Shown here piece by piece: positions 1 through 64,000 of a DNA stretch of 64,000 nucleotides. This stretch comes from Candidatus Saccharimonadota bacterium. Its GTDB lineage: Bacteria; Patescibacteriota; Saccharimonadia; Saccharimonadales; UBA4665. The position numbers and the translations under genes are program-made. Numbering within the stretch: position 1 is the first letter of the stretch; the number at the start of each line of letters is the position of its first letter. Location: positions 62,001-126,000 of the forward strand of contig JAQBRY010000002.1 of assembly GCA_028286245.1 (NCBI GenBank), in the 5' to 3' direction. The notes below the pieces were generated by a model that did no database searches, was not told the DNA's origin, and saw nothing but the letters and a program-made list of their open reading frames with translations.

Positions 1-585
1 GCGCAGTAGTGTTGTGACATATTGCCAAGTTTGCTTATAGTCGGCGGGTGAGGTTATGGGTGACAGACCGCTAGACGTCATGACCTTGAGTGGTGAGGAG
101 GTTGGAACAGCGGGCGTACCAGTCGATGCATAACTCGTCACGCCCGGATAATAGGCCGAGATATTAGGGCCAAGATTGGCTTCCCACATAAAACGAACCG
201 TAACATTGACGCCAAGGCTCAGCAGCCACGTAAAGATACTAGTAAATTGGCTATCAAACATTCCGGCTTGAATGTCGGCACCGGTTGCATAGACAGGATA
301 GTACTTACCATCCGTACACTGGACGTATTTGTAGGATGTGGCCATAGCAATAAGTATGTCGTGGCCCGCAGCGGCTGCGGCAGCAATATCGGAGTGCTGC
401 TTGCGAGTAGATGGAGGAGTTGGATTGCCGGGATAGTCAGATCCGAGGTCAATAAAGGTCGAGTAGATGTCGAATTTACGCCCGACGGTTGATTCCAGGT
501 AGTCAAAGTTGTAGGCATACGAACCATTCGTAACTGTGGTTGCAGGATAAAACGCACCGTGCTTGCGGTCAACCATCTGTGTCAT
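1..585 (-). CDS. GH26-like glycoside hydrolase (partial, runs off window start)
   Basis: The frame is open for 195 codons from an ATG at 585 to the window edge, so the C-terminus is missing. A GAAAGG ribosome site lies just upstream. Residues 33-50 (GRKFDIYSTFIDLGSD) and 74-85 (GHDILIAMATSY) look like the first strands of a TIM barrel, and residues 131-137 read RFMWEAN, matching the R-F-x-x-E-x-N block that carries the acid/base glutamate of GH26 beta-mannanase-like enzymes (here E135). No signal peptide is seen in the N-terminus. It follows two tail-fibre-like genes on the same strand (22 bp gap), so it may be a glycan-degrading tip protein of a phage-like or surface structure. The family call is by motif only; the exact substrate is not predictable. 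Confidence 0.6.
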   Translation of the reverse strand, partial: MTQMVDRKHGAFYPATTVTNGSYAYNFDYLESTVGRKFDIYSTFIDLGSDYPGNPTPPSTRKQHSDIAAAAAAGHDILIAMATSYKYVQCTDGKYYPVYATGADIQAGMFDSQFTSIFTWLLSLGVNVTVRFMWEANLGPNISAYYPGVTSYASTGTPAVPTSSPLKVMTSSGLSPITSPADYKQTWQYVTTLLR

Positions 586-606
586 ATTTGTAAGCCTTTC
601 ATAGTA

Positions 607-1011
607 TTAGAATGTGTCCGGGACACTGCCAAGTAGTATCCATTTACTTGTATCAAAAAAGCTATTGGCCGGAACGGCTGCCGGTGCAATATACCGCGCA
701 CCACTATAGGTCACGATACTACCGGCAACGTAGGCCTGTGCCGCAGCCCATGTGCCGCCATCGGAAGGCGTAGGAGCTACACTGGCTAGGGCAGACTGAA
801 CTGAACCTGATAATTTTGACTGGGTGACTGCCCCGTCAGCAATGTCTGCGGTTGGAACACCACTGCTCGGCTTAGAGTAAGCACCCGTTGCGGCTACAGC
901 TGCGCTGGTCAAACTGCCATCCGCGTGGTGAGACTGCGACAAAAAGTCATTTAGTATATCTCCCCAGTGTCCATCGTCTGAACCGGGAATAGGTAAGCGA
1001 GTTGCAGTCAT
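607..1011 (-). CDS. Tail-fibre-like adaptor protein with chitin-binding-like module
   Basis: 134 residues. Residues 5-33 (RLPIPGSDDGHWGDILNDFL...HHADGSL) are nearly the same as the start of the neighbouring 437-residue protein, defining a shared N-terminal adaptor. The C-terminal third (about residues 86-128) has the W-x(5)-Y-x-x-G-x-x-V-x-Y-x-G-x-x-Y-x-A spacing typical of small CBM5/12 chitin-binding folds. There is no signal peptide or membrane segment. It lies between the larger tail-fibre-like gene and a GH26-like enzyme on the same strand, so the three probably act together on a carbohydrate surface. The adaptor and CBM readings are inferences from pattern, not from a database hit. Confidence 0.6.
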   Translation of the reverse strand: MTATRLPIPGSDDGHWGDILNDFLSQSHHADGSLTSAAVAATGAYSKPSSGVPTADIADGAVTQSKLSGSVQSALASVAPTPSDGGTWAAAQAYVAGSIVTYSGARYIAPAAVPANSFFDTSKWILLGSVPDTF

Positions 1012-1075
1012 TTTGGCCCTTCCCTATGTGTTATAGACTCATCATACCATAAGCATATCTGAGCACACTTTTTCA

Positions 1076-2389
1076 TTACGATATACCACCAAAGAACGAA
1101 ATACTGCCTGCCGTGATTGTACCGAGCGTGGCCGGAGGAGTACCCGTCGTCCACGCATTTGCTGCCGTTCCCCAACGAGGCGCGGTGGCACTCGCCACAC
1201 CGCTGGTCAGCCCAAGGTTACCACTGTTTGAGCCGCCTCTTTGTAGCTGCGGAGCGGTCGAGGCAGTACCCGTAGATAAGCTAATATAATACGTCCCAGC
1301 CGCCAGCGCGCTGGCTACGCCTAAAGGCAACGAAATAGTGCCGACCGCACCCGTGAACTTAGCTGACTGATCCGTTGTAGCCGTGCCGCTTACGAGCGCG
1401 CCGGTGCTATCATAGAGCGCTGCATACCAGCCGGATAAGGTTGTCCCGTTTACGGCAAGGTAAAAGACTGCATTCGTGGCAGTAATGGCCTGTGGTACAC
1501 GAATCTTAAAAGTGTAATGTGTAGAAACGGCAGGTGCCACTCCCGAGCTTGCGGTCTCAGGAATCATGTTTGCGGCCTTAAGACCATTATCCGAGGGCAA
1601 CCACGCCCCAACCGGAACAGCACCCCACACCGCGGCGGTCGTGCTGCTGGCAATCGGTACGTTGCCGACTGCGGGCGTACCTGATATGCCAATTCCATTG
1701 ACTTTAGAAACAGTTGGAGCAGCGTAAGTGCCACTTAAATCACCGCCCGGCGTAGCAGTGCTTTGGACAGCACCGGTAATGCGGGCGTCATTGCCCAAGG
1801 CCACCGTAGTCGAGCTACTGCCCGTAGGAATATTGGCAATCGGTACTTGGCTGGAACCGTTCAGGGGAGCATAACCGCCGGCAGCAGCCTTGTTGGCCGA
1901 TTTTTCTGTAGCGGCTAGGTCACTCACTAAGCTCGTGACTGCCGATTCCGGAAGGTTACTGATGGTGTTGCTGGCACCCGAGATAGTCTTATTAGTAAGC
2001 GTCACGGCAGCGCTGTTCTTGGTAGCATCCGAAGTGTTATCGACATTGGCGAGCCCTATATCCGCCTTGGCGAGCGTCACAGCTCCCGTCATAGTGTTGA
2101 CACTAACTACTGGCGAGCCAGCGGTAACTGCCCCGTCTACATAGCTCATATTCGCTGCCTGAGAACCGAGCGTAGGGGTCGGCACTAGCGGAGAGGCCGT
2201 AAAGGTTTTAGTACCACTCACCGATTCGTTACCGGTTGTGTGCACCGTACTCGTATTGTCGGCTTTACTAGCTAGAGTTCCAGACGCCTTTAAGGTACCA
2301 TCAGCGTTATGTTCAACACCGAGGAAGCCATTTAAAATATCCCCCCATTGTCCGTCGTCCTGACCTGGGATAGGCAACCGTTGTGCCAT
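1076..2389 (-). CDS. Tail-fibre/adhesin-like protein with shared N-terminal adaptor
   Basis: About 437 residues from the ATG at 2389; the frame extends three codons further to a TTG, but the ATG starts directly with the adaptor (MAQRLPIPGQDDGQWGDILN...). After the adaptor comes a low-complexity Ala/Thr/Ser/Gly/Val-rich stalk with recurring LANVDNTSD and VTLTNKTI patterns seen in phage tail fibres and trimeric appendages, then a globular C-terminal domain of about 170 residues (YTFKIRVPQ... through FFGGIS). No export signal is visible. A phage-derived receptor-binding fibre or an exported adhesin using an unusual export route are both possible. Function is inferred. Confidence 0.65.
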   Translation of the reverse strand: MAQRLPIPGQDDGQWGDILNGFLGVEHNADGTLKASGTLASKADNTSTVHTTGNESVSGTKTFTASPLVPTPTLGSQAANMSYVDGAVTAGSPVVSVNTMTGAVTLAKADIGLANVDNTSDATKNSAAVTLTNKTISGASNTISNLPESAVTSLVSDLAATEKSANKAAAGGYAPLNGSSQVPIANIPTGSSSTTVALGNDARITGAVQSTATPGGDLSGTYAAPTVSKVNGIGISGTPAVGNVPIASSTTAAVWGAVPVGAWLPSDNGLKAANMIPETASSGVAPAVSTHYTFKIRVPQAITATNAVFYLAVNGTTLSGWYAALYDSTGALVSGTATTDQSAKFTGAVGTISLPLGVASALAAGTYYISLSTGTASTAPQLQRGGSNSGNLGLTSGVASATAPRWGTAANAWTTGTPPATLGTITAGSISFFGGIS

Positions 2390-2564
2390 AGCGTACAACC
2401 AAACTCTTTTTTATGTAACTATAAGCTTTATGATATGGAGTTTAGGTGCTATGGTCAAGCATTTAACTCAAAGACACAGGTGTGTGCGATCTATTACTTG
2501 CGAATTGTTGCAAAAACATATACATTTAGGGTATAAAGTTTAAAACTAAAAAGAAGTGTAAAAA

Positions 2565-2768
2565 ATGAACGTAATTAAAGCAGACATTGGCGAGTTTCTC
2601 AAAATGGAAGTAAGCCGACGAGAGTTTCTACAAATGGCAGGGGTAGCTATCCTTAGCCTCATTGGGATCACAGGGTTCTTAAACAGTCTCCATAAACTTG
2701 GCGGCACGACCACTACCAGCACGGCGCGTCAACCGGTCAACAACATTAAATCAGGCTACGGTCGATAG
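2565..2768 (+). CDS. Minimal twin-arginine signal peptide protein
   Basis: 67 residues. Residues 17-22 are SRREFL, a near-consensus twin-arginine motif, followed by a hydrophobic segment (about 24-41) and only some 25 further residues ending in GYGR, so it is little more than a Tat signal. It ends one base before the next gene starts (stop 2766-2768, ATG 2770) and tatA follows 330 bp on, which supports a Tat-dependent role. Similar short RR peptides are, to my recollection, common in Saccharibacteria, but no function is known to me. A TATAAA box lies about 30 bp upstream of the ATG. Confidence 0.7.
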   Translation: MNVIKADIGEFLKMEVSRREFLQMAGVAILSLIGITGFLNSLHKLGGTTTTSTARQPVNNIKSGYGR

Positions 2769-2769
2769 T

Positions 2770-3033
2770 ATGTTGGCCGCCCAGAGTCTCTACGCAGTGA
2801 GCTTTCGCACCACAGCGTCTGTGTACGGATCCAATAACTACGATACCGGCAACTATAACGGCACTGGAACTAATAGCACCACTACTACACCAACCGGCAC
2901 CAATAGCAACGGTGGAGTCCTCCAAAACACCGGAGCTGGAGCATGGTTGCCGCTTGTAGTGTCCGCGGTGCTTATCGTGAGCGCCATTCTGCTTGCTATA
3001 AAGCCGCTCTCGCGATTCCGCAAAGCTAAGTAG
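2770..3033 (+). CDS. Small Asn/Thr-rich surface protein with sortase-like tail
   Basis: 87 residues from the ATG that almost overlaps the stop of the Tat peptide gene. The middle is Asn/Thr/Gly-rich, and the end has the three-part layout of a cell-wall sorting signal: LQNTG (a variant of LPxTG), a hydrophobic stretch of about 20 residues and a basic tail RFRKAK. The N-terminus (MLAAQSLYA) looks like the cleavage end of a signal peptide whose first half is missing, so either export relies on the upstream peptide or the gene is 5'-truncated. The frame extends 24 codons upstream inside the Tat peptide gene to another possible start, but that adds no signal peptide. Confidence 0.6.
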   Translation: MLAAQSLYAVSFRTTASVYGSNNYDTGNYNGTGTNSTTTTPTGTNSNGGVLQNTGAGAWLPLVVSAVLIVSAILLAIKPLSRFRKAK

Positions 3034-3099
3034 TTATTGCAAATAGTTGTCTAGTCTGCAACAATATAGCCATAAGCTTTAAATAAAGAGGGACATAAA

Positions 3100-3300
3100 A
3101 TGCTTGGACTAGGACTACCAGAACTCATCATAATAGCACTCATACTATTGCTCTTGTTTGGCGCCACCCGCTTGCCTAAGCTCGCCAGGAGCCTTGGCGA
3201 ATCAGCCGGTGAGCTCAAGAAAGGCCTTGAGGGCGGTATAGCCAAGACCGAGCAACGAGAAGCCGACGAAGCTAAAAAACCAGCTCCCCGCGAAGTCTAA
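3100..3300 (+). CDS. tatA: Twin-arginine translocase subunit TatA/E
   Basis: 66 residues: a single N-terminal membrane helix (LGLPELIIIALILLLLFG), the hinge FGATRLPKLARSLGE that matches the conserved FGxxKLPxLxxxxG of TatA/E, an amphipathic helix and a charged tail. It forms the pore component of the Sec-independent export of folded proteins. A good ribosome site (AGAGGG) precedes the ATG. No tatC lies in the window. It sits downstream of a twin-arginine peptide and a sorted surface protein on the same strand. Confidence 0.93.
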   Translation: MLGLGLPELIIIALILLLLFGATRLPKLARSLGESAGELKKGLEGGIAKTEQREADEAKKPAPREV

Positions 3301-3322
3301 ACAGCTTTATTTCGCTCAAACT

Positions 3323-4201
3323 TTATACCGATAAGATTATGATACCTATAATGGTGATAAATGCGCCAATCAGTGAGAATATCTGAGCTTTTTCTTTAAG
3401 ACCTTTTAGCGCCAGGAAAATTGTTAGCGCCGGGTATGTCGCGGATATTGCCGTCAAAACAGCACTCGAGCGAGCATGCGTGAGGCCAATACTAAAGATA
3501 ATGCCCCCCAGTGTCTGAGCAACAGCTGACGCAACGATGTATGTATCTTTTATAAGGCTGCTATTTACGGTTTTCCAAAACTTCTTGCCAGCAACAAGAG
3601 TCAAAACCAGTGGCAAAACGGCGAGCCCAGCATAAAAATCAACCAGGCTAGCTTTTTGCCAGCCCAAAGCAGACACCGACTTACCTATTAAGGCGTACGC
3701 CAAACCCCATATAACAACCGTCAGCAGCGCGTAGATAATTCCCTTGCTAAGCCTACGCTCAAATTTACGAGTGTTTAAAATGCCGGAAGCAATTGCTATA
3801 CCACTAACGACAATAATAATTCCGACTATGTCCATTCGCCGCAAAGTGCCACCAAATAGCAGTAGGACTATCGCCGTACTTACGAGCGGATAGGCGCTGC
3901 TAATAGGGCTAACGAGGTTAACCGGTCCGGCGTCGAGGCCTTTGTAAAACATCAGTAGCCCAACCTCAAGACTTATGCCGGCTCCGATTCCATACAGCAC
4001 ACCCGGCAGGTTCCACTGACCCGTACCATGATTAAACACAAAGAGTATCGTGAACAGGAGCGCGCTCAGTATCGTTACACCAAGTGCGGCCGCGTTAGGA
4101 CTACTACGTCTGGACGCTTTGGCCGCCAGGTAGTCACCGCTTCCCCACGCTATAGCCGCCCCTATTCCAAACATAACTAAAACCAGTGGAGCGGCAATCA
4201 T
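3323..4201 (-). CDS. EamA/DMT-superfamily transporter
   Basis: About 292 residues with ten hydrophobic helices in two repeats of five, the layout of drug/metabolite transporters with two EamA domains. The PxSSAYPLVSTAIVLLLFG block in the first half and the repeat-2 block SAVLTAISATYPALTIFLALKGL are characteristic. The ATG at 4201 is preceded eight bases upstream by TATACT, so I prefer it to the in-frame TTG at 4219. It converges on tatA with a 22 bp gap. The substrate cannot be told from sequence. Confidence 0.85.
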   Translation of the reverse strand: MIAAPLVLVMFGIGAAIAWGSGDYLAAKASRRSSPNAAALGVTILSALLFTILFVFNHGTGQWNLPGVLYGIGAGISLEVGLLMFYKGLDAGPVNLVSPISSAYPLVSTAIVLLLFGGTLRRMDIVGIIIVVSGIAIASGILNTRKFERRLSKGIIYALLTVVIWGLAYALIGKSVSALGWQKASLVDFYAGLAVLPLVLTLVAGKKFWKTVNSSLIKDTYIVASAVAQTLGGIIFSIGLTHARSSAVLTAISATYPALTIFLALKGLKEKAQIFSLIGAFITIIGIIILSV

Positions 4202-4244
4202 GTAGCAGTAGTATACCAAAGCCGGCAGCTAGCCCTTTAAGCTG

Positions 4245-5075
4245 TTAGTACGGGAACGAGTCGATGAGGCCTTGTTGTAAGCGGCCTAGTTCGGTGGGGT
4301 CTATTGTGTTGCCAGAAAACCATTCATCTAGTACGTCGGGGCGCGGATCAAGTACCGCCTGCGTAATATCGTCTATAGATAGCGGCGCAGCTGGAGCGTA
4401 TGAATCGAACACGGAGTAGTGATCGCCAAATTTATAATTACCACCAACCAGGCCGTTAATTGATGTCAGTTGTCTACTAGGTATGCCGAAGGCATCTGCC
4501 ACTATTAATCCATGCAGACTAGACGACATAATCCGTTTACAACTTCGTATGTTACCAACAACAACTTCGGGGCTGTCCAGGACATCTATCATTTTTGTCG
4601 ATGGGTTTGCAGCGGCAAAATCCCACAGCCGCTCATCCGCCTGATCGACATAATGAGGCACGATGCCAAGCTCATAACGGGGCTTTGCAGGCGGATCAAA
4701 AATTAAGGGCAGTAATAATGCTGGATCGCCGACAGCAACCTGGTTGTTCTGCAAGCGCTCTCGTGAACGCTTCCCTCGTACCGCATGGAAAACATAATTC
4801 TGTGCTTGGTTAGAAGGCCCTTGTCTAATAAACCCACTGCCCCATACATTAATAGTATTGCCAACGCTAAGTTCACCTAGCAGTTCCAATATTGAGCCGG
4901 TACTAGCGAGCTCACACTGGGACGGATCGGCCCAAACAGCTTTACGCCCAAAAAGCCTTTCCATAATAATAGGAGTTAGTTCGTCACCAAAGTTCAGTTT
5001 GCGCGGATAATCATACCGCCACCAGTAGGTAGGTATAGGCGTCCGGGCTGCAGAATGTAAACGATTTTGAGTCAT
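4245..5075 (-). CDS. Polysaccharide pyruvyl transferase family protein
   Basis: 276 residues. NFGDEL at 28-33 is the family's N-terminal signature, followed by GSGF at 79-82, AVRGKRSRERL near 98-108, GDPALLLP at 116-123 and SSSLHGLIVADAFGIPS at 184-200, all diagnostic of the PF04230 family that ketalises cell-surface glycans with pyruvate. Spacing to the EamA transporter downstream is 43 bp on the same strand. It probably decorates a capsule or wall polymer. The acceptor sugar is unknown. Confidence 0.85.
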   Translation of the reverse strand: MTQNRLHSAARTPIPTYWWRYDYPRKLNFGDELTPIIMERLFGRKAVWADPSQCELASTGSILELLGELSVGNTINVWGSGFIRQGPSNQAQNYVFHAVRGKRSRERLQNNQVAVGDPALLLPLIFDPPAKPRYELGIVPHYVDQADERLWDFAAANPSTKMIDVLDSPEVVVGNIRSCKRIMSSSLHGLIVADAFGIPSRQLTSINGLVGGNYKFGDHYSVFDSYAPAAPLSIDDITQAVLDPRPDVLDEWFSGNTIDPTELGRLQQGLIDSFPY

Positions 5076-5146
5076 AGCTAAGAAGTGGTAATACAGTTAT
5101 TAATCTAACTATATTCTAACATCTTTATTACAAACTCGCAAAGCTG

Positions 5147-5701
5147 TTACTGGATAGTTTCGAATTCAGCTAAATCGGTGCGGGCTAGGAGTAAGTATAC
5201 GGGCCTGCTCACCGACTGGCCTCGTGCTGCTGCCAGGGCGAGAGCCGTTGAGCGGTGCATGCCTTCGATAATATAAACACTAGCACCCTTGAGCAGCCCA
5301 ATAAGCTTAGTGGGGCCATTCGAAGCATTTATCTCCGCAAACTTATCCCGAGTGTTAACGTCAGTTCCTTCGGTATCTACAATTTCAGCGAACGTAGGAG
5401 CTTTTTTACCGCCGTAATACATATCTTCCCAGGGCTTAAAAGGGCCGCCCCTAAAGCCAGGGATAGATGCCAGTGGATCATCTACTTCGTACAGCGCCCA
5501 GGTGAGTCTATCGAGATGCAGCGGATCAATGATACTACTCCTCCACGATTCCCACGTGTCATAACCCTGTTCGGCATACTCACGCCGAAACGTATCAGTG
5601 TCTTCGTCGTTTTTCCAGCTTTGCATGACCTCGTCCCAAGAAACTTCGCTCACGAAGGTTAGGCCTGTAGGAATGTTTGGCTGTGGTTCATGCTCTGACA
5701 T
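5147..5701 (-). CDS. ParB/sulfiredoxin-like fold protein, unknown function
   Basis: 184 residues from the ATG at 5701, chosen because TATAGT lies exactly six bases upstream (5708-5713 on this strand), the leaderless pattern seen at many genes here; a longer frame up to 5842 would overlap the divergent gene. The C-terminal part contains VYIIEGMHRSTALALAAARG, resembling the G-x-H-R motif of ParB/sulfiredoxin-like domains (VxDGHHRxxAA). The N-terminal half is acidic and aromatic-rich with no match known to me. The ParB-like call is tentative. Confidence 0.55.
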   Translation of the reverse strand: MSEHEPQPNIPTGLTFVSEVSWDEVMQSWKNDEDTDTFRREYAEQGYDTWESWRSSIIDPLHLDRLTWALYEVDDPLASIPGFRGGPFKPWEDMYYGGKKAPTFAEIVDTEGTDVNTRDKFAEINASNGPTKLIGLLKGASVYIIEGMHRSTALALAAARGQSVSRPVYLLLARTDLAEFETIQ

Positions 5702-5820
5702 GCCACTACTATACCAAAAACGCCGTAAACTGCAGTTCTGTGTGGTTCCGTCATGAGCCATGTCGCAGCTAAGCAGCGCTTCATTTGACGTATGGCTGAG
5801 TTCATGAGATACTCCTGAAT

Positions 5821-6522
5821 ATGAGTGACTTCGAGAAAGCATTGAACGACTACCAGGCCAGAATTGACGCTGAACAAATAACTATTAGAAACCTGAACGC
5901 TGAACAACAAGCGGCATTAGGCAAAGCTGTTCAGGAAAAAGAGCTACAGAAAACAAATGCTGTGATTGGCACCGACCCGCAAACCATCTTAGGAGCTATG
6001 ACGCCGTTGGTAATTGGCTTTATTCAGGCTATGCAAGAGCGCAGCATGACGGGAGCAGATGTACTGATGCTGCCTGTGCCTGCCGAGCCTCGTGTGGTAG
6101 TACCGAATCCGGCGTCACGTTCACGTTTGTCGCGCTTTTTTCAAGTGACAACGCCTGAACGACAAGTAGGCTTTCGCACAATAAGCGGCTACATGATAGG
6201 TGTACAGGTCGTACCCTCGGATAATCGCCTCCCCGACAACACCGGCGCAGTCTACATTTGTGAAGATGAAAGGTTGCGCGCATGTGTCAAAGACAGTCGT
6301 AAAGTGTTGAGCGATTATAGCAGTCGCGGCATACACGTCGCCGCACTGCTGGGAGCTACTTTCGTATCCGGATATGCTCGACAGGAGTGGTGCTCAACGG
6401 GGACCAATTATCAAGGTGAGCCTACTGGTTTCTCTAGTCGAGGATTTTCACCAGCGCCGCTAGAAACACTTCTTCCCCAAATTGCACTTGACCCATTAAA
6501 TCGTGCAGGCAAAAGAGACTAA
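5821..6522 (+). CDS. Hypothetical protein, coiled-coil N-terminus
   Basis: 233 residues. A GATACT hexamer lies seven bases before the ATG, again the leaderless layout. Residues 1-50 are helical and charged (likely coiled coil), then a Pro/Val-rich linker, then a domain with SRLSRFFQVTTPERQVGFRTISGYMIGV and several cysteines (C165-type positions in YICEDERLRACVKDS). I do not recognise a family. It is divergent from the ParB-like gene and lies at the left edge of the accessory island. Confidence 0.6.
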   Translation: MSDFEKALNDYQARIDAEQITIRNLNAEQQAALGKAVQEKELQKTNAVIGTDPQTILGAMTPLVIGFIQAMQERSMTGADVLMLPVPAEPRVVVPNPASRSRLSRFFQVTTPERQVGFRTISGYMIGVQVVPSDNRLPDNTGAVYICEDERLRACVKDSRKVLSDYSSRGIHVAALLGATFVSGYARQEWCSTGTNYQGEPTGFSSRGFSPAPLETLLPQIALDPLNRAGKRD

Positions 6523-6595
6523 TACGCCGTCATAAGGAGCAGCCCTTACGGTGACACCGGAAGCTTGTTTACATCGTAAATTTCTCGAAACACAC

Positions 6596-6618
6596 CAAGT
6601 CACAGTTAGGTGGAACTC
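6596..6618 (+). repeat. 23-bp intergenic direct repeat, copy 1
   Basis: CAAGTCACAG followed by TTAGGTGGAACTC. A second copy at 7492-7514 matches 21 of 23 bases. Just upstream of both copies lie AGCTTGTTT (6561, 7473) and CCTTrCGGTGA, so a larger decayed element of roughly 80 bp is shared. The two copies bracket the gene at 6729-7412. Confidence 0.7.
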
Positions 6619-6728
6619 CCTACTGCCAAGCCTGATACTGATGAATAGCAGACTTTTGATAATTACGGAACATCATAACGTAAGGCGCTGTAATAAGTCA
6701 CACAAAAAGTGTATAGTTTAGTTTAATA

Positions 6729-7412
6729 ATGAGAATTGAGCAGGACCTGCCTACACTCGAACGAGTTCAGGCCACATACAATGGCCTGACTTACAACGAG
6801 TTCAAAGTACTGAGCGACGAAGCAGTGGACGCCATATGGGATACTCACCGCGCAAATGATTATTCATGGCTTCAAATGGAATCCGAGGATGAGGATAGTG
6901 CCCAGCCCGTTGACGAAACACCTGCGCCATCTAAAAAAGGTGATACCCTGCAGGACTTCACTACCTGGCGCCGGTTCGGCATCCCAGACCAAGAAGTCAG
7001 TCGTCAAGACATCGAAGATTATGCGATTGATGCAGCCGACGCTAGACGCGCTAAAAACCCAGAATGGGGCATTATTCCTGGGAGCCACTTTGAAGGCTGG
7101 ACAAAGAGCAGCTACACCTGCGTGAATGCTATCCTCAACTACTGTTACCGAATGCGCGGCCTTACCCAACAGCCCGCTATAGACACCTACTCGCTATACG
7201 ATACAATCGGCCTCTCTCGCAAAGAAATCGATACGATGATAGAAAAAGGAGTGCTCAACCCTATGGGCGACGAAGCCAGTTACATCGGCCCCGATGACAA
7301 TATCTACCACAACTATTACCTGGGTGGCATCTACTTTGACAACTTCTTCGCAGTCATTACCAACTGGGCCAAGCACCACCGCGAAGAAGCTGCAAACAAG
7401 CAGCTCAGTTAG
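6729..7412 (+). CDS. Hypothetical island protein bracketed by direct repeats
   Basis: 227 acidic residues with no signal peptide, membrane helix or family I recognise. Two regions look folded: residues 1-50 and about 78-225 (SRQDIEDYAIDAADARRAKNPEWGIIPGSHFEGW... to the end), joined by a linker rich in E, D and P. TATAGT lies upstream at 6712-6717. The 206 bp between 6523 and 6728 holds a repeat copy and weak inverted repeats but no convincing gene. The flanking repeats suggest that this gene, or the repeats, moved as a cassette. Confidence 0.6.
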   Translation: MRIEQDLPTLERVQATYNGLTYNEFKVLSDEAVDAIWDTHRANDYSWLQMESEDEDSAQPVDETPAPSKKGDTLQDFTTWRRFGIPDQEVSRQDIEDYAIDAADARRAKNPEWGIIPGSHFEGWTKSSYTCVNAILNYCYRMRGLTQQPAIDTYSLYDTIGLSRKEIDTMIEKGVLNPMGDEASYIGPDDNIYHNYYLGGIYFDNFFAVITNWAKHHREEAANKQLS

Positions 7413-7444
7413 ACTTCTCCTGAGTTCGACTTTGCTACGCAAAG

Positions 7445-7488
7445 CACCACGAAACAAGCCCACCTTGCGGTGAGCTTGTTTCGTGGTG
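7445..7488. repeat. Long hairpin with conserved apex, copy 1
   Basis: A 15-bp perfect outer stem (CACCACGAAACAAGC pairs with 7474-7488), one C/A mismatch, a 4-bp inner stem CACC/GGTG and a TTGC loop. The 18-nt apex GCCCACCTTGCGGTGAGC recurs exactly at 8410-8427 inside another hairpin whose outer stem differs in sequence but still pairs. It follows the gene ending at 7412 and faces the gene ending at 7599, so it may serve as a two-way terminator. Confidence 0.8.
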
Positions 7489-7491
7489 AGT

Positions 7492-7514
7492 CAAGTCGCA
7501 TTTAGGTGGAACTC
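7492..7514 (+). repeat. 23-bp intergenic direct repeat, copy 2
   Basis: Directly follows the long hairpin at 7445-7488. It differs from the copy at 6596-6618 at two positions only. Its tail is followed by CTTTAAATGC. Confidence 0.7.
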
Positions 7515-7598
7515 TTTAAATGCAAATTTGTTACGCATGTATAGGCGCTTGTTAGGAGTAGACTTACGCCTCTTCGGCAGCAGTATAAGTGAAGAAGA

Positions 7599-8240
7599 CT
7601 AGCTCCAGTCATAGACAAGACATGCGCCCGTACCATTCGCCGCATTAATTAGCACATCAATCGGGCACACCATTGATGGCTCTCTAGCTGGATCATGGTA
7701 TACGACCTCATTAGCGTCATTCAGAGCATAAATCAAGATCGAATGATAGGTGTCTCGCTCGCCTGGATACAAGAGTTTTGTCTTGATCGAGGTTTGCACT
7801 AGCAGGTTGCGTTCAAGCAATTCTGTGAGTAGGCCACGGCTCAAGCCTCCGTACATAGTTTTGCAGCCAAGTTCTATTGCCCGGAACATTTCTTTGTAAG
7901 CGAGCGTGAGCGGCTCGGGCAGACTATCACCATCGTCAGGGCTCTCGTATCTTTGTATATCCATCGTATCTGGTGATTGGTGATATTCGTCGAGCACCTG
8001 CTGCAAGAGTTCTGGTTTAAAAAGCGGCCAATCAGCATACATAGTAGTATCAATGTCATATTCCAGGGCCAGTTTAGCAATAGTTGGATTCCATAAATTA
8101 CTGAACGAACCACCGTAGTCTGGTTCTACTTTTTCAATAAGATCTTCCTCGCTCACTATCAGGCCTTTTAGTGCTAGAACCGAGCGAAGTGCCGCTAATG
8201 AACAAGCTGACTTATTATGCTGCTTAAAATACGGAGGCAT
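7599..8240 (-). CDS. C39-like papain-fold cysteine peptidase
   Basis: 213 residues from the ATG at 8240; TATGAT lies exactly six bases upstream, so I reject the longer frame starting at 8270. The N-terminus has Q7 and C13 in QHNKSACSLAALRSVLALKG, the Gln/Cys pair of C39-type peptidases, with H166 in TYHSILIYAL and D183 in VVYHDP completing the triad. No ABC transporter domain or signal peptide is attached, so unlike bacteriocin-processing C39 enzymes it would act in the cytoplasm. It lies between two related hairpin repeats. Proteolytic activity is inferred from the residues. Confidence 0.7.
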   Translation of the reverse strand: MPPYFKQHNKSACSLAALRSVLALKGLIVSEEDLIEKVEPDYGGSFSNLWNPTIAKLALEYDIDTTMYADWPLFKPELLQQVLDEYHQSPDTMDIQRYESPDDGDSLPEPLTLAYKEMFRAIELGCKTMYGGLSRGLLTELLERNLLVQTSIKTKLLYPGERDTYHSILIYALNDANEVVYHDPAREPSMVCPIDVLINAANGTGACLVYDWS

Positions 8241-8292
8241 GCGAATATCATAGCAAAGATGTGAGCCCAAGGAGAGTATAGCTTCGCGCCAG

Positions 8293-8441
8293 CTCGCCTT
8301 TTATTCCTTTGGGATGGCGAGTCGGGCTCGGCATAGGTTTTGGCTGACCGCCAAAACATCGAACTCTGCCGTTCGCCTCTCGCTAACTGGAGGCTCACCA
8401 AATTAAAACGCCCACCTTGCGGTGAGCGCCTTAATTTGGTG
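8293..8441. other. Cluster of four consecutive hairpins in a gene-free stretch
   Basis: Between 8241 and 8649 I see no convincing gene. The stretch holds four stems in 150 bp: 8293-8298 with 8316-8321 (CTCGCC/GGCGAG), 8337-8343 with 8351-8357 (GTTTTGG/CCAAAAC), 8375-8379 with 8390-8394 (GCCTC/GAGGC), and 8396-8406 with 8431-8441. A 68-codon frame across 8340-8546 exists, and its tail looks mildly coding, but it contains the palindromes and has no clear start. A structured RNA or decayed mobile element is possible. Confidence 0.5.
8396..8441. repeat. Long hairpin with conserved apex, copy 2
   Basis: Outer stem CACCAAATTAA (8396-8406) pairs perfectly with 8431-8441, an inner CGC/GCG and CACC/GGTG complete it, and the loop is TTGC. 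The apex at 8410-8427 is identical to 7458-7475, while the outer arms differ from copy 1 yet keep pairing and begin and end with the same CACC/GGTG. Confidence 0.8.
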
Positions 8442-8649
8442 AACCATATACGCACGAATTGGAACAATATCCTTGAGGAAATCAATAACTGGTACGACAT
8501 ACTCAAGGGGTCACGTCAGTTAAAGGTGCTCCCAGCCTTGATATGAACATAGAAGTATACAGCCATAGTGACCACCACGCCCCCGCCTATGGGCGTTGTT
8601 TTTGGTACCATCTCAAATCAATAATATATAGCGATAGCTACATCCCTGT

Positions 8650-9036
8650 ATGAGTGTCTCTGTAATGAAACCAGCAGCCCTAACACCACGGCAGAGCAAG
8701 TATCTGCACGGCTACCATGACCCCAGCAGTTCCACGTTCGGCAACTCATACCAGAGTGCTATAGCAGCAGGCTACTCTGTGCAGACTGCCCGTAACTTCA
8801 ACCACCTGCAACCAGACTGGTTATCGGAAAAAATCGGACAAATGGCTACGACTGCCATATCACCAGAGCAAATCATGGCTACACTGACCGCCATTATCAA
8901 CGACGACAGTGAACCTACTATTATCAAGCTCAAGGCTATGGAAATGACCATGAAGGCGTACAACATGCTGGCACAACGGCACGAAGGCACGCCCGCAACA
9001 GTAACCCTAAATATAGACCTTACTGGCGGCGATTAG
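8650..9036 (+). CDS. Terminase small subunit-like protein
   Basis: 128 residues. LTPRQSKYLHGY ... SYQSAIAAGYSVQTARNF near residues 11-52 matches the start of phage terminase small subunits (LTPKQxxFxxxY...QAAIxAGYSxxTA), a helix-turn-helix that binds the packaging site. The rest is helical and ends in a short beta-like tail. No large terminase, portal or capsid gene is in the window, so it is a phage remnant or a domesticated DNA-binding protein. It overlaps the end of the convergent AlbA_2 gene by 17 bp. Confidence 0.65.
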   Translation: MSVSVMKPAALTPRQSKYLHGYHDPSSSTFGNSYQSAIAAGYSVQTARNFNHLQPDWLSEKIGQMATTAISPEQIMATLTAIINDDSEPTIIKLKAMEMTMKAYNMLAQRHEGTPATVTLNIDLTGGD

Positions 9037-10360
9037 CCTGATGTATAAGTGCTGTCAGCAGGTCATTGTTAATCGTACCATAGTTGAAAGAATACAGAAT
9101 TTCTTTAGCGACGCCAGCAACGAACAGGGTAAATGCTTCGTCATCTTCAAGTACATTAGTATCAATCTCACGCTTTACGGAATAGTAGCCCGTTATGTTT
9201 TCGGGCGGGTTTTCCGTATTATATACCCACTGCGGATTAGTGAAGGGAAAATACATCAGACACTTGTCTTGACCAGAGAATTCAGCATGAAACAGCAGAT
9301 TACCCACTAGCCCCATGCTCTTATAGGACTTTTGTGCAAATTTGAGTGTGCCAACAATGTCCATAACAATCAACTGCAAGTCTGTGAACCAAAGCCGCTT
9401 AGTACCGCCATCATCTTCCTTGATATCTCTGCATAACTCAATCGGGTCTACCTGCATGACGGTGCCATAGGTATCAAGTCCGAAGAAGTAGTAGTTATCG
9501 GTAGCTGGTTTGTCGTCATGAAAAACGTAAGCCCCGTTCTGGTAAATCTTCGTGTCATAACCTCGGTGGTCTGGTGTCTGCGGTCTACGCATAGTAATGC
9601 CGTTATGTATAGGTTCGCTGGTAATCATGCGCCTAACGGAATTGACTTCTCCAACCTGTAGCGTCGGATACATAGGTAGTAGCGTTATTGTCTGGGAGCC
9701 TCTGTAGTGTTTGCGTGGCGTATACTTTACAGGCGATAACGCAGTAATGAGCGTGGCTGGACGCTCCATATCCTTCCGCATATCTTCATTGAAGGCTTGG
9801 CTCTGGTAGGCACTCTTCATCATATCCAGTAGTTGTACTCGCAGGTCAACACTGGCTTGGCGACGGTTACGCAGCATCTCCCACTGCGGAGCTGATGCAT
9901 AGTCTTCCCACTCTTGGCTCTTGGAGCGATCTGCAACTCGAATGAAAAGCACATGTTTGCTCTTGTACTCCATAAAGTGTGGTGCCGATTGGCTCGGCGG
10001 CATGTACGCCACCAACAACGCATGCTTGCCGTCTTGTGATATGCATTTCTTATACGTCGGCAACACGATTGGACTGACGCTTGCGACTATAGAATTATTT
10101 AGACGCTGTTCAAAATTATCCTCATTCTTCATGCCAGTTACAGGCAGCTTTGGAGCATCGTTCTCATCTTCAACGCCGACAATCACCCATCCGCCATTTG
10201 TGTTGGCGAACGATACCAATGTCTTTACCACGCTTTCTAGCGTGCTAAGGTCTTTCTTATAGTCCAGCCCAAGCCCCTCTTTTGGCTGCTGGTCACAGAA
10301 AGCTACAACGTCTGTGAATTCGACACTAGCAAGGTCTTTACCAAAAATGCTCGGCTGCAT
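9020..10360 (-). CDS. AlbA_2 (Schlafen-type) domain protein
   Basis: 446 residues. Residues about 25-72 (EGLGLDYKKDLSTLESVVKTLVSFANTNGGWVIVGVEDEND) match the AlbA_2/Schlafen core, whose K and the N-x-x-GG motif contact nucleotide or nucleic acid. The remaining 350 residues, with a beta-rich middle and an aromatic C-terminal part, I do not recognise. A GAGGAG site precedes the ATG. It is the last gene on the strand after the HIT-like gene (55 bp gap) in the island. AlbA_2 proteins in prokaryotes are often regulators or defence effectors; which applies here is unknown. Confidence 0.7.
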   Translation of the reverse strand: MQPSIFGKDLASVEFTDVVAFCDQQPKEGLGLDYKKDLSTLESVVKTLVSFANTNGGWVIVGVEDENDAPKLPVTGMKNEDNFEQRLNNSIVASVSPIVLPTYKKCISQDGKHALLVAYMPPSQSAPHFMEYKSKHVLFIRVADRSKSQEWEDYASAPQWEMLRNRRQASVDLRVQLLDMMKSAYQSQAFNEDMRKDMERPATLITALSPVKYTPRKHYRGSQTITLLPMYPTLQVGEVNSVRRMITSEPIHNGITMRRPQTPDHRGYDTKIYQNGAYVFHDDKPATDNYYFFGLDTYGTVMQVDPIELCRDIKEDDGGTKRLWFTDLQLIVMDIVGTLKFAQKSYKSMGLVGNLLFHAEFSGQDKCLMYFPFTNPQWVYNTENPPENITGYYSVKREIDTNVLEDDEAFTLFVAGVAKEILYSFNYGTINNDLLTALIHQANRRQ

Positions 10361-10415
10361 GAGTTTGTCTCCTCTATCTTTATAATTGTATCGATCGCTG
10401 TCAGTAGAGCGGCAT

Positions 10416-10913
10416 TTAGATGCTGAAAACTATGCCTTTATACTTGTCAGTCTTTAGCAAGCGTAACAGTTCTTCTTTTAACTGATGGCACTCCTGTTCC
10501 GTCAATGGCTCGAAGTGGTCGTAGTAGCCAGTGTTTCTGTCAGGCAGGTATAAGGCTTCAGGGAATGCAAGGAACAAAGGGTCATTGTCAGGGTGCTTCT
10601 CGCCCCAAGTGCGAAGATAAAGGCTCATGTGCACGACAGGGTCTTTTATAGGTTCCTTATAGTTCCAATTACCGAAACATGCATAATTTACCCTAGCAAC
10701 CTTTAGACCATTAGCCGTGGCAACATTTACAAAAGCCTCGCCGACAACTTGGTTCAGGTGCATGAAGCCAGCAGCTAAGCCAAGCGGCAGGTCGGATAAA
10801 TGAGCATACGGTTCTTTAGTCCAAACTACAATATGACCGCCATTCTCACGTGGATGATGCGGCTTATCGTGACCCGTAACCTTGAAGTCCTTCGTCTCTA
10901 GAATAAGGGGCAT
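10416..10913 (-). CDS. HIT-like superfamily protein (tentative)
   Basis: 165 residues. HIVVWTKEPYAHLSDLPLGLAAGFMHLNQVVGEAF resembles the N-terminal half of HIT hydrolases (HxxVxPxxHxxxLxDL), followed by VARVNYACFGNW and DPVVHMSLYLRTWG in the place of the histidine-triad strand. Only one clear His remains in that strand, so catalysis as a standard nucleotidyl hydrolase is doubtful. The ATG follows the stop of the HAD-IMPase gene by one base, showing translational coupling with it. Confidence 0.5.
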   Translation of the reverse strand: MPLILETKDFKVTGHDKPHHPRENGGHIVVWTKEPYAHLSDLPLGLAAGFMHLNQVVGEAFVNVATANGLKVARVNYACFGNWNYKEPIKDPVVHMSLYLRTWGEKHPDNDPLFLAFPEALYLPDRNTGYYDHFEPLTEQECHQLKEELLRLLKTDKYKGIVFSI

Positions 10914-10914
10914 G

Positions 10915-12381
10915 CTATGCCTGGCTCTCTACTGGTTGAAGAGCTGTAAGCAACTCTTGGTGAAGATGTCCGTTAGAAACTACCAAACCTCTTATCTCAC
11001 CGTCCAGCCTGCCAGCATCACCACCGTATAGGTCAGTAACCGTACCGCCAGCTCCTTCCACAATGAGCTTTACCGAAGCTGCCTCAAAGGGCGTCTTTAC
11101 GCCGATGTAAGCACCTTCTGCCAGTCCTGCTGCTACTTGCGTACAACCAAACGCCAAGGCACGAAGGTTTAGCACCTTACCACCGTTAGCTTCTAGACGG
11201 TCATACACGGCACCATTCGTTGCTAGACCCTCGCCGTGTATTTTGCTGCCAAGATAGATATAGCTACTCTTTACTTGTGCCTTTTCAGATACCCTGACGG
11301 GGCTACCATTCAATGTTGTAGCTTCACCTCGTTGAGCTGCAAAGAGCTGGTCTTTTTCGGGATTATAGACAAGCCCGAACAGTGGCTGACCATCTGCGTC
11401 CAGCCGTGCTAAGCAACAAGTGACGGCATTTATACCTTGTTCAAGAGCTTGTGTGCCGTCAATCGGGTCAAGTACCCAGGTCATGCCACTTGGTGCCTCT
11501 CCATCAGCACTTTGCTCTTCGCCATACACTCTATCATTCGGGAACTGACGGCTCAGTTCTTCAATAACCATTTTATTCACGGCAATATCTACAGAAGTAA
11601 CTGGAGTATTGTCCTCTTTCCATGCGCTCGTGTAATCACCCGCAGCCAGGCTACTACGGATAAGCTCACCAGCCTGACGAACTAAGCCCTGGGCAAACTC
11701 AAACCCTTCGTCTTCTATCTTTACTTCACCCATTTCACCAGTGATTGGCATAGTCGTTACTCCTGTCTTTTCAAGTTCTTGCTCAACAATTCGTACTGCG
11801 TCTTGCCAGTCGGTTGCGGTGTACTCTGGCGGGTAATTATGCCCTGTCCTGTTGTACGGCTGTGGTATCAGGACAGCGGGTAAGCCGTGGGTAACTGCAC
11901 TTTCACAATACTTGACTGCGTCATCTAGCAAGACCTTCCCACCAAGTTCCTTAACAATCTCACCCTTTTCACGATGTGTGTCGTTAGAGGGCTCGGTGGT
12001 AAAGTAGACTTCTGAAATAAGGTCGCCAAAATGCTCACTAATTGCAGCTTTTGTGGGTTCATAGAACATGTCATAATTTCGTGATGTCAATGCGATGACC
12101 TTAGCACCAGTTTGACGAACAAGATGCTCAAGTGCTTCTTTTGCACCTTCGACTTGGCGATAATTGGCAGTATCAAGCTGGTATTTATGGAATTGGTCAA
12201 CCCCATCAACGACAAACTTGCTCCTGTCATGCTCTGCATTGTGATTGAAAATGTCTGTGACGTCGTGGTTGGTGCCATTTGCAACGTTTGCTGCGGTAAC
12301 GGCGTCAATTGGGGTATCGAAGAGTACACCGTCAATGTCAACGACTACAATCGGTTGCTCAGCTAATGCTGGTTCAGGCAT
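10915..12381 (-). CDS. HAD phosphatase - inositol monophosphatase family fusion
   Basis: 488 residues in two catalytic domains. Residues 11-205 form a HAD hydrolase of the 5'-nucleotidase type: D15 and D17 in VVDIDGVLFDT, S100 in ALTSRN, and LLDDAVKYC at 151-159. Residues 220-480 form an IMPase-family phosphatase: D265 in VTSVDIAVN, E288/E289 in YGEEQS, D305/D308 in LDPIDGT, and FEAASVKLIVEGAGG near 432-446, where the usual metal/substrate Asp of the WD-x-A-A motif is Glu (E433). The gene overlaps the histidine phosphatase gene by 8 bp and is followed after one base by the HIT-like gene. PAP-, inositol- or nucleotide-phosphate removal are all possible. Confidence 0.85.
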   Translation of the reverse strand: MPEPALAEQPIVVVDIDGVLFDTPIDAVTAANVANGTNHDVTDIFNHNAEHDRSKFVVDGVDQFHKYQLDTANYRQVEGAKEALEHLVRQTGAKVIALTSRNYDMFYEPTKAAISEHFGDLISEVYFTTEPSNDTHREKGEIVKELGGKVLLDDAVKYCESAVTHGLPAVLIPQPYNRTGHNYPPEYTATDWQDAVRIVEQELEKTGVTTMPITGEMGEVKIEDEGFEFAQGLVRQAGELIRSSLAAGDYTSAWKEDNTPVTSVDIAVNKMVIEELSRQFPNDRVYGEEQSADGEAPSGMTWVLDPIDGTQALEQGINAVTCCLARLDADGQPLFGLVYNPEKDQLFAAQRGEATTLNGSPVRVSEKAQVKSSYIYLGSKIHGEGLATNGAVYDRLEANGGKVLNLRALAFGCTQVAAGLAEGAYIGVKTPFEAASVKLIVEGAGGTVTDLYGGDAGRLDGEIRGLVVSNGHLHQELLTALQPVESQA

Positions 12382-12928
12382 GTTCCGCCCCTAAACTCAC
12401 CTCAATAAACTCGGCGTTATTCATTTGGTTTACAGGGTCAAAGTCTTGAAACCGTGTTCTACCTTTTGCAACCTGTAAGAAGTAAAAACCAGAGGTAGCA
12501 TGTCCGACTACAACTGTAGCGCCAGCGGTCTGATTAGCTAGTCCTTTTACCTTAGCAAGTGCAGTCTGCATGCGTGCTATCAGTTCTGCTTGCGGCTCAA
12601 AGCCATGTTCGGTGTCATTCTGGTAAAAATACTCCGTTTCGTGTATTTTCGGACCGCCTTCAAGGTCACCCATTCGGCGTTCATGAAGCTCATCAACGAT
12701 GGTAATGTCATGTATGGGAATACCTAGCTCACCAGCAATTATCTCTGCTGTCTGCTGAGCACGGATAAAGGGCGAGCATGCGATCAGCGTTACATTTTCG
12801 CCTTTTAAGTCCTGCCCTGTCACCCTGGCTTGCTCAAGCCCTTCTTCTGCAAGTGGCGTGTTTGGCTCACCGATAGTTAAGGCTGCATTTGCGAGACTTT
12901 TACCATGCCGTACGAAGAGAATTTTCAT
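12374..12928 (-). CDS. Histidine phosphatase (phosphoglycerate mutase-like)
   Basis: 184 residues with the catalytic R7-H8-G9 at the start, R56 in ACSPFIRAQQTAEII, the acid E83 in DELHERRMGDLEG and H143 in VVVGHAT, all in the order of the branch-1 histidine phosphatases. TATGAT lies eight bases upstream of the ATG, so this is probably the first gene of the operon that continues with the HAD-IMPase fusion and HIT-like gene. It has no export signal. The substrate is unknown; the company of three other phosphate-handling proteins hints at a nucleotide or sugar phosphate. Confidence 0.85.
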   Translation of the reverse strand: MKILFVRHGKSLANAALTIGEPNTPLAEEGLEQARVTGQDLKGENVTLIACSPFIRAQQTAEIIAGELGIPIHDITIVDELHERRMGDLEGGPKIHETEYFYQNDTEHGFEPQAELIARMQTALAKVKGLANQTAGATVVVGHATSGFYFLQVAKGRTRFQDFDPVNQMNNAEFIEVSLGAEHA

Positions 12929-12984
12929 ATACCAGTATCATAACACTTTGGGAAGTATTTCTAGTGCATAGAGGGTATCAAAAA

Positions 12985-13686
12985 CTAGCCAATAGGATGC
13001 CCTGTGGCAGCTGCTATGGCTTTGGCAATTTGGATAGCTAAAGCACCGGCACCGGCTAGGTCTGCTGCTCGTCCAATTGTCGTCCATAATGCTGCCATGA
13101 CACTTACGTTGGGGTTAGGTTTTGCAAGCTGTTGCTTCAAGCTTTCCACATCACTGACAGCGTCTTGCCGTTCTTCTACACTCAGTTCATTAGCCTCCGA
13201 GAGAGTCTGTTGCAACTCATCTAGTGACTGATATAGCTGCAGGTGTGTATTGACGATATTATTATTGCCCACAATTACTGGAGCATTGGAGGTATTGATT
13301 GTGATGCTTTGCAACGGCATAAACGGCTTCTTGGAGAATTCAGTCTCTCCTTCGAGCAAATCGATAGCTTTGACATCTAGCGTGTAGCGGTAGGTAGTGT
13401 GCTTAAACGAAGTTGGCGAGCCAGTGCGTCGTGCAATGGACCGGGCACCAGACGACATGCCAATCTTAACTGATTTGGTTTCTTGTGACCGCTTTAGCAT
13501 ATGGGCAGCCTTTAGATAGTTAACGGCTTGGGTAACCTGCTGCTGCGTCAAGTCGGTATAGCCAGCATTACGAAGAGCTCGTCGTATCTGCTCTAGCGTA
13601 AGCTGTAACTCACTCTCATTGCGTGCCTTCTTGCGGCTTTCGTTCATTGCTGTAAGTACAGCGTTGCGTATTTCTTGGTCAGACAT
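12985..13686 (-). CDS. Winged-helix-like protein with hydrophobic C-terminus
   Basis: 233 residues from the ATG at 13686, which has an AGAGGAG site; a TTG at 13707 is less likely. Residues about 30-65 (LTLEQIRRALRNAGYTDLTQQQVTQAVNYLKAAHML) look like a winged helix-turn-helix. A short Asn-rich strand (VIVGNNNIVN) follows, then a coiled coil (SLDELQQTLSEANELSVEERQDAVSDVESLKQQL) and a hydrophobic Ala-rich end that may insert in a membrane or oligomerise. A 16-bp palindrome lies just upstream, suggesting autoregulation. No family is known to me. Confidence 0.6.
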   Translation of the reverse strand: MSDQEIRNAVLTAMNESRKKARNESELQLTLEQIRRALRNAGYTDLTQQQVTQAVNYLKAAHMLKRSQETKSVKIGMSSGARSIARRTGSPTSFKHTTYRYTLDVKAIDLLEGETEFSKKPFMPLQSITINTSNAPVIVGNNNIVNTHLQLYQSLDELQQTLSEANELSVEERQDAVSDVESLKQQLAKPNPNVSVMAALWTTIGRAADLAGAGALAIQIAKAIAAATGHPIG

Positions 13687-13698
13687 AGCATCTCCTCT

Positions 13699-13714
13699 GT
13701 TATACAAGTATAAC
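13699..13714. promoter_or_regulatory. Palindrome upstream of winged-helix gene
   Basis: GTTATAC-AA-GTATAAC is a perfect 16-bp inverted repeat, 12 bp upstream of the ATG at 13686 and overlapping a TATACT/TATAAC -10-like hexamer. It is a likely operator for the adjacent DNA-binding-like protein. Confidence 0.5.
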
Positions 13715-13899
13715 TTACATATTGACTAGGTGAACCATGTTGACAAGGTTTAACTAAGATACTATGGCATTGTTTTTTGATGCACAAGAAGCTATACTAG
13801 AAGCATCTTCGGCACGCGTGACCATGAGACGAAGGAGACTAATCCATAGAGCTAAATAAGCTCTACCGAGCGAGCCGGAAACGCCGTCGTTCTAAACCA

Positions 13900-14085
13900 T
13901 TGAATAAAGTCTCATTAAGTCACAAGCCACCCATAATAACCGTCAAGGAAGCCCGCAAGTTGCTGGGTGCCGACGCCGCACATCTAACCGACGGAGAATT
14001 AGAGCTGATGATATCACAGTCAGAACAGCTCTTACGTTTTATATTCCGTGATTATATTGTTCGTAAACAAACGGTGGTAAAATAA
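13900..14085 (+). CDS. Small helical protein upstream of recombinase (excisionase-like position)
   Basis: At least 61 residues from a TTG at 13900. ITVKEARKLLGADAAHLTDGELELMISQSEQLLRFIFRDYIV is a compact helical domain. The frame is open back to 13843 and a strong AAGGAG at 13832-13837 sits eight bases before an in-frame ATA (13846), so the true product may begin there with a basic KLYRASRKRRRSK stretch and reach 79 residues. It ends five bases before the serine recombinase start, the usual place for a recombination directionality factor or regulator. Function is unproven. Confidence 0.6.
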   Translation: MNKVSLSHKPPIITVKEARKLLGADAAHLTDGELELMISQSEQLLRFIFRDYIVRKQTVVK

Positions 14086-14089
14086 GGGT

Positions 14090-15629
14090 ATGGAAAACGC
14101 TCGTAAAGCCATCGCCTACATCAGGGTCTCCACCGCCGGTCAAGTTGATGGTGCAAGCCTCGGCACACAAGAGAGACGATGCCAAGAATGGGCGTTGCAG
14201 AACGGCGTGCTGATGACCCGCACATTCCGTGAAGAAGGCGTGTCCGCTAAGACGACAGACCGCCCAAAGCTCCAGGAGATTTAGCATACATAGCCGAGCA
14301 TCACAGTGAGATCAACTACCTAGTGGTTTATGAGGTTGACCGCCTTGCCCGCAACCTCAACGACTTCGTGGCTATCAGCGAGAAGATAGGGCATTCAGTT
14401 GAAAGACCCAAGCTCTAACCTAAACAACACTAAGTCAGATAATCTGATACGCAACGTCAAAGCTGTCCTTGCTCAGTTCGATAATGAACTCAAGTCAGAG
14501 CGGGTCAAAGATAACATGCAGAAGCACGCCAATGATGGCTACCGCATGTCTAAAGCTCCTTATGGTCTCCGTAACGTGCGTGACCTGCTCCGGCAAGTCC
14601 ACCGTTGAGCCTATCGACGGTAAAGCAGAACATGTCGCCTATCTTCTCAATGAGTTCTCTAAAGGTACTTACACCATCAAGGAGCTCATAGAAATGGCTC
14701 ATGAGCGTGGCTTAACCCGTCTCAACGGCAAGCCTATGGACCATATGTTCATGGGCAAGATGCTCAGGCAACCGCTCTATGCACGTTTAGAGCAGAGCCT
14801 ACACACTGGCGGCGAGCTCGTCGATAGCGTATTCGATGGCATTATCAGCAAGCAGACCTTCTACCGTATCCAGCAAGTGTTAGAGAACAACAAGAACTCC
14901 AAGACCGGCGGCTACGTCGTAAATCACCCCGACTATCCACTTCGCCGCTTCATACGCTGTGCAACCTGTGGGCGACCTATACGAGGCGGCGCGTCTACTG
15001 GCGCTAGTGGCAAGACTTACCCACGCTACCACTGTGACAAGTGCAAGAAAGCCGCCGTGCAGCTTGATGAGCTTGACGACAAGTTCGCCGCTCTCCTGGA
15101 AGACGTTACACCTAACGAGCTATCCCTAAAACTCATGAAGACAATGATTGTCCGTGTATGGAATGATGAGCTCAAGACCCTGCATAACGAACGCAAGAGC
15201 CTCCAGGCACACATTGATTCCCTAGAAGAGCACAAGCAGAAGGCTACCGACAAGGTTGTATCTGATGAGATAACGAAGAATGAGAAGTTAACGATACACC
15301 GTAAGGCTGATGAACAGATAAGCGACCTACAGAAAGCCGTCAGTAAGCTCGGTAAACAAATCGGCACTAAGCAAGAAGCTATCGACTACGCACTCAGCTA
15401 TATGGACGATGCACCACGCTTGTGGCGAGACGCCAGCCCAGACGTGCGGGTCACGTACCAGGCGATGGTCTTCCCCAAAGGATTAGACTTCAACTTCTAC
15501 ACTAAAGAACTTGGAACACCCGTTTTGAGTCATCTTTACACCTTAGCGAACATGAAAACAGGCACCGAAGTGCCTGATAATTCTACTATGGTGATCTCAC
15601 GGAGAATCGAACTCCGATTGCCAGGATGA
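14090..15629 (+). pseudogene. Large serine recombinase, broken by three frameshifts
   Basis: The start (AIAYIRVSTAGQVDGASLGTQE) carries the catalytic serine of the resolvase domain; YEVDRLARNLNDFV, then AVLAQFDNELKSERV, a recombinase domain and the zinc ribbon CATCG...CDKC with a coiled coil follow, as in large serine integrases. The frame changes near 14278 (LQEI then LAYIAEHH), near 14388 (SEKI then GIQLKDPSS) and near 14588 (LRNVRDL then SGKSTVEPIDG). The last 38 bases overlap the tRNA-Glu gene on the other strand, consistent with integration at its 3' end. With three indels it should be inactive unless they are assembly errors. Confidence 0.88.
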
Positions 15630-15663
15630 AAACCTGGTGTCCTAACCGTTAGACGATGAGACC
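15592..15663 (-). tRNA. trnE: tRNA-Glu (TTC)
   Basis: Read on the minus strand it starts GGTCTCATCGTCTAACGG, has the anticodon stem CCAGG/CCTGG with loop TTTTCAT giving anticodon TTC, the T-arm CGGAG-TTCGATT-CTCCG and acceptor GGTCTCA/TGAGATC with discriminator A. No CCA is encoded. The recombinase pseudogene runs into its 3' end. The 10-mer GCGGTCTCAT recurs about 80 bp upstream (15737-15746), a possible fragment. Confidence 0.95.
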
Positions 15664-15825
15664 GCGAGGCAGGAATGTATGTTTCGATGCTTGCATCGTA
15701 AACTACTTTCCGACGAGTGGTCGTCATATCGAAGATATGAGACCGCATTAACTACGTACAGTTATCGATAATTGTAACCGGTAAATTGTACCATAACAGA
15801 TACAAAAATGGAAGTTTCGCGCTAG

Positions 15826-16515
15826 CTAAAGGCTGAATTTAAAGGAAGCTGTCAAAATAGTATCGAATGTTTTCAGCACATCCGGGTCGCTGGTTTGCTG
15901 CATATACTGCGCCTTATAATCTAGGCCGCCTTTAGTAAATGTGTAGTCAACCACGATAGTGCCGCTTGGGATATCGCCAAACCCATTTGGAGCCGCATGC
16001 TCTACTACTGTTCCCTGGTCGCGTTTAGCTGATACGCCGTCGATTGTCACCGTTTTTGAAGATACGCTGGCATACATAGCAGGATCGAGTTCTATGAGCG
16101 ACTTATTTACTGAGTTGCCCTTTTCTGTCCACGAGAAAGTTACTTCTCCGGCAGCTTCCGAGCCGCATTTACCAGCATGGCCAGTGTCTGGCCCTAGCAT
16201 GAATATACCGCCGTCATTAGAAACGCAGTATTCCGGGAACTGCGCAGTCGCCCAAGATGACGGATACTTGAGGCTAAATTTACCACTGGGTTCAGTGTGC
16301 GAGGCCCAGCCAGTCGTCGGATCAATGACAGGAGCCGTTTTAGGTACTGCGCTGGCATCAGTTGTAGCACTACTACTCGAAGCTTTGCTACTAGCGCTAT
16401 CCTGCCCGCGCTTGTAAACGTAGAAACCGCCGCTAATGATTAGCGCCAATACGACCAGTCCTAGGAGGAGTTCTACGGCGCTAAAGCCCTGTTGTCGTTT
16501 GCGGAGTGATGTCAT
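15826..16515 (-). CDS. Type IV pilin-like protein
   Basis: 229 residues. The N-terminus MTSLRKRQQ-GFSAVE followed by a 20-residue hydrophobic helix (LLLGLVVLALIISGGFYVYK) is a class III prepilin signal: cleavage after G10, F11 as the new N-terminus, E15 at +5. The rest is an extracellular domain after a Ser/Ala linker, with GKFSLKYPSSW resembling the PsbP-like start of many exported Patescibacteria proteins, and a C-x(n)-C pair (C97, C116 region). No pilus assembly genes are in the window. It may be a minor pilin or pseudopilin. Confidence 0.75.
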   Translation of the reverse strand: MTSLRKRQQGFSAVELLLGLVVLALIISGGFYVYKRGQDSASSKASSSSATTDASAVPKTAPVIDPTTGWASHTEPSGKFSLKYPSSWATAQFPEYCVSNDGGIFMLGPDTGHAGKCGSEAAGEVTFSWTEKGNSVNKSLIELDPAMYASVSSKTVTIDGVSAKRDQGTVVEHAAPNGFGDIPSGTIVVDYTFTKGGLDYKAQYMQQTSDPDVLKTFDTILTASFKFSL

Positions 16516-16574
16516 AGCACAAGCCCTGTATTACGTTAAGCTAAGCTTAAGCGAAATGATACCCTAATGCAAAT

Positions 16575-16604
16575 AAAATACCCTGGCAATTGCCAGGGTA
16601 TTTT
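16575..16604. terminator. Bidirectional terminator hairpin
   Basis: A perfect 30-nt palindrome, AAAATACCCTGGCAA mirrored exactly, giving A/T runs on both sides. It lies between the pilin-like gene start and the end of the 16702-18111 surface protein gene, for which it is the likely terminator. Confidence 0.85.
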
Positions 16605-16701
16605 AGCAAGATTTTGTCCTGCAGAGCGGTCAGTCACGGTGCTCGTTAACTTGCATGGTAGCACAGATCGTATAAATACGCTAGTGCTAGGTGCTAAACC
16701 A

Positions 16702-18111
16702 CTAGGCCAAACGACGGCTCAAGAACCGGCGGTAGGCTCCAGTTGCAGCTACAGTTACGCTAGCAAAGAGGGCGAGGGCAATGCCCATGCCTGCTCCGGT
16801 TGCAGGTAATACTGGAGCGGCAGCTGGCGTGATGGTATTGTAGGAAACGGGCTTCTGGCAAGCAGGCTCGCTAGAAACAATCGTCTTGTCACCTTGCATA
16901 AAGGTGAGCGTCAGGCTAACCATGTAGTGGCCATCAGCGGCATAGGTGTGGGTCTGACCAATAAGGCTACCGGCGTCTATGGCGTCGCTTCGGACACTGT
17001 CGCCCCAGTCGATGATGCCGCTTTTAACAGTAGCGCCGTTAAGGGTGTACTGCACATCGCTAATGCGGACCGAGCGGTTATCGCCAGGCACAATGTTGAG
17101 GACGGTACAAACAGGTGCAGCCGTTACGGGCTTACAGGCCTTTTCTACCTTGGCTTCAGAAGTTTTTTCTGGAATGGTACTGGTTGCGGTGTGGGCAACG
17201 TTATCAAGCGTTTCGGTAGTACAGGTAGTAGGAGTTTCGTTCTGGCCAACGATGGCATCGAACTGGTAGGTAATGGTAGTGCCATTTGCAAAGGTTGGGA
17301 TAGTAACCCCAGCTGCAAAGAACTGGCCTGCGTCAACACCGCCACCGGCGCTTGACGTGAGCGTGCCGCCTACGTAAGTAACGTTGGCTGGTAATGCGTC
17401 ACGAACAACTAGGTTTACTAGTGGAACGCTGCCGGTGCTAGCTACTACAACGCGATAGGTAACCTTGTCGCCTGCAGTGACATTTAAGTCCTTACTAAAG
17501 TTGTTTTGGCCAAACTTGCTAACAGTTTTTTCGATAGCAAAGTCAGGTGTCTTAGGGGTAGCCTTTACGGGGTTACCACAGCTAGAAAGGATGGCGTATT
17601 TAAAGACGCCGTTCTGCATGACCACAAAGGCAGGAATAGAGCCGCTGCGGAATGAAACGCTGGTAGGGCGAGTATAAAAGACCGTACCATTGTTGTTAAC
17701 GGCAGTGCTACCACCAGGCATGCTCAAGCGGCCGGCGGTAATAGCTGATGTAGCGACAGACGTATTGCTACCGTCTACAAAGACTTCACCATTGCTGGTT
17801 ACATGGCCGGCAACTGCAGTAGACTGCATGCTGCTAATGTCAGCACCGGTAATACCAAAGTAGCTATAAATATCTTGGATGCTCTTGGCGCTGGTGCTCT
17901 CTTTGCCCGCATTGTAAGCGTTGACGAGTTCAGTAGTGCTATGAGCACCACAGTGAACAACGGCGTTTGCGTCACAGTCTTGGCCACCGCCAAGGGTGAC
18001 TTCTGAGGCGCTGGCAGGCAATGCCTGCAGTGCTACTACGCTGGCTGCAACTACGGCAACGGTTAGTAATGCTTTTTTAATAATGGCTGATGTGCGCGGT
18101 AGAATCTTCAT
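16702..18111 (-). CDS. LPATG surface protein with DUF11 and PKD-like domains
   Basis: 469 residues. A signal peptide (KKALLTVAVVAASVVALQALPASASE) is followed by a unique N-terminal domain (about 35-185), a DUF11 repeat (DFAIEKTVSK...LNVTAGDKVTYRVVVASTGSVPLVNLVVRDALPANVTYV), a PKD-like domain containing IIDWGD, and a sorting signal LPATG, a hydrophobic helix and the tail RRFLSRRLA. It should be anchored to the wall by sortase. A GGGAGG ribosome site precedes the ATG, with a 140-nt leader from the promoter at 18258-18286. The PKD IDWGD motif is shared with the next gene. Confidence 0.85.
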   Translation of the reverse strand: MKILPRTSAIIKKALLTVAVVAASVVALQALPASASEVTLGGGQDCDANAVVHCGAHSTTELVNAYNAGKESTSAKSIQDIYSYFGITGADISSMQSTAVAGHVTSNGEVFVDGSNTSVATSAITAGRLSMPGGSTAVNNNGTVFYTRPTSVSFRSGSIPAFVVMQNGVFKYAILSSCGNPVKATPKTPDFAIEKTVSKFGQNNFSKDLNVTAGDKVTYRVVVASTGSVPLVNLVVRDALPANVTYVGGTLTSSAGGGVDAGQFFAAGVTIPTFANGTTITYQFDAIVGQNETPTTCTTETLDNVAHTATSTIPEKTSEAKVEKACKPVTAAPVCTVLNIVPGDNRSVRISDVQYTLNGATVKSGIIDWGDSVRSDAIDAGSLIGQTHTYAADGHYMVSLTLTFMQGDKTIVSSEPACQKPVSYNTITPAAAPVLPATGAGMGIALALFASVTVAATGAYRRFLSRRLA

Positions 18112-18257
18112 GGCGTGAGCCTCCCTGTCGTTATGGTTTATTCATCATGTCCCACTCGTCTCTTTTTTTCTTTTCTTTGTTTTGATAATTTCACGATAGG
18201 CCGCTGGGCGTCTATCGTATTTCTTACTGTAAAACTCACACCTGTAGTGTTATATAC

Positions 18258-18286
18258 ATATTAGCATAAATAGTATAATTTGTCAA
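18258..18286 (-). promoter_or_regulatory. Sigma70-type promoter of the 16702-18111 surface protein
   Basis: On the minus strand TTGACA (18281-18286), a 17-bp spacer and TAATAT (18258-18263). Transcription would begin near 18251 and give a leader of about 140 nt that contains a stem CGATAG/CTATCG and a purine-rich run before the GGGAGG site, unlike the leaderless genes elsewhere. Confidence 0.75.
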
Positions 18287-18287
18287 T

Positions 18288-18317
18288 AAAATAGCCCCTA
18301 CGGATAGGGGCTATTTT
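18288..18317 (-). terminator. Terminator of 18334-19491 surface protein gene
   Basis: Stem TAGCCCCTA/TAGGGGCTA (18292-18300 with 18305-18313), loop CGGA, with AAAA on the left that becomes a T run on the minus strand. It directly precedes the promoter of the next gene on that strand. Confidence 0.85.
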
Positions 18318-18333
18318 GCTTGACGGGCGAGTA

Positions 18334-19491
18334 TTAGTCGCGGGTCAGGAAGCGGCGGTACATGCTAGTACCGACGATGCTGGCAGCTGCGAACAGGCCG
18401 AGGAGACCAATTGTGCTGGCTGCACCAGTCGCTGGAAGCGAGGTCTGGGCAACAGGCTTAACTGGAGTCGGAGTCGTAGGAGGCGTAACAGGAGGAGTGG
18501 TCGTGAATGAAACATTCTTGACACAGTCCGCACCGCTCACGGTCTTTGTAACGGTCTTGCCGTTAGCGTCTACATAGGTAGCGGTAAAGCTAGCTGTGAT
18601 GACGGAACTGCCGATCTTACTACCGTAGGTGTGAGAATCGCTCTGCTTAGTGCTTACAGCGGTCTTGTCACCCCAGTCAATGGTGTAACCGGTAACGGTT
18701 GCATTGGTGCTGGTGGCAGTAATGCCGACACTAACTTTGCGGTTCTTGTTGTCTACTGTAAAGTTCTTGGTGTCAATAACACACTGCAGCACTGGTGCTG
18801 GGGGTGTTACTGGTGGAGGCGTAATTTCGTGTACGGTAACGGTTAGGACAACGTAAACACGCTCGTCCCAACAACCCCATACATCGCCTGGCTTACCTTC
18901 ACTGGTAATAAGCGCACCGTTAGTAACAATGGTGTCAGATACTGGGATGATACCCGTACCGATAGCGTACTGCTGAGCAGAACCATTGTCGTAGCTAAGC
19001 GTCACGTTCTTACTATTAGTACAGTTGATAGTAGCTTGGTTTTTAACAGCGGCTGCATTGTCTGCGCTAATAGTGGCTTCTGGCTTGAACTGCTTGGCAG
19101 GTACAGCGCCGTTAACAGCAACTTTAACGTTTACGCCGTGAGCAACGCTCGCACCGTTACCGTTGTCGTTGTTGTCCTTGCTGGCACCGTTGTGGACGTA
19201 CACACGCATCTGAATTTTCTGGCCTTCTACACAGCTAGCGCTGGTAGGGTCAGTAAATGGAGTGGTGCTTTCTTGGTTGTCACCGTTGACAGGCACGCGG
19301 CTTCGTAAGAAATCGCTTTCGTCGCCAGCAGATGGGACACCAGTAAATACGTTAAACGCAGGTACTGGAGAAGCTGGAGTAGAATCGCCGCTGTATGGGA
19401 TTGCTCCGGCTACAGCAGTACTTAGGAACAGACTGGCCGCCAGAACAGTTAATGCTGCTGAGGCCTTCTGGAAGAAATTAATCTTTTTCAT
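18334..19491 (-). CDS. LPATG surface protein with PKD-like domain
   Basis: 385 residues. Signal peptide MKKINFFQKASAALTVLAASLFLSTAVAGA, a 180-residue N-terminal domain of unknown family that contains NDNGNGASVAHGVNVKVAVNG, a PKD-like domain with TIDWGD, a Pro/Thr-rich stalk (TTPPVTPPTTPTPVKP) and a complete sorting signal LPATG-hydrophobic-RRFLTRD. The tail closely resembles that of the 16702-18111 protein. It probably forms part of the same surface layer. The gene ends in a strong terminator. Confidence 0.85.
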   Translation of the reverse strand: MKKINFFQKASAALTVLAASLFLSTAVAGAIPYSGDSTPASPVPAFNVFTGVPSAGDESDFLRSRVPVNGDNQESTTPFTDPTSASCVEGQKIQMRVYVHNGASKDNNDNGNGASVAHGVNVKVAVNGAVPAKQFKPEATISADNAAAVKNQATINCTNSKNVTLSYDNGSAQQYAIGTGIIPVSDTIVTNGALITSEGKPGDVWGCWDERVYVVLTVTVHEITPPPVTPPAPVLQCVIDTKNFTVDNKNRKVSVGITATSTNATVTGYTIDWGDKTAVSTKQSDSHTYGSKIGSSVITASFTATYVDANGKTVTKTVSGADCVKNVSFTTTPPVTPPTTPTPVKPVAQTSLPATGAASTIGLLGLFAAASIVGTSMYRRFLTRD

Positions 19492-19520
19492 AGTTATATC
19501 CTTAAATCCTTATTATTCTC

Positions 19521-20732
19521 TTAGTTATACCAAGGGTTAGGGTTGGTTGGAGGAGTAGTTGGCTCCGAACCCTTACCACCCTTAGTTGGAGGTGAGGTTG
19601 GAGGCTGAGTTTCTGGGGGTTGAGTCACAACCGGAGGTTGTGTTACGACGGGAGGTTTTTCACCACCGCCACCACCACCGGTTGTAGGGCCGGTAGTTGG
19701 GCCGGTGACGCCAGTTGGCGTATTGTCCTTACCTTTGTCAGCTTCTGGAACTTTTCCAGGAATCTGTGCTGGGTTTTTTTCAGGAGTATCACCGGTAGTG
19801 ATACCGGCGGCGGTGCCACCCTGGTCGCTCTGCGTAGTGTTGCCAGTTACAGGGCTTGGAGTAGGACTAGGAGTTGGAATAACACCGGCATTCTCGTTTG
19901 GCTTGCCGTTGTTATCTTCGAGGGTTACACCCTGCACAAAGATGCGGCCTTCGCTACCGGGTGTAGTCGATAGTAATACGCTGCCAAAGTCATCGTAACC
20001 ATCGTCACCGGGGCGAAGCTGGAATACTATGCCGTACAGTGTTTTATCGGCTTTTGTGTTTTGAATAGCTAGGTGCGGTTGAACGCGGTACTGGTCGCCG
20101 CGGACTGCATTAATAGCAGTAATGTTTGCGCCGTTCTGTGCCCATGCGGAATCGAACTGGCCAGTTGCAACCATAACGCGGTTGGTAGCTACACAGTCTT
20201 GGGCAGCTTGCTTGCGACCGTCTTGACCGGCTGAGTACTTTTGGATTGCTTTGTCAAAAGCGTCAGTTAAAGAGCGCTTGGGATCAAAAACTACGTGGTC
20301 ACTTGATGGCTCAGTAATGAGCGCATCTAAGACAGCCAGGGTGCCAATATCGGCTTTACCAGCGGCTGGGCCGTCAGCGTCAAATAAGCCTGCAACATAA
20401 GGAACTTCTTGTCCGGCTGCGCTAACAGCAGGACCCTTAGGAAGGAAAGCTTCCGGTAAGTAGGCCTGCGGGTTGGCTGCGGCATCAGTAAACTCAATTG
20501 TTTTACATGCGTCTGAGACGCTAGTGGTAACGCCGGTGCCGGCTGGGCCATCTTGGCCGTCGTCGCTAGACCTGTTCATAGCGAGGGCAGCAGCTCCAGT
20601 TCCCCCACCTACTAGTAGAACTCCTGCTACCGCTAGGGCCGTGCGCTTACTAACCCGGTGCTGGGGTTCTTGTGGTTGGTCGTCAAAACCTTCTGGTCCG
20701 CGAAATTCATCGCCTGAGTGTGACTCTGTCAT
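19521..20732 (-). CDS. Membrane-anchored protein with Pro/Thr/Gly-rich C-terminus
   Basis: 403 residues from the ATG at 20732, eight bases after a GGAGG site; a longer frame to 20759 is rejected. After an acidic cytoplasmic N-terminus there is one membrane helix (RTALAVAGVLLVGGGTGAAALAM), then an extracellular domain of about 220 residues and a 110-residue low-complexity end rich in TPSPTPSP, GPTTGPTTGGGGGG and PPVVTQPP repeats, ending PNPWYN without a sorting motif. It lies between surface protein genes and the DUF58/MoxR cluster on the same strand, so it is probably exposed. No family recognised. Confidence 0.75.
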   Translation of the reverse strand: MTESHSGDEFRGPEGFDDQPQEPQHRVSKRTALAVAGVLLVGGGTGAAALAMNRSSDDGQDGPAGTGVTTSVSDACKTIEFTDAAANPQAYLPEAFLPKGPAVSAAGQEVPYVAGLFDADGPAAGKADIGTLAVLDALITEPSSDHVVFDPKRSLTDAFDKAIQKYSAGQDGRKQAAQDCVATNRVMVATGQFDSAWAQNGANITAINAVRGDQYRVQPHLAIQNTKADKTLYGIVFQLRPGDDGYDDFGSVLLSTTPGSEGRIFVQGVTLEDNNGKPNENAGVIPTPSPTPSPVTGNTTQSDQGGTAAGITTGDTPEKNPAQIPGKVPEADKGKDNTPTGVTGPTTGPTTGGGGGGEKPPVVTQPPVVTQPPETQPPTSPPTKGGKGSEPTTPPTNPNPWYN

Positions 20733-20860
20733 TCCATTTTCCTCCGTACTTAATCTCACTTATTGTATTTCTGGAGATATATTGTATAACCAGAAATTTA
20801 TTACTACGCAATGATAGCATACAATATTAGTATTGTCAACTATATTCTATAAGCACTAGC

Positions 20861-21685
20861 TTATTTTCTGGCCACCGTTGTTACAGCTTGTGCTATGGCC
20901 CTGTCGGCAGCCTCGGTATTCCACTTGTGGTATGGAACCCGGGGGTCAAATAGCACAGGCGCTGTGGCAATACCGGCAGCGTTAAGCTGGGCATCGGTGG
21001 CAACATTTACCGCTTTCAGCTCAGCGTTTTTACGAGCGAGCTGACCACGTCTATTAGTATTTACTTCTTCGCCTCCGCCCAGGCTAATAACGCCATGGCC
21101 AGCCGGAAAAGCATATTCCGCCGGGTGGCTCACCAGCACGCCTACCATCTTATCGGTCGGGTCAATGTGGCGCTCAATAGGGAGCCGTCTAAAACGGCTC
21201 AGCACAAAGGATAGCCCGCCGTTACAAACTTCGGCCAGCAGCCGGGCGTTGGCGTCCGCGTCTTCGGTGAGCGCCAGGTGCTCAAAATCACTAATGCCGA
21301 GATCTCGTTTACCCATGTAGTAACAGTTAGTAACGTCTTGCGCGCCCGGCAGCGCTTCGTCTAAAGCGTCCACCAGTAATCCGCCGAGATGTTCTTTAGC
21401 ACGAGCAAACATCGGGTGGTCGCGACTGTCTTCGTGGATCACGACGTTTACTGCAAGTGGCCGTTCCGGCTTCTTCACTTGCACGTACATATCACCGGTA
21501 GCCGCGCCGCGTACTGACATGTGGTAGATGTCTTCGGGTCGGTGCAGTATCGGATCGTAGATAGCTTCACCGATCACTAGGCCTGGCATACCGCTGGCGA
21601 TGTCATAGCCGTTGTGGTCACCGCTGCCAGGCATTTCGCTAGCATCAAATTCGTAGAGGGCTTCTTGGGTTAATGGCAACAGCAT
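20861..21685 (-). CDS. DUF58-like protein of MoxR cluster
   Basis: 274 residues. RPEDIYHMSVRGAATGDMYVQVKKPERPLAVNVVIHEDSRDHPM parallels the DUF58 core (GDxxRxIxWxxSARTGxLYVKxFExERxLxVxxxxDxSxSM), here with the key residues partly replaced. The gene follows the MoxR ATPase after 24 bp, the usual pairing of these two families. No membrane segments are present, unlike many DUF58 proteins. With MoxR and the VWA-like protein it probably makes a chaperone module that activates a surface or wall factor. Confidence in the DUF58 call comes largely from context. Confidence 0.6.
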   Translation of the reverse strand: MLLPLTQEALYEFDASEMPGSGDHNGYDIASGMPGLVIGEAIYDPILHRPEDIYHMSVRGAATGDMYVQVKKPERPLAVNVVIHEDSRDHPMFARAKEHLGGLLVDALDEALPGAQDVTNCYYMGKRDLGISDFEHLALTEDADANARLLAEVCNGGLSFVLSRFRRLPIERHIDPTDKMVGVLVSHPAEYAFPAGHGVISLGGGEEVNTNRRGQLARKNAELKAVNVATDAQLNAAGIATAPVLFDPRVPYHKWNTEAADRAIAQAVTTVARK

Positions 21686-21709
21686 GGCTGATTCCTATCT
21701 TTCCGGTAC

Positions 21710-22783
21710 TTAGGCCGCGTTAAGGACGCGTTCAGTCGCAGCTTCGATGCGTGAAGCACCGTTCGGCTGAGCAGCTAGACGTCCTGTTAACGTGTACTCA
21801 ACAGCGTCTTTAATATCTGTCTCGTTAGTAGTCTGGCGGCCGCGCATGAGCGTAAGTGCCCGTGAAGTACCGCGAATCTGCTCCGTGATACGACCGTCGG
21901 CTTCTTTGATGCCCAAGCCTGCAAGTTCGTCACGGGTTGCCTTGGATACCTTCTTGCCGAGTCGTTTGGCCTCATCGTTAAATGGAACCTTCTCAACAGC
22001 TGCACGTATACCATGGAGCATGCTCGTACTTATGATCGGAGTCATTGACTCAGGCGTGGATTTCCAGTTCTGGTCCCAGAGTTTGTCCTGAATCATATCT
22101 CGCTCCGCTGCATCACCATTGCCAAGCATAGCGCCCAGAGACTGACGAGAACCAAGCGCAGGCGGCATACGGAAAGTAGTTTTACTGCCCTCATCCGGGT
22201 TTGCCGAAGATGCAATAAGTTCTACGCCATTCATCTTAAAGAGCTTGCCGTTTGCGTTAAGCGTACGTTGCGCTAAGAATCCTAAGGCCGCATTTAATAC
22301 ATACGGGTTGCCACGGTTAATTTCATCAAAGATGATAACTCGGCTTTCCGGTGTAATTATCGAAGCAATCATGGTCATGATCTTTTCGCGAAGTACCGGG
22401 TTTTCGCCAGTTTCTCGGAAGATAGTTGCGGCGTCGCCTACCAACTGTGCGGCTGTTAGGTCGGCACGGTGTGGCACAAATGCTACCTCGTTATCTTGAA
22501 TGCCGCCAATAATGCGGTGCGCGTTTTCCAACATTGTGGATTTACCACCACCCGGCTGACCGGCCAGTAGTACGTTGCCGCCTAGAATAAAGCCAGCGAT
22601 CATCATTTCCTTGGCTCGTTTTTCGCCAATCAACAGATTATCGTATTGCACTACGCCTTGGTTAGCAAATGTTGCTGCATGCGTTGCAGCGCTTTCAAGA
22701 GACAGCATTTGTCCGGCTGTAATAACTTCTAGGCTAGGGACTGGTTCAGCAGATGTTGGTGGTTGTTCGAGTAGTTGTGTCAT
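21710..22783 (-). CDS. MoxR-type AAA+ ATPase
   Basis: 357 residues. Walker A GQPGGGKS at 75-82, Walker B VIIFDEIN at 149-156, sensor-1 ELIASSANP and an arginine-containing C-terminal lid. MoxR ATPases fold or activate partners with VWA domains. The ATG lies two bases after the stop of the VWA-like gene, and its AAAGGAG site is inside that gene's last codons, so the two are translationally coupled. Confidence 0.9.
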   Translation of the reverse strand: MTQLLEQPPTSAEPVPSLEVITAGQMLSLESAATHAATFANQGVVQYDNLLIGEKRAKEMMIAGFILGGNVLLAGQPGGGKSTMLENAHRIIGGIQDNEVAFVPHRADLTAAQLVGDAATIFRETGENPVLREKIMTMIASIITPESRVIIFDEINRGNPYVLNAALGFLAQRTLNANGKLFKMNGVELIASSANPDEGSKTTFRMPPALGSRQSLGAMLGNGDAAERDMIQDKLWDQNWKSTPESMTPIISTSMLHGIRAAVEKVPFNDEAKRLGKKVSKATRDELAGLGIKEADGRITEQIRGTSRALTLMRGRQTTNETDIKDAVEYTLTGRLAAQPNGASRIEAATERVLNAA

Positions 22784-22785
22784 GA

Positions 22786-23721
22786 TTATTCTCCTTTAAT
22801 TCTTCCTTGTAGTGTCATATTCTTGCGGTAAGCAAATGTGCTGGCCACGCCGATAAGCCCAATACCGCCCAACAGTCTTAATATGTTGCGGTAAGGAACT
22901 TGGGTTTCAATCTGCGCCCCGCTAAATTTGCCTTTGATTGCCTTGGTGATTTTCTTTTCGTCGGCTGCGCTGCCGCTCCAATATTGACCACCGGTTTCTT
23001 TGGTAATTTTAATAAGATCAGTATTTACTGCCGGGTCGGACTGCGTGCCTTTGACGTCCACAACATACACGGCCGTCTTGCTCGCCTTAGCTTCGGCTAT
23101 CACGTTGTCGGGCTGGCCAATATCGTGACCGTAGGTTACTACCAGCACGTTTGAGCCCTGGTTGCCGCCTGTTTCGGCCTTAGCGTCTGTCCTTTGTCCA
23201 ACGGTACTGATGGCTTGTGAGGTAGCCCTCACCATGTCCGAACCACCGGATGGCATATCGGCCATTACGTCTTCTAATTTTCTCGGCTTGGACTCACCAG
23301 CGGTCGATAAAATTATTTGATTGGCTGGATTAGCGGTATTTACGCTCGTTACCAGTTTATTGATCGTAGCGAACGGCGTAACAGTTGGGTCAACTGTAGG
23401 ATCATCGCTATAGCGAGTGGTACCTGAGTGGTCAACTGCCGTAACTAATGGAGCGGGAGCTTCCTTATGCGTGTCGCCAGGAATCCAGCCGAGTGTTTCC
23501 ACTGCTACGCCGATACCACCAAAGATCGCTAAAGGCGCTAACCCGGTGGCAATAACGCGTCGTATATTTAAGTGACTTGGCTCCTGCCTGACGCCTTCGC
23601 CCCACGCTTCTGCAAGACTATCGCGGCGAGCAGCCACGTATTGCTGCGCAACGTACTCAGCAACTTGGCCACCTGCATAACCGGCGCCTCCTGCAATAGT
23701 TGTGATAAGTTCCACTGACAT
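22786..23721 (-). CDS. VWA-like membrane protein of MoxR cluster
   Basis: 311 residues from the ATG at 23721; TATAGT ends seven bases upstream, which overlaps an alternative GTG at 23730. A membrane helix near residues 58-80, then AVDHSGTTRYS in the position of the MIDAS motif, a Rossmann-like run NVLVVTYGHDIG and KTAVYVVDVKG typical of VWA domains, and a second helix near the C-terminus (ILRLLGGIGLIGVASTFAY). The domain would face outward between two helices. It heads the VWA-MoxR-DUF58 series. Confidence 0.75.
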   Translation of the reverse strand: MSVELITTIAGGAGYAGGQVAEYVAQQYVAARRDSLAEAWGEGVRQEPSHLNIRRVIATGLAPLAIFGGIGVAVETLGWIPGDTHKEAPAPLVTAVDHSGTTRYSDDPTVDPTVTPFATINKLVTSVNTANPANQIILSTAGESKPRKLEDVMADMPSGGSDMVRATSQAISTVGQRTDAKAETGGNQGSNVLVVTYGHDIGQPDNVIAEAKASKTAVYVVDVKGTQSDPAVNTDLIKITKETGGQYWSGSAADEKKITKAIKGKFSGAQIETQVPYRNILRLLGGIGLIGVASTFAYRKNMTLQGRIKGE

Positions 23722-23778
23722 AAGAGTCACTATACATGAATAGTGCTATTTTGTCAATATTATATGATTAGATGGTTT

Positions 23779-25995
23779 CTACTTAACGGCGGCAGGTTTC
23801 TTGATTTCCCGTTTAGGGGCTTCGGCCGGGAGGCCGACTTTGGACTTATAAAAGGTAAACCCAAAGGTACTGCCCTTGCCTTCTTGGCTCTCGAAAATCA
23901 GGGAGCCGCTCTGGGCAATGATCACTTTTTTAGCCATAAACAGTCCAAGTCCGGTGCCATCAGGGCGGGCCTGGCGAGCATTGCCGGCCCGGTAAAACTT
24001 GGTAAACAGATGCGGCTGCTCGTGCTTGGGGACCCCAATACCGTTATCTTCTACACGTAACTCGACGGTGGTGGGTGTTTCCAGCAATTTGACCACGATA
24101 TGACCGCCGGCCGGTGTGTAATAAATGGCGTTGTCCACAAAGTTCATAATCACTTGGCGAGTTTTGGTTTCGTCGAGCATGAGGGTTGGGAAGTTAACGG
24201 GCTTATCGTATTGCAGCGTCAGTTCGCGGGCCGCGGCCGTTTCCTCGAGCTGGTTGAGCTCCTGGTGCACAATCTCATCCAAGTTTACCGGCACCGGATC
24301 AATAATAAATTTGCCGGTCTTTAGGCGCGACACATTTAGAAGGTCAGCAATTAAATAGACCATGCGCTGCGAGCTAAAGAAAGCCTGGCCGAGCATTTCG
24401 CGCTGCATCGGCGTTACTTTGCCGGCGTCTTCTTCGAGCACCATGCTCAAATAGCCCTTAACGCTGGTGAGCGGCGTGCGCAACTGGTGACTGGCCATAC
24501 TAATAAAGTCGTCCTTGGTTTCATCCATTTCCTTGAGCTTTTCGTTGGTCCGGCGCAACTTGCGGGTAGCATCGTTGACCTTCTCTTGGAGCGTGAGGTT
24601 AAAGTGCTCAATTTCTTCGGTACGCAGCGAGTTCTGGATGGCGAGTACCAACCCATTAGTAATGATTTCCACCACTTTAATATCCTGGCTACTATATAGG
24701 TTACCGCTTTTACGCGGGCCTAAGAATAAGTAGCCAATGCCGGACTCCGTACTAGTGACAGATAAGCGAGCGACAATGGCAATGTTGTTTCGTTCAAGGA
24801 CATTACGGAGCTGCACGTGTTTGCCCTCAAGCGCATTCACCTCAATAACTTTCTGACGAATATGCGGGACCAGCGTATCGACATAGGCAATATCTTTGTC
24901 GCTCAGCTTGATATGCCCTGTAGTACCAGCGACACGGCGACGGGTAGTTTCGGTTGCTTTAAGATCAAATATCACCGAAGTAGGCTTTAGGTTATCGGCA
25001 ATAACATGGCTACTTCTTTCGAGTATGGAGCGTAGATCAAAAGTGGATACTAGCATTTTATTAAACTGATCTAAAAATACCTGCGTATCATAGGAATCAC
25101 GAAAGAAAATACGATCGGTTGTCTTATCAAAGAATACCTTGAGCACCGGGAAGGCAAAGGCCAGGCCGACTGCCAAAATAGTGTACACGGCCGTAAGGCC
25201 GCCGCCATGCAGATCAGCGTGACTAAACAGCACATCCGTAATAATAAAGGTGACTGAAACGAACAAGGCACTGAGCGCTACCAGTGATGATACGTAGGCC
25301 ACAGAACGCGCAACCAGGGTGCGAATATCAAATAAGCGGTGCCTCACTATCGCAATACCGGAACATATTAAAAAAGCAATCGAGAACAAGGGACCAATAT
25401 TGCTGAAAGAAGTTGAGCTTACGAGCGGCAGGAGCGCACCGATAGCAACCGTTGGAATGACGGCAGAAAATGTACCTACTCGCAAATATTTAAGCTGTGA
25501 ACTCAAGCTTTCATGGCCATTGCTCCTAGGGTGATGCTCACTCTTCCCATAAAGAGCGTGTAGAACCAAGCAAACGTTTAGCATGACAGTCGCTAGGTAA
25601 ATTGGGAATAATCTTCCCAGAACGAGCTCATTATTTGCATCTAAAAAGACGTTATAATTGGAAAACGAAAAAATACATATAATAATCGTTGGAGCTGCCG
25701 CTACCCACCCGTATTTACCAATAGAAGTGCGCCGGAACATCCTTAAGAACAGATACAGAAATGTTAGTGTCAGCAGAGCAAGCGGCGTAATTAGTCGACC
25801 CACTGTCAGCAGTGCGCCTGGTGATAATCCCACAGGGTCGCCAACCACCAAGCCGTTTACGATCATCCAAAGTGCACTGGTAATACTAAAAATAAAGTAC
25901 ACGCGGAATAACAACGCCCGGGGATTATTAAGAAATACGAACGTGCCAATCAATAAAGAGAGTAATGCTGTTACAAATAAAGCAACTTGTATCAT
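23779..25995 (-). CDS. Histidine kinase with seven-helix membrane sensor
   Basis: 738 residues. Seven hydrophobic helices fill residues 1-230 (7TM histidine kinase sensor type), two more about 233-290, then a GAF-like domain (about 305-455), a coiled coil, the HisKA box with the phosphorylated H503 in MASHQLRTPLTSVKG, and a HATPase domain with NFVDNAIYYTPAGG, DNGIGVP and GTGLGLFMAKK. The C-terminus is a short basic tail. The response regulator at 27393-27761 is the nearest possible partner. It is the only kinase in the window and lies next to the surface-protein cluster. Confidence 0.92.
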   Translation of the reverse strand: MIQVALFVTALLSLLIGTFVFLNNPRALLFRVYFIFSITSALWMIVNGLVVGDPVGLSPGALLTVGRLITPLALLTLTFLYLFLRMFRRTSIGKYGWVAAAPTIIICIFSFSNYNVFLDANNELVLGRLFPIYLATVMLNVCLVLHALYGKSEHHPRSNGHESLSSQLKYLRVGTFSAVIPTVAIGALLPLVSSTSFSNIGPLFSIAFLICSGIAIVRHRLFDIRTLVARSVAYVSSLVALSALFVSVTFIITDVLFSHADLHGGGLTAVYTILAVGLAFAFPVLKVFFDKTTDRIFFRDSYDTQVFLDQFNKMLVSTFDLRSILERSSHVIADNLKPTSVIFDLKATETTRRRVAGTTGHIKLSDKDIAYVDTLVPHIRQKVIEVNALEGKHVQLRNVLERNNIAIVARLSVTSTESGIGYLFLGPRKSGNLYSSQDIKVVEIITNGLVLAIQNSLRTEEIEHFNLTLQEKVNDATRKLRRTNEKLKEMDETKDDFISMASHQLRTPLTSVKGYLSMVLEEDAGKVTPMQREMLGQAFFSSQRMVYLIADLLNVSRLKTGKFIIDPVPVNLDEIVHQELNQLEETAAARELTLQYDKPVNFPTLMLDETKTRQVIMNFVDNAIYYTPAGGHIVVKLLETPTTVELRVEDNGIGVPKHEQPHLFTKFYRAGNARQARPDGTGLGLFMAKKVIIAQSGSLIFESQEGKGSTFGFTFYKSKVGLPAEAPKREIKKPAAVK

Positions 25996-26026
25996 CGTGC
26001 TCTTATGTTATCATGCTTATCCTTAC

Positions 26027-26767
26027 TTAGGCAGCAGATGGTTCGTTTGGCGTATCCAGTGTTACTACATAGTAATGCTGCTTGTCCAAGACGCTGTAGC
26101 TTTGTGCATCTTCTGGCAACACTGTTACTTGTGCGACTTCACCGTCACTGGTCTGTACCCAGCTTTCTTGTTGGAACTCCTTAACGTGTAGTGGTACACC
26201 TTCAAAGCCATCGGTGGGGTGCGAGGCCTTTTCGGCAAACTCTCCGAGCCACGGGTAATTAGCATCGGCACAGTCAAAGAAGGCCACCGATTGGCGACCA
26301 TATCGTTCGTTTACATTCCTAAAGTGCAGATACGCTCCCTGTAACATTCTAGATGCCGCCTCTGAACCTTTGGCATCGAGGGCCACCACAATCGTTCCGA
26401 TGTAATAGGGTGACGCCAGCGGATCAACCTTGGCCTGCTCCGCCGCCATGGCGGAGGTATCAGTCCAAACAATGTCTTCCAGGCCCTTGTGAACAGTCAG
26501 TAAACCGAGTGGTTTGCCTTCTTTATCATGGCTAATAAATTTTACAACTGCCGCAGAATCAAGATCTGCATCAAATTCTTCGCGGGTCATGTCCTGTTTT
26601 TCGTAGGAACGTCGGTTGAGGTCAAAAAATCCTTGCTCAATAATACCCCAAAGTACATCACGCTCGTCGGGAGTAATTTCCGGGTTTACCGTTACACTGA
26701 GACCGCTTTCCAGCTCCATGATCTTTTGCGAAGCTATATCATATTGTTGGTCAATGTCTTCACCCAT
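26027..26767 (-). CDS. GNAT-like protein, unknown acceptor
   Basis: 246 residues. The region AAVVKFISHDKEGKPLGLLTVHKGL ... YYIGTIVVALDAKGSEAASRMLQGAYLHFRNVNERYGRQSVAFFDCADANYPWLGEFAEK has the strand-strand-helix order of acetyltransferases, but the acetyl-CoA loop (R/QxxGxG/A) is not clear, so the call is tentative. An AGGA site is present. It is followed by the kinase gene on the same strand after 31 bp. Confidence 0.45.
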   Translation of the reverse strand: MGEDIDQQYDIASQKIMELESGLSVTVNPEITPDERDVLWGIIEQGFFDLNRRSYEKQDMTREEFDADLDSAAVVKFISHDKEGKPLGLLTVHKGLEDIVWTDTSAMAAEQAKVDPLASPYYIGTIVVALDAKGSEAASRMLQGAYLHFRNVNERYGRQSVAFFDCADANYPWLGEFAEKASHPTDGFEGVPLHVKEFQQESWVQTSDGEVAQVTVLPEDAQSYSVLDKQHYYVVTLDTPNEPSAA

Positions 26768-26867
26768 ACTACAATCCTAACTATTATGATTTTGACTGTA
26801 ATTTTTCTTACAGATTTACTTTGTATTTTACTTATGCTCAGGTATAATCGCTATTACATAATACATC

Positions 26868-27257
26868 ATGCGTTTTAAAAAGATAAAACCCGAGCTACGT
26901 ATCACCCCTAAGCTTTCTAAGCACTGCCTTGGAACGCTTGTTACTGATCAACCGGATAAATTATTCGATGGTGATGCCTGCGTAGAAGCCATCCAGGCCA
27001 TACTCGAGGAAAACAAAGTCGTGTGTCTAGGGCAGCAGCTTCACAAATTCTCAAACAACAGCTACACCCTTATGATAGCCCTGGCAGAATCACACATATC
27101 GATCCACACCTGGCCTGAGCGGCTCACCGTCCAATTGGACGTTTTTTTATGTAACTATATGAATGACAATACGCAAAAATGCGAGAACATTTATAAGAAC
27201 ATCGTTGACTACTTCGAAGCTACCGACGAAAACACCACCTACATCGAACGGCTCTAA
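26868..27257 (+). CDS. speD: S-adenosylmethionine decarboxylase family, pyruvoyl enzyme
   Basis: 129 residues. LAESHISIHTWPE at 72-84 is the self-cleavage region: cleavage before S75 would create the pyruvoyl cofactor; H80 and C95 (DVFLC) match the processing and catalytic residues. Length fits the small bacterial SpeH class. A TATAAT box lies 20 bp upstream. No spermidine synthase is adjacent; a spermidine-synthase-like gene is 24 kb away. Members of this family in various bacteria, including candidate phyla, have been shown to act as ornithine or arginine decarboxylases, so the substrate is open. Confidence 0.88.
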   Translation: MRFKKIKPELRITPKLSKHCLGTLVTDQPDKLFDGDACVEAIQAILEENKVVCLGQQLHKFSNNSYTLMIALAESHISIHTWPERLTVQLDVFLCNYMNDNTQKCENIYKNIVDYFEATDENTTYIERL

Positions 27258-27392
27258 ACACCACCTACGCTTGCATGCATAAGCTTCTGTATTTTTATAA
27301 CAGTATGCCTGACCCAGCTAATCTTAAATAACTATTTGGTAATCGCTAGTAAGTTTACTATCATTAATACTGATAGGAAGGTTACCAGTTAT

Positions 27393-27761
27393 ATGTCCAA
27401 AGTCGCTATTATCGAAGATGATCAAGCCATCTCACAAATGTACCGTTTTAAGTTTGAAGCGGAAGGTTACAGTGTCCAAACCGCCGAGAATGGTAAGCTT
27501 GGCCTGGAAATGGCCGAATCGTTCAAGCCTGATATTATTCTACTCGACCTGATGATGCCCATTATGAGCGGCGACGACATGCTCGAGAAGCTGCGGGCCA
27601 CCACCTGGGGCAAGAATCTCAAGGTTATTATCCTTACCAATATGGGCGAGCAAGAAATTCCCGAAAAGGTCAAAGCCCTCAACGTGAGCGCTGTTATCCT
27701 CAAGGCCGACATGACACCACGCCAAGTTGCCGAACTAGTGCGTAAGCAACTAGCCGCCTAA
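27393..27761 (+). CDS. Single-domain response regulator
   Basis: 122 residues from the ATG at 27393; the frame reads through to 27336 but the receiver domain begins with MSKVAIIEDD. E8/D9/D10 form the acidic pocket, D52 in IILLDLMMP is the phosphorylation site, T82-type in VIILTN and K104-type in VILKAD follow. There is no output domain, so it acts by protein contacts. The 7TM kinase at 23779-25995 is the likely partner, though two genes lie between. Confidence 0.9.
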   Translation: MSKVAIIEDDQAISQMYRFKFEAEGYSVQTAENGKLGLEMAESFKPDIILLDLMMPIMSGDDMLEKLRATTWGKNLKVIILTNMGEQEIPEKVKALNVSAVILKADMTPRQVAELVRKQLAA

Positions 27762-27808
27762 CATTTCTGCTCTCTGGATGACACCGTAAATATGTCATAC
27801 TGTTACCA

Positions 27809-29107
27809 ATGAATATTGCCATACTTGGTTTTGATACGGAAGGGCGCTCGTCGTACGCCTACTTTTTGGCGCATGGTCACCAGCTGACCATCCTTGATAC
27901 CAAAACTGAGCTGGCCGTTCCGGAAGGCGCGCAGGCAGTACTGGGAGATACCTATTTGAATGGGCTGGACCGGTTTGACCTAATTGTGCGGACAGCCGGT
28001 CTGCCACCGGGTAAGATTTTTGATGCTAACCCTACCCTTTCGCCGGATAAAGTCACCACCCAGATTAATGAGTTTTTTAAGGCCAGCCCGACGCGCAATA
28101 TTATTGGCGTCACCGGGACCAAGGGTAAGGGCACCACCAGCACGCTAGTTGCCCGAATGCTAGAAGCGGCTGGCAAGGATGTGCACCTGGCCGGCAACAT
28201 CGGCCTGCCGGCGCTGGACCTGCTCCCCAAGCTCACACCGGACAGCTGGGTAGTACTTGAGCTATCAAGCTTTCAGCTATCGGATGCCAAATACTCGCCG
28301 CACACCGGCGTGTGCTTGATGGTAGTGCCCGAGCACCTTAACTGGCACGCCGACTTTGCCGACTATACCCACGCCAAGTCCAACATGTTTGCTCAGCAAA
28401 CAGCCGATGACATCGCCATCTACTTTAGCGAAAATCCCGATTCGAAAGATATTGCCGCGCGGGGCGCTGGCCGTAAAATCCCTTTTTACTCGGCACCGGG
28501 CGCCTATATGAGTGACGACAAGGTTGTAATAGATGGCCAGACGATCTGTAATACTTCTGATGTTCGGCTACTGGGGGTGCACAACTTACAAAACATCTGT
28601 GCAGCCGTTACTGCTGCCTGGCAAGTTACTCAAGATACCGCCGCTATGCAATCAGCCATAACCGGTTTTAGCGGCCTTGAACACCGACTAGAACTGGTCC
28701 GTGAGCTTGACGGTATCCGCTATTACGACGACAGCTTTGGCACCACACCGGAAACAGCAATCGTTGCCTTGCAGGCTTTTGAGGCACCCAAGGTGATCAT
28801 ATTGGGCGGCGCGGATAAGGGCGCCTCATACGCAGACTTAGCCCTTGCGGTTAAAGATAGCAACGTTCGTAAAGCCCTACTAATCGGTAATCAAGCAGAT
28901 GTTATTCAGGCGGCTCTGGAAGCAGTTGGCTTTACAGATTTCATGCCAGGCGGAACTACCATGCCGGAGATTGTTCATAATGCCAAAGCGGCTGCACAGC
29001 CAGGTGACGTCGTACTTCTATCGACTGCCTGTGCTAGCTTTGGCATGTTCAAGGATTATAAAGACCGCGGCAATCAGTTCAAAGATACTATACGCAACCT
29101 GGCGTAA
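27809..29107 (+). CDS. murD: UDP-N-acetylmuramoylalanine-D-glutamate ligase
   Basis: 432 residues. Mur ligase ATP-binding loop GVTGTKGKGTTST at 100-112, ELSSFQL, the HLNWH block that follows PE in the central domain, LLGVHNLQNICAA and the C-terminal GGADKGASY, which together fit MurD rather than the other Mur ligases. It adds D-Glu to UDP-MurNAc-L-Ala in the cytoplasm. The gene converges on murI, which makes the D-Glu, with a 15 bp gap. A CATACT/TACTGT -10 lies five to seven bases before the ATG. Confidence 0.93.
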   Translation: MNIAILGFDTEGRSSYAYFLAHGHQLTILDTKTELAVPEGAQAVLGDTYLNGLDRFDLIVRTAGLPPGKIFDANPTLSPDKVTTQINEFFKASPTRNIIGVTGTKGKGTTSTLVARMLEAAGKDVHLAGNIGLPALDLLPKLTPDSWVVLELSSFQLSDAKYSPHTGVCLMVVPEHLNWHADFADYTHAKSNMFAQQTADDIAIYFSENPDSKDIAARGAGRKIPFYSAPGAYMSDDKVVIDGQTICNTSDVRLLGVHNLQNICAAVTAAWQVTQDTAAMQSAITGFSGLEHRLELVRELDGIRYYDDSFGTTPETAIVALQAFEAPKVIILGGADKGASYADLALAVKDSNVRKALLIGNQADVIQAALEAVGFTDFMPGGTTMPEIVHNAKAAAQPGDVVLLSTACASFGMFKDYKDRGNQFKDTIRNLA

Positions 29108-29122
29108 AGCTTGCACGCAGTG

Positions 29123-29770
29123 TTACGGCAGCGTGCTCAGAACGCGCTGGAGCTGACGAACTAAAGCCGCTTCCGGCTGTATGACGCTAGCGCGGCCATT
29201 GGCTATACTCCGAATTTTTTCTTCTATCCAGTGATAGTGCGTGCAACCTAGCACTATCACGTCGACGCCTGCGTCGATAACTTCGTTAATACGATTACTG
29301 ATAGCTTCGTTATCAACTTGTTGGCGCTCAATCATGCTCGCCCAATCGCTGCAATCGGGTTCAAGCACCGTAATGTTCTGGGCATACATGTCTTTTAGCA
29401 AGGCATACTGCGGGCTCGCGAGCGTGGTGGGGGTAGCGCAAACGGCAATGATTTTGCTGGTGGTCAGGCGTGCTGCCGGCTTTACCATTGGCTCAACGGC
29501 CACAAATGGAACAGTAAATGCCGCCCGCAACTCTTTAATAAGCGTGGTCGTGACTGTGTTGCAGGCAATAACAATCACTGCGCACCCCTCGTCAATTAGT
29601 GACTGCATAATGGGTACTATAAAGGTATAAATCTCAGCCGGCGATTTGGTGCCATACGGCATGTGCTCACTATCATTTCTAAAGAGTACTTCTATAGCTG
29701 GTAGGTCTCGTTCGATTGCTCGAACAACCGAGAGGCCGCCGATACCGGAATCGAAGACCCCGACCTTCAT
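29123..29770 (-). CDS. murI: Glutamate racemase
   Basis: 215 residues, a little short for the family (about 260). D7-S8 in FDSGIGGLSV, C70 in IACNTVTT and C175-H177 in LGCTHYHW give the two catalytic cysteines and their acidic partners. It provides D-glutamate for murD, encoded convergently next door. The ATG overlaps the folD stop by four bases (ATGA), so it is translated from the folD message. Confidence 0.93.
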   Translation of the reverse strand: MKVGVFDSGIGGLSVVRAIERDLPAIEVLFRNDSEHMPYGTKSPAEIYTFIVPIMQSLIDEGCAVIVIACNTVTTTLIKELRAAFTVPFVAVEPMVKPAARLTTSKIIAVCATPTTLASPQYALLKDMYAQNITVLEPDCSDWASMIERQQVDNEAISNRINEVIDAGVDVIVLGCTHYHWIEEKIRSIANGRASVIQPEAALVRQLQRVLSTLP

Positions 29771-30588
29771 ACGGGCTGATCAGGTTCGGCTGCGGCCCGG
29801 GCGGCGCGGATGACGTTATCAAAAAGGGCGCAAACGGTGAGGGGGCCAACACCACCCTTGACGGGGGTGAGGGTCAGGTCGTCGCGCTCATACACATCAG
29901 GGGCAACGTCACCTACCGTTTTGCCGTCTTCACTGGCGACTCCAGCGTCTACGACAACGGCACCCTGTTTGATCATGTCGCTGTACAGAATGGCCGGACT
30001 GCCGGTTGCGGTAATGATAATATCTGCTTCTAGGGTTTCGGCAGCTAAGTCCGGAGTGGAACGGTCGGCAACGTGCACGTCCACGTCAGAGGCTATCAAC
30101 ATTTTTTTGAGCGGAGCACCTACTAATTTGCCGTGTCCAATAAGTAAGACTCGCTTACCGCGCATATCAACGTTGTAGCCGGCTAATAACCACATAATTG
30201 CCAGGGGTGTAGCCGGGTCGTAAATGGCCGCGACACCAAGAGCATCAACGTCTTTAACGGGAGCAACTAAGTCAACAATAGCATCAGTTTGCGATGGGTC
30301 GGCCAGGGGTAATTGTACAATAATGCCGTGCACGCTTTCGTCGGCGTTTAGCGCTTTAATTAGCTCAGGAGCAGCCGCCTGTTCTACGCGGTGTACCTCA
30401 ACGTCAATGAGTATATCGCCGCCGTAGCGCTGCTTAAGACGCATGTAAAGGTCAATGATGGGATTATCGATGGTGACCACAATTGCCAGCTTGGGCGCCA
30501 CGTTCCAAGCCTGCCGGAGGGCACGAACTTGGTGTGCCTGGCGCTCCTTAATAAATTCGGCTAATTCTTTGCCATTTAACGTCTTCAT
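29767..30588 (-). CDS. folD: Methylenetetrahydrofolate dehydrogenase/cyclohydrolase
   Basis: 273 residues. Catalytic Y48 and K52 lie in DLYMRLKQRYG, followed by GIIVQLPLADPS, PVKDVDALG, the NADP loop IGHGKLVGAPL and the C-terminal TPVKGGVGPLT, all FolD landmarks, with some drift (KDVDG reads KDVDALG and the usual GRSxxVG reads GHGKLVG). It interconverts methylene-, methenyl- and formyl-THF. TACAAT lies eight bases upstream of the ATG. The folC and dfrA genes at 46.7-48.4 kb act in the same cofactor pool. Confidence 0.9.
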   Translation of the reverse strand: MKTLNGKELAEFIKERQAHQVRALRQAWNVAPKLAIVVTIDNPIIDLYMRLKQRYGGDILIDVEVHRVEQAAAPELIKALNADESVHGIIVQLPLADPSQTDAIVDLVAPVKDVDALGVAAIYDPATPLAIMWLLAGYNVDMRGKRVLLIGHGKLVGAPLKKMLIASDVDVHVADRSTPDLAAETLEADIIITATGSPAILYSDMIKQGAVVVDAGVASEDGKTVGDVAPDVYERDDLTLTPVKGGVGPLTVCALFDNVIRAARAAAEPDQPV

Positions 30589-30676
30589 AAGACCCTATTG
30601 TAACAGATGGCGGGGTCGTATTGCTTTCGGGCTCAGTTTTCGTTATGCTTATGCTAAACGTAATGGAAATAACAAC

Positions 30677-31756
30677 ATGAATCCCAACGACCCTAATCAA
30701 CAATATCAACCACAGAACATCACCCCTGATCAGCCATCTGATCAGCCGGCTGCACCCGCACCTATGCCTCAGCCGCCAGTACCGCCTACTCCGCCAGAGG
30801 CTCCAGCCTATCAACCGCAGCCGCAACCACCGTTTGCTCAGCAGTTCGAAGCGCCACAACCCTCTGCACCTGCTCCATTGCAAACACCTGTTAGCCCAGT
30901 TTTTAGTGGCGACAGCGGAGCACAGCCACCTCAAGCCGCGTCAGGAGCTGCTTTTAGCACCTACGACTCAAACCCTTTCACCAATACGCTGAGTAGTTTA
31001 GTACGGGTTTTCCAGGTTAACCCTGTGTCTACCATGCTGCTTAGTTTAGTGATGCTTTTAATAATAGTAGTCGGCTACTTTCTTTCGCTGATTTTAGCGG
31101 TGAGCCTCAGTGGCGGAGGTGCAGCGGCCACGGCCCTTATCACTATTGTCCTCGCTCTGTTGTTTGCTGCCTTTTACGTCGGCACCTGCCAAGTTTTAGC
31201 TGCCGCTAGTGCTCAAGGCGTAACTATTAAGACATCGAAAATACTGTCGCACAGTTTAAAAAAATTCCTGCCGATTTTGGCACTCATTATTATTCTGGGT
31301 GTTATTTTGACTGTTGGCTTCATTTTATTAATTGTCCCAGGCTTTATTCTATTAGGCCGCTTATACCTGGCACCGCTCATATTGGTTGCTGAGGACGTTG
31401 GGCCTATCACGGCTATAAAGCGCAGCCTTAAACTTTCCAAGGGTCATACTATTGAGATGCTCGGTACGATTTTTGCCTCAATGTTTGTAATGCCTTCGTC
31501 CGGCGGGCTTCTTACTTCTGCCGCCTACGCCCCGGCAGTTGGTCGCTACGAAGATTTTAAAGCCCTGGAAGCCAGCGGCGCACCAAAACCACCCGTGAGT
31601 AAGCTTAACTATTTGGCAATTGTGCCGGCAATACTGCTATTTGTAGGCGTGATACTACTCGTCATACTACTGACCATCACTAATGCGAGCCTCAACAAAA
31701 CAACTAACGACACCCAAAATTACTACAATTCAAGCGACAGCTACTTTACAAACTAG
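30677..31756 (+). CDS. Polytopic membrane protein with Pro/Gln-rich N-terminus
   Basis: 359 residues from the ATG at 30677; the frame upstream overlaps folD antisense and is not coding. The first 90 residues are a PQ-rich disordered region (QPQPQPPFAQQF), then five or six membrane helices with IVPGFILLGRLYLAPLILVAEDVGPITAIKRSLKLSKGH between them, a loop pattern found in the glycerophosphodiesterase membrane-domain and DUF975-like families. TATGCT repeats lie 25-35 bp upstream. Function unknown; it is probably a membrane organiser. Confidence 0.75.
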   Translation: MNPNDPNQQYQPQNITPDQPSDQPAAPAPMPQPPVPPTPPEAPAYQPQPQPPFAQQFEAPQPSAPAPLQTPVSPVFSGDSGAQPPQAASGAAFSTYDSNPFTNTLSSLVRVFQVNPVSTMLLSLVMLLIIVVGYFLSLILAVSLSGGGAAATALITIVLALLFAAFYVGTCQVLAAASAQGVTIKTSKILSHSLKKFLPILALIIILGVILTVGFILLIVPGFILLGRLYLAPLILVAEDVGPITAIKRSLKLSKGHTIEMLGTIFASMFVMPSSGGLLTSAAYAPAVGRYEDFKALEASGAPKPPVSKLNYLAIVPAILLFVGVILLVILLTITNASLNKTTNDTQNYYNSSDSYFTN

Positions 31757-31863
31757 CCATTGCAAAATACTGCCCTATACGTTAGAATAACTGCGGTAAA
31801 CGCGCGTATAGCACGCGTACTTACACAAAAATATAACACCCAAAATAACCGTTGATTTTATAA

Positions 31864-31940
31864 GGGCCAGTAGCTCAGCTGGTTAGAGCACCTGCCTCTT
31901 AAGCAGGGTGTCGAGGGTTCGAGTCCCTCCTGGCCCTCCA
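31864..31940 (+). tRNA. trnK: tRNA-Lys (CTT), CCA encoded
   Basis: GGGCCAG acceptor pairs with CTGGCCC; D-arm TAGCTCAGCTGGTTAGAGC; anticodon stem CCTGC/GCAGG with loop CTCTTAA giving anticodon CTT; T-arm GAGGG-TTCGAGT-CCCTC; discriminator T; CCA encoded at 31938-31940. Its last 17 bases recur 134 bp downstream. Confidence 0.96.
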
Positions 31941-31976
31941 AATAAAGTGCCCCAGCTAGTCTGGGGTATTTTATTT
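31940..31976 (+). terminator. Terminator after tRNA-Lys
   Basis: Near-perfect 16-bp stem from 31940-31955 and 31961-31976, core CCCCAG/CTGGGG, loop CTAGT, with two G-T pairs, and AT-rich arms that supply the U run. Confidence 0.85.
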
Positions 31977-32056
31977 GGTGAGCTAGATGACTAATGGACG
32001 GGTTCGGTCATTAGTCTGCTGCCCGGCAAAGCGCGGCGCACAGATTAATGTGCGCT

Positions 32057-32075
32057 GTCCCTCCTGGCCCTCCAA
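32057..32075 (+). repeat. Duplicated tRNA-Lys 3' end (att-like remnant)
   Basis: Nineteen bases, GTCCCTCCTGGCCCTCCAA, identical to 31923-31941, which is the T-arm/acceptor/CCA end of tRNA-Lys plus one base. The 115 bp between hold the terminator and two further hairpins: 31989-31996 with 32009-32016 (GACTAATG/CATTAGTC) and 32036-32042 with 32049-32055 (GCGCACA/TGTGCGC). Confidence 0.85.
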
Positions 32076-32091
32076 CCAAGGTTCATTTAAG

Positions 32092-32116
32092 CTCCTCTGT
32101 TTTGAGGAGTCTTTGT
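32092..32116 (+). terminator. Terminator-like hairpin fused to next promoter
   Basis: CTCCTC (32092-32097) pairs with GAGGAG (32104-32109), followed by TCTTTG and then GTTTGG-TATGCT, the -10 of the next gene. The same arrangement recurs at 33011-33047. Confidence 0.7.
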
Positions 32117-32132
32117 TTGGTATGCTTTAAGC

Positions 32133-32909
32133 ATGTCCGCCTATAAAGCACTGGTAACTGACCTTGACGGTACAGCCGTAAAGATATCTTCCGAGGGTAG
32201 TGATGTATCCGAAGCTGCTAAACGGGCTGTTAGAGTGGCCCAGGAAAAAGGATTTAAAATTACCTGCGCTACGGGCAGAAGGTGGGATTCTGCAAAGCCA
32301 ATTGTGAAACGATTGGGGATTGCAAGTCCGTGTATTGTGCAGGGTGGCTCACGGATCATAGACCCCGTTACTGAGGAGACTCTATGGGAAAAACACCTCG
32401 ATGCTTCAGCCGCTGAAGCGACACTAGATATTTTTAAAAGGGAGTCTGACAGTGGAGACTTATTAACTTCTACGGTTTTACATCAGCCTCTCCATACGAT
32501 CGATCGAGCACCAGACAATGCTCAATTTATGTACTTGTTAAATATCCCTACTGAGATTGGGGTACGGATAGCTAACACCATAAATGCCCAAGCGTTTGCG
32601 GTAGCGCACCTGACACCTGCCTGGGATGGCGAAGGTAAAATTGATGTTCATGTTACACACCCTGAAGCGACAAAAGAACACGCCATCGCTATTTGGCAAA
32701 CAATGGTTGGCGTCAGTAAGGAGGCCACTATTGGCATGGGAGACAGCGGTAACGATATACCCCTCTTTTTGTCAGCTGGCCTAAGAGTTGCTGTCGGTAA
32801 CGCCACAGAAGATCTAAAACAACTCGCAGACTATATCGCTCCGGCCCAAAATGACGAAGCTCTCGCTCATGTTATCAATCACTTTATGCTATCTGAGAAA
32901 CTTCAATAG
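32133..32909 (+). CDS. Cof-type HAD phosphatase
   Basis: 258 residues. D10 and D12 in LVTDLDGTAV, T46 in CATGRR, K187-type lysine and the metal-binding GMGDSGNDIPLFLSAG near 217-232 with VGNATEDLK give a complete HAD-IIB (Cof) phosphatase for sugar or cofactor phosphates. TATGCT ends exactly six bases before the ATG (leaderless). It is preceded by a terminator hairpin and followed by a similar unit before the Nudix gene. Confidence 0.9.
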   Translation: MSAYKALVTDLDGTAVKISSEGSDVSEAAKRAVRVAQEKGFKITCATGRRWDSAKPIVKRLGIASPCIVQGGSRIIDPVTEETLWEKHLDASAAEATLDIFKRESDSGDLLTSTVLHQPLHTIDRAPDNAQFMYLLNIPTEIGVRIANTINAQAFAVAHLTPAWDGEGKIDVHVTHPEATKEHAIAIWQTMVGVSKEATIGMGDSGNDIPLFLSAGLRVAVGNATEDLKQLADYIAPAQNDEALAHVINHFMLSEKLQ

Positions 32910-33010
32910 TCTGGAAACTGGTAAGCAAGCCTCGATAAGCTAGTTAGTTTGCGTCTCGAATGATTTTAGTCCTGATAAGTTCCACTGTGTCCCTCCAATA
33001 CGCCTAGCTA

Positions 33011-33035
33011 AACTCCTCGGCACTGAGGAGTTTTT
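33011..33035 (+). terminator. Terminator-like hairpin fused to next promoter
   Basis: AACTCCTC (33011-33018) pairs with GAGGAGTT (33025-33032), then TTTTTG, GTTTGG and the -10 TATAGT at 33042-33047 of the Nudix gene. It terminates the HAD gene and abuts the next promoter. Confidence 0.8.
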
Positions 33036-33053
33036 GTTTGGTATAGTTAAGGT

Positions 33054-33614
33054 ATGAAAGATAGTCATAAAAATCCCTGGAAAACCCTAACCTCAGAAGT
33101 AGTGCACCGAAACCGCTGGTATTCAGTCCGAAAAGATACGGTCATTATGCCTAGTGGCGAGCAGGGTGAGTACAATGTCATTGATCACGATGATGCCGTG
33201 TTTATCGTTGCCCTTGATGATGACATGCAGATATATCTCATTGGCCTCTACCGTTATCCGACCGACATGTACTCGCTTGAAGTTCCTGCTGGTGGCAGTG
33301 ACGGAGAAGACCCTCTAACCGCTGCAAAACGAGAATTACAGGAAGAGACAGGATTGCTAGCAAAAGATTGGAAATTACTGAGTAAACTCCAAAGCGCAAA
33401 CGGCTTTCTGAATGAGTTTGCACATATATTTCTAGCAACAGGCCTTCAAGTTACAGATGATCATAAACAAGCAGCTGAAGGTATCACCGAGCTACAAAAG
33501 ATTCCACTCAAAACTACTCTTTCCATGATCCAATCAGGTGAGATTACGGATTGCCAAAGTATAGCAGCAATATGCCTTGCAGCATTACATTTGGGCATTG
33601 CTAGCTCAGCATAA
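33054..33614 (+). CDS. Nudix hydrolase, ADP-ribose pyrophosphatase type
   Basis: 186 residues. The Nudix box GGSDGEDPLTAAKRELQEETGLLA (about residues 82-105) has the G-x5-E-x7-RE-x-x-EE-x-G pattern, and the preceding YRYPTDMYSLEVPAG block fits ADP-ribose/sugar-nucleotide pyrophosphatases. TATAGT ends six bases before the ATG. About 190 bp downstream (33615-33802) contain no gene, only an AT-rich promoter region for the kelch protein. Confidence 0.9.
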   Translation: MKDSHKNPWKTLTSEVVHRNRWYSVRKDTVIMPSGEQGEYNVIDHDDAVFIVALDDDMQIYLIGLYRYPTDMYSLEVPAGGSDGEDPLTAAKRELQEETGLLAKDWKLLSKLQSANGFLNEFAHIFLATGLQVTDDHKQAAEGITELQKIPLKTTLSMIQSGEITDCQSIAAICLAALHLGIASSA

Positions 33615-33802
33615 TCATCTGCGCATGACGTATTGTAGTTGCGATAGCGTCTACGGTGGTCCTCCATGAAAGGCCATATAAATCTTAAGATATTCTAAGC
33701 ATAATGCGATAACATAAAGTTTTTTGTATCTTTATTTTATTAATCGTATATATTAGTAAGCATAAGCTTATTTGTAATAATTAGAACAAAAAGGTATCCA
33801 AA

Positions 33803-35083
33803 ATTAAACAAATCATTAATTTTTTAAAGCGCAGCACTCTAGTCTTGGGCTTAGCCCTGGCCGCTCCGTTTTTGTTAGCACCGTCAGTTCTGGCCGCTTC
33901 TGCTGGCAGCACTGAACCGTGGAGTACTAGTACAAATGCATTGCCCTTAGGTACTACCAACAACACATCCGTTGCGTATAACGGCTATGTGTATGTTATT
34001 GGCGGATATACTAGCGGTGGCATAAGTGGCACGACTTACTACGCTAAGCTAAATAGTGATGGGACGGTTGGCGCGTGGAATACCAGCCCTAGTACTCTGC
34101 CACAACCCGTCGCCGCGGCTACATCCGTACTGTATAACGGCTATGTGTATGTTATTGGCGGACGCGATAATACTAACAACTACATTAATACCGTTTATTA
34201 TGCCAAGCTGAATAGTGATGGGACGGTTGGCGCGTGGAGCACGAGTGCGAGCACACTGCCGCAAGTAGACGCTACGGCTACATCCGTAACATACAACGGT
34301 TATGTATATGTCATGGGTGGATATGCCGGAGGTACTGGCGGCCATTATGACCTAGATGCTGTTTACTACGCTAAGCTAAATAGTGATGGTTCAGTGGGAG
34401 CGTGGAGCACGAGCTCTAATGTTTTACCACAAGCCGCTCACTACGCCACTTCTATATCGGATAATGGCTATGTATATGTCATGGGTGGAATTACGTTTAG
34501 CGGTACCCAACAAGATGCCGTTTACTACGCTAAGCTAAATAGTGATGGTTCAGTGGGAGCGTGGAGCACGAGCTCTAATGTTTTACCACAAGCCACAGAC
34601 GGCGCTACTGTAGCGCTCAATGATGACTACGTGTATATAATGGGCGGAGAGAACAGTAGCGGGCGGACTAGCGCGATCTACTACGCTAAGCTAAATAGTG
34701 ATGGGACGGTCGGCGCGTGGAGCACCAACGCCAACAACCTTCCACAAGGTGCTCCAGGAGCCAACGCAGTAGCTTATAACGGATACCTCTATGTCCTAGG
34801 GGGGTCTTACTTTGATATATCGACATTTTCCTCGATCTACTTTGATAGTGTCTACTATACGCATATTACGCCCGTGACTCAGACACCTTCGAACAATGCT
34901 CCTATCACTACCGCAAACATGAGTACTGGTGCTTTGCCAGCCGCACCGGATACGGGCTTCGGCATGCCGAATAAGGATATTCCTGTCGTGAAAGGCTTGA
35001 TGATTGGTGCCACCGTCTCCATAGCCACCGGACTGGCTTTGCTCTATACACGCTCAAAGGCTAAGACTTCACCAAACTTGTAA
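33803..35083 (+). CDS. Exported kelch-type beta-propeller surface protein (possible ATT start)
   Basis: 426 residues if translation starts at the ATT at 33803. From there the protein reads KQIINFLKRSTLVLGLALAAPFLLAPSVLA, an ideal signal peptide, with AAGG eight bases upstream; the first normal in-frame start, a TTG at 33845, would lose the charged n-region. Six blades of about 52 residues follow, each with GYVYVxGG...VYYAKLNSDGTVGAWSTSxxxLPQ. The end has APDTG, a hydrophobic helix and TRSKAK, a variant sorting signal. The sortase gene lies tail to tail with it, overlapping 23 bp. Confidence 0.8.
   Translation: MKQIINFLKRSTLVLGLALAAPFLLAPSVLAASAGSTEPWSTSTNALPLGTTNNTSVAYNGYVYVIGGYTSGGISGTTYYAKLNSDGTVGAWNTSPSTLPQPVAAATSVLYNGYVYVIGGRDNTNNYINTVYYAKLNSDGTVGAWSTSASTLPQVDATATSVTYNGYVYVMGGYAGGTGGHYDLDAVYYAKLNSDGSVGAWSTSSNVLPQAAHYATSISDNGYVYVMGGITFSGTQQDAVYYAKLNSDGSVGAWSTSSNVLPQATDGATVALNDDYVYIMGGENSSGRTSAIYYAKLNSDGTVGAWSTNANNLPQGAPGANAVAYNGYLYVLGGSYFDISTFSSIYFDSVYYTHITPVTQTPSNNAPITTANMSTGALPAAPDTGFGMPNKDIPVVKGLMIGATVSIATGLALLYTRSKAKTSPNL
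34361..34594 (+). repeat. Identical 75-bp repeats inside kelch gene
   Basis: Bases 34361-34435 and 34520-34594 are identical over 75 nt, 159 bp apart (53 codons), so silent sites have not drifted. Other blades differ at many third positions. Confidence 0.85.
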
Positions 35084-35729
35084 ATACAACGAGCCGTTGA
35101 CTAAATTCACTCGTACCTTCGATGATTTGCCCTGAGCAGGTCATAAGGTTTAAACCAGGCTTACCAGCGTTAAATGGGGACAGTACCTCGGCCATGTCAA
35201 CTTTGTCATACGAATAAACCTTCGTACGTACGACTTGGTATACGTAAGTCGTATTATCCCCACGAGTGACAGTAATTTTGTCACCAAGTTTTAGTTTTTT
35301 GAGATTATAAAAAATGCCAGTCGTATCCCAGCTGGAAACATGACCGTAAATGAACATTGCACCGCTCTGTCCTGGCTGGCTGCTGGCGTGATACCAACCA
35401 GCTTCATTGATGTTATTTGGCGTGGCTATCGCTCCATTACTTAGCAGTCCCAACTCCAGGACGGGAGTGTTTGCTATGCCGATCGCTGGAATGGCAATAT
35501 ATTTGGGGTGAGTGCTCGGGACAGTGTAGCTGGCTACCACCTGCGGTTTGAGCTTTACAGAAGATGGGGCCGGTTGTAAGACTGCAGCTCCGGACGGTGG
35601 TCTCGGCTCGACACCATGCTGGCGAGCCAAAAGTAATGCGGCGCCCACAGCTGCAACTATACCGATCAATATCAGGGAATGAGCAACGTGCCGGCGTGTA
35701 AGCGTTTTACGAAAATGTGGTTTTAGCAT
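35061..35729 (-). CDS. Sortase
   Basis: 222 residues from the ATG at 35729, with TATAAT exactly six bases upstream; a longer frame to 35750 is rejected. An N-terminal membrane helix (HSLILIGIVAAVGAALLLA), a linker, then the sortase barrel with H130 in MFIYGHVSS, C198 in LNLMTCSG and R212 in FSQRLVVF. The fold and length fit the class D/E/F sortases. It should anchor the LPATG proteins at 16702-19491 and probably the APDTG and LQNTG proteins. It is the only sortase in the window. Confidence 0.92.
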   Translation of the reverse strand: MLKPHFRKTLTRRHVAHSLILIGIVAAVGAALLLARQHGVEPRPPSGAAVLQPAPSSVKLKPQVVASYTVPSTHPKYIAIPAIGIANTPVLELGLLSNGAIATPNNINEAGWYHASSQPGQSGAMFIYGHVSSWDTTGIFYNLKKLKLGDKITVTRGDNTTYVYQVVRTKVYSYDKVDMAEVLSPFNAGKPGLNLMTCSGQIIEGTSEFSQRLVVFTSLVKS

Positions 35730-35831
35730 GCAGCAATTATACGTCAACAAGCGTATTCGTTATGAATACTACTTTGCTACGCCTACATTTAAAAATCTCT
35801 ATTTGGGGACTTTTGTTGCTATAATTCACTT

Positions 35832-36533
35832 ATGAAAAATTTTAAAGTTTCTTTGCCTGCGCCGGCTCTTAAAATTATTCCTGCTATCCTCATTCTGTGT
35901 ATCGTTATCGTCATTGGACTTATTAAAATGACGCATGACAACTCAAATCATACCTTTGCCTTGCCAGATAAAACTGTTTCCAATGATAGCGTTCAATTTT
36001 GTTCACCATATGCCAATCTGTGTTTCACTCGGCCTGCCAACTGGACCAGGAGCAGCATTTTACACGTGGCAGGCCCAGCGAGTAGCACGGTAGAAATAAA
36101 CCCACCGACCGGAACAATATTAGAGTTTGCTAAATCCAGTAATCACACAAACACGAGCTGCGACATGACGACGTACAGCGAATGTATCATCAAGGTAGCC
36201 AAAGTAATTTCGCTGAAGAATAATCTTAGCGTTGTAACGGGAATGCTCGTAGATTCTCCTGACGCAAATTGCTCAGATCAATGCGCCACCCCAAAATATA
36301 CACCCTTTGTTACCTTGGTATCACAAAGTGATTTTAATAAGTACAAGCTGGGGCACGACACATCATCTTTTGAAGACTTTAATCCGACTGTGCGCGTTAA
36401 AAATGGACAGAGCGTCTACCTTCAGGTAACACCGGGCAAGGAGTTTAGCGTTGCCTCCGCAGATCTATGGCAGAACAGCTCCGAAGCAAAAGCTGCTCAG
36501 CAAATTCTTTCAAGTGTAACGTTATATAAATAA
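35832..36533 (+). CDS. Signal-anchored extracellular protein, unknown
   Basis: 233 residues. One N-terminal membrane helix (IIPAILILCIVIVIGLI), then an outward domain with four to six cysteines (FCSPYANLCF, SCDMTTYSECI, NCSDQCATP) suggesting disulfides, and SVQFCSPYANLCFTRPANW that resembles the start of the extracellular domain of the pilin-like protein at 15826-16515. TATAAT ends six bases before the ATG. No family recognised. Confidence 0.7.
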   Translation: MKNFKVSLPAPALKIIPAILILCIVIVIGLIKMTHDNSNHTFALPDKTVSNDSVQFCSPYANLCFTRPANWTRSSILHVAGPASSTVEINPPTGTILEFAKSSNHTNTSCDMTTYSECIIKVAKVISLKNNLSVVTGMLVDSPDANCSDQCATPKYTPFVTLVSQSDFNKYKLGHDTSSFEDFNPTVRVKNGQSVYLQVTPGKEFSVASADLWQNSSEAKAAQQILSSVTLYK

Positions 36534-36629
36534 CGAGGCACGTTAGCTATACGCAAAGTTGCTATAAGCGTCTAAGTACGCACCAAAAAGTCAGCGGTGA
36601 TACTATCTTTTGTTGCTATTATTAAAGAT

Positions 36630-37496
36630 ATGGAACAAAAAACGTATGGTGGGATTGAGCTGGGCGGCACAAAGACTATATGTGCAGTAGCTGACGCCAA
36701 TGGCGTAATATTGTCGCAAACTACCATCCCTACAACGAGCGTCGATGAAACATTTGGTGCGGTATTTGAATTTTTTGAACAGGGCTTACCTATCATTTCG
36801 TTGGGCGTCGGTTCATTTGGCCCAGTGCAACTCAATCCCGATTCGAGTGAATATGGTTACATTTATAATTCACCAAAACCCGGATGGTCAAAAGTTAACG
36901 TAAAAGGACTGCTCGAAGACAGACTAAAATTGAACGTCGCCATTGATACTGACGTAAACTGTGCCGCACTTGGCGAGCAATTCTACGGTGTTGCAAAAAA
37001 TGCTAACAACTTTATCTACTTGACCCTCGGAACAGGAATTGGGGGAAGTTTAGTGAGCAACGCCAAACTCGTCCATGGAATTTTGAACTTAGAGATGGGA
37101 CATATGCGCATTCCACATGAGCAGTTTATGACTACATTCGAAGGTGCCTGCATATTCCATAAAGATTGCCTGGAGGGTATTGCAAGCGGTTATGCTATGG
37201 CACAACGCTATGGTAAAAATGCCGAGGAAATTGTTGATGACGAAGCCTGGGATATCGAAGCAGGATACATCGCATCAGCGCTGAATAACCTTATGATGAT
37301 CACTGGGCCAGAGCTAATCGTAGTTGGTGGTGGGCTTACAGACCATGCTGGCCTCATGGCTGCCATACGTACAAAGGTTCAACAAAATGTGAATAACTAC
37401 ATGAACTTCCCTGACTTAGAAAATTACATCGTACAGTCAAGCAGCAAGCTGAATGGAGTACTTGGAGCCATTAAGCTTACTTCTCTCACAAATTAA
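36630..37496 (+). CDS. ROK-family sugar kinase
   Basis: 288 residues from the ATG at 36630; TATTAT ends seven bases upstream. ATP loop ELGGTKTICAV at 10-20, catalytic D in DTDVNCAALGE, LGTGIGGSLV and the zinc-site region GHMRIPHE...GACIFHKDCLEGIASG, which is the pattern of ROK fructokinases. It phosphorylates a hexose in the cytoplasm. A terminator hairpin follows. Fructose is the best guess for substrate. Confidence 0.88.
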   Translation: MEQKTYGGIELGGTKTICAVADANGVILSQTTIPTTSVDETFGAVFEFFEQGLPIISLGVGSFGPVQLNPDSSEYGYIYNSPKPGWSKVNVKGLLEDRLKLNVAIDTDVNCAALGEQFYGVAKNANNFIYLTLGTGIGGSLVSNAKLVHGILNLEMGHMRIPHEQFMTTFEGACIFHKDCLEGIASGYAMAQRYGKNAEEIVDDEAWDIEAGYIASALNNLMMITGPELIVVGGGLTDHAGLMAAIRTKVQQNVNNYMNFPDLENYIVQSSSKLNGVLGAIKLTSLTN

Positions 37497-37540
37497 AGTT
37501 GCGGCAGTATCTACTGTGACTCAACGAGCATATGCGGGCT

Positions 37541-37576
37541 AAAAGACTTATCGCTTCGCGGGTGTGAGTCTTTTGT
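37541..37576 (+). terminator. Terminator of ROK kinase gene
   Basis: AAAAGACT (37541-37548) pairs with AGTCTTTT (37567-37574) around a GC-rich loop, and the T run merges into TTTGTTTGAC, so the -35 of the next promoter starts right behind it. Confidence 0.8.
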
Positions 37577-37624
37577 TTGACACAATCGTACATTTCCATT
37601 AAAGTTAACTCATTGGTTAACTTT
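37577..37624 (+). promoter_or_regulatory. ArsR-type promoter with palindromic operator
   Basis: TTGACA (37577-37582), 17-bp spacer, TAAAGT (37600-37605). A perfect inverted repeat AAAGTTAAC-N6-GTTAACTTT (37601-37624) covers the -10 and the transcription start and ends one base before the regulator's ATG at 37625, the classic place for a self-repressing ArsR-family operator. Confidence 0.8.
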
Positions 37625-37960
37625 ATGAATATATCTTACGATACACCTCAGCTCGATATGGTACTCGACGCCTTAGCAAATCAAAAAAGGCGCGGCATTA
37701 TTCATGACCTCTCTTTGCAGCCTGCTACCGTCGGACAACTTGCTCGAAATCATGACCTTACTTTGCCCGCGATCCATAAACACATCCGGACTCTAGAAAA
37801 CGCAAAACTCATCATACGGAAAAAGGCAGGCCGCACAAATTTCGTTGTGTTAGACGGTGGCACCTTGGGCCTAGCACAAAACTGGATCACACAATATCAC
37901 GTAACTTGGGGCAACCCTCAGGCCACACTCGATAATTACATTTCCAGGATGCAAGCATGA
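37625..37960 (+). CDS. ArsR-type winged-helix regulator
   Basis: 111 residues from the ATG directly behind the operator. ALANQKRRGIIHDLSLQPATVGQLARNHDLTLPAIHKHIRTLENAKLIIRKKAGRTNFVVL is a clear ArsR winged helix; no metal-binding CxC motif is present, so it belongs to the metal-free subgroup that often pairs with SRPBCC or YCII proteins. The YCII-like gene follows after 45 bp. Confidence 0.9.
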   Translation: MNISYDTPQLDMVLDALANQKRRGIIHDLSLQPATVGQLARNHDLTLPAIHKHIRTLENAKLIIRKKAGRTNFVVLDGGTLGLAQNWITQYHVTWGNPQATLDNYISRMQA

Positions 37961-38005
37961 GTCTGGATGAATTGGTTTTTAAACATAATTAAGGAGAACA
38001 ATAAA

Positions 38006-38305
38006 ATGGGGAAATACGTATACATCTACTACGCTGGAGCTGAGTCAGATGGCGGCAGTGCCGAAGAGTGGGGCAAATGGTTTGGTGAACTAGGCGACAA
38101 GCTAGTCGACGGTGGCAATCCTTTTGCGCCCAACGGCCAAGCCGTGCACCAAGGCGGCAAAATGACCGTACAAGACAAGCCTGTTACCGGTTACTCAATC
38201 ATTAACGCCGACAGCATGGGTGAGGCAACAAAACTGGCTGAAGGTTGTCCTTTGGTGTCTGCAGCAGAGGGTGCGGTGTGCGTGTACGAAGCGTTACCTA
38301 TGTAA
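38006..38305 (+). CDS. YCII-related (DGPF-type) protein
   Basis: 99 residues from the ATG with an AAGGAG site; the frame extends upstream but without signals. KYVYIYYAGAESDGGSAEEWGKWFGELGDKLVDGGNPFAPNGQAVHQGG...SIINADSMGEATKLAEGCPLV has the ferredoxin-like layout of YCII-related proteins. Downstream of a metal-free ArsR regulator, it is presumably the gene that regulator controls. Biochemical role unknown. Confidence 0.75.
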   Translation: MGKYVYIYYAGAESDGGSAEEWGKWFGELGDKLVDGGNPFAPNGQAVHQGGKMTVQDKPVTGYSIINADSMGEATKLAEGCPLVSAAEGAVCVYEALPM

Positions 38306-38323
38306 TTACTTTCCGTACAACTT

Positions 38324-38345
38324 AAACGACCTTCGGGTCGTTTTT
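38324..38345 (+). terminator. Terminator of YCII-like gene
   Basis: AAACGACC-TTCG-GGTCGTTTTT: an 8-bp stem closed by a TTCG tetraloop, followed by a T run. Confidence 0.92.
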
Positions 38346-38375
38346 GCTATAACGACAGTCTCGATATGGGTATAA

Positions 38376-38612
38376 TTAGTCCTCGCTTAGAGCGGCAAAG
38401 TCCTTTTTGACCTGCGAGTACCAGCCCCAGCCCTTGACGGGGTTTTTCCATCGCCCTTTCATGGCTTTTAGGGCGCTTTCGTGCGATGCGTCGCCGGCTG
38501 CAACGGCTTCTCGTAAATGTTTATCCTCGGCCTTTATAACCTCGTCTGCTGTGTTTCCGTGAAATGCAGTGTCGCAGGGTCCACCCATCTGTTGGCAGGT
38601 CATTGTTTTCAC
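38376..38612 (-). CDS. Small DUF1059-like protein
   Basis: 78 residues. MTCQQMGGPCDTAFHGNTADEVIKAEDKHLRE matches the start of DUF1059 proteins (MTCxxxGxxCxxxxxGxTxEExxxxxxxHxxE). The C-terminal WKNPVKGWGWYSQVKKDFAALSED is an extension. The start is GTG at 38612, seven bases after a strong AAGGAG; an ATG three codons further is possible. The two cysteines might bind a metal. Confidence 0.65.
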   Translation of the reverse strand: MKTMTCQQMGGPCDTAFHGNTADEVIKAEDKHLREAVAAGDASHESALKAMKGRWKNPVKGWGWYSQVKKDFAALSED

Positions 38613-38663
38613 GATGTATCTCCTTATTTATGTATGAAATCAGTATAGCAAAGTTAATAAGTA

Positions 38664-39896
38664 TCAAACTTTGGGGATAGCCCGCTGCGACGGTAACCGG
38701 AAGCCACTCACAAACAGGCCGAGAACGGCTGCCACCAGAGCTGCCAGGCCGCCAACTAACAATCCGATGCGGGGATTGCTGTGATCGATTATAGCGCCGA
38801 TAATTGGGCCGCCGATGGGCGTTGTGCCAAGAAAAGCAATCGACCATAAGGACATAACACGGCCGCGCATTTGCGGAGTACTGGTTAACTGCAGCGTGGT
38901 GTTACCAATGGATATAAACAGTACCGACAGTGCGCCCACTACAATTAGTACCAATAGTGCCGTAATGATGTTCGGCACCGCAGCTACCAGGCACAGGCTT
39001 ATCCCAAACATGCCAGCGACGATGATGAGCTCTCGTATGGTGGCAGCAGCCCGGCCAGCCGAATAGAGGCCGCCAATAACGGCACCGAGGCCCATTGCCG
39101 AGGTCATGAGCGAGTAGGTAGTCGCATTGCCGTGCAGCGTACCGGTTGCAAAAACTGGCAGAACAACCGGAAATTCGTAGGCAAAGGTACCGATGATTAC
39201 CATCATAAGGAGCGTAATGCGGAGTGCCGGCGTTGACCACGCATAGCGCAGGCCGGCGCGCAGTTGTCCGGGCGCACGCGGTGAAGGTTCAACCGGATGC
39301 AGCTCGCTTCGCTTCATTAGAAATAACACAATCAGCACCGCTAGAAACGTAGCGGCATCAACCAGAAAACAAGCACCAATGCCTACAGTAGCAATGAGGA
39401 CGGCAGCAATTGACGGACCGACAATACGAGCCGTATTCATGACAGTAGAATTGAGAGTGACTGCATTGCGCAACTTATCTTCACCGACCATCTGTACTAC
39501 AAATGTTTGGCGCGCCGGATTATCAATTATAGAAATAAAGCCGGAAATAATGGCTATTACGTACACCATCCATAGCTCAATCATATGACTAATAACCAGC
39601 AATCCTAGAACAAGCGATACAATACCAAATACAATTTGTGTAATTACCAGCAACCGCTTATTGTCCTTACGGTCAACAATAACACCGCCGAAGATGCCGA
39701 GGCAGAGTATGGGCAGTGTCTGGGCAGCAGTTATTAAACCGAGCTGCGTACCGGAATGGGTTAGCGTTAGCACCAGCCACGACAGTGCCACCATACGCAT
39801 CCAGGTGCCACACAGTGAAATGCCCTGGCCGATAAAATAGAGCCGAAAGTTAGGCACCGCTAAAGATGCGAACGTCCGCCGAAGTGCGGTCTGCAT
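38664..39896 (-). CDS. MFS exporter (MFS_3/EntS-like)
   Basis: 410 residues, 12 helices (about 10-12 visible), with NFRLYFIGQGISLCGTWM in the first helix, the loop GGVIVDRKDNKRLL after helix 2, NPARQTFVVQMVGEDKLRNAVTLNS and STPQMRGRVMSLWSIAFLGTTPIGGPIIG in the second half, typical of the MFS_3 group of exporters. A GGAGGAG site and TATAAT precede the ATG. Substrate unknown. Confidence 0.88.
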   Translation of the reverse strand: MQTALRRTFASLAVPNFRLYFIGQGISLCGTWMRMVALSWLVLTLTHSGTQLGLITAAQTLPILCLGIFGGVIVDRKDNKRLLVITQIVFGIVSLVLGLLVISHMIELWMVYVIAIISGFISIIDNPARQTFVVQMVGEDKLRNAVTLNSTVMNTARIVGPSIAAVLIATVGIGACFLVDAATFLAVLIVLFLMKRSELHPVEPSPRAPGQLRAGLRYAWSTPALRITLLMMVIIGTFAYEFPVVLPVFATGTLHGNATTYSLMTSAMGLGAVIGGLYSAGRAAATIRELIIVAGMFGISLCLVAAVPNIITALLVLIVVGALSVLFISIGNTTLQLTSTPQMRGRVMSLWSIAFLGTTPIGGPIIGAIIDHSNPRIGLLVGGLAALVAAVLGLFVSGFRLPSQRAIPKV

Positions 39897-39998
39897 AGAG
39901 CTCCTCCATTATAAAATTCTTTATTATAATTATACACTCGTCGTTTTGAGTAGCAGCTGAAAGCACTGCCTATACCAAACTTGTGTGACAAAGTTGCA

Positions 39999-40027
39999 TT
40001 GACTTTATATAATGTTTATGTTAATAT
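39999..40027 (+). promoter_or_regulatory. Complete leaderless promoter
   Basis: TTGACT (39999-40004), exactly 17 bp, TAATAT (40022-40027), six bases, then ATG at 40034. Normal spacing places the first transcribed base on the A of the start codon. It is the clearest example of the pattern in the window. Confidence 0.85.
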
Positions 40028-40033
40028 ACTAGA

Positions 40034-40768
40034 ATGTCTACCCCTGACAATGCTCTGCCTTTTCTACCTGAAATTGCCACTTCAGCTGGCGAACACGACA
40101 TTTCCTTTCAGGCAGCTTCGATGATCGATACGCTTCTATTAATTAGAAGGCATTTCGTTGCCGTGGCGCATCATATTCCTTCTTCGTTTGCATTTGGAGT
40201 TGTGTATAGCGACATAGAGGCGGCACTAGCTAATGCAGAGGTCGACGCAGCTTACGAAAAATATTTTGCTAATCCTGAATATCCTGTATTCTCGAACGTC
40301 ATCGATGGCCCAGCTACATCAATTAAATGCGATCAGATGATAGACGGTGTAAGAGCAGTTTGGTTAGAGAAATATTATAAAACCCGTACTCGAGAAGCAA
40401 CGACGGATGACTTTCAGCGTTGGTTTGACGGCTACGTGGGTACCCTCGGTGATCATGCCCTATCTCAGGTAGTACAAGTCGGTCATACGTTTGGAGATAT
40501 CTACCACCCGCTACCTAACGGCTCTCTCGACTCAGAAGACCGTGGAGCATCACCCCTGCCTAGAACAAATCTCAGGATCGCTACAGATGATATACAACTC
40601 ATACAAGGCTATAGAAATGGCAAGCTGGCGCTGATCGCACCTCCTAACCTATCCGTTCTGCATGTGATGCCTAACTCGTTGCAACATGCTATTTTTAGTC
40701 AAACAGGTCTTAGTGATCGCCCAGGACACACAGAGAGAATAATACTCCCCTCTGACATTAGCCTCTAA
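40034..40768 (+). CDS. Hypothetical cytoplasmic protein
   Basis: 244 residues, acidic, no membrane helix or signal. The N-terminal half is helical (ISFQAASMIDTLLLIRRHFVAVAHHIPSSFAFGVVYSDIEAAL), the C-terminal half beta-rich. I recognise no family. The start is well supported by the promoter just upstream. The 409 bp downstream hold only a decayed dehydrogenase on the other strand. Confidence 0.65.
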   Translation: MSTPDNALPFLPEIATSAGEHDISFQAASMIDTLLLIRRHFVAVAHHIPSSFAFGVVYSDIEAALANAEVDAAYEKYFANPEYPVFSNVIDGPATSIKCDQMIDGVRAVWLEKYYKTRTREATTDDFQRWFDGYVGTLGDHALSQVVQVGHTFGDIYHPLPNGSLDSEDRGASPLPRTNLRIATDDIQLIQGYRNGKLALIAPPNLSVLHVMPNSLQHAIFSQTGLSDRPGHTERIILPSDISL

Positions 40769-40892
40769 ATTGCAGCCTGCGGCCGAAGAAGTCAGTAAAC
40801 TACAATGGTTTACTCTACGATCTTCGCAGGTATTACCCGGAGATACTTGGCGCAGCTAGGCCATCGTCGCAATATCAATTACAAACCGGTAA

Positions 40893-41088
40893 CGAACGGC
40901 GGTTTCCTAGCAGGTTAAAGACGTTCAGTGATAGTGGTTCGGCCGGTGCGCCAACATTAACTAGGGCTCCATTTAGCTTTAAAAGTGACAAAAAGCTATC
41001 CACATCTACTTTGGCACTTACCGTGTTGATTATGAGGTCAAAATTCTTGGCGAGCGTTTTAGCAGCCTACGCCCACGCGGTCACCAAC
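40893..41088 (-). pseudogene. Remnant of zinc-dependent alcohol dehydrogenase
   Basis: On the minus strand 41088-41062 reads VGDRVGVGC, the segment before the structural-zinc loop of YahK/CAD-type dehydrogenases, then a stop. After a frame change, 41056-40893 reads TLAKNFDLIINTVSAKVDVDSFLSLLKLNGALVNVGAPAEPLSLNVFNLLGNRRS (given here as blocks: NFDLIINTVSA, LLKLNGALVNVGAP, VFNLLGNRRS), the end of the NAD(P)-binding domain of the same enzymes. About 120 codons between and both ends are lost. The rest of 40769-41177 has no gene. Confidence 0.8.
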
Positions 41089-41177
41089 TGTCTGTCTGAG
41101 AATCCTACTATCTAGTCTAGGAACTTACCGTCCTGGGCGTCAATAAGTTATCTTACAGACAGCCACTACCAATCGAT

Positions 41178-41924
41178 TTATTCATGAAGCTTGGCAAGGC
41201 AGTCCCGCACTCGCACCCAAGCTTTTTCGGCTGCCTCCGGATTATAGGTTGGCGGCCGCTCGTCGCACATAAAGCCATGGGCAGTGTCGGGAAAAACAAT
41301 AAATTGGTGGTCAACGCCGGCAGTTGTTAGCCTGCTATTTATCTCATCCCGTACGGGTGCCGGCAACAAGTTATCGTTTTCACCCGCAAACAATACTACC
41401 TCGCAACCATCTGCTATTTTATTGCTCAGACGCAGCGTTGGCTCTGGTTGGCTCAAGGTAATATCGGTATTCGTAAGCCAGCCAGGATAAAATGCAACAC
41501 AGGCTTGTAGAGGATAATGAGCCGCCGCCAGCAAGGCAATATGACCGCCCACACTAAAGCCTACAAATCCCTGCTTATCAGTAGTCTGCCCTTCCTCGTG
41601 CAAAAATTGTACAGCTGTGCCAACATCTTCTAGCGCTTGATCTCGACTCAGGTTACCGAGTAGCTCAAAACCCCGTTTGCGGCCAGCGTCGTCTGCATTT
41701 AAGCGTATCTGCTGGCCGGAACGGTGGTAAAAGTCCGGTGCTACCGCTACGTATCCAAGCTGCGCAATCCTATTGGTCATCCGCTGTATATAGGGGGTAA
41801 GTCCAAACAGCTCAAAGCCAACAATGACTCCAGGATGCGGTTGGCCATCACTTGGCCTGGCAACATACATATCCATTGGTGCACTATTTGTTTCTAATGT
41901 TATGGTCTGTGATTCTACATTCAT
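41178..41924 (-). CDS. Dienelactone hydrolase family protein
   Basis: 248 residues from the ATG at 41924, overlapping the MerR stop by four bases (ATGA) and preceded by GGAGGGAG. An alpha/beta hydrolase with the nucleophile elbow GFSVGG (Ser where classic dienelactone hydrolases have Cys), acid in AGENDNLLP and H in FPDTAHGFMCDER. It follows the MerR gene in one transcript, so the regulator probably controls it. Substrate unknown, perhaps a lactone or ester. Confidence 0.88.
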   Translation of the reverse strand: MNVESQTITLETNSAPMDMYVARPSDGQPHPGVIVGFELFGLTPYIQRMTNRIAQLGYVAVAPDFYHRSGQQIRLNADDAGRKRGFELLGNLSRDQALEDVGTAVQFLHEEGQTTDKQGFVGFSVGGHIALLAAAHYPLQACVAFYPGWLTNTDITLSQPEPTLRLSNKIADGCEVVLFAGENDNLLPAPVRDEINSRLTTAGVDHQFIVFPDTAHGFMCDERPPTYNPEAAEKAWVRVRDCLAKLHE

Positions 41925-42349
41925 AGATTCTCCCTCCATTTAATTAGGCGTTCAAAGTCGAGCGAGTCGGCTTCTTGATCGTTGGTATCGATTTTACTAT
42001 CCAACACTGATAGTTTCAGATTGACCAGCTTAATAATCTTTTGGCGCTCCTGGATCTGCAGTTGCAGATCCTTTTTATACTGCTCCAAAAAAGCCTTTCG
42101 ATCCGGTGCCCGATTAATACCGCCGCGCTTCATATCGGCAAAGCGGAGCATTTCCTGGATAGACATACCCATACCCCGAAAAAGGCTCAAAAATATAATC
42201 CACTCAATATCCTTCTGGGAATAACTGCGGTGGCCCGAGCCAGTCTTTTTAACGCCGTCAATGAGACCTATCCGTTCGTAGTAACGGAGGGTGTACGGCG
42301 ACACTAAGGTTAAGGCGCTCGCCTGCTTAATGGTAAATTGCTGAGTCAT
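41921..42349 (-). CDS. MerR-family regulator
   Basis: 142 residues from the ATG at 42349, six bases behind the -10; the frame up to 42376 lies inside the operator and is rejected. FTIKQASALTLVSPYTLRYYERIGLIDGVKKTGSGHRSYSQKDIEWI is the MerR winged helix, then a long coiled coil (FLEQYKKDLQLQIQERQKIIKLVNLKLSVLDSKI). No metal-binding cysteines, so it senses something other than a thiophilic metal. It is cotranscribed with the hydrolase. Confidence 0.92.
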   Translation of the reverse strand: MTQQFTIKQASALTLVSPYTLRYYERIGLIDGVKKTGSGHRSYSQKDIEWIIFLSLFRGMGMSIQEMLRFADMKRGGINRAPDRKAFLEQYKKDLQLQIQERQKIIKLVNLKLSVLDSKIDTNDQEADSLDFERLIKWRENL

Positions 42350-42355
42350 ACCTAC

Positions 42356-42386
42356 ATGATAAGACTTAGAGTGCACTCTAAGTCAA
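42356..42386 (-). promoter_or_regulatory. MerR-type promoter with 19-bp spacer and 22-bp palindrome
   Basis: On the minus strand TTGACT (42381-42386), a 19-bp spacer, TATCAT (42356-42361), six bases, ATG at 42349. A perfect palindrome with arms GACTTAGAGTG/CACTCTAAGTC covers 42363-42384, between and over the two boxes. Overlong spacers with a central dyad are the hallmark of MerR-activated promoters. Confidence 0.9.
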
Positions 42387-42416
42387 GCATTACCTTAAAA
42401 ACAAAATCGATGGCGC

Positions 42417-42938
42417 TTAGATTGAAGGCGTAAGCGCCTTGATCAAGGTTTCGCCGTAGACTCCAGGGTGGAGTTCCCATGCTTCAAGTTCTGGTGGGTC
42501 AAGAGCGACGTACCCACGCCGCGCATAAAACCCTCTGGCAACATGATTTGTGCTGCCTACAACAAGTGACGTATGCGCGTACCCGTCTAGCACTGCACGC
42601 TGTTCGCAGGCATTGAGCAACATTGTACCAGCGCCAAGTACCCGCGCGGCCAGCCTTACATACATATTCCCAATTCTTGAGCTCTCCTGTTTTTGCGATG
42701 TCGTGACCGCACCCACGCATTCACCTGCCCCATCGATTGCCACAAAGCGGCCAACGCTATTCTCTTGCACAACTTTTTTCATGCCCGTAATAAACTTTTG
42801 GCCCGAACCGTATTCAGCTGCATATGCCGGGGTAATACTGTAATTACATGGTGCTTCTGCTACCATCTCCGCCAGCATTCTCCCAAATATCTCAATATGT
42901 TCCACACCCATGTCCACAACTGTTAGCGCCTCTACCAT
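42417..42938 (-). CDS. GNAT-family N-acetyltransferase
   Basis: 173 residues. RFVAIDGAGECVGAVTTSQ, NMYVRLAARVLGAGTMLLNACEQRA (the acetyl-CoA loop in a slightly drifted V-R-x-x-A-R-x-x-G-x-G form) and NHVARGFYARRGYVAL near 130-145 give a complete GNAT domain. TATACT ends seven bases before the ATG. Acceptor unknown. Confidence 0.85.
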   Translation of the reverse strand: MVEALTVVDMGVEHIEIFGRMLAEMVAEAPCNYSITPAYAAEYGSGQKFITGMKKVVQENSVGRFVAIDGAGECVGAVTTSQKQESSRIGNMYVRLAARVLGAGTMLLNACEQRAVLDGYAHTSLVVGSTNHVARGFYARRGYVALDPPELEAWELHPGVYGETLIKALTPSI

Positions 42939-43017
42939 AATGGATAGTATAGCAAGCTATAGTGATCAGTAGCTTAGGATGACAATATTTGGACATAACG
43001 GAGTAAACTGTAGAGAC

Positions 43018-43716
43018 ATGGCTGACAATAATTCTTCTGTACCGACACATTTGGGCTTGATACTTGATGGCAATCGGCGCTGGGCGCGGGCAAATGGCCT
43101 AACGGTTGCTCAAGGCCACCGCCAGGGCTATAAAAACCTTAAAACAGTGGCCCGGGCAGCTATCAAGCACGGGGTACGCTACGTTTCCGCCTACGTCTTT
43201 TCCTCAGAAAACTGGCAACGCGACCGCCAAGAAGTCCGTGACATTATGAATATCCTTCGTTGGGTACTCAAACATGAGGTAAAGGAATTCCACAAAGAAA
43301 ATATCCGCTTGCGAGTGATTGGTTCTAAGGCGAAGTTAGGCTCAGCGCTGATAACAGCAATTCACGACGCCGAAAAAATGACCGAGAACAATAGCCGTGG
43401 CACCATCTTGCTCTGCCTTGATTACAGCGGCCAGCAAGAAATCGTGGACTCCATTAAAAAAATAGCCGCCAGCGGTGTTGCCCCAGAGGATATTAGCGCC
43501 GACATGATCGCCCAGCACTTGTACGCGCCGGATGTGCCCTCCCCCGATCTTATTATTCGTACTTCGGGAGAGCACCGTTTAAGCAACTTTATGCTTTGGG
43601 AATCCAGCTACAGCGAGCTCATGTTTGAAAACAAGTGCTGGCCTGACTTCAACGAAGTTGATCTGGCGAATGCGCTCAGCAAATACGCCCTGCTTGAGCG
43701 TCGCTTCGGCAAATAA
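43018..43716 (+). CDS. uppS: Undecaprenyl diphosphate synthase
   Basis: 232 residues from the ATG at 43018. D17-G18-N19-R20-R21 in LILDGNRRWARANG, AYVFSSENWQR and the C-terminal RTSGEHRLSNFMLWESSYSELMF are the five-region signature of cis-prenyltransferases. It makes the C55 lipid carrier for murein. uppP, which recycles it, follows after 39 bp. TAAACT lies eight bases upstream of the ATG. Confidence 0.94.
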   Translation: MADNNSSVPTHLGLILDGNRRWARANGLTVAQGHRQGYKNLKTVARAAIKHGVRYVSAYVFSSENWQRDRQEVRDIMNILRWVLKHEVKEFHKENIRLRVIGSKAKLGSALITAIHDAEKMTENNSRGTILLCLDYSGQQEIVDSIKKIAASGVAPEDISADMIAQHLYAPDVPSPDLIIRTSGEHRLSNFMLWESSYSELMFENKCWPDFNEVDLANALSKYALLERRFGK

Positions 43717-43755
43717 ACACATGGAGCTCGCGGCCAAATAGGCTACACTGAATAC

Positions 43756-44550
43756 ATGCCAATTTTTATTATTGCCGTTATACTTGGCCTCCTCGAGGGG
43801 ATCACCGAGTTCCTGCCTATTAGCAGTACCGGGCACTTGATTGTTGCCGAAAGAATCCTTGATTTTAAAGATATTAAAGACATTTTTACGGTGGTTATTC
43901 AGCTGGGGGCCATCGCGGCCGTGCTCTGGTTTTACCGGGTTGACCTACTCGATAAAATTCGTGGACTGTTTGCTAAAGAGGCTGCAGCACTGCGTTTCTG
44001 GAAAATTCTTATTATTGGTACCATCCCCGCCGGCGTGGTTGGGCTGCTGTTAAACGACAGCCTTGATAAACTTACTAAGCCGCATGTCATAGCGTGGGCG
44101 TTGATTATTGGTGGTATCATCCTTTGGTTAGTAGACCGCCAGCCCGTCACCCGAGCTGCCAAACCGCGCGTAGAGACGGTTACGGCCCGTCAGGCCCTCT
44201 TAGTGGGTGCCGGGCAGTGTCTAGCCATCATTCCTGGCGTATCGCGCTCTGGGGCGACCATAGTCAGTGGCATTGGTGCCGGCATGGACCGTCCGACTGC
44301 CACGGCACTGTCGTTTTACTTAAGTATTCCCGTCCTTGTGCTCGCGAGCGGGCTTAAATTAGTAAAAAACCCTCAAGCCATCGGTCAGCTGGACGGCGGC
44401 GTTACCGCCCTAATTATCGGCATGATCTGCGCCTTTATTACCGCCCTGCTTAGCATTTCACTGCTGCTGCACTATGTATCCAGGCACAACTTTCGACCCT
44501 TTGCCTACTATCGGGTAGCCCTCGGTATTCTGATACTTATTTTTATGTAG
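43756..44550 (+). CDS. uppP: Undecaprenyl-diphosphatase
   Basis: 264 residues, eight hydrophobic helices. GLLEGITEFLPISSTGHLIV at the start and GQCLAIIPGVSRSGATI in the middle are the two conserved loops of the UppP/BacA phosphatase family. It dephosphorylates the C55 carrier at the membrane and can confer bacitracin tolerance. TACACT ends exactly six bases before the ATG, so it has its own leaderless start besides lying behind uppS. Confidence 0.94.
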   Translation: MPIFIIAVILGLLEGITEFLPISSTGHLIVAERILDFKDIKDIFTVVIQLGAIAAVLWFYRVDLLDKIRGLFAKEAAALRFWKILIIGTIPAGVVGLLLNDSLDKLTKPHVIAWALIIGGIILWLVDRQPVTRAAKPRVETVTARQALLVGAGQCLAIIPGVSRSGATIVSGIGAGMDRPTATALSFYLSIPVLVLASGLKLVKNPQAIGQLDGGVTALIIGMICAFITALLSISLLLHYVSRHNFRPFAYYRVALGILILIFM

Positions 44551-44555
44551 TGTAG

Positions 44556-45995
44556 TTAAGCGCTCAGCGCTTGAAGTTCGTCGGACGACAGCGGGCTAAT
44601 GCGTAGCTTGTGTATTTTGGTGCTTAGAAAGGACTGGAGAATTTTATAGGTATCAAGATCAAAGTGCTTGGGCCGTGATTCCAGCACCGGTTCACAGTAT
44701 TCCTGTTGAACAAGTTCTCCAAGTACACACCATTGGTCAACTACAATTGCTCGCGCCGTGGTAGCCGTAGATTTTTCTTGCAGTAAGATGGGGCCCTTAT
44801 ACGGCCAAGATTGGATGCGCTGACGGTCAAAGGCCCGGAGCAGACGTTGATTGTAATTGTCAGCCAGCTCTTCGTTATTACAGGCACCCTTGCACTTGTG
44901 TAACTGCCGCCAAAAGCAGGCGCCGCTGGACTTTTCCATACCCATAAGCTTTGGGCACAGCTCATAATCACGAGCCAGTGTCATGAGCGCTTCCTTGGCT
45001 CGGGATCGGCGCGGGTACACGGCTAAAATTTGCTGAGCATCGGCCGGATCGATTGTACTGGCTTCTTCCACGGCTACAGTGATATAGCCGCCTTCACTCA
45101 GGGACTGCTTGACCAGGCTAAGCTTGGCAGTACGGCGGAGTTGCCGGTTATACAGTGGCTGAAGGTCCTTAACGAGTTGCGACTCCAGTAGCAAGGCAGC
45201 GAGTTCACCGTCAGTCTCTATGGCGCGAATATTCTCAATAGTTTGCGATATTTTAAACTCCTTAGTCTCGGCGTGATCGCGGCTAAAGTGGCTGAGGACA
45301 CGTTTTTTAATAGTTACGCTTTTACCAACGTAGAGCGGACGACCAACGGCGTCTTCGAAGATATACACGCCAGGGCCCTCGGGTAGGTTACGCACCAATT
45401 CCGGCTGCAAACTTTTGGGCAAAGCCGGTTGCTTAATTTGCTTACTAACCGCCGCTTCAACTTGCTCCGGTGGGTAGTGTTTACGGACGTACTGAATAAA
45501 TTGCCAAAGTACGGCTGCGTCGTCGTAGGCGCGGTGGCGATTGGAAAAGGTAAAACCGTGACGGCGTATAACATCTTCTAGCTTGTGGCTGCGCTCGTGT
45601 GGATACAGGGCACGTGATAGCTTTACCGTGCATAATTGTTTGGGCAGGAATTGCATGCCAAGCCGTCCAAACTCCTGCTTAAGGAACGAGTAGTCAAAAC
45701 GGACATTATGGGCCACAAACACAGCGTCTTTAAGTACGGCCTGTAGCTCGTCGGCTATTTGATCAAATGTGGGGGCGCCCCGTAAATCTCCTTCGGTAAT
45801 TCCGGTGAGGTTAGTGATGTAATAGGGCAGCGGCGCTTCCGGATCGACCAGGGAGCGAAACGACTGCACCACAATTCCCTGCTCTACGCGTATAGCCGCT
45901 ACCTCCACAATGCGGCCACGCACATGGTCGAGCCCATTAGTTTCGATATCTACAAAAACTAATGGTGCGTCAAGAATTGATTCCCCAAAAGACAT
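44556..45995 (-). CDS. DEDD exonuclease - GIY-YIG (UvrC-like) fusion
   Basis: 479 residues from the ATG at 45995, seven bases after TATAAT. Residues 11-175: DnaQ-type exonuclease with D16/E18 in VFVDIETNG, HNVRFDYSFL and HRAYDDAAVLW. Residues about 205-290: GIY-YIG endonuclease with GPGVYIFEDAVGRPLYVGKS. The rest follows the UvrC middle region including an iron-sulfur-like cysteine set (C..C...C..C in YELCPKLMG...GACFWRQLHKCKGACNN). This architecture is known from actinobacterial repair proteins. It probably acts in nucleotide excision or a related repair step. Confidence 0.9.
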   Translation of the reverse strand: MSFGESILDAPLVFVDIETNGLDHVRGRIVEVAAIRVEQGIVVQSFRSLVDPEAPLPYYITNLTGITEGDLRGAPTFDQIADELQAVLKDAVFVAHNVRFDYSFLKQEFGRLGMQFLPKQLCTVKLSRALYPHERSHKLEDVIRRHGFTFSNRHRAYDDAAVLWQFIQYVRKHYPPEQVEAAVSKQIKQPALPKSLQPELVRNLPEGPGVYIFEDAVGRPLYVGKSVTIKKRVLSHFSRDHAETKEFKISQTIENIRAIETDGELAALLLESQLVKDLQPLYNRQLRRTAKLSLVKQSLSEGGYITVAVEEASTIDPADAQQILAVYPRRSRAKEALMTLARDYELCPKLMGMEKSSGACFWRQLHKCKGACNNEELADNYNQRLLRAFDRQRIQSWPYKGPILLQEKSTATTARAIVVDQWCVLGELVQQEYCEPVLESRPKHFDLDTYKILQSFLSTKIHKLRISPLSSDELQALSA

Positions 45996-46036
45996 TACTC
46001 CTATTATAGCGCTTATGCGCAAGCGCAGATACCAAT

Positions 46037-46063
46037 ATAAAACCTCCCCAGGGGGAGGTTTTA
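46037..46063. terminator. Terminator hairpin
   Basis: ATAAAACCTCCCC and GGGGAGGTTTTAT form an almost perfect 13-bp stem between the exonuclease gene start and the end of the membrane-protein gene at 46083-46349. It can terminate the latter on the minus strand. Confidence 0.85.
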
Positions 46064-46082
46064 TGTGCTAAAGTCGCTAAAA

Positions 46083-46349
46083 TTAAACAGTGTGGTGGCG
46101 ATTTGAGGTAGTAGCGTTGAGAATTGCTACTAATATAATCGATCCGACTAATGACCAGAACAAACCCGTCCAGTCAAATGCTAAGTACGATTTATCGGCG
46201 CCGGTAATGAGACGAGCGATAAAGCTCCCAATAAATGACCCTACAATGCCAATGATAATACTGCCGAGCACACCGCTGTCACGAGACATGAGCCGACTTG
46301 CTATTAGACCTACCAAACCACCTAAGATAATCATTACAATAATACTCAT
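46083..46349 (-). CDS. GlsB/YeaQ/YmgE-family membrane protein
   Basis: 88 residues in three hydrophobic helices with the glycine pattern IILGGLVGLIASRLM...GVLGSIIIGIVGSFIGSFIA typical of transglycosylase-associated/GlsB stress proteins. AAAGGAG lies seven bases before the ATG. The family is induced by envelope stress; its mechanism is unknown. Confidence 0.88.
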   Translation of the reverse strand: MSIIVMIILGGLVGLIASRLMSRDSGVLGSIIIGIVGSFIGSFIARLITGADKSYLAFDWTGLFWSLVGSIILVAILNATTSNRHHTV

Positions 46350-46516
46350 TGCAAACTCCTTTGTTAATTATTCTAATAATAGGCGCTGCCTCAAAGGGCT
46401 ACTATGAGTTTTTTTACACCTTAGCTAAGCATAAAAGGTGTAAATAATCTCACTGCGTAATTTGGCTCACACTCGTACACTTTTAAGTAAGGCAACGTAA
46501 GTACAAGGAGACATGC

Positions 46517-46669
46517 ATGGAATTACCCGAAAATACAGTGCGCAAACAGGCAATTACTGGTGAAGGTGTGCCATCTACCGTTAAAGATCGTCGTTCAGTG
46601 CTTAATAATCGGCGGCTTTTAAACTTACGCAAACCACCCGTTGAACGAGAAGAGACAGATTTAACCTAG
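46517..46669 (+). CDS. Small basic protein, 50 residues
   Basis: A strong AAGGAG lies six bases before the ATG at 46517. The protein MELPENTVRKQAITGEGV... continues with KDRRSVLNNRRLLNLRKPPVEREE and ends with TDLT; it has nine arginines and no membrane segment. The stop overlaps the end of the convergent dfrA by four bases. It is too short for most gene callers. No family recognised. Confidence 0.65.
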   Translation: MELPENTVRKQAITGEGVPSTVKDRRSVLNNRRLLNLRKPPVEREETDLT

Positions 46670-47139
46670 CTGCGAGTGTATACGGCTTGCGTAAACTGTA
46701 CGCTGTTTTCGATAAGAGGTTGCGTCTCCGAAGTCTTTATAAATTTTGACATGTCTAACGCTGGGAAAAATACATCACAGGCAAAGTCAGCTGCAATGTG
46801 AGTAATATAGATTTCTTGAGCGTATTGCAGGGCTTGTTCGTACACCTCACCGCCACCGGCTATCCAGACATCTGACTGGAGGTTCTTAAGATAGGCGTCT
46901 AAATCGTTTACTACGGTGGCACCCGGAATTTTAGCGGCTGAACGAGTAACGATAATTGTATGGCGATTTACAAACAAATGGCCAATCGCATCATAGGTTT
47001 TACGGCCCATTACTACCTGCCCGCCGTAGCGTAGGGTTTGAGTCCGAAAGTAGGCTAAGTCGCTTGGTAAATCCCAGGGTTGCTGCCCATTTTTAGCTAT
47101 GCCCCACTTACTGTCGACCGCTACGATTATTCGTATCAT
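46666..47139 (-). CDS. dfrA: Dihydrofolate reductase
   Basis: 157 residues. IIVAVDSKWGIAKNGQQPWDLPSDLAYFRTQT has the substrate-site W and D, VVMGRKTYDAIG the NADPH site and IAGGGEVYEQAL the second nucleotide loop. The ATG shares its A with the last base of the folC stop (TAATG). It regenerates tetrahydrofolate. Confidence 0.94.
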   Translation of the reverse strand: MIRIIVAVDSKWGIAKNGQQPWDLPSDLAYFRTQTLRYGGQVVMGRKTYDAIGHLFVNRHTIIVTRSAAKIPGATVVNDLDAYLKNLQSDVWIAGGGEVYEQALQYAQEIYITHIAADFACDVFFPALDMSKFIKTSETQPLIENSVQFTQAVYTRS

Positions 47140-48407
47140 TATTGCTTGCCGGTTAGGGTGCGGATAGAGGGGCGCACTTGATGTAAAAGGAAGAATGACC
47201 CGCAGATAACAACAGTATTATTAGGAGCTTCCAAGGCTTTGTTAAGAGCACCAAGTGGCGTGGTTTGGTACAGGACTGTTGGGGCAAGGCCATTACACAG
47301 TTCCGCTAGTTCAGCGGCCGGCATCGATCGCTGTTCCATGTCTTGTTGCACAATAAACTCGGTAGCAATAATTGTTTCACAGATTCCATCGAGACACTTA
47401 AGAGTTTCCGGAATATCCTTGTCTTCTTTAAAGCTAATGACGGCTGTTACTTTTTGTTGGCCCAGTATTTCACGGAGGCTGGAAATTAAGGCGGCCATTT
47501 TTTGCGGATTGTGGGCACCGTCCATAATGATGGTTTTATCCTGCACCTGCACTATATCCATACGGCCGGGAATATAAGTTTTTTGTGTGACCAGCCAGTC
47601 ATCAGCACTCATAGGGCGCAAGTTGTCACGGTGCGCAAGGTAACTGTAGGCTCGCGCGGCCAGCTGCCAGTTTCTACGCTGGAAGGCCGGCAGGTGCACG
47701 CTCTCGCCCTGGACCGCATTGTAGGCAGAGGCGTACAAAGTAGCCGACTGCTCGGCAGCACGACTAGCTATTTCAACGTCAACTTCTGGGCCCTGCGTAT
47801 AACAAAAAACATGGTTCCCGGGCATAATAATACCCGCTTTTTGGGACGCAATTTCGCTCAGGCTGTGCCCGAGAATTGCGGCGTGATCAATGCCGATGTC
47901 CGTAATAACGCACACCTTGTCTTCCCGGTTTATAACGTTAGTGCCGTCAAGCAGGCCGCCGAGCCCCACTTCTATTACCGCATAATCAACCGCCTGGCGC
48001 TCAAAGTACCAAAAGGCGAAGGCAACGAGTAGCTCAAAATAACTAGGCTGGATATCCAGCTCAATTAGCAGTGTGTGGAATTCGCTAAAGGCTTGGCAAT
48101 ATTCCTGCTCCGGGACGGGTTCAAGATTAATTTGCAGGCGCTCATTAACTTCGTCTAAATGCGGTGAAACCGTCAGTCCTACCTTGTAGCCCATCTGCCC
48201 GAGCATGGCCGCCGTGTAGTAGCTTGTAGAGGTTTTGCCAGAGGTACCGGCCACGTGGACTATCTTTAGGGCGTTTTGCGGATTGCCAAGCGCCGCCATG
48301 AGGTTTGTCATGCGCTCAAGTTTATACGGGGTCCTACTCGGGGGCGAAGCTTGCACATATCTTGCCAGTGCGGCACGGACTTCTTCAAAGCTATTATAGG
48401 TCTTCAC
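47139..48407 (-). CDS. folC: Folylpolyglutamate/dihydrofolate synthase
   Basis: 422 residues from GTG at 48407, seven bases after AAAGGA; the longer frame to 48494 runs through the tRNA-Arg gene and is rejected. P-loop HVAGTSGKTST at 51-61, ERLQINLEPV, VIEVGLGGLLDGTNVI and the C-terminal DGAHNPQKM are FolC hallmarks. It precedes dfrA in a two-gene folate operon. With folD at 30 kb, part of the folate cycle is covered, but no folate-synthesis genes such as folP are seen here. Confidence 0.92.
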   Translation of the reverse strand: MKTYNSFEEVRAALARYVQASPPSRTPYKLERMTNLMAALGNPQNALKIVHVAGTSGKTSTSYYTAAMLGQMGYKVGLTVSPHLDEVNERLQINLEPVPEQEYCQAFSEFHTLLIELDIQPSYFELLVAFAFWYFERQAVDYAVIEVGLGGLLDGTNVINREDKVCVITDIGIDHAAILGHSLSEIASQKAGIIMPGNHVFCYTQGPEVDVEIASRAAEQSATLYASAYNAVQGESVHLPAFQRRNWQLAARAYSYLAHRDNLRPMSADDWLVTQKTYIPGRMDIVQVQDKTIIMDGAHNPQKMAALISSLREILGQQKVTAVISFKEDKDIPETLKCLDGICETIIATEFIVQQDMEQRSMPAAELAELCNGLAPTVLYQTTPLGALNKALEAPNNTVVICGSFFLLHQVRPSIRTLTGKQ

Positions 48408-48451
48408 TATCGTTCCTTTTCTTTCTCTGTTAAGATAGTATACGTTATCAC

Positions 48452-48528
48452 GCACCCGTAGCTCAGCTGGATAGAGTACTTGGCTTCGAACCAAGGGGTC
48501 GTAGGTTCGAATCCTGCCGGGTGCACCA
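48452..48528 (+). tRNA. trnR: tRNA-Arg (TCG), CCA encoded
   Basis: Acceptor GCACCCG/CGGGTGC, D-arm TAGCTCAGCTGGATAGAGT, anticodon stem CTTGG/CCAAG with loop CTTCGAA giving TCG, T-arm with GTTCGAATC, discriminator A and CCA at the end. It lies head to head with folC. Confidence 0.96.
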
Positions 48529-48566
48529 CGATTTACAAATATCAGTCAATATGATATGGTATATTT

Positions 48567-48833
48567 ATGTCAAATCCAGAACAAGAACGAATCAGAAATC
48601 TTCGCATTACATCAGTATTTCATCTAGGTTCTTCGGCACTAATAGGGGCAGCTTCCTACCTTAAATTGGAGCATGCATCGACTGTGCAAGACAGGATAAT
48701 TGGAACAGGCTTTGGGACAGCGGCTGCCTGTTTTCTCGGGGCATCAGGCTTAGCTATCTATAATTCACTGCATCACTCTCAAGAAGACCAAAATGCCAGG
48801 CTTCAACATACTAATGAAGAACTAGGAAACTAG
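48567..48833 (+). CDS. Small membrane protein, unknown
   Basis: 88 residues with two hydrophobic segments (VFHLGSSALIGAASYL and IIGTGFGTAAACFLGASGLAIY) between charged ends. TATGGT ends six bases before the ATG, 38 bp after the tRNA-Arg. No family recognised. Confidence 0.65.
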   Translation: MSNPEQERIRNLRITSVFHLGSSALIGAASYLKLEHASTVQDRIIGTGFGTAAACFLGASGLAIYNSLHHSQEDQNARLQHTNEELGN

Positions 48834-48989
48834 TTCTTTTTATTTTGTAGCACAAAGAGAGACCGGCGGCCCCGTTTCGTCTGCCTACGGTCATTTACAA
48901 GTATTTGTGCCAGCAGAAGAATATACGCTTCTTGCAAATCGTGATTAAGGGTAGATAATAAAACAAACACCTAATGCAATGGAGTTACT

Positions 48990-50126
48990 ATGTCTATCCA
49001 AACAACTGAAGCAGCACTAACATGGGAACAGCTAACACCGGATTACATGGAAGCGAGCGGATTACACCATGTAGTTGTAGAGGGGATGAAACAGCTGTTT
49101 GATTCCAGGCAGGAGCTCGACGCTACACAGCGCGCTGCTGAGGCCGCTTTCGATGCCGCTGGACTGCCAGCACTCCATAACTTAGGCATAATGGAGAGCA
49201 TGGATAGTCCTCGAACTCGTGTCAGGGATGCGCTAACACGAGATTACGAAACATCGAGGTATCCGTATGATCTAGGTAAAGACGTGCATACAAGGCAACC
49301 AAGCCTACTTCAGGCTCTGGTTAATCCGCGCTTTATCAGGGGAGCGAGTGCGACCAAAATGATGGAGCGGCTCACTGCTGCCAGTCAATTGCTTGAATTC
49401 AGCGATAGCTTGCAGCCCTCAACACCTGTTCTTACGGCTGAACCCGGCGGCTTTACCACCTACATGTTCATGCAAGCAGGTCGTTCCGATGGAACTCCAG
49501 TGAGCGTCACAAGTGGCCTGGAGTCTGAGGATATCCGACATGGATACCAAATTAAACTTGAAAGCGAGGCAGTAACTGCAACTGTACCAAGCTTTGCTAC
49601 TAGCCTTCCAAAACAATCAACTTCACCAGAAAATACTATTGCACGAGAACATTTTCCTGTGTTAGGTTCAATGGCGATCGTCCATACGCCAGATCAAATT
49701 CACAGCCGGCTGGATCTAACTAATCCGCGTAGTGCTCTACTCTCCAAACACTTGTTTGTAAGCGGGGAAGAATCAATTGTTGCTTTGGCAAGCGCGCTTG
49801 CAGCAATGCCAGAGTCTTCGAGGGATCATGGATGGGCGGGTTATGGAGTTGACCACACGCGGCTCGAAACTGCTGTACGCAGCGGCTTACTGCTTCTAAA
49901 AGTAGCGGCGACAGCAATAGGCATTGATGTGGAATCAGATATGGCCGTCAGAACTAGAATGGATGATTGGCGAGTTATGCAGGCCAAATTAAGCGTTGAG
50001 GACACTTCAGCAGAGTTCCCCGAACAACTCAAGCCAAGTTTTGTGCCATGGCGTCGTTATAGTGACCCGTCCTCAGCAGATGCAAAAAAGTTTATAGCAT
50101 ACCTAGGCCAAGCACTAGAAGTGTAG
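48990..50126 (+). CDS. Hypothetical protein, first of a gene pair
   Basis: 378 residues, soluble. A GGAG site precedes the ATG. The N-terminal 150 residues are helical; a beta-rich region (VLTAEPGGFTTYMFMQAGRSDGTPVSVTSGLESEDIRHGYQIKL) follows, then helices. I recognise no family. The next gene starts ten bases after its stop, so the two form an operon. 48834-48989 holds no gene. Confidence 0.65.
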   Translation: MSIQTTEAALTWEQLTPDYMEASGLHHVVVEGMKQLFDSRQELDATQRAAEAAFDAAGLPALHNLGIMESMDSPRTRVRDALTRDYETSRYPYDLGKDVHTRQPSLLQALVNPRFIRGASATKMMERLTAASQLLEFSDSLQPSTPVLTAEPGGFTTYMFMQAGRSDGTPVSVTSGLESEDIRHGYQIKLESEAVTATVPSFATSLPKQSTSPENTIAREHFPVLGSMAIVHTPDQIHSRLDLTNPRSALLSKHLFVSGEESIVALASALAAMPESSRDHGWAGYGVDHTRLETAVRSGLLLLKVAATAIGIDVESDMAVRTRMDDWRVMQAKLSVEDTSAEFPEQLKPSFVPWRRYSDPSSADAKKFIAYLGQALEV

Positions 50127-50136
50127 TGATTAAACT

Positions 50137-50775
50137 ATGAAGGAGGCTTTGAGTTTTGAGCAAAAAGTCCAAGGTCTAGTTGCGTATCACAAGGTATTAC
50201 TCGATATCGATCCGCATCACAAAGGCCATATCGAAGTAGCAAATCCGGAATTCTTTAGCAAGCTCGGAGCTCCTTCTGTCAGTAGTTCGTTGGCCAAAGC
50301 GCGGCATAGTGTGTTGTCCTATCTGGAAAATCACGGACGCCAAGAATATGATGTGCGGGGATTTGCGGCAATGGATCTTCGTGAGGACACCGAGGAGATA
50401 AGGAAGCAAAGGGCTGATGTCCTCTCGGTAATGACGGCTCCGCTCGATCAGTTAACTCGTGAAGAGCGTGGTAAACGAATTTCTGGGGTGCTCGCCGGAA
50501 TTGTAGAAGGCCAGACTCTACATGTATCGGAGTACGATTCCCACCAAGGCTGCTATCAATCCGCCCAGGAAATAGCCGCCGATACGAGCCGTCCACTCTT
50601 TGGTTTGTTCGTAAGTGGCCTCATTACGGAGCGTGTACTAACGATACAATATGATAATCCCGTTACGCTCGCACCAGGAAATAATGTCATAGTAGGCAAC
50701 CAGCTTGTCGGCATCGACATACACGCATTATTCTGGGCAAGACAACAAAAGCTAGTTATGAATACGGCCACATAG
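50137..50775 (+). CDS. Hypothetical protein, second of a gene pair
   Basis: 212 residues, soluble, no recognised family. A helical N-terminal half (KALSF-type start, then LAKARHSVLSYLENHGRQEYDV) and a beta-rich C-terminal half (LHVSEYDSHQGCYQSAQEIAADTSRPLFGLFVSG). It depends on the upstream gene for transcription. The pair may encode subunits of one complex. Confidence 0.6.
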   Translation: MKEALSFEQKVQGLVAYHKVLLDIDPHHKGHIEVANPEFFSKLGAPSVSSSLAKARHSVLSYLENHGRQEYDVRGFAAMDLREDTEEIRKQRADVLSVMTAPLDQLTREERGKRISGVLAGIVEGQTLHVSEYDSHQGCYQSAQEIAADTSRPLFGLFVSGLITERVLTIQYDNPVTLAPGNNVIVGNQLVGIDIHALFWARQQKLVMNTAT

Positions 50776-50864
50776 CACTTTTGGAAAGTACTATTAATTT
50801 CATATTGCGGATGTAGTGAGATGGTATATGCTCACGCCTTATGCGTGCCGCAAGGCATAAAGAC

Positions 50865-51620
50865 TCAAGTCCTCTCATCAGTCGCTTGATATGGAGCGAC
50901 GGGCGCAAAACGGACATAGGGCACAAAATCACGATTGCCCGCGTGAGCGATTAATACAAAGTTTTGCGGTAGCCAGAGCGATTGGCCGTAGCTGGCCGGG
51001 AAAATATCAACCGTTTTGAACTGTGTTTGCAAATTGGCTACGTGGCGCCTGAGCGCGGCGGAGCGCAGGCCGTAATACGATGCAATAGCGTTGACGGCTA
51101 CTATTCCGCCGGGCTTTAGACGGTGAGCAAAACCTTTCACGGCGTCCGCAGTTTGCAAGGAGCGTGGCGTCATGGAATTATGAAAGGCGTCTACAATTAT
51201 TAGATCGTACGTTTGTGTAGTGGTGTCAATATATTTTCTGCCGTCTCCCGTGTGGACGCGCACTTGTTTGCTCGGCACAAAATCAAAGTAGTTTTTAGCA
51301 ATCGGGAGCAGGCCCGCATCTAATTCAATAACGTCGATCTGCATATCCGGGTAATCTTCCGCCAGCGCTTTGGGGAGCGTAAATGCTCCGCCGCCGATCA
51401 GCAGTACGTGCGCCGGCTCAACTGCAGAAATGATTTCTATCAGGCGCTGGTTATAGTCGAATAGCAGATCGCTCTGGCTGTCCTGCGCCACCCCGGACTG
51501 GGCAGCCTGGTAGTCGCCGCTATACAGCACTCGCGCCTTTCTGCCGTCATAAATAGTATCAACAACTTTATAATGCCCAAACTGGGTGTCACCTTCAAAT
51601 AGGACGTTGTCGCTAGCCAT
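50865..51620 (-). CDS. Spermidine-synthase-like methyltransferase-fold protein
   Basis: 251 residues. VLLIGGGAFTLPKAL (nucleotide loop), DVIELDAGLLPIAKNYF (acidic residue for the ribose), VHTGDGRKYI and DLIIVDAFHNSMTPRSLQT follow the order of the spermidine synthase core, but the N-terminal beta-domain is short and the putrescine-binding YHE-type residues are not evident. It may be a polyamine aminopropyltransferase or a methyltransferase that kept the fold. A speD-family gene is at 26868-27257. Confidence 0.75.
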   Translation of the reverse strand: MASDNVLFEGDTQFGHYKVVDTIYDGRKARVLYSGDYQAAQSGVAQDSQSDLLFDYNQRLIEIISAVEPAHVLLIGGGAFTLPKALAEDYPDMQIDVIELDAGLLPIAKNYFDFVPSKQVRVHTGDGRKYIDTTTQTYDLIIVDAFHNSMTPRSLQTADAVKGFAHRLKPGGIVAVNAIASYYGLRSAALRRHVANLQTQFKTVDIFPASYGQSLWLPQNFVLIAHAGNRDFVPYVRFAPVAPYQATDERT

Positions 51621-51706
51621 ACATATAGCCTACTGGGAATCGCCTAATATACCAATGCCAGTAATCACCGGCCGTGCGTGGTAAACTAAACTGTACCGAG
51701 AGATAT

Positions 51707-51783
51707 GCACCCGTAGCTCAGCTGGATAGAGCGTTGGTTTCCGGTACCAAAGGTCGTAGGTTCAAATCCTATCGGGTGTACCA
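51707..51783 (+). tRNA. trnR: tRNA-Arg (CCG), CCA encoded
   Basis: Acceptor GCACCCG/CGGGTGT with a G-T end pair, anticodon stem TTGGT/ACCAA with loop TTCCGGT giving CCG, T-arm GTAGG-TTCAAAT-CCTAT, discriminator A and CCA. Outer stem and D-arm are nearly the same as the tRNA-Arg (TCG) at 48452. Confidence 0.95.
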
Positions 51784-51812
51784 ATTCTATGTAACATAGA
51801 AATTACTTATTA

Positions 51813-53504
51813 CTAATAAACGCGGCTCTGTAAACCATCCATGTAGAGTGTTATCTTACCAAGTGATAGCAGTTTCCTAAATGCTGTTTCAGTGTACTCA
51901 TGCTCGCCTTCAGGATCAGTATAAGTAGCAAAGCTACAAGGTATACCCATCTCTGCGCAAAGTGTTTCCATGTGAGCACCTTGCCCACCACTTACCGTAT
52001 ATATTTGGTCATCGACAACTACTACAGCTTTAGCACCTTTAAGCATCCAAGCTTTAATGGCTGACAATCCAAAGTTCGATTCAGCTACAACTATGTATGG
52101 CTTACCGTCGTTGGGTATGCCAGCCCCAATTCTGTTGTCTTCGATTGGTTCGCCCTCGATGCCATTCGCTATACCTAAAGCTCGGCCACTGTAATGATAA
52201 GGTGCATCTGGGAAGCCGTTGAATGTTTCTGGCACTTCTATAAGTGAAGCCGGTAAAGGCCTGCTTTGCAGAGCATAAAAATAATCACCATCTATAAATT
52301 CTTGCTGAACTGGGCGACCATACACTAGCTCGCTGAATCTCGACATGTAGCTAGCTTTCATAAATGTCGATGGATCCGCACGACGGCTATCGAACGCAAA
52401 ATAAGGGGCTGTGGAGTAACTACCTTGGCTATCCCACCAAACTTGGCCGGCATATGTATGTGGCTGATGTGCGAGGTCAAGTAGTGTTTTATCACGCCAA
52501 AACGGCATGCGCAGCATAGTAGCAGGCTCATCATCTCTAGACCTGCCAATAACATAAATTTCATGTAATGCAGCAACACCTGGAACAGCTCCATTTGAGT
52601 AGCCCCACCCTCTACCAGATTTATCGGCAACATTTGCCTGAATAACCAACCCCATAACTTCACTGCTTACACTATGTTCGTTCCGATATCTAACTGCTTC
52701 ATCGCTATCAACTGATGCGTATACAGCTTTCATAGCAACTATAAGCTCCGATGTCCGTTGCCCTGATGGAACAAAAACAGATTCATAAATTCCTGCTGCT
52801 GTTGAACCTTCAAGATCTTCGGAATGTACTGCACTACTTCGAACCCAATAACCATTTTCAGCATTCTGCTCTGTCCATTCTAGATAACTTTTTATATCGG
52901 CAGGGTCGATATCCTTTTGCTTAGCATTGGCATAAAAAGTGGCTGGTACACCTACAAAAGGAGGCACCTGGTAAATATCTTGCCCAAGCATAGCATTCAG
53001 CCGATGAGCAATAGCAGTGGTCGCCCGAAGGTTCGCGTACTTATTACCATATGCAGCTTTATCGGTTTCAAAATTAACAGCTATCTCATTATGGGCAGCC
53101 TCAGCGGCAGCGCGTACTTCAGGAAGTCGTTCTAGACTAGCAGCCATAGAAATACTATCATACACATATTTTTGAGGGCTATTGCCTCCAGCTTGGGTAT
53201 CTACTTGTAAGTTGCTGTTAAAAAACTTGTCTTTAAGGGTTTGCCAATCCTTAGCATCGCGATCTGGATCTGACTCATCATATTCTGGAGAAATAGTCGT
53301 TGTACCATGAATGTAAAATCTGCTTCCATCATCCCTAAATAAATCAAGCGTATGTGACCGCAGGTGTCCAGCAAGCTCAAGCTGACCAGCTTCATCAAGT
53401 GACTCAAGTGGCGTTCCTAATAATGCTTCACTTTTTCCTTGCCAATCGATTACTTGATCTAGATTAAATCCGTCTCGTGGATAGTCACTGTAGCCGTAAC
53501 GCAT
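51813..53504 (-). CDS. PEP-synthase-like ATP-grasp protein with swivelling domain
   Basis: 563 residues. After an N-terminal extension of about 180 residues of no known family, NAENGYWVRSSAVHSEDLEGSTAAGIYESV and EVMGLVIQANV and QQEFIDGDYFYALQSRPLP mark the ATP-grasp domain of PEP synthase/PPDK. A C-terminal swivel domain (AVVVVDDQIYTVSGGQGAHMETLCAEMGIPCSF) keeps the histidine of the GGxxxH motif though the surrounding SHAA is lost. The PEP/pyruvate barrel is absent. So it can be a phosphotransferase to an unknown acceptor, as in rifampicin phosphotransferases, or a degenerate relative. Confidence 0.75.
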   Translation of the reverse strand: MRYGYSDYPRDGFNLDQVIDWQGKSEALLGTPLESLDEAGQLELAGHLRSHTLDLFRDDGSRFYIHGTTTISPEYDESDPDRDAKDWQTLKDKFFNSNLQVDTQAGGNSPQKYVYDSISMAASLERLPEVRAAAEAAHNEIAVNFETDKAAYGNKYANLRATTAIAHRLNAMLGQDIYQVPPFVGVPATFYANAKQKDIDPADIKSYLEWTEQNAENGYWVRSSAVHSEDLEGSTAAGIYESVFVPSGQRTSELIVAMKAVYASVDSDEAVRYRNEHSVSSEVMGLVIQANVADKSGRGWGYSNGAVPGVAALHEIYVIGRSRDDEPATMLRMPFWRDKTLLDLAHQPHTYAGQVWWDSQGSYSTAPYFAFDSRRADPSTFMKASYMSRFSELVYGRPVQQEFIDGDYFYALQSRPLPASLIEVPETFNGFPDAPYHYSGRALGIANGIEGEPIEDNRIGAGIPNDGKPYIVVAESNFGLSAIKAWMLKGAKAVVVVDDQIYTVSGGQGAHMETLCAEMGIPCSFATYTDPEGEHEYTETAFRKLLSLGKITLYMDGLQSRVY

Positions 53505-53631
53505 AATAGATAATTTATATCATTTTTATACATAAAATACAATGATTGCCAAGTTTTAAGCTGGCGATACAGATAGCAGTTGCGTTCTAACTTTTAACAT
53601 TATGCTGTACCAAGCATAAGCAGATTAAAAG

Positions 53632-53652
53632 ACTTCTTTAGGAAGTTTTTTT
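53632..53652 (-). terminator. Terminator hairpin
   Basis: ACTTC (53632-53636) pairs with GAAGT (53642-53646) with T runs on both strands (TTTTTTT right, CTTTTAA on the minus side). It lies just after the gene ending at 53660. Confidence 0.6.
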
Positions 53653-53659
53653 ATTGTCG

Positions 53660-54271
53660 CTAACCTAAATTCGCTATATATTCTTCAGTCGTCGGAACAC
53701 GCATTACAAGTTGTTCAATAGGTTTCGAGAGCCAGGGCTGTTCGCTTTCGGGAATCGCCAGTGACTTTGGCCAGCGCAATGGTTCTATACCATACTTTCG
53801 TCTACGTTCGTTGACATCCTCAAAGTCTTCTACGATTGGTAAGAATGGGTACTTATCGTCATCGAAGAACCACTGAGTGCCAAAATACTGCGGCTGACGT
53901 TTTGCCAGTCTTGAAGCATCGACCATTGCAGGTATGGATTGATATCTACAATCCTCCTTGTCATGCCCATATAATCCCTGGAATGCTATCAGTATCTTGT
54001 CTAGTACTGCTGGCTCGTCGTGTGATGCCAATACTGACATTGCTAATGCACCTTCATCACCGATATTAGACAGTGAAGGCTCTTTTATATCGTCAAGAAT
54101 TTGCAACATTCTGGCAGTGCGTTTTCTAGTGTTAGCTATCAGGCCCTTCCTCTCTGTCTCGAACTGGGCACTATCCTTAGTCACAAAAAACCATTTGGCA
54201 AAATCTTTCTTTTCTTTTTGATCTGCGTCTAAGAGCTGAGATAGCTCATGGGCATACTGTGGATATTTCAT
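53660..54271 (-). CDS. DUF6624-like protein
   Basis: 203 residues. SVLASHDEPAVLDKILIAFQGL and AMVDASRLAKRQPQYFGTQWFFDDDKYPFLPIVEDFEDVNERRRKYGIEPL follow the conserved order of DUF6624 (HAD/H..D-type helix, then D-R-x-x-x-x-x-G-x-P-Q-x-Y-G-T-Q and V-D-x-R-R-x-x-x-G-L). TATAGT ends seven bases before the ATG and overlaps an AGGAG. Function of the family is unknown to me. Confidence 0.7.
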   Translation of the reverse strand: MKYPQYAHELSQLLDADQKEKKDFAKWFFVTKDSAQFETERKGLIANTRKRTARMLQILDDIKEPSLSNIGDEGALAMSVLASHDEPAVLDKILIAFQGLYGHDKEDCRYQSIPAMVDASRLAKRQPQYFGTQWFFDDDKYPFLPIVEDFEDVNERRRKYGIEPLRWPKSLAIPESEQPWLSKPIEQLVMRVPTTEEYIANLG

Positions 54272-54437
54272 AACTCCTACTATACTAGTTATTATTGGTT
54301 CTAATACTATTCGTCACTATGCTGTTGGCTTCATCAGTAGTGACTGATTTGCCAGCTCGTCACATCGCAACAGTTTGGACTTGAGTTAGTTCCAATTAGA
54401 AACCCTAAACGTGTACCACATAATGTATAGTAGAGTC

Positions 54438-55193
54438 ATGAAAATCAAAGTCATAAGCCTGAACATGTATGAAGGAATCCTGCTAGATAAGGCAGTCGAC
54501 TTTTTAAAGCTAGAAAATCCCGATATCCTATTTCTGCAAGAAGTCTATGGCCAAAATGCGCCAGAAAGTGACAATCAGTTTCGCACGCTCGAAATTCTGC
54601 AAAATACTCTTCAGCTTTCCCATTCTTACTTTATCCCTGGTTTACGGCATCGTCGAGAAGAAGGTAAATTTTTAATTGGCAATGCGATATTCTCTAGATA
54701 TCCAATTATACGTAGCACTGCCGTCTTTTTTAATGCTCCGTACAATGATGATTTTGTTGTTGACCCTAAATATAATCATATGTATCCACACACACTGCAG
54801 CATGTAGTGATCGATACTCCTGACGGTGAAGTAAATGCATTTAATATTCACGGAACCTGGGATTTGGACGGAGATAATTACAGCGAGCAAAGAAAACAGA
54901 TGAGCCAAGCAATTATCCGGGCTGTCGAAAGCAAGCCGCACGTAATTTTGGCGGGTGACACCAATGCCAAGCCAACAAATCAAGCTATGCGCCGAGTTGA
55001 GCAGCACCTAACTAGTGTATTTGGAGACAGTCTAAAGACGACGTTTAACATGTCGCGGAAGAACAATCCCGGCTACGCATCTGCAGCCGTAGACATGATG
55101 TTTGTTGGCCACGATATTACGATAGTGGAACGCAAATGCCCAAACGTTGATGTTTCTGACCATCTGCCATTGGTTGTTACTTTAGACGTATAG
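54438..55193 (+). CDS. Endonuclease/exonuclease/phosphatase family protein
   Basis: 251 residues from the ATG at 54438, six bases after TATAGT; the upstream frame to 54411 is rejected. ISLNMYEG, FLQEV (metal-binding E), NAFNIHGTWD, LAGDTNAKP and SDHLPLVVTLDV are the five landmarks of the EEP fold. No signal peptide, so it acts inside on nucleic acid or a phosphoester. Confidence 0.88.
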   Translation: MKIKVISLNMYEGILLDKAVDFLKLENPDILFLQEVYGQNAPESDNQFRTLEILQNTLQLSHSYFIPGLRHRREEGKFLIGNAIFSRYPIIRSTAVFFNAPYNDDFVVDPKYNHMYPHTLQHVVIDTPDGEVNAFNIHGTWDLDGDNYSEQRKQMSQAIIRAVESKPHVILAGDTNAKPTNQAMRRVEQHLTSVFGDSLKTTFNMSRKNNPGYASAAVDMMFVGHDITIVERKCPNVDVSDHLPLVVTLDV

Positions 55194-55279
55194 ATTTTGG
55201 AAACAGTATTGTTAAACGACTAATTACGGCTTAAAAAATAGTTATAACTTGCATATTGACCGTACCAAGCCTGAGCATA

Positions 55280-55732
55280 TCAGTCCTCTCGCCAGTCCGG
55301 TCGTTCACTACCATCAAGCGGGATATGGAAACGACGAGCCAGTGGACTGTTAAATGGATAATCGCCCGTAATATCGGTGCCAGCAATAGCTCCTTCAGGA
55401 ATTTCAGCTTCCAAAGTGTCCCAAGAGGCTCCAAAATCCACTGATGCCCTAACAGCCGCCTCAAAAGTACTAGCGGGTACTTCTGCTGACATATTTTTAT
55501 CAATATCCGATAAGCCTAGACTTTCTAATAAAATGGCTAGGCCTCCAGACTCTAGGGTAATCGCAGCATCAAAATCACCGTCGTACCCGCCCGCTCCCAG
55601 GATAAAAGCTTCAGTTACCGCCGCCAGTAAACCGGCTGCGGTTTTTTGCTGGCTAGAAAAGCGTTCAATTACATCCATAGCGTAGATATCGTTCTGCCGC
55701 GTAATTAGTTCGTCGTATGTGGGTCTTTCCAT
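55280..55732 (-). CDS. Hypothetical acidic protein
   Basis: 150 residues from the ATG at 55732, six bases after TATGCT; two upstream starts are rejected. A helical N-terminal part with FSSQQKTAAGLLAAVTEAFILGAGG and an acidic Gly/Ala-rich C-terminal part. No membrane segment or known family. Confidence 0.6.
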   Translation of the reverse strand: MERPTYDELITRQNDIYAMDVIERFSSQQKTAAGLLAAVTEAFILGAGGYDGDFDAAITLESGGLAILLESLGLSDIDKNMSAEVPASTFEAAVRASVDFGASWDTLEAEIPEGAIAGTDITGDYPFNSPLARRFHIPLDGSERPDWRED

Positions 55733-55844
55733 GGCCTTAGCATACAGCAATTTGGGCGAACTGGTGTTGAGATGCTGTACTAAGTTGGATAATGGATAGC
55801 TAGAGTTTGCAACAACTTACTTTGTGTTTTATTATATGTAAATA

Positions 55845-56639
55845 ATGGCAGAGATACCCACGTACACCCTTGAGCAACTAGCAGGGCTTAATCTGCCCGG
55901 CTACTGCAGACCTGCTATGCTCCCGGAAATCGCCGATCCGCATACCGATTGGACGCCCGTATTATCATTATCGATTTTGCGTCAAAACCCTGATGATCCT
56001 AGCCGCACACAGCTACTCACCGGTGTGCGGCATAATACCACTACACACGACGGAGTCGTCAGCACTCCTACGGGTCAGATACCGCGTCATATTCAGCCCG
56101 GATTACTTAGCGAGAGGCAATATTTTCTGTCACAGGATTATCAGCTCGACATGCTTGGATGGGATGCCCCGGTCATACGGGAGGTAGGGGTGCTCGCCTT
56201 TTACAGACCGCACCAAGAGCCACTTTCTACCACTAGCAGTGTGTTATCCCTCGTCGCTCAAGAAGTCATGAGGCGAAAACTCAGTTATCCTCCTGCTGAT
56301 GCATCTGTAGATACGCAGCTCGGTACTATTTCGCTCACAAATGTGCTGTTTGGATTTAGTTACGTAGATGACGATCCCACATCTGGTGAGCCGCTGTATG
56401 AGGCATTAGTAATGTATGGTGCGGCAATTATACTCAGTGAAGCAGGCGCCGCGCTACTGCCTGAGGAAAACCAGAAATATAAATATTTAGGCTGGACAGA
56501 AGATAGCAAAACTTTTGGTGATGATGTACGTAATAAAGACGTTTTTAAACTCACACCAACTGCCGGTATAAACGCTGTGGAATTTTGCGCCCGGGGCTTG
56601 TGCCTGGCGACTTCATCATGGGCTTCCGTACTTACTTAG
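55845..56639 (+). CDS. Hypothetical protein, possibly Nudix-like
   Basis: 264 residues. The middle resembles a mixed alpha/beta enzyme: VLSLSILRQNPDDPSRTQLLTGVRHNTTTHDGVVSTPTGQIP at 39-80, then a helix with VLSLVAQEVMRRKLSYP. The spacing recalls Nudix proteins with a damaged box, but the RE-x-x-EE motif is absent. The end overlaps the convergent gene by eight bases. Confidence 0.55.
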   Translation: MAEIPTYTLEQLAGLNLPGYCRPAMLPEIADPHTDWTPVLSLSILRQNPDDPSRTQLLTGVRHNTTTHDGVVSTPTGQIPRHIQPGLLSERQYFLSQDYQLDMLGWDAPVIREVGVLAFYRPHQEPLSTTSSVLSLVAQEVMRRKLSYPPADASVDTQLGTISLTNVLFGFSYVDDDPTSGEPLYEALVMYGAAIILSEAGAALLPEENQKYKYLGWTEDSKTFGDDVRNKDVFKLTPTAGINAVEFCARGLCLATSSWASVLT

Positions 56640-57570
56640 CATGCTTCTGTCTGGTGATACCTAACAATTCAGTAATACTTAGATGCGATGCGACGTACTC
56701 GCCGAGTTCGATCGGAAACACATCGACATCATAGCCATATTTGACTAGTAACTTTTTGGTCTCATCGACGTTACGTTCGGGAACCTCGATATGGCTTATC
56801 TCGGTCATTTTGACAATATTTGTTAGACGAACTTCGGCCTTGGACATGGTAAGCGGCAACGCGGCCACGCTAGTATAGTTGGCAATGCCAAACAACACAG
56901 GATAGTTTCCAGGGATGTCACTGCCCGATCCAAAAACATCCCACACCGAAATGGCAGCTTTATTCACCTTTCTCCCCCACTGCCGCTCGCCAGTTTGACT
57001 TGAACTGGCGTTATCCCATTTGGACCAGTTGCGCCATATGGTAAGGCCATACCTGGTAAAGACTTCACCAAAAAAGATGCTGTAGTAATAAGCGACCCAC
57101 CAAAGCGACGATCCGTAACGATATTTTTCTTTATCGCCGCGGCCATGCGTGTCCGCATAGCTCCTGGCGATTATTCTTAAGGGGGTAGTCGATATAGATA
57201 TCATCTCTTCTCCACCCAGTAGAACGGTGTATACGTCTTTTACAGGGTTCAGTGAGCCACTGCTAAGGATAGCGGCAAATATATCGACAACGCGGCCATC
57301 ACGATACTGCAGCCTCCCGGTGCCGTGCCAAAGTTTCGCCGCTGTGGCGGCTACCAGATAAGCCTCAACTTTATCAGCCGGATAGTGTTTAAGCTCTAAT
57401 GTATGCAGTTTGTTTTCGAGCCTAAGGCTTAAGAGTTTTGTAATAGGCTTGGCCCTTAGGCGGACGCTGGTTACCAAAAACATGTGATGCGGCAAACATT
57501 TTACCACTGTCGTCCGAAACTGCTGGCGGTAGCGATAGGCCTGCGTGTTTTTTTCTTTGAGCTTACTCAT
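56632..57570 (-). CDS. ADP-ribosyltransferase-like protein (tentative)
   Basis: 312 residues. LWHGTGRLQYRDGRVVDIFAAILSSGSLNP recalls the H-G-T strand and Il-x-x-GL of ADP-ribosyltransferases, followed by EEMISISTTPLRIIARSYADTHGRG in the position of their S-x-T-x-x-x-x-A strand. The N-terminus is basic; the C-terminal 100 residues are unrelated. TATGAT and AGG lie just upstream. The fold call is inference; an effector or toxin modifying a host or phage target is possible. Confidence 0.45.
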   Translation of the reverse strand: MSKLKEKNTQAYRYRQQFRTTVVKCLPHHMFLVTSVRLRAKPITKLLSLRLENKLHTLELKHYPADKVEAYLVAATAAKLWHGTGRLQYRDGRVVDIFAAILSSGSLNPVKDVYTVLLGGEEMISISTTPLRIIARSYADTHGRGDKEKYRYGSSLWWVAYYYSIFFGEVFTRYGLTIWRNWSKWDNASSSQTGERQWGRKVNKAAISVWDVFGSGSDIPGNYPVLFGIANYTSVAALPLTMSKAEVRLTNIVKMTEISHIEVPERNVDETKKLLVKYGYDVDVFPIELGEYVASHLSITELLGITRQKHAK

Positions 57571-57633
57571 TACCTGTCATCATACACTAACACGACGGTT
57601 GATGTGCGTGCGTAAATATGTTATAAACCATAC

Positions 57634-58047
57634 ATGTCATACAATTTCTCCATTTATTGCCCCGTCGAAGAATATACGAGTGGCGAAGCAGAACGTGTTC
57701 GTGAAAGTGAACTTTCTGTCGGTGGTTTATACATGGTCATGTTCGCACTGCATCAGCCTCGCCTACCAGTTGCAGTACGTTACCCTGCAGTAATCACCGA
57801 CCTTGCAGTTGGATGCAGCAACGATGTCGGCTTTATCACTCTCGACAATGCTGACCTACGGCCGCATAGTCACACGCTTTATGCCGACATTAACGATGGC
57901 CAGCTGCATTTCAAGGGCACAGGCATAGTCGTCCAAAGTGACATGGTAGTGGCTGGTTATTTTAAGGGGTACGCAGAACCAGATGCCACCGATAGGGAAC
58001 TTCGGGCATTGCTAGATTTGGAAGCCGCTACCCTCTCGATGTCTTAG
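57634..58047 (+). CDS. Hypothetical beta-rich protein
   Basis: 137 residues from the ATG six bases after TATAAA. The sequence alternates short strands (SVGGLYMVMFALHQPRLPVAVRYPAVITDLAV) with little helix, and has a helical acidic end. No family recognised. Confidence 0.6.
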   Translation: MSYNFSIYCPVEEYTSGEAERVRESELSVGGLYMVMFALHQPRLPVAVRYPAVITDLAVGCSNDVGFITLDNADLRPHSHTLYADINDGQLHFKGTGIVVQSDMVVAGYFKGYAEPDATDRELRALLDLEAATLSMS

Positions 58048-58135
58048 CAAATATATAATGCACATCAGCTAATGGGTCACGTTAACCAGGGCGACTATGT
58101 GATTAGACGTAGGTATGTAGTACAGTTTAGACACT

Positions 58136-58633
58136 ATGGACGACGAACTATTAGACCTGGTTAACGAGCGCGACGAAGTTATTGGCACCATTGGCAGGAA
58201 TGACCCGCGCCTGGGCCGCGATGATATTGGCTATGTTCGTGGTGTGCAGATGTTTATTCAAAACGATGCGGGTAGACTATGGGTTCCTACTAGAAATACA
58301 CGCAAAAAAATTGCTCCGGGCGGGCTTGATTACAGCATGGGTGGCCATGTCGGGGCTGGAGAGACATACATTACCGCTGCGCTTCGTGAAATACAAGAAG
58401 AGCTTAACCTGACACTTGCCGATGGCGATCTTAAGTTTATTGTCAAAATTCCTCCGGGTGTGATCCCGTACTTTTGCTGTCTCTACATTTATAAAAGTAA
58501 CAACGAACCCCAATATAATAAAGAAGATTTTACCAGCGCCACCTGGCTCACGGCCCAAGAGATTATTGACAAACTAGATGCTGGTATTCCGGCCAAATCG
58601 AACCTCCGAGAAACCGTTAAGTACCTTCTGTAA
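58136..58633 (+). CDS. Nudix hydrolase, isopentenyl-diphosphate isomerase-like
   Basis: 165 residues. It starts DLVNERDEVIGTIGRNDPR as do IPP-isomerase-like Nudix proteins, and the box GGHVGAGETYITAALREIQEELNL near residues 64-87 has the G-x5-E-x7-RE-x-x-EE core. TACAGT lies nine bases before the ATG. No other isoprenoid gene is adjacent, so a nucleotide substrate is as likely. Confidence 0.85.
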   Translation: MDDELLDLVNERDEVIGTIGRNDPRLGRDDIGYVRGVQMFIQNDAGRLWVPTRNTRKKIAPGGLDYSMGGHVGAGETYITAALREIQEELNLTLADGDLKFIVKIPPGVIPYFCCLYIYKSNNEPQYNKEDFTSATWLTAQEIIDKLDAGIPAKSNLRETVKYLL

Positions 58634-58651
58634 ATATTTGTGTCGTACGGT

Positions 58652-59746
58652 CTATACGGTAACAGTGCCATCATCGGCGTTTACCTGTACGATTTGGCCA
58701 GTCGTAAGCTTTTGAGTGGCGTCACCGGTGCCCACGATGCAAGGTTTGTGGAGTTCCCTGGCAACAATGGCAGCATGTGAAAGAATACCGCCCTGGTCCG
58801 TTACAATTGCCGCTGCTTTTTGCATGAGCGGGACATAGTTTGGCGTTGTTACTTTACACACCAGGATGCCGCCTTCCGGAAAATTAACATCAAGTTGATC
58901 TGGCGACACAATGCAAACTGCACCGGTTGCTGTGCCTGAACTGCCAGTTTGGCCGCTGACTAATGCTGAACTGCTGGCTGGTGCGGTACGGACAATAGTG
59001 TCGGCATACATGTTACCTAGTGACTGGCTGTAATCGATATACCAAGTGCCCATTGAGGAGTCTGTGGTTTCAAAATATCCCTGCAGGTAATTGTTCACGA
59101 ATGTTGCGCCGAGCTTTTCCGCCAATTTGGCTTGCACTTGCGTATCGGGTACATAGATAAGGGCAGCTAGCTTTTTAAGGTGTTCTAGCGCCGCGTCGTC
59201 CTGTGATGTCATTGTCCAGTCCTTAAAATCATATCTAAAAATGATTGGCGCTGCGCCGTCGTGAAATCCCTGAGTGAGCTGATGATGACCGCCAAAAATT
59301 ATCTCACCCTGAATACCGTGCGTATTAACGATAAAAATGGTTGCCCAGGAAGAATCCGGAGCGTGTGGGACAAAATCGGCGCGATATTTAGCCGGATCAA
59401 GCTGCTGTTCATTAAACCAGGCGTAAGCGTCCTTAATTGATTTGCCGCGCATCCGGAGCTTTGGTAGACCATCTTGCTTTGGCATCAGCCTAAGCGCACA
59501 GAGTTCCTGGCCACGCTCGTTCAAAAAGCTAACAAAATCTGGATTATCATCCCTAAGATCAGCTGCCTCAAACTGAGTGGGCTGGTCAAATGGCAGGCCA
59601 ATTATTTCGCTCAGAACTTTTAGCCGCTCGCGCTTGTCATTATCTTCTTTGCGGATCAGTGCCGCATCCGTATGTTTAATATCTTCCAGCCACTCGGTGA
59701 GTGACTTTTGCGTTTTTAGTAGTTCTGCAAGTTTATCGTCTGCCAT
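58652..59746 (-). CDS. PEP-synthase-like protein, C-terminal half (phosphohistidine domain)
   Basis: 364 residues. The last 85 residues form the swivelling phosphohistidine domain: GGILVCKVTTPNYVPLMQKAAAIVTDQGGILSHAAIVARELHKPCIVG, with the phosphorylated His in SHAA. The first 280 residues (with KLRMRGKSIKDAYAWFNEQQ and HGIQGEIIFGGHHQLTQG) match nothing I know and take the place of an acceptor-binding domain. It has a GAAGGG site and lies 31 bp behind the ATP-grasp half. The PEP barrel is absent, so the phosphate probably goes to another acceptor. Confidence 0.8.
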   Translation of the reverse strand: MADDKLAELLKTQKSLTEWLEDIKHTDAALIRKEDNDKRERLKVLSEIIGLPFDQPTQFEAADLRDDNPDFVSFLNERGQELCALRLMPKQDGLPKLRMRGKSIKDAYAWFNEQQLDPAKYRADFVPHAPDSSWATIFIVNTHGIQGEIIFGGHHQLTQGFHDGAAPIIFRYDFKDWTMTSQDDAALEHLKKLAALIYVPDTQVQAKLAEKLGATFVNNYLQGYFETTDSSMGTWYIDYSQSLGNMYADTIVRTAPASSSALVSGQTGSSGTATGAVCIVSPDQLDVNFPEGGILVCKVTTPNYVPLMQKAAAIVTDQGGILSHAAIVARELHKPCIVGTGDATQKLTTGQIVQVNADDGTVTV

Positions 59747-59777
59747 GCGGTGTACCCTTCATTTCATTCATTGTATA

Positions 59778-60593
59778 TCACTCGGCAGCAAGTGCCGTAA
59801 TCGGACGGCTTTGTAGTATATAAAATTTATTTTCATAAAGTGCCCATTCAACATCAACCGGGTAGCCAAAAAATATTTCTAACTGCACTACAACTGCGGC
59901 CAGCGACGTAATTTGGTCGTTGGTCAACTTCTGCGCTTGGCCGGAATCACCTGCATCTTGCCAACTTGTCACGCCGTCGTCGAGTACCATTTTTTTGGTT
60001 TGCCGGGCAACAATGGTCTGTATTATTTGATAACTAGTTTTAGTAACAATATACGTATCTGGTGTAACTTCACCGGATACAATCGCCTCGCCAAGCCCCA
60101 GACCAGCCTCGATAACTATTTGATTGGTATCACGTGTTACCGGGTGAACCGAAAAGGCTACGCCGCTGACATCGCTCTGAATCATCCTTTGAATAATGAC
60201 CGCTACCAGGCCAGTTGTTAACGATTGCTGCTCCGCATACGACTGGGCCCGCGCAGAACCCGCCGATGACTGACAACGCGCCATATTCTGTAGTAATGTT
60301 TTTCGATTGGTGTTAAGGAAGGTGTCTAACTGGCCTGCCCAGGCCGCGTCAACGCCGTCTTCATTAAGGGCACTCGAGCGCACCGCCACGTAGGTGGCTG
60401 CCAATTGATCAAACCGGTCGAGCAACTGCTCCTTCAGCGCTGGCACGGTGGCGTCCAGATCGGTGGCGAGCAGTACAAAACCTTCCGGAACATTAAAGCC
60501 GGCCTGCATCATTTTAGCGAGCGCGGCGGCCTTGCCTCCTGCTACGAGGGCGTCACCGGCATCGGCTAGGTCAACAATTAAACTATCCGGCAT
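59778..60593 (-). CDS. PEP-synthase-like protein, N-terminal half (ATP-grasp)
   Basis: 271 residues, a complete PPDK_N ATP-grasp domain: GGKAAALAKMMQAGFNVPEGFVL, YVAVRSSALNEDG, AVIIQRMIQSDVSGVAFSVHPVTRD, EAGLGLGEAIVSGEVTPD and DVEWALYENKFYILQSRPIT. It transfers phosphate from ATP to the histidine of a partner domain, here encoded by the next gene. Four bases separate it from the deoxyribosyltransferase-like gene upstream. Splitting of this enzyme in two chains is unusual. Confidence 0.88.
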   Translation of the reverse strand: MPDSLIVDLADAGDALVAGGKAAALAKMMQAGFNVPEGFVLLATDLDATVPALKEQLLDRFDQLAATYVAVRSSALNEDGVDAAWAGQLDTFLNTNRKTLLQNMARCQSSAGSARAQSYAEQQSLTTGLVAVIIQRMIQSDVSGVAFSVHPVTRDTNQIVIEAGLGLGEAIVSGEVTPDTYIVTKTSYQIIQTIVARQTKKMVLDDGVTSWQDAGDSGQAQKLTNDQITSLAAVVVQLEIFFGYPVDVEWALYENKFYILQSRPITALAAE

Positions 60594-60597
60594 TTTT

Positions 60598-61113
60598 CTA
60601 GGCTGCCTTTTGGGTTGCTATATAGTAATCAATTGACTTCGGAATGATATCGAGAGATTTAGGAGTGATGGTGGCAATGTCTTTAAGAGCTTCCGCGACT
60701 GCCTCAATCGATTCACAAACGACATCACAGGTAGTGAACACAAAGGGATCCTTATAATTTTTGACAATGGTACCAAAGTATTCTTTATCGGATCCATTAA
60801 ATTTGCCGCCGTGCTTGGCGAGTCCTATAACCGGTACTTTGAAATACTTTGCAATTAATATCTCCTGAGAACCACCGACGCTAATATCGTCGGATAAGTA
60901 CACAATCATTACATCGCTCTTCGAAATAAGGAAGCTGTCGCGGCCAAATACCAGCTCAGCATCATTTTGATCTACCGTAGCGTCAACGGGACTTTGCATG
61001 TCCAGCGTGAGCCCGCTGAGCTTCTCCAGTCGCGTACAAAAATCATCACGCCAGTAATGCGTCCCGAATGCCGACTCTTTTGATATCTTGCCAGCAACAT
61101 ATACCTTGATCAT
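60598..61113 (-). CDS. Nucleoside 2-deoxyribosyltransferase-like protein
   Basis: 171 residues from the ATG six bases after TAAAAT. VYVAGKISKES...YWRDDF, SDVMIVYLSDD and SVGGSQEILIAKYFKVPVIGL, with E in the G-x-x-x-E position of the nucleophile, follow the nucleoside deoxyribosyltransferase fold. It heads the operon with the split PEP-synthase-like genes. Members of this fold cut or exchange bases on nucleosides or nucleotides, so the operon may process a modified nucleotide. Confidence 0.75.
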   Translation of the reverse strand: MIKVYVAGKISKESAFGTHYWRDDFCTRLEKLSGLTLDMQSPVDATVDQNDAELVFGRDSFLISKSDVMIVYLSDDISVGGSQEILIAKYFKVPVIGLAKHGGKFNGSDKEYFGTIVKNYKDPFVFTTCDVVCESIEAVAEALKDIATITPKSLDIIPKSIDYYIATQKAA

Positions 61114-61146
61114 GGGCTTATTTTAGCACTGCAGCACTAATAGGCG

Positions 61147-61506
61147 CTAACTAGCATGATGCAGGACAATGACCGCTACCGTTGACATGATAATGGATAG
61201 ATCACGCAGCGCAATGTAACGGTCGTGCCTGAGTGCAAAGAAAAAGATGCTGGCCCACCAGAGCAGGACAATCCAGGCAAGTACTAGCGGCCACACGCCT
61301 ATCATATACAACAGGCCAATAATAAAATTGCCGAGTGCGTGCTCGCGCATAAATGTTACAGCCTTCATAGGCAAAATTGTTTCCAGCCAACCCGGAATAT
61401 ACACGAGCCAACCTTTTGGGTTAACGAATTGACTAATTCCAAAGCATACCATCGTAAAACCGGTACCAAGCCTAATAAGTACTATTGCCGTCTGAACGTC
61501 TGTCAT
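61147..61506 (-). CDS. DoxX-like membrane protein
   Basis: 119 residues from the ATG at 61506 (AAAGGAG seven bases upstream; upstream frame rejected). Four hydrophobic helices with IRLGTGFTMVCFGISQFVNP and HALGNFIIGLLYMIGVWPLVLAWIVLLWW, typical of small DoxX-like proteins. It follows the SDR gene by ten bases on the same strand and is probably cotranscribed. Confidence 0.75.
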   Translation of the reverse strand: MTDVQTAIVLIRLGTGFTMVCFGISQFVNPKGWLVYIPGWLETILPMKAVTFMREHALGNFIIGLLYMIGVWPLVLAWIVLLWWASIFFFALRHDRYIALRDLSIIMSTVAVIVLHHAS

Positions 61507-61516
61507 AATTGCTCCT

Positions 61517-62410
61517 TTAGTTATGAAGAACTTTACTTTTAGCCGTTGTGCGCTCGTCATTTGTAGGCGCAAACACATTGCCCGTATTGGGCGCATTCGG
61601 CTGACGCCGATAATTAAAACGTCTAACATAGCGGGCAAACAAGCGCAGCGCTAAAGCAGGTGCCATGGCATAAAATATTGTCATGGCCCGGATAGGCCTG
61701 CCAATCACAGTTTCGGATTTAGGGTGGTCAATAAGGCGGATAATTTTGCGGGCTGCAAACTCAGCTGAATAAGTTGGCGGTACCGCGCGGGCGCTTTGCT
61801 GCATACGGTTACCACTATGCTCGTATACTGGCGTTCGAATAGTAGCCGGTAATACACTACAAACATGAATTCCTTTTTGACCATCCACGTATAACTCCTG
61901 CATCAATGAAGCGGTTAACCCGCGGACAGCAAATTTACTAGTCACGTAGCTGCTCACAAACGGTGCCGGTACAGCTCCAAACCCCGAGCTAATATTTATA
62001 AGCGTACCTTCCGAAGTTTCCTTGAAGTGTTTTAACGCAGCTCGGCTTCCGTTGACAACACCAAACAGATTGGTTTCAATCACCTGGCGAAACTCCTCCG
62101 GCCGTATATCTAAAAAACGGCCATAAAAGATGACGCTGGCATTATTTATCCAAATGTCCACTTTACCAAAACGGCGTACACTTGCCTGTAAAAGATGCTC
62201 TACGGCTTCTTGGCCACTAACATCTGTTGTAATAGCTAGAATCTGCGCCCCAGCCTTTTGACATTCCTTGGCGACTGATTGTAGTTTTTCTGAATTACGG
62301 CTGGCTATCACTAAACTATACTTTTGCTTAGCGAGGCTTAGAGCTACAGCCTTACCAATGCCGCTTGAGGCACCCGTGATGACTACGACTTTGCTCGAGC
62401 GTTGACTCAT
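61517..62410 (-). CDS. Short-chain dehydrogenase/reductase
   Basis: 297 residues. VITGASSGIGKAVALSLA at 9-26 (cofactor loop), DIWINNASV, ISSGFGAVPA and the catalytic Y-x-x-x-K in SSYVTSKFAV. A C-terminal extension of about 60 basic residues after the fold may bind the membrane (RAMTIFYAMAPALALRLFARYVRRF). Substrate unknown. AAGGTAAGGA precedes the ATG. Confidence 0.92.
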   Translation of the reverse strand: MSQRSSKVVVITGASSGIGKAVALSLAKQKYSLVIASRNSEKLQSVAKECQKAGAQILAITTDVSGQEAVEHLLQASVRRFGKVDIWINNASVIFYGRFLDIRPEEFRQVIETNLFGVVNGSRAALKHFKETSEGTLINISSGFGAVPAPFVSSYVTSKFAVRGLTASLMQELYVDGQKGIHVCSVLPATIRTPVYEHSGNRMQQSARAVPPTYSAEFAARKIIRLIDHPKSETVIGRPIRAMTIFYAMAPALALRLFARYVRRFNYRRQPNAPNTGNVFAPTNDERTTAKSKVLHN

Positions 62411-62516
62411 TCCTTACCTTATCATTTACCATTATGTAATTCAGTCAGTATGCCTAACGAAAGCTCTATCCTCTGTAAAATGTTTAACTCAAGTCTGCAT
62501 TACATCATAAAAATGG

Positions 62517-62540
62517 GGCTGCATAATGCAGCCCTGTCAG
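62517..62540 (-). terminator. Terminator of KGG-type gene
   Basis: GGGCTGCAT (62517-62525) pairs with ATGCAGCCC (62527-62535), and on the minus strand it is followed by CATTTTTATG. Confidence 0.85.
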
Positions 62541-62557
62541 GTCCGGTTGAGTAGGAA

Positions 62558-62770
62558 TTAAGAATTTCGGCGGCTATTAGCCCCGCCCTTGGCTTTTGCT
62601 TCGGTAGGCTGAGCTTCTGCGCCCTTCTTGCCAGCCTCAGAGTGCTGCTGCGGATTACCTGTGTTGTTGCCAGCACTACCGCTGCTTTGATTACTGCTCC
62701 CGCTACGGCTCATACTTCCCGCCTTTGCGTGTTGCTCCGAGTTCCCAAAATTACCTTGTCCTTCTGCCAT
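62558..62770 (-). CDS. KGG-type hydrophilic stress protein
   Basis: 70 residues, Gly/Ser/Asn/Ala-rich. GNFGNSEQHAKAGSMSR and GNPQQHSEAGKKGAEAQ are two copies of the KGG repeat (G-N-x-x-x-x-x-x-x-A-x-x-G-G) of stress-induced proteins. A perfect AAGGAGG lies six bases before the ATG. Likely intrinsically disordered. Confidence 0.8.
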   Translation of the reverse strand: MAEGQGNFGNSEQHAKAGSMSRSGSSNQSSGSAGNNTGNPQQHSEAGKKGAEAQPTEAKAKGGANSRRNS

Positions 62771-62859
62771 ATCTGCCTCCTTAATTAGTTGACACTACTA
62801 GCATACTAAGCCCGTAAAATGAGTTCCATAAGATTTAGTATTGACCGTAACGAGTATAA

Positions 62860-63588
62860 TTAGACACTCATTTGAGGAGTAGGACAGACTTCTTTTAAGA
62901 GACCCCACATATTGGAGCTGATAGGCCAATTAAGTTCGACTGCTAATTTATGAATGTCCGTAATCAGCATGCCGCCAGGTGAGCGCATGAGCAATCCTAG
63001 CTCCTGTAACTGCATTATCTCTCTCGACACACTCTCCCTGGAAAGATTGAGCGTATTGGCAATGAGTTTGTGCGTAAATATTCGACTTAGTACATATGAG
63101 CCATCTTCTTGCTGCACTCCAAAGCGCGCAACCAAAAATAGTATACGATTGACTACCCGTTGGTACGCCTCACGGTGCTCCAAGTTATCTACTCTATCTG
63201 CCTGCACTCTGTAAAGAGATAAAACTGAGGCTAAAACTGAGTTAGAAAACGCTAAATCAGATTTAATTTTCTGAATAACGTGATCTCTGTGGATATTATA
63301 AATCTTAACTTTTGATATAGCCCCGTAGCGTACCCGGCGATCTTGTGAGTCATCAAGCTTTAATATAGGGAAAATTTCATTCACATCAAAAATAATGTGA
63401 ACGTGCTCTTTATCGGTTTCGGAGTAAGCTTTTACGTAGCCGTATTTAATGTAGTGTATAAAATCACAGGCACCGGTCTCGTTACCGCATATCCAGTCTC
63501 CCTTTTCGTAGCTGCGTAGGTCGCCAAGCTCGAAGAATTTTCTAAGGATATATTTATGTGAAACTGCTGATTCTTTAACTACACTCAT
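62860..63588 (-). CDS. Crp/Fnr-family regulator
   Basis: 242 residues. A cyclic-nucleotide-binding-like jelly roll (GDWICGNETGACDFIHYIKYGYVKAYSETDKE...FPILKL), a dimer helix and the Crp-type winged helix FTHKLIANTLNLSRESVSREIMQLQELGLLMR. The cAMP phosphate cassette (GE...RSA) is not seen, and C34 and C41 are the only clustered cysteines, so neither cAMP nor a 4Fe-4S cluster is supported. AGGAAG precedes the ATG. Two palindromes lie in the divergent upstream region. Confidence 0.88.
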   Translation of the reverse strand: MSVVKESAVSHKYILRKFFELGDLRSYEKGDWICGNETGACDFIHYIKYGYVKAYSETDKEHVHIIFDVNEIFPILKLDDSQDRRVRYGAISKVKIYNIHRDHVIQKIKSDLAFSNSVLASVLSLYRVQADRVDNLEHREAYQRVVNRILFLVARFGVQQEDGSYVLSRIFTHKLIANTLNLSRESVSREIMQLQELGLLMRSPGGMLITDIHKLAVELNWPISSNMWGLLKEVCPTPQMSV

Positions 63589-63642
63589 ACTTCCTGGCTT
63601 TCTTTGTTTGCAGTATCAAGCATTACATAGACAAGTTACTGT

Positions 63643-63666
63643 TTAATGTAATCAAAGTTACATTAA
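63643..63666. promoter_or_regulatory. Crp/Fnr-like palindrome, site 1
   Basis: TTAATGTAA-N6-TTACATTAA, nine-base perfect arms, midway between the regulator start (63588) and the divergent gene (63743). The TGTNA-N6-TNACA core has the spacing of Crp/Fnr sites. Confidence 0.75.
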
Positions 63667-63686
63667 TTGGTTGATTATGCAGTTTA

Positions 63687-63702
63687 TGTGACTTAGGTTA
63701 CA
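63687..63702. promoter_or_regulatory. Crp/Fnr-like palindrome, site 2
   Basis: TGTGACTTAGGTTACA: TGTNAC and GTNACA arms around four bases, 44 bp from site 1 centre to centre roughly 40 bp, and 40 bp before the divergent ATG. Weaker than site 1 but the same core. Confidence 0.5.
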
Positions 63703-63742
63703 CCATTATTCTGAACTCGCCGACTATGCTTGTAGTACGCTA

Positions 63743-63976
63743 ATGTTTAATTATAGAAAATATTTATTTAATTACGTCCTACTTATCGCCGTCATGTTGG
63801 GAGCTATCGCCAGTACGTTTTTTATTAGGCAACTAACCAGTACCGTCTCTCCCCTGCCATCACAAAATGGCCTGACCTGCCTATCATCAAATTGCAGTGA
63901 TAAGCAGGATTTTAATAGATCGACGACTTTAGACATTAATGTTAATCATCTACCTGAAGGGCTTGACCAAACGTAA
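63743..63976 (+). CDS. Small signal-anchored protein, unknown
   Basis: 77 residues. One hydrophobic helix after a basic start (KYLFNYVLLIAVMLGAIASTFFI), then a 45-residue outward tail with two cysteines (TCLSSNC) that could form a disulfide. The stop is inside the window. The divergent Crp/Fnr-like sites may control it. No family recognised. Confidence 0.6.
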   Translation: MFNYRKYLFNYVLLIAVMLGAIASTFFIRQLTSTVSPLPSQNGLTCLSSNCSDKQDFNRSTTLDINVNHLPEGLDQT

Positions 63977-64000
63977 AACGTCACATCATAAACAGCCTCT

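Follow-up and report, generated by a model that had tools for sequence, protein, structure and literature searches.

What does a PEP-synthase-like phosphotransferase act on when it is split over two genes and lacks its PEP/pyruvate barrel, and does the gene in front of it belong to the same unit? These questions are raised by three co-directional genes in the window, i.e., the whole stretch of 64,000 nucleotides that was analyzed (G000:C2:62001-126000, from a Candidatus Saccharimonadota genome of 1.13 Mb). All three lie on the minus strand, as do their parts given below. Gene A (60598..61113; 171 aa) belongs to the nucleoside 2-deoxyribosyltransferase (PF05014) family and turns out to be an optional neighbour. 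Gene B (59778..60593; 271 aa) is a stand-alone PPDK/PEPS-type ATP-grasp protein and the putative charging component, while gene C (58652..59746; 364 aa) encodes the putative carrier/acceptor component. According to the ORF calls, the intergenic gaps are 4 bp (A-B) and 31 bp (B-C), in agreement with an earlier note that was made from the sequence alone. That note also proposed one leaderless promoter. A TAAAAT hexamer, a possible -10 element, does occur 6 nt upstream of the gene A ATG (61120..61125, minus strand) with no clear -35, but a promoter scan before gene A found none at this site and no excess over shuffles, leaving the promoter weakly supported.

The catalytic hardware of B and C is readily recognized. 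Gene B matches the Pfam profile PPDK_N (PF01326; E = 1.2e-60), its sequence resembles the ATP domains of PEPS and RPH in the PDB, and its motifs, including K21, R72, E169, D247, E249, Q261 and R263, are invariant in eight orthologues. Residues 289-360 of C (58667..58882) form the PEP-utiliser mobile (swivel) domain (PF00391; E = 3.3e-26). The predicted phosphohistidine, His324 (codon at 58775..58777), is invariant in nine orthologues and closes the motif T316-D-Q-G-G-I-L-S-H324, which fits the T/SxxGGxxxH consensus. The regulatory Thr of PEPS precedes the catalytic His by two residues (PMC12167813); in C this position is taken by Leu322 (GGILSH). A search of the genome with the B profile returned gene B as the sole match, and C is the single PF00391 match over the cut-off. 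The PEP/pyruvate barrel (PF02896) is absent both from C and from the whole genome (no match at E <= 10). The claim of a split PEP-synthase-like phosphotransferase without its barrel is therefore borne out. The window also encodes a second protein (51813..53504, minus strand; 563 aa) with a diverged PPDK_N and a swivel-like part that keeps T-V-S-G-G-Q-G-A-H. This protein has no relative among 39 related genomes and no match in the PDB. Because of this second ATP-grasp and swivel-like protein, an exclusive pairing of B with C is unproven.

Genes B and C form a conserved pair, which is the core unit of the locus. Across the 393 genomes of the order, the N-terminal domain of C occurs in nine and a high-scoring B (over 250 bits to the B profile) in ten, nine of which are exactly the C genomes. 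There is one genome with B only (G082) and none with C only, a co-occurrence with a Fisher p of about 2e-17 when the 393 genomes are treated as independent of kinship. The possibility, raised in the earlier note, that relatives keep the genes apart does not apply to B and C within the order: in eight of the nine C genomes, B is the gene immediately upstream of C, and in the ninth (G134) it is found on a different contig, as part of a 636-aa frame. A wider scan of 84,980 species genomes yielded 32 loci with C relatives, one of which (L067) is a fragment adjoining B. They belong to Saccharibacteria, Berkelbacteria, Uhrbacteria, Magasanikbacteria, Woesebacteria, Komeilibacteria and other Patescibacteria, along with three DPANN archaea; the C of the window has its nearest relatives among the Saccharibacteria. 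At about half of these wider CPR/DPANN loci, B adjoins C. A match to the B profile is present in 17 of a set of 24 genomes. The seven genomes without one comprise four that carry A only (G015, G084, G156, G074) and three that carry C (G425, G427, G431). In four C genomes (G429, G430, G434, G439), nothing but a full-length PEP synthase matches the profile strongly, so that several genomes carry C and lack a dedicated B, which speaks against the pairing being universal. Most unlinked copies of C are accompanied by a B-like ATP-grasp protein or a full PEP synthase elsewhere in the genome, with none found in G425, G427 and G431. The Berkelbacteria sequences of C nest with good support within the Saccharibacteria clade, so the C gene has probably moved between phyla. 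Relatives from phages, plasmids or viral contigs were not found.

The earlier note knew of no described system with this composition. However, HpeHI, CreHI and PpsAB (phenylphosphate synthase) have already been described as two-component dikinases, in which an ATP-grasp protein and a protein with a substrate domain and a His-swivel are both needed (PMC12167813). The separate ATP-grasp component HpeI/PpsB corresponds to B, whereas HpeH/PpsA, with a substrate domain followed by a C-terminal His-swivel and the T/SxxGGxxxH motif, corresponds to C (PMC12167813). In these systems the components are likewise encoded together. They differ in the substrate domain: HpeH (71 kDa) has a substrate domain that is RPH-like and acts on phenols, while the 364 residues of C include an unrelated domain with a predicted ATP-grasp-like fold. 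By its architecture, B-C would be a putative variant of the two-component dikinases; its membership is unproven, given that C lacks the RPH-like substrate domain. Similarly, RPH combines an ATP-grasp and a swivel domain with an acceptor domain for something other than PEP and has its swivel His at the C-terminal end, but RPH is a single chain with a RIF-binding domain; B-C is split, and this domain was not found in C. PEP synthase and PPDK provide the best sequence matches of B and of the C swivel, and share with C the order of an ATP-grasp(-like) domain followed by a swivel, yet they carry the barrel that B-C lacks. As for gene A, it is the members of its family that match the PF05014 model, the copy in the window itself lying below detection.

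The remaining part of C is what sets the pair apart. Residues 1-254 (58985..59746) constitute an undescribed domain, with no match in Pfam, NCBIfam or the sequences of the PDB. The 280 residues given for it in the earlier note compare with about 254 for the domain, or about 288 if the linker is counted. AlphaFold2 predicts the full C with a pLDDT of 89 and a pTM of 0.85 (alignment of nine sequences), and residues 1-254 with a pLDDT of 91 and a pTM of 0.84 (alignment of 32 sequences). In a Foldseek search of the PDB, the best 50 matches of the predicted domain are all ATP-grasp proteins (E = 1.5e-5 to 4.4e-4; TM around 0.4; alignments of 207-270 columns), including D-Ala-D-Ala ligase, GAR synthetase, the isolated ATP domain of RPH (5hv6) and PEPS. 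The best viral fold match is a stand-alone PPDK-type ATP-grasp of Hyperionvirus (TM 0.49 over 250 columns). Two hhalign comparisons with the PPDK_N and B profiles gave no similarity (probability 0.1-0.2%). The domain is thus predicted to be a diverged ATP-grasp fold whose relation is not detected by sequence profiles. This predicted fold leads us to reject a degenerate PEP barrel, which the earlier note had named as one of the findings that would overturn its reading. A rifampicin-binding domain was also rejected, given the lack of a PDB sequence match and the ATP-grasp nature of the fold matches, and matches to ARPP-2 in three of the 32 sequences (E = 0.0086) were weak and judged to be due to chance. 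A total of 25 residues are invariant across the 32 sequences, and the charged and polar ones among them (E34, D35, K38, R41, R86, K96, R98, H154, E226 and D238) argue for a working site. In a manual reading that follows the predicted strands, R86, G147-E148 and E226 appear to align with the VRSS Arg, the GLGE motif and the VEW Glu of PPDK-type domains, respectively; the ILQSR Gln of those domains is not kept in C, which has Y, W or F instead. A literature search retrieved no description of this domain or of B-C in CPR bacteria or DPANN archaea. To judge from sequence comparison, the novelty would lie in this putative acceptor-side domain, which is absent from known families and has been seen so far only in these two groups of organisms.

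In PpsAB, the His takes up the beta-phosphate of ATP by nucleophilic attack, hydrolysis removes the gamma-phosphate, and the swivel brings the phospho-His to the substrate domain; the same route is proposed for HpeHI and RPH (PMC12167813, PMC4844700). Since PpsAB, HpeHI and CreHI work this way, a similar mechanism is expected for B-C. B would bind ATP and present it to C, where His324 on the swivel would attack it, with release of AMP and Pi and formation of phospho-His on C. Next, the swivel would turn toward the N-terminal domain of C itself and hand the phosphoryl group on to a ligand bound in it. We infer phosphate transfer with the N-terminal domain of C as the acceptor site, for which it is the natural candidate, as the earlier note had suggested by calling it the probable acceptor-binding domain. 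That B charges C and that the acceptor site resides in this domain is the reading we favour, and we hold it to be reasonably probable. Gene A would be accessory to the pair and might draw on the same pool of metabolites.

The identity of the acceptor is a separate matter. The earlier note took gene A as a hint at a nucleoside or base. Although gene A alone has no Pfam match, its assignment to the deoxyribosyltransferase fold stands, as PF05014 Nuc_deoxyrib_tr is matched by four of the five aligned family members (best E = 9.7e-5). The conserved Glu of its GGSQE motif is at the position expected of the catalytic Glu, and the protein may act as a nucleotide N-glycosidase instead of a transferase. 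Its linkage to the pair is rare. Relatives of A occur in six of 295 genomes of the class, mostly without B or C; conversely, among the 28 C or B genomes besides that of the window, a close A is present in G126 (beside C, convergent), a distant and unlinked one in G432, and a weak partial one in G149. A is therefore linked to B-C in two genomes only. The genes of G126 reside in the polA-mutM island; the genome of the window, by contrast, has polA and mutM at C2:426-430 kb, with the operon lying at C2:120.7-123.1 kb, so the linkage exists at two separate sites. This is suggestive of a link, albeit in two genomes. The rare linkage and the occurrence of A without B and C exclude it as a core member; the separation in relatives that the earlier note considered does apply to A, which therefore says little about the acceptor.

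Some other neighbourhoods do point to nucleotides; these loci were chosen after their contexts had been seen and serve as illustrations, not as a tally. C is fused to NTPase_I-T (DUF84) and a methyltransferase beside a NUDIX gene in a Woesearchaeote (L049); in Woesebacteria (L057), its fusion partner is a DHH domain. Elsewhere, a dCMP-type deaminase, B, C and a HAD gene are co-directional (L024), an NT5C deoxyribonucleotidase follows C (L052), or an AAA_33/zeta-like P-loop protein does (L023). In the first locus set, which included three loci added after their contexts were seen (L048, L049 and L057), NUDIX accounted for 15 of 81 neighbours versus at most one of 81 in random regions (p of about 1e-4 taking one). 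In the 78 neighbours of the remaining loci, NUDIX is not among the most frequent families. The excess is thus set-dependent and mostly a property of the Saccharibacteria polA-mutM hotspot, and a nucleotide neighbourhood as a general feature is ruled out. Outside Saccharibacteria, the neighbours are mixed housekeeping genes, and no aromatic catabolism genes were seen near the pair. A nucleotide, nucleoside or base as acceptor is a tentative proposal. The polA-mutM interval itself (L020-L025, L033 and L034) appears to be a variable cargo site in Saccharibacteria, rich in NUDIX, MazG-like, HAD, NDT-like and P-loop genes.

The predicted fold allows another reading, in which the N-terminal domain of C still has a bound nucleotide, to which the swivel would bring a (pyro)phosphoryl group from the ATP of B, e.g., to convert NMP to NDP or NTP in salvage. 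The PPDK-type viral protein as best overall match, the presence of the ATP domain of RPH among the leading PDB matches, the by-eye positions of R86, G147-E148 and E226 and the nucleotide genes fused or co-directional at L049, L057, L024 and L052 are all consistent with it. However, the residue correspondence is manual with nothing detected by hhalign, the ILQSR Gln is replaced, and nucleotide neighbours are not general beyond Saccharibacteria, which makes this reading unlikely. Its specific form, with two ATP-grasp-fold sites on two proteins, where B would discharge ATP onto the swivel His and the diverged site of C would hold a nucleotide-like acceptor that receives the (pyro)phosphoryl group, also strikes us as unlikely. 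The same fold could instead be a regulatory or sensing pseudo-ATP-grasp, with the phosphate of His324 relayed to another protein or signal as in the PTS. C is frequently apart from B, at other CPR loci a single B-like kinase is accompanied by an assortment of swivel proteins (among these loci are clusters with a four-swivel protein and histidine-phosphatase-like genes), and a fusion of a MORC ATPase to a swivel exists. Yet no conserved downstream carrier protein adjoins B-C and the invariant polar residues resemble an active site; we regard such a relay as unlikely.

An antibiotic-inactivating or anti-phage role, either RPH-like or as part of a defence island, is suggested by the phosphorylation of small molecules by RPH and the phenolic dikinases, and by the sporadic distribution with transfer between phyla. 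It is improbable considering that no PADLOC family rises above noise (a single match, E = 0.0089), that phage, plasmid and viral-contig relatives are missing, that the surroundings are not a defence island and that the acceptor domain of C is unrelated to the RIF-binding domain. Finally, B-C could be what is left of a PEP synthase after loss of both barrel and function, as C keeps the PEPS order and its swivel scores 110 bits with the PEPS model versus 57 bits with the RPH model. The strong conservation of all catalytic motifs and of the N-terminal domain of C over many phyla renders a remnant very improbable. The favoured reading of a charging B and an acceptor site in C would give the two-component dikinases, a small group so far, a new type of acceptor domain, in CPR and DPANN lineages with a metabolism that is still largely unexplained. 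Should a nucleotide or nucleoside be the acceptor, the pair would serve as a kinase for salvage or clean-up in organisms relying on nucleotides that they scavenge; if the reading with two ATP-grasp sites is true, CPR bacteria and DPANN archaea would phosphorylate or clean up nucleotides by a route not described before. The strict B-C pairing, the small proteins and the clear predicted catalytic residue make the system directly testable.

Other arrangements of swivel and ATP-grasp genes were encountered during the survey. In the B-only genome of the order, a MORC-type GHKL ATPase (HATPase_c_3 and Morc6_S5) is fused to a PEP-utiliser swivel (L128:1055-2425, G082:C62) and belongs to a co-directional run that also includes an ATP-grasp gene resembling B (ORF 4414-5322) and one for an ATP-grasp_3 protein. 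Two loci (L054:1-4512 and L060:158-4987) hold clusters of differing proteins with a helical domain and a His-swivel, one ORF carrying four swivels, next to genes that resemble RHG histidine phosphatases by motif, without a Pfam match. Short, diverged B-like ATP-grasp genes without GGK and GLGE (L129:4766-5458 and L130:4388-5083) adjoin a NUDIX gene and an AAA ATPase. Another split pair, in f35 genomes (L127:4115-7544 and L126), consists of a HIT protein, a short ATP-grasp and a swivel protein of 484 aa.
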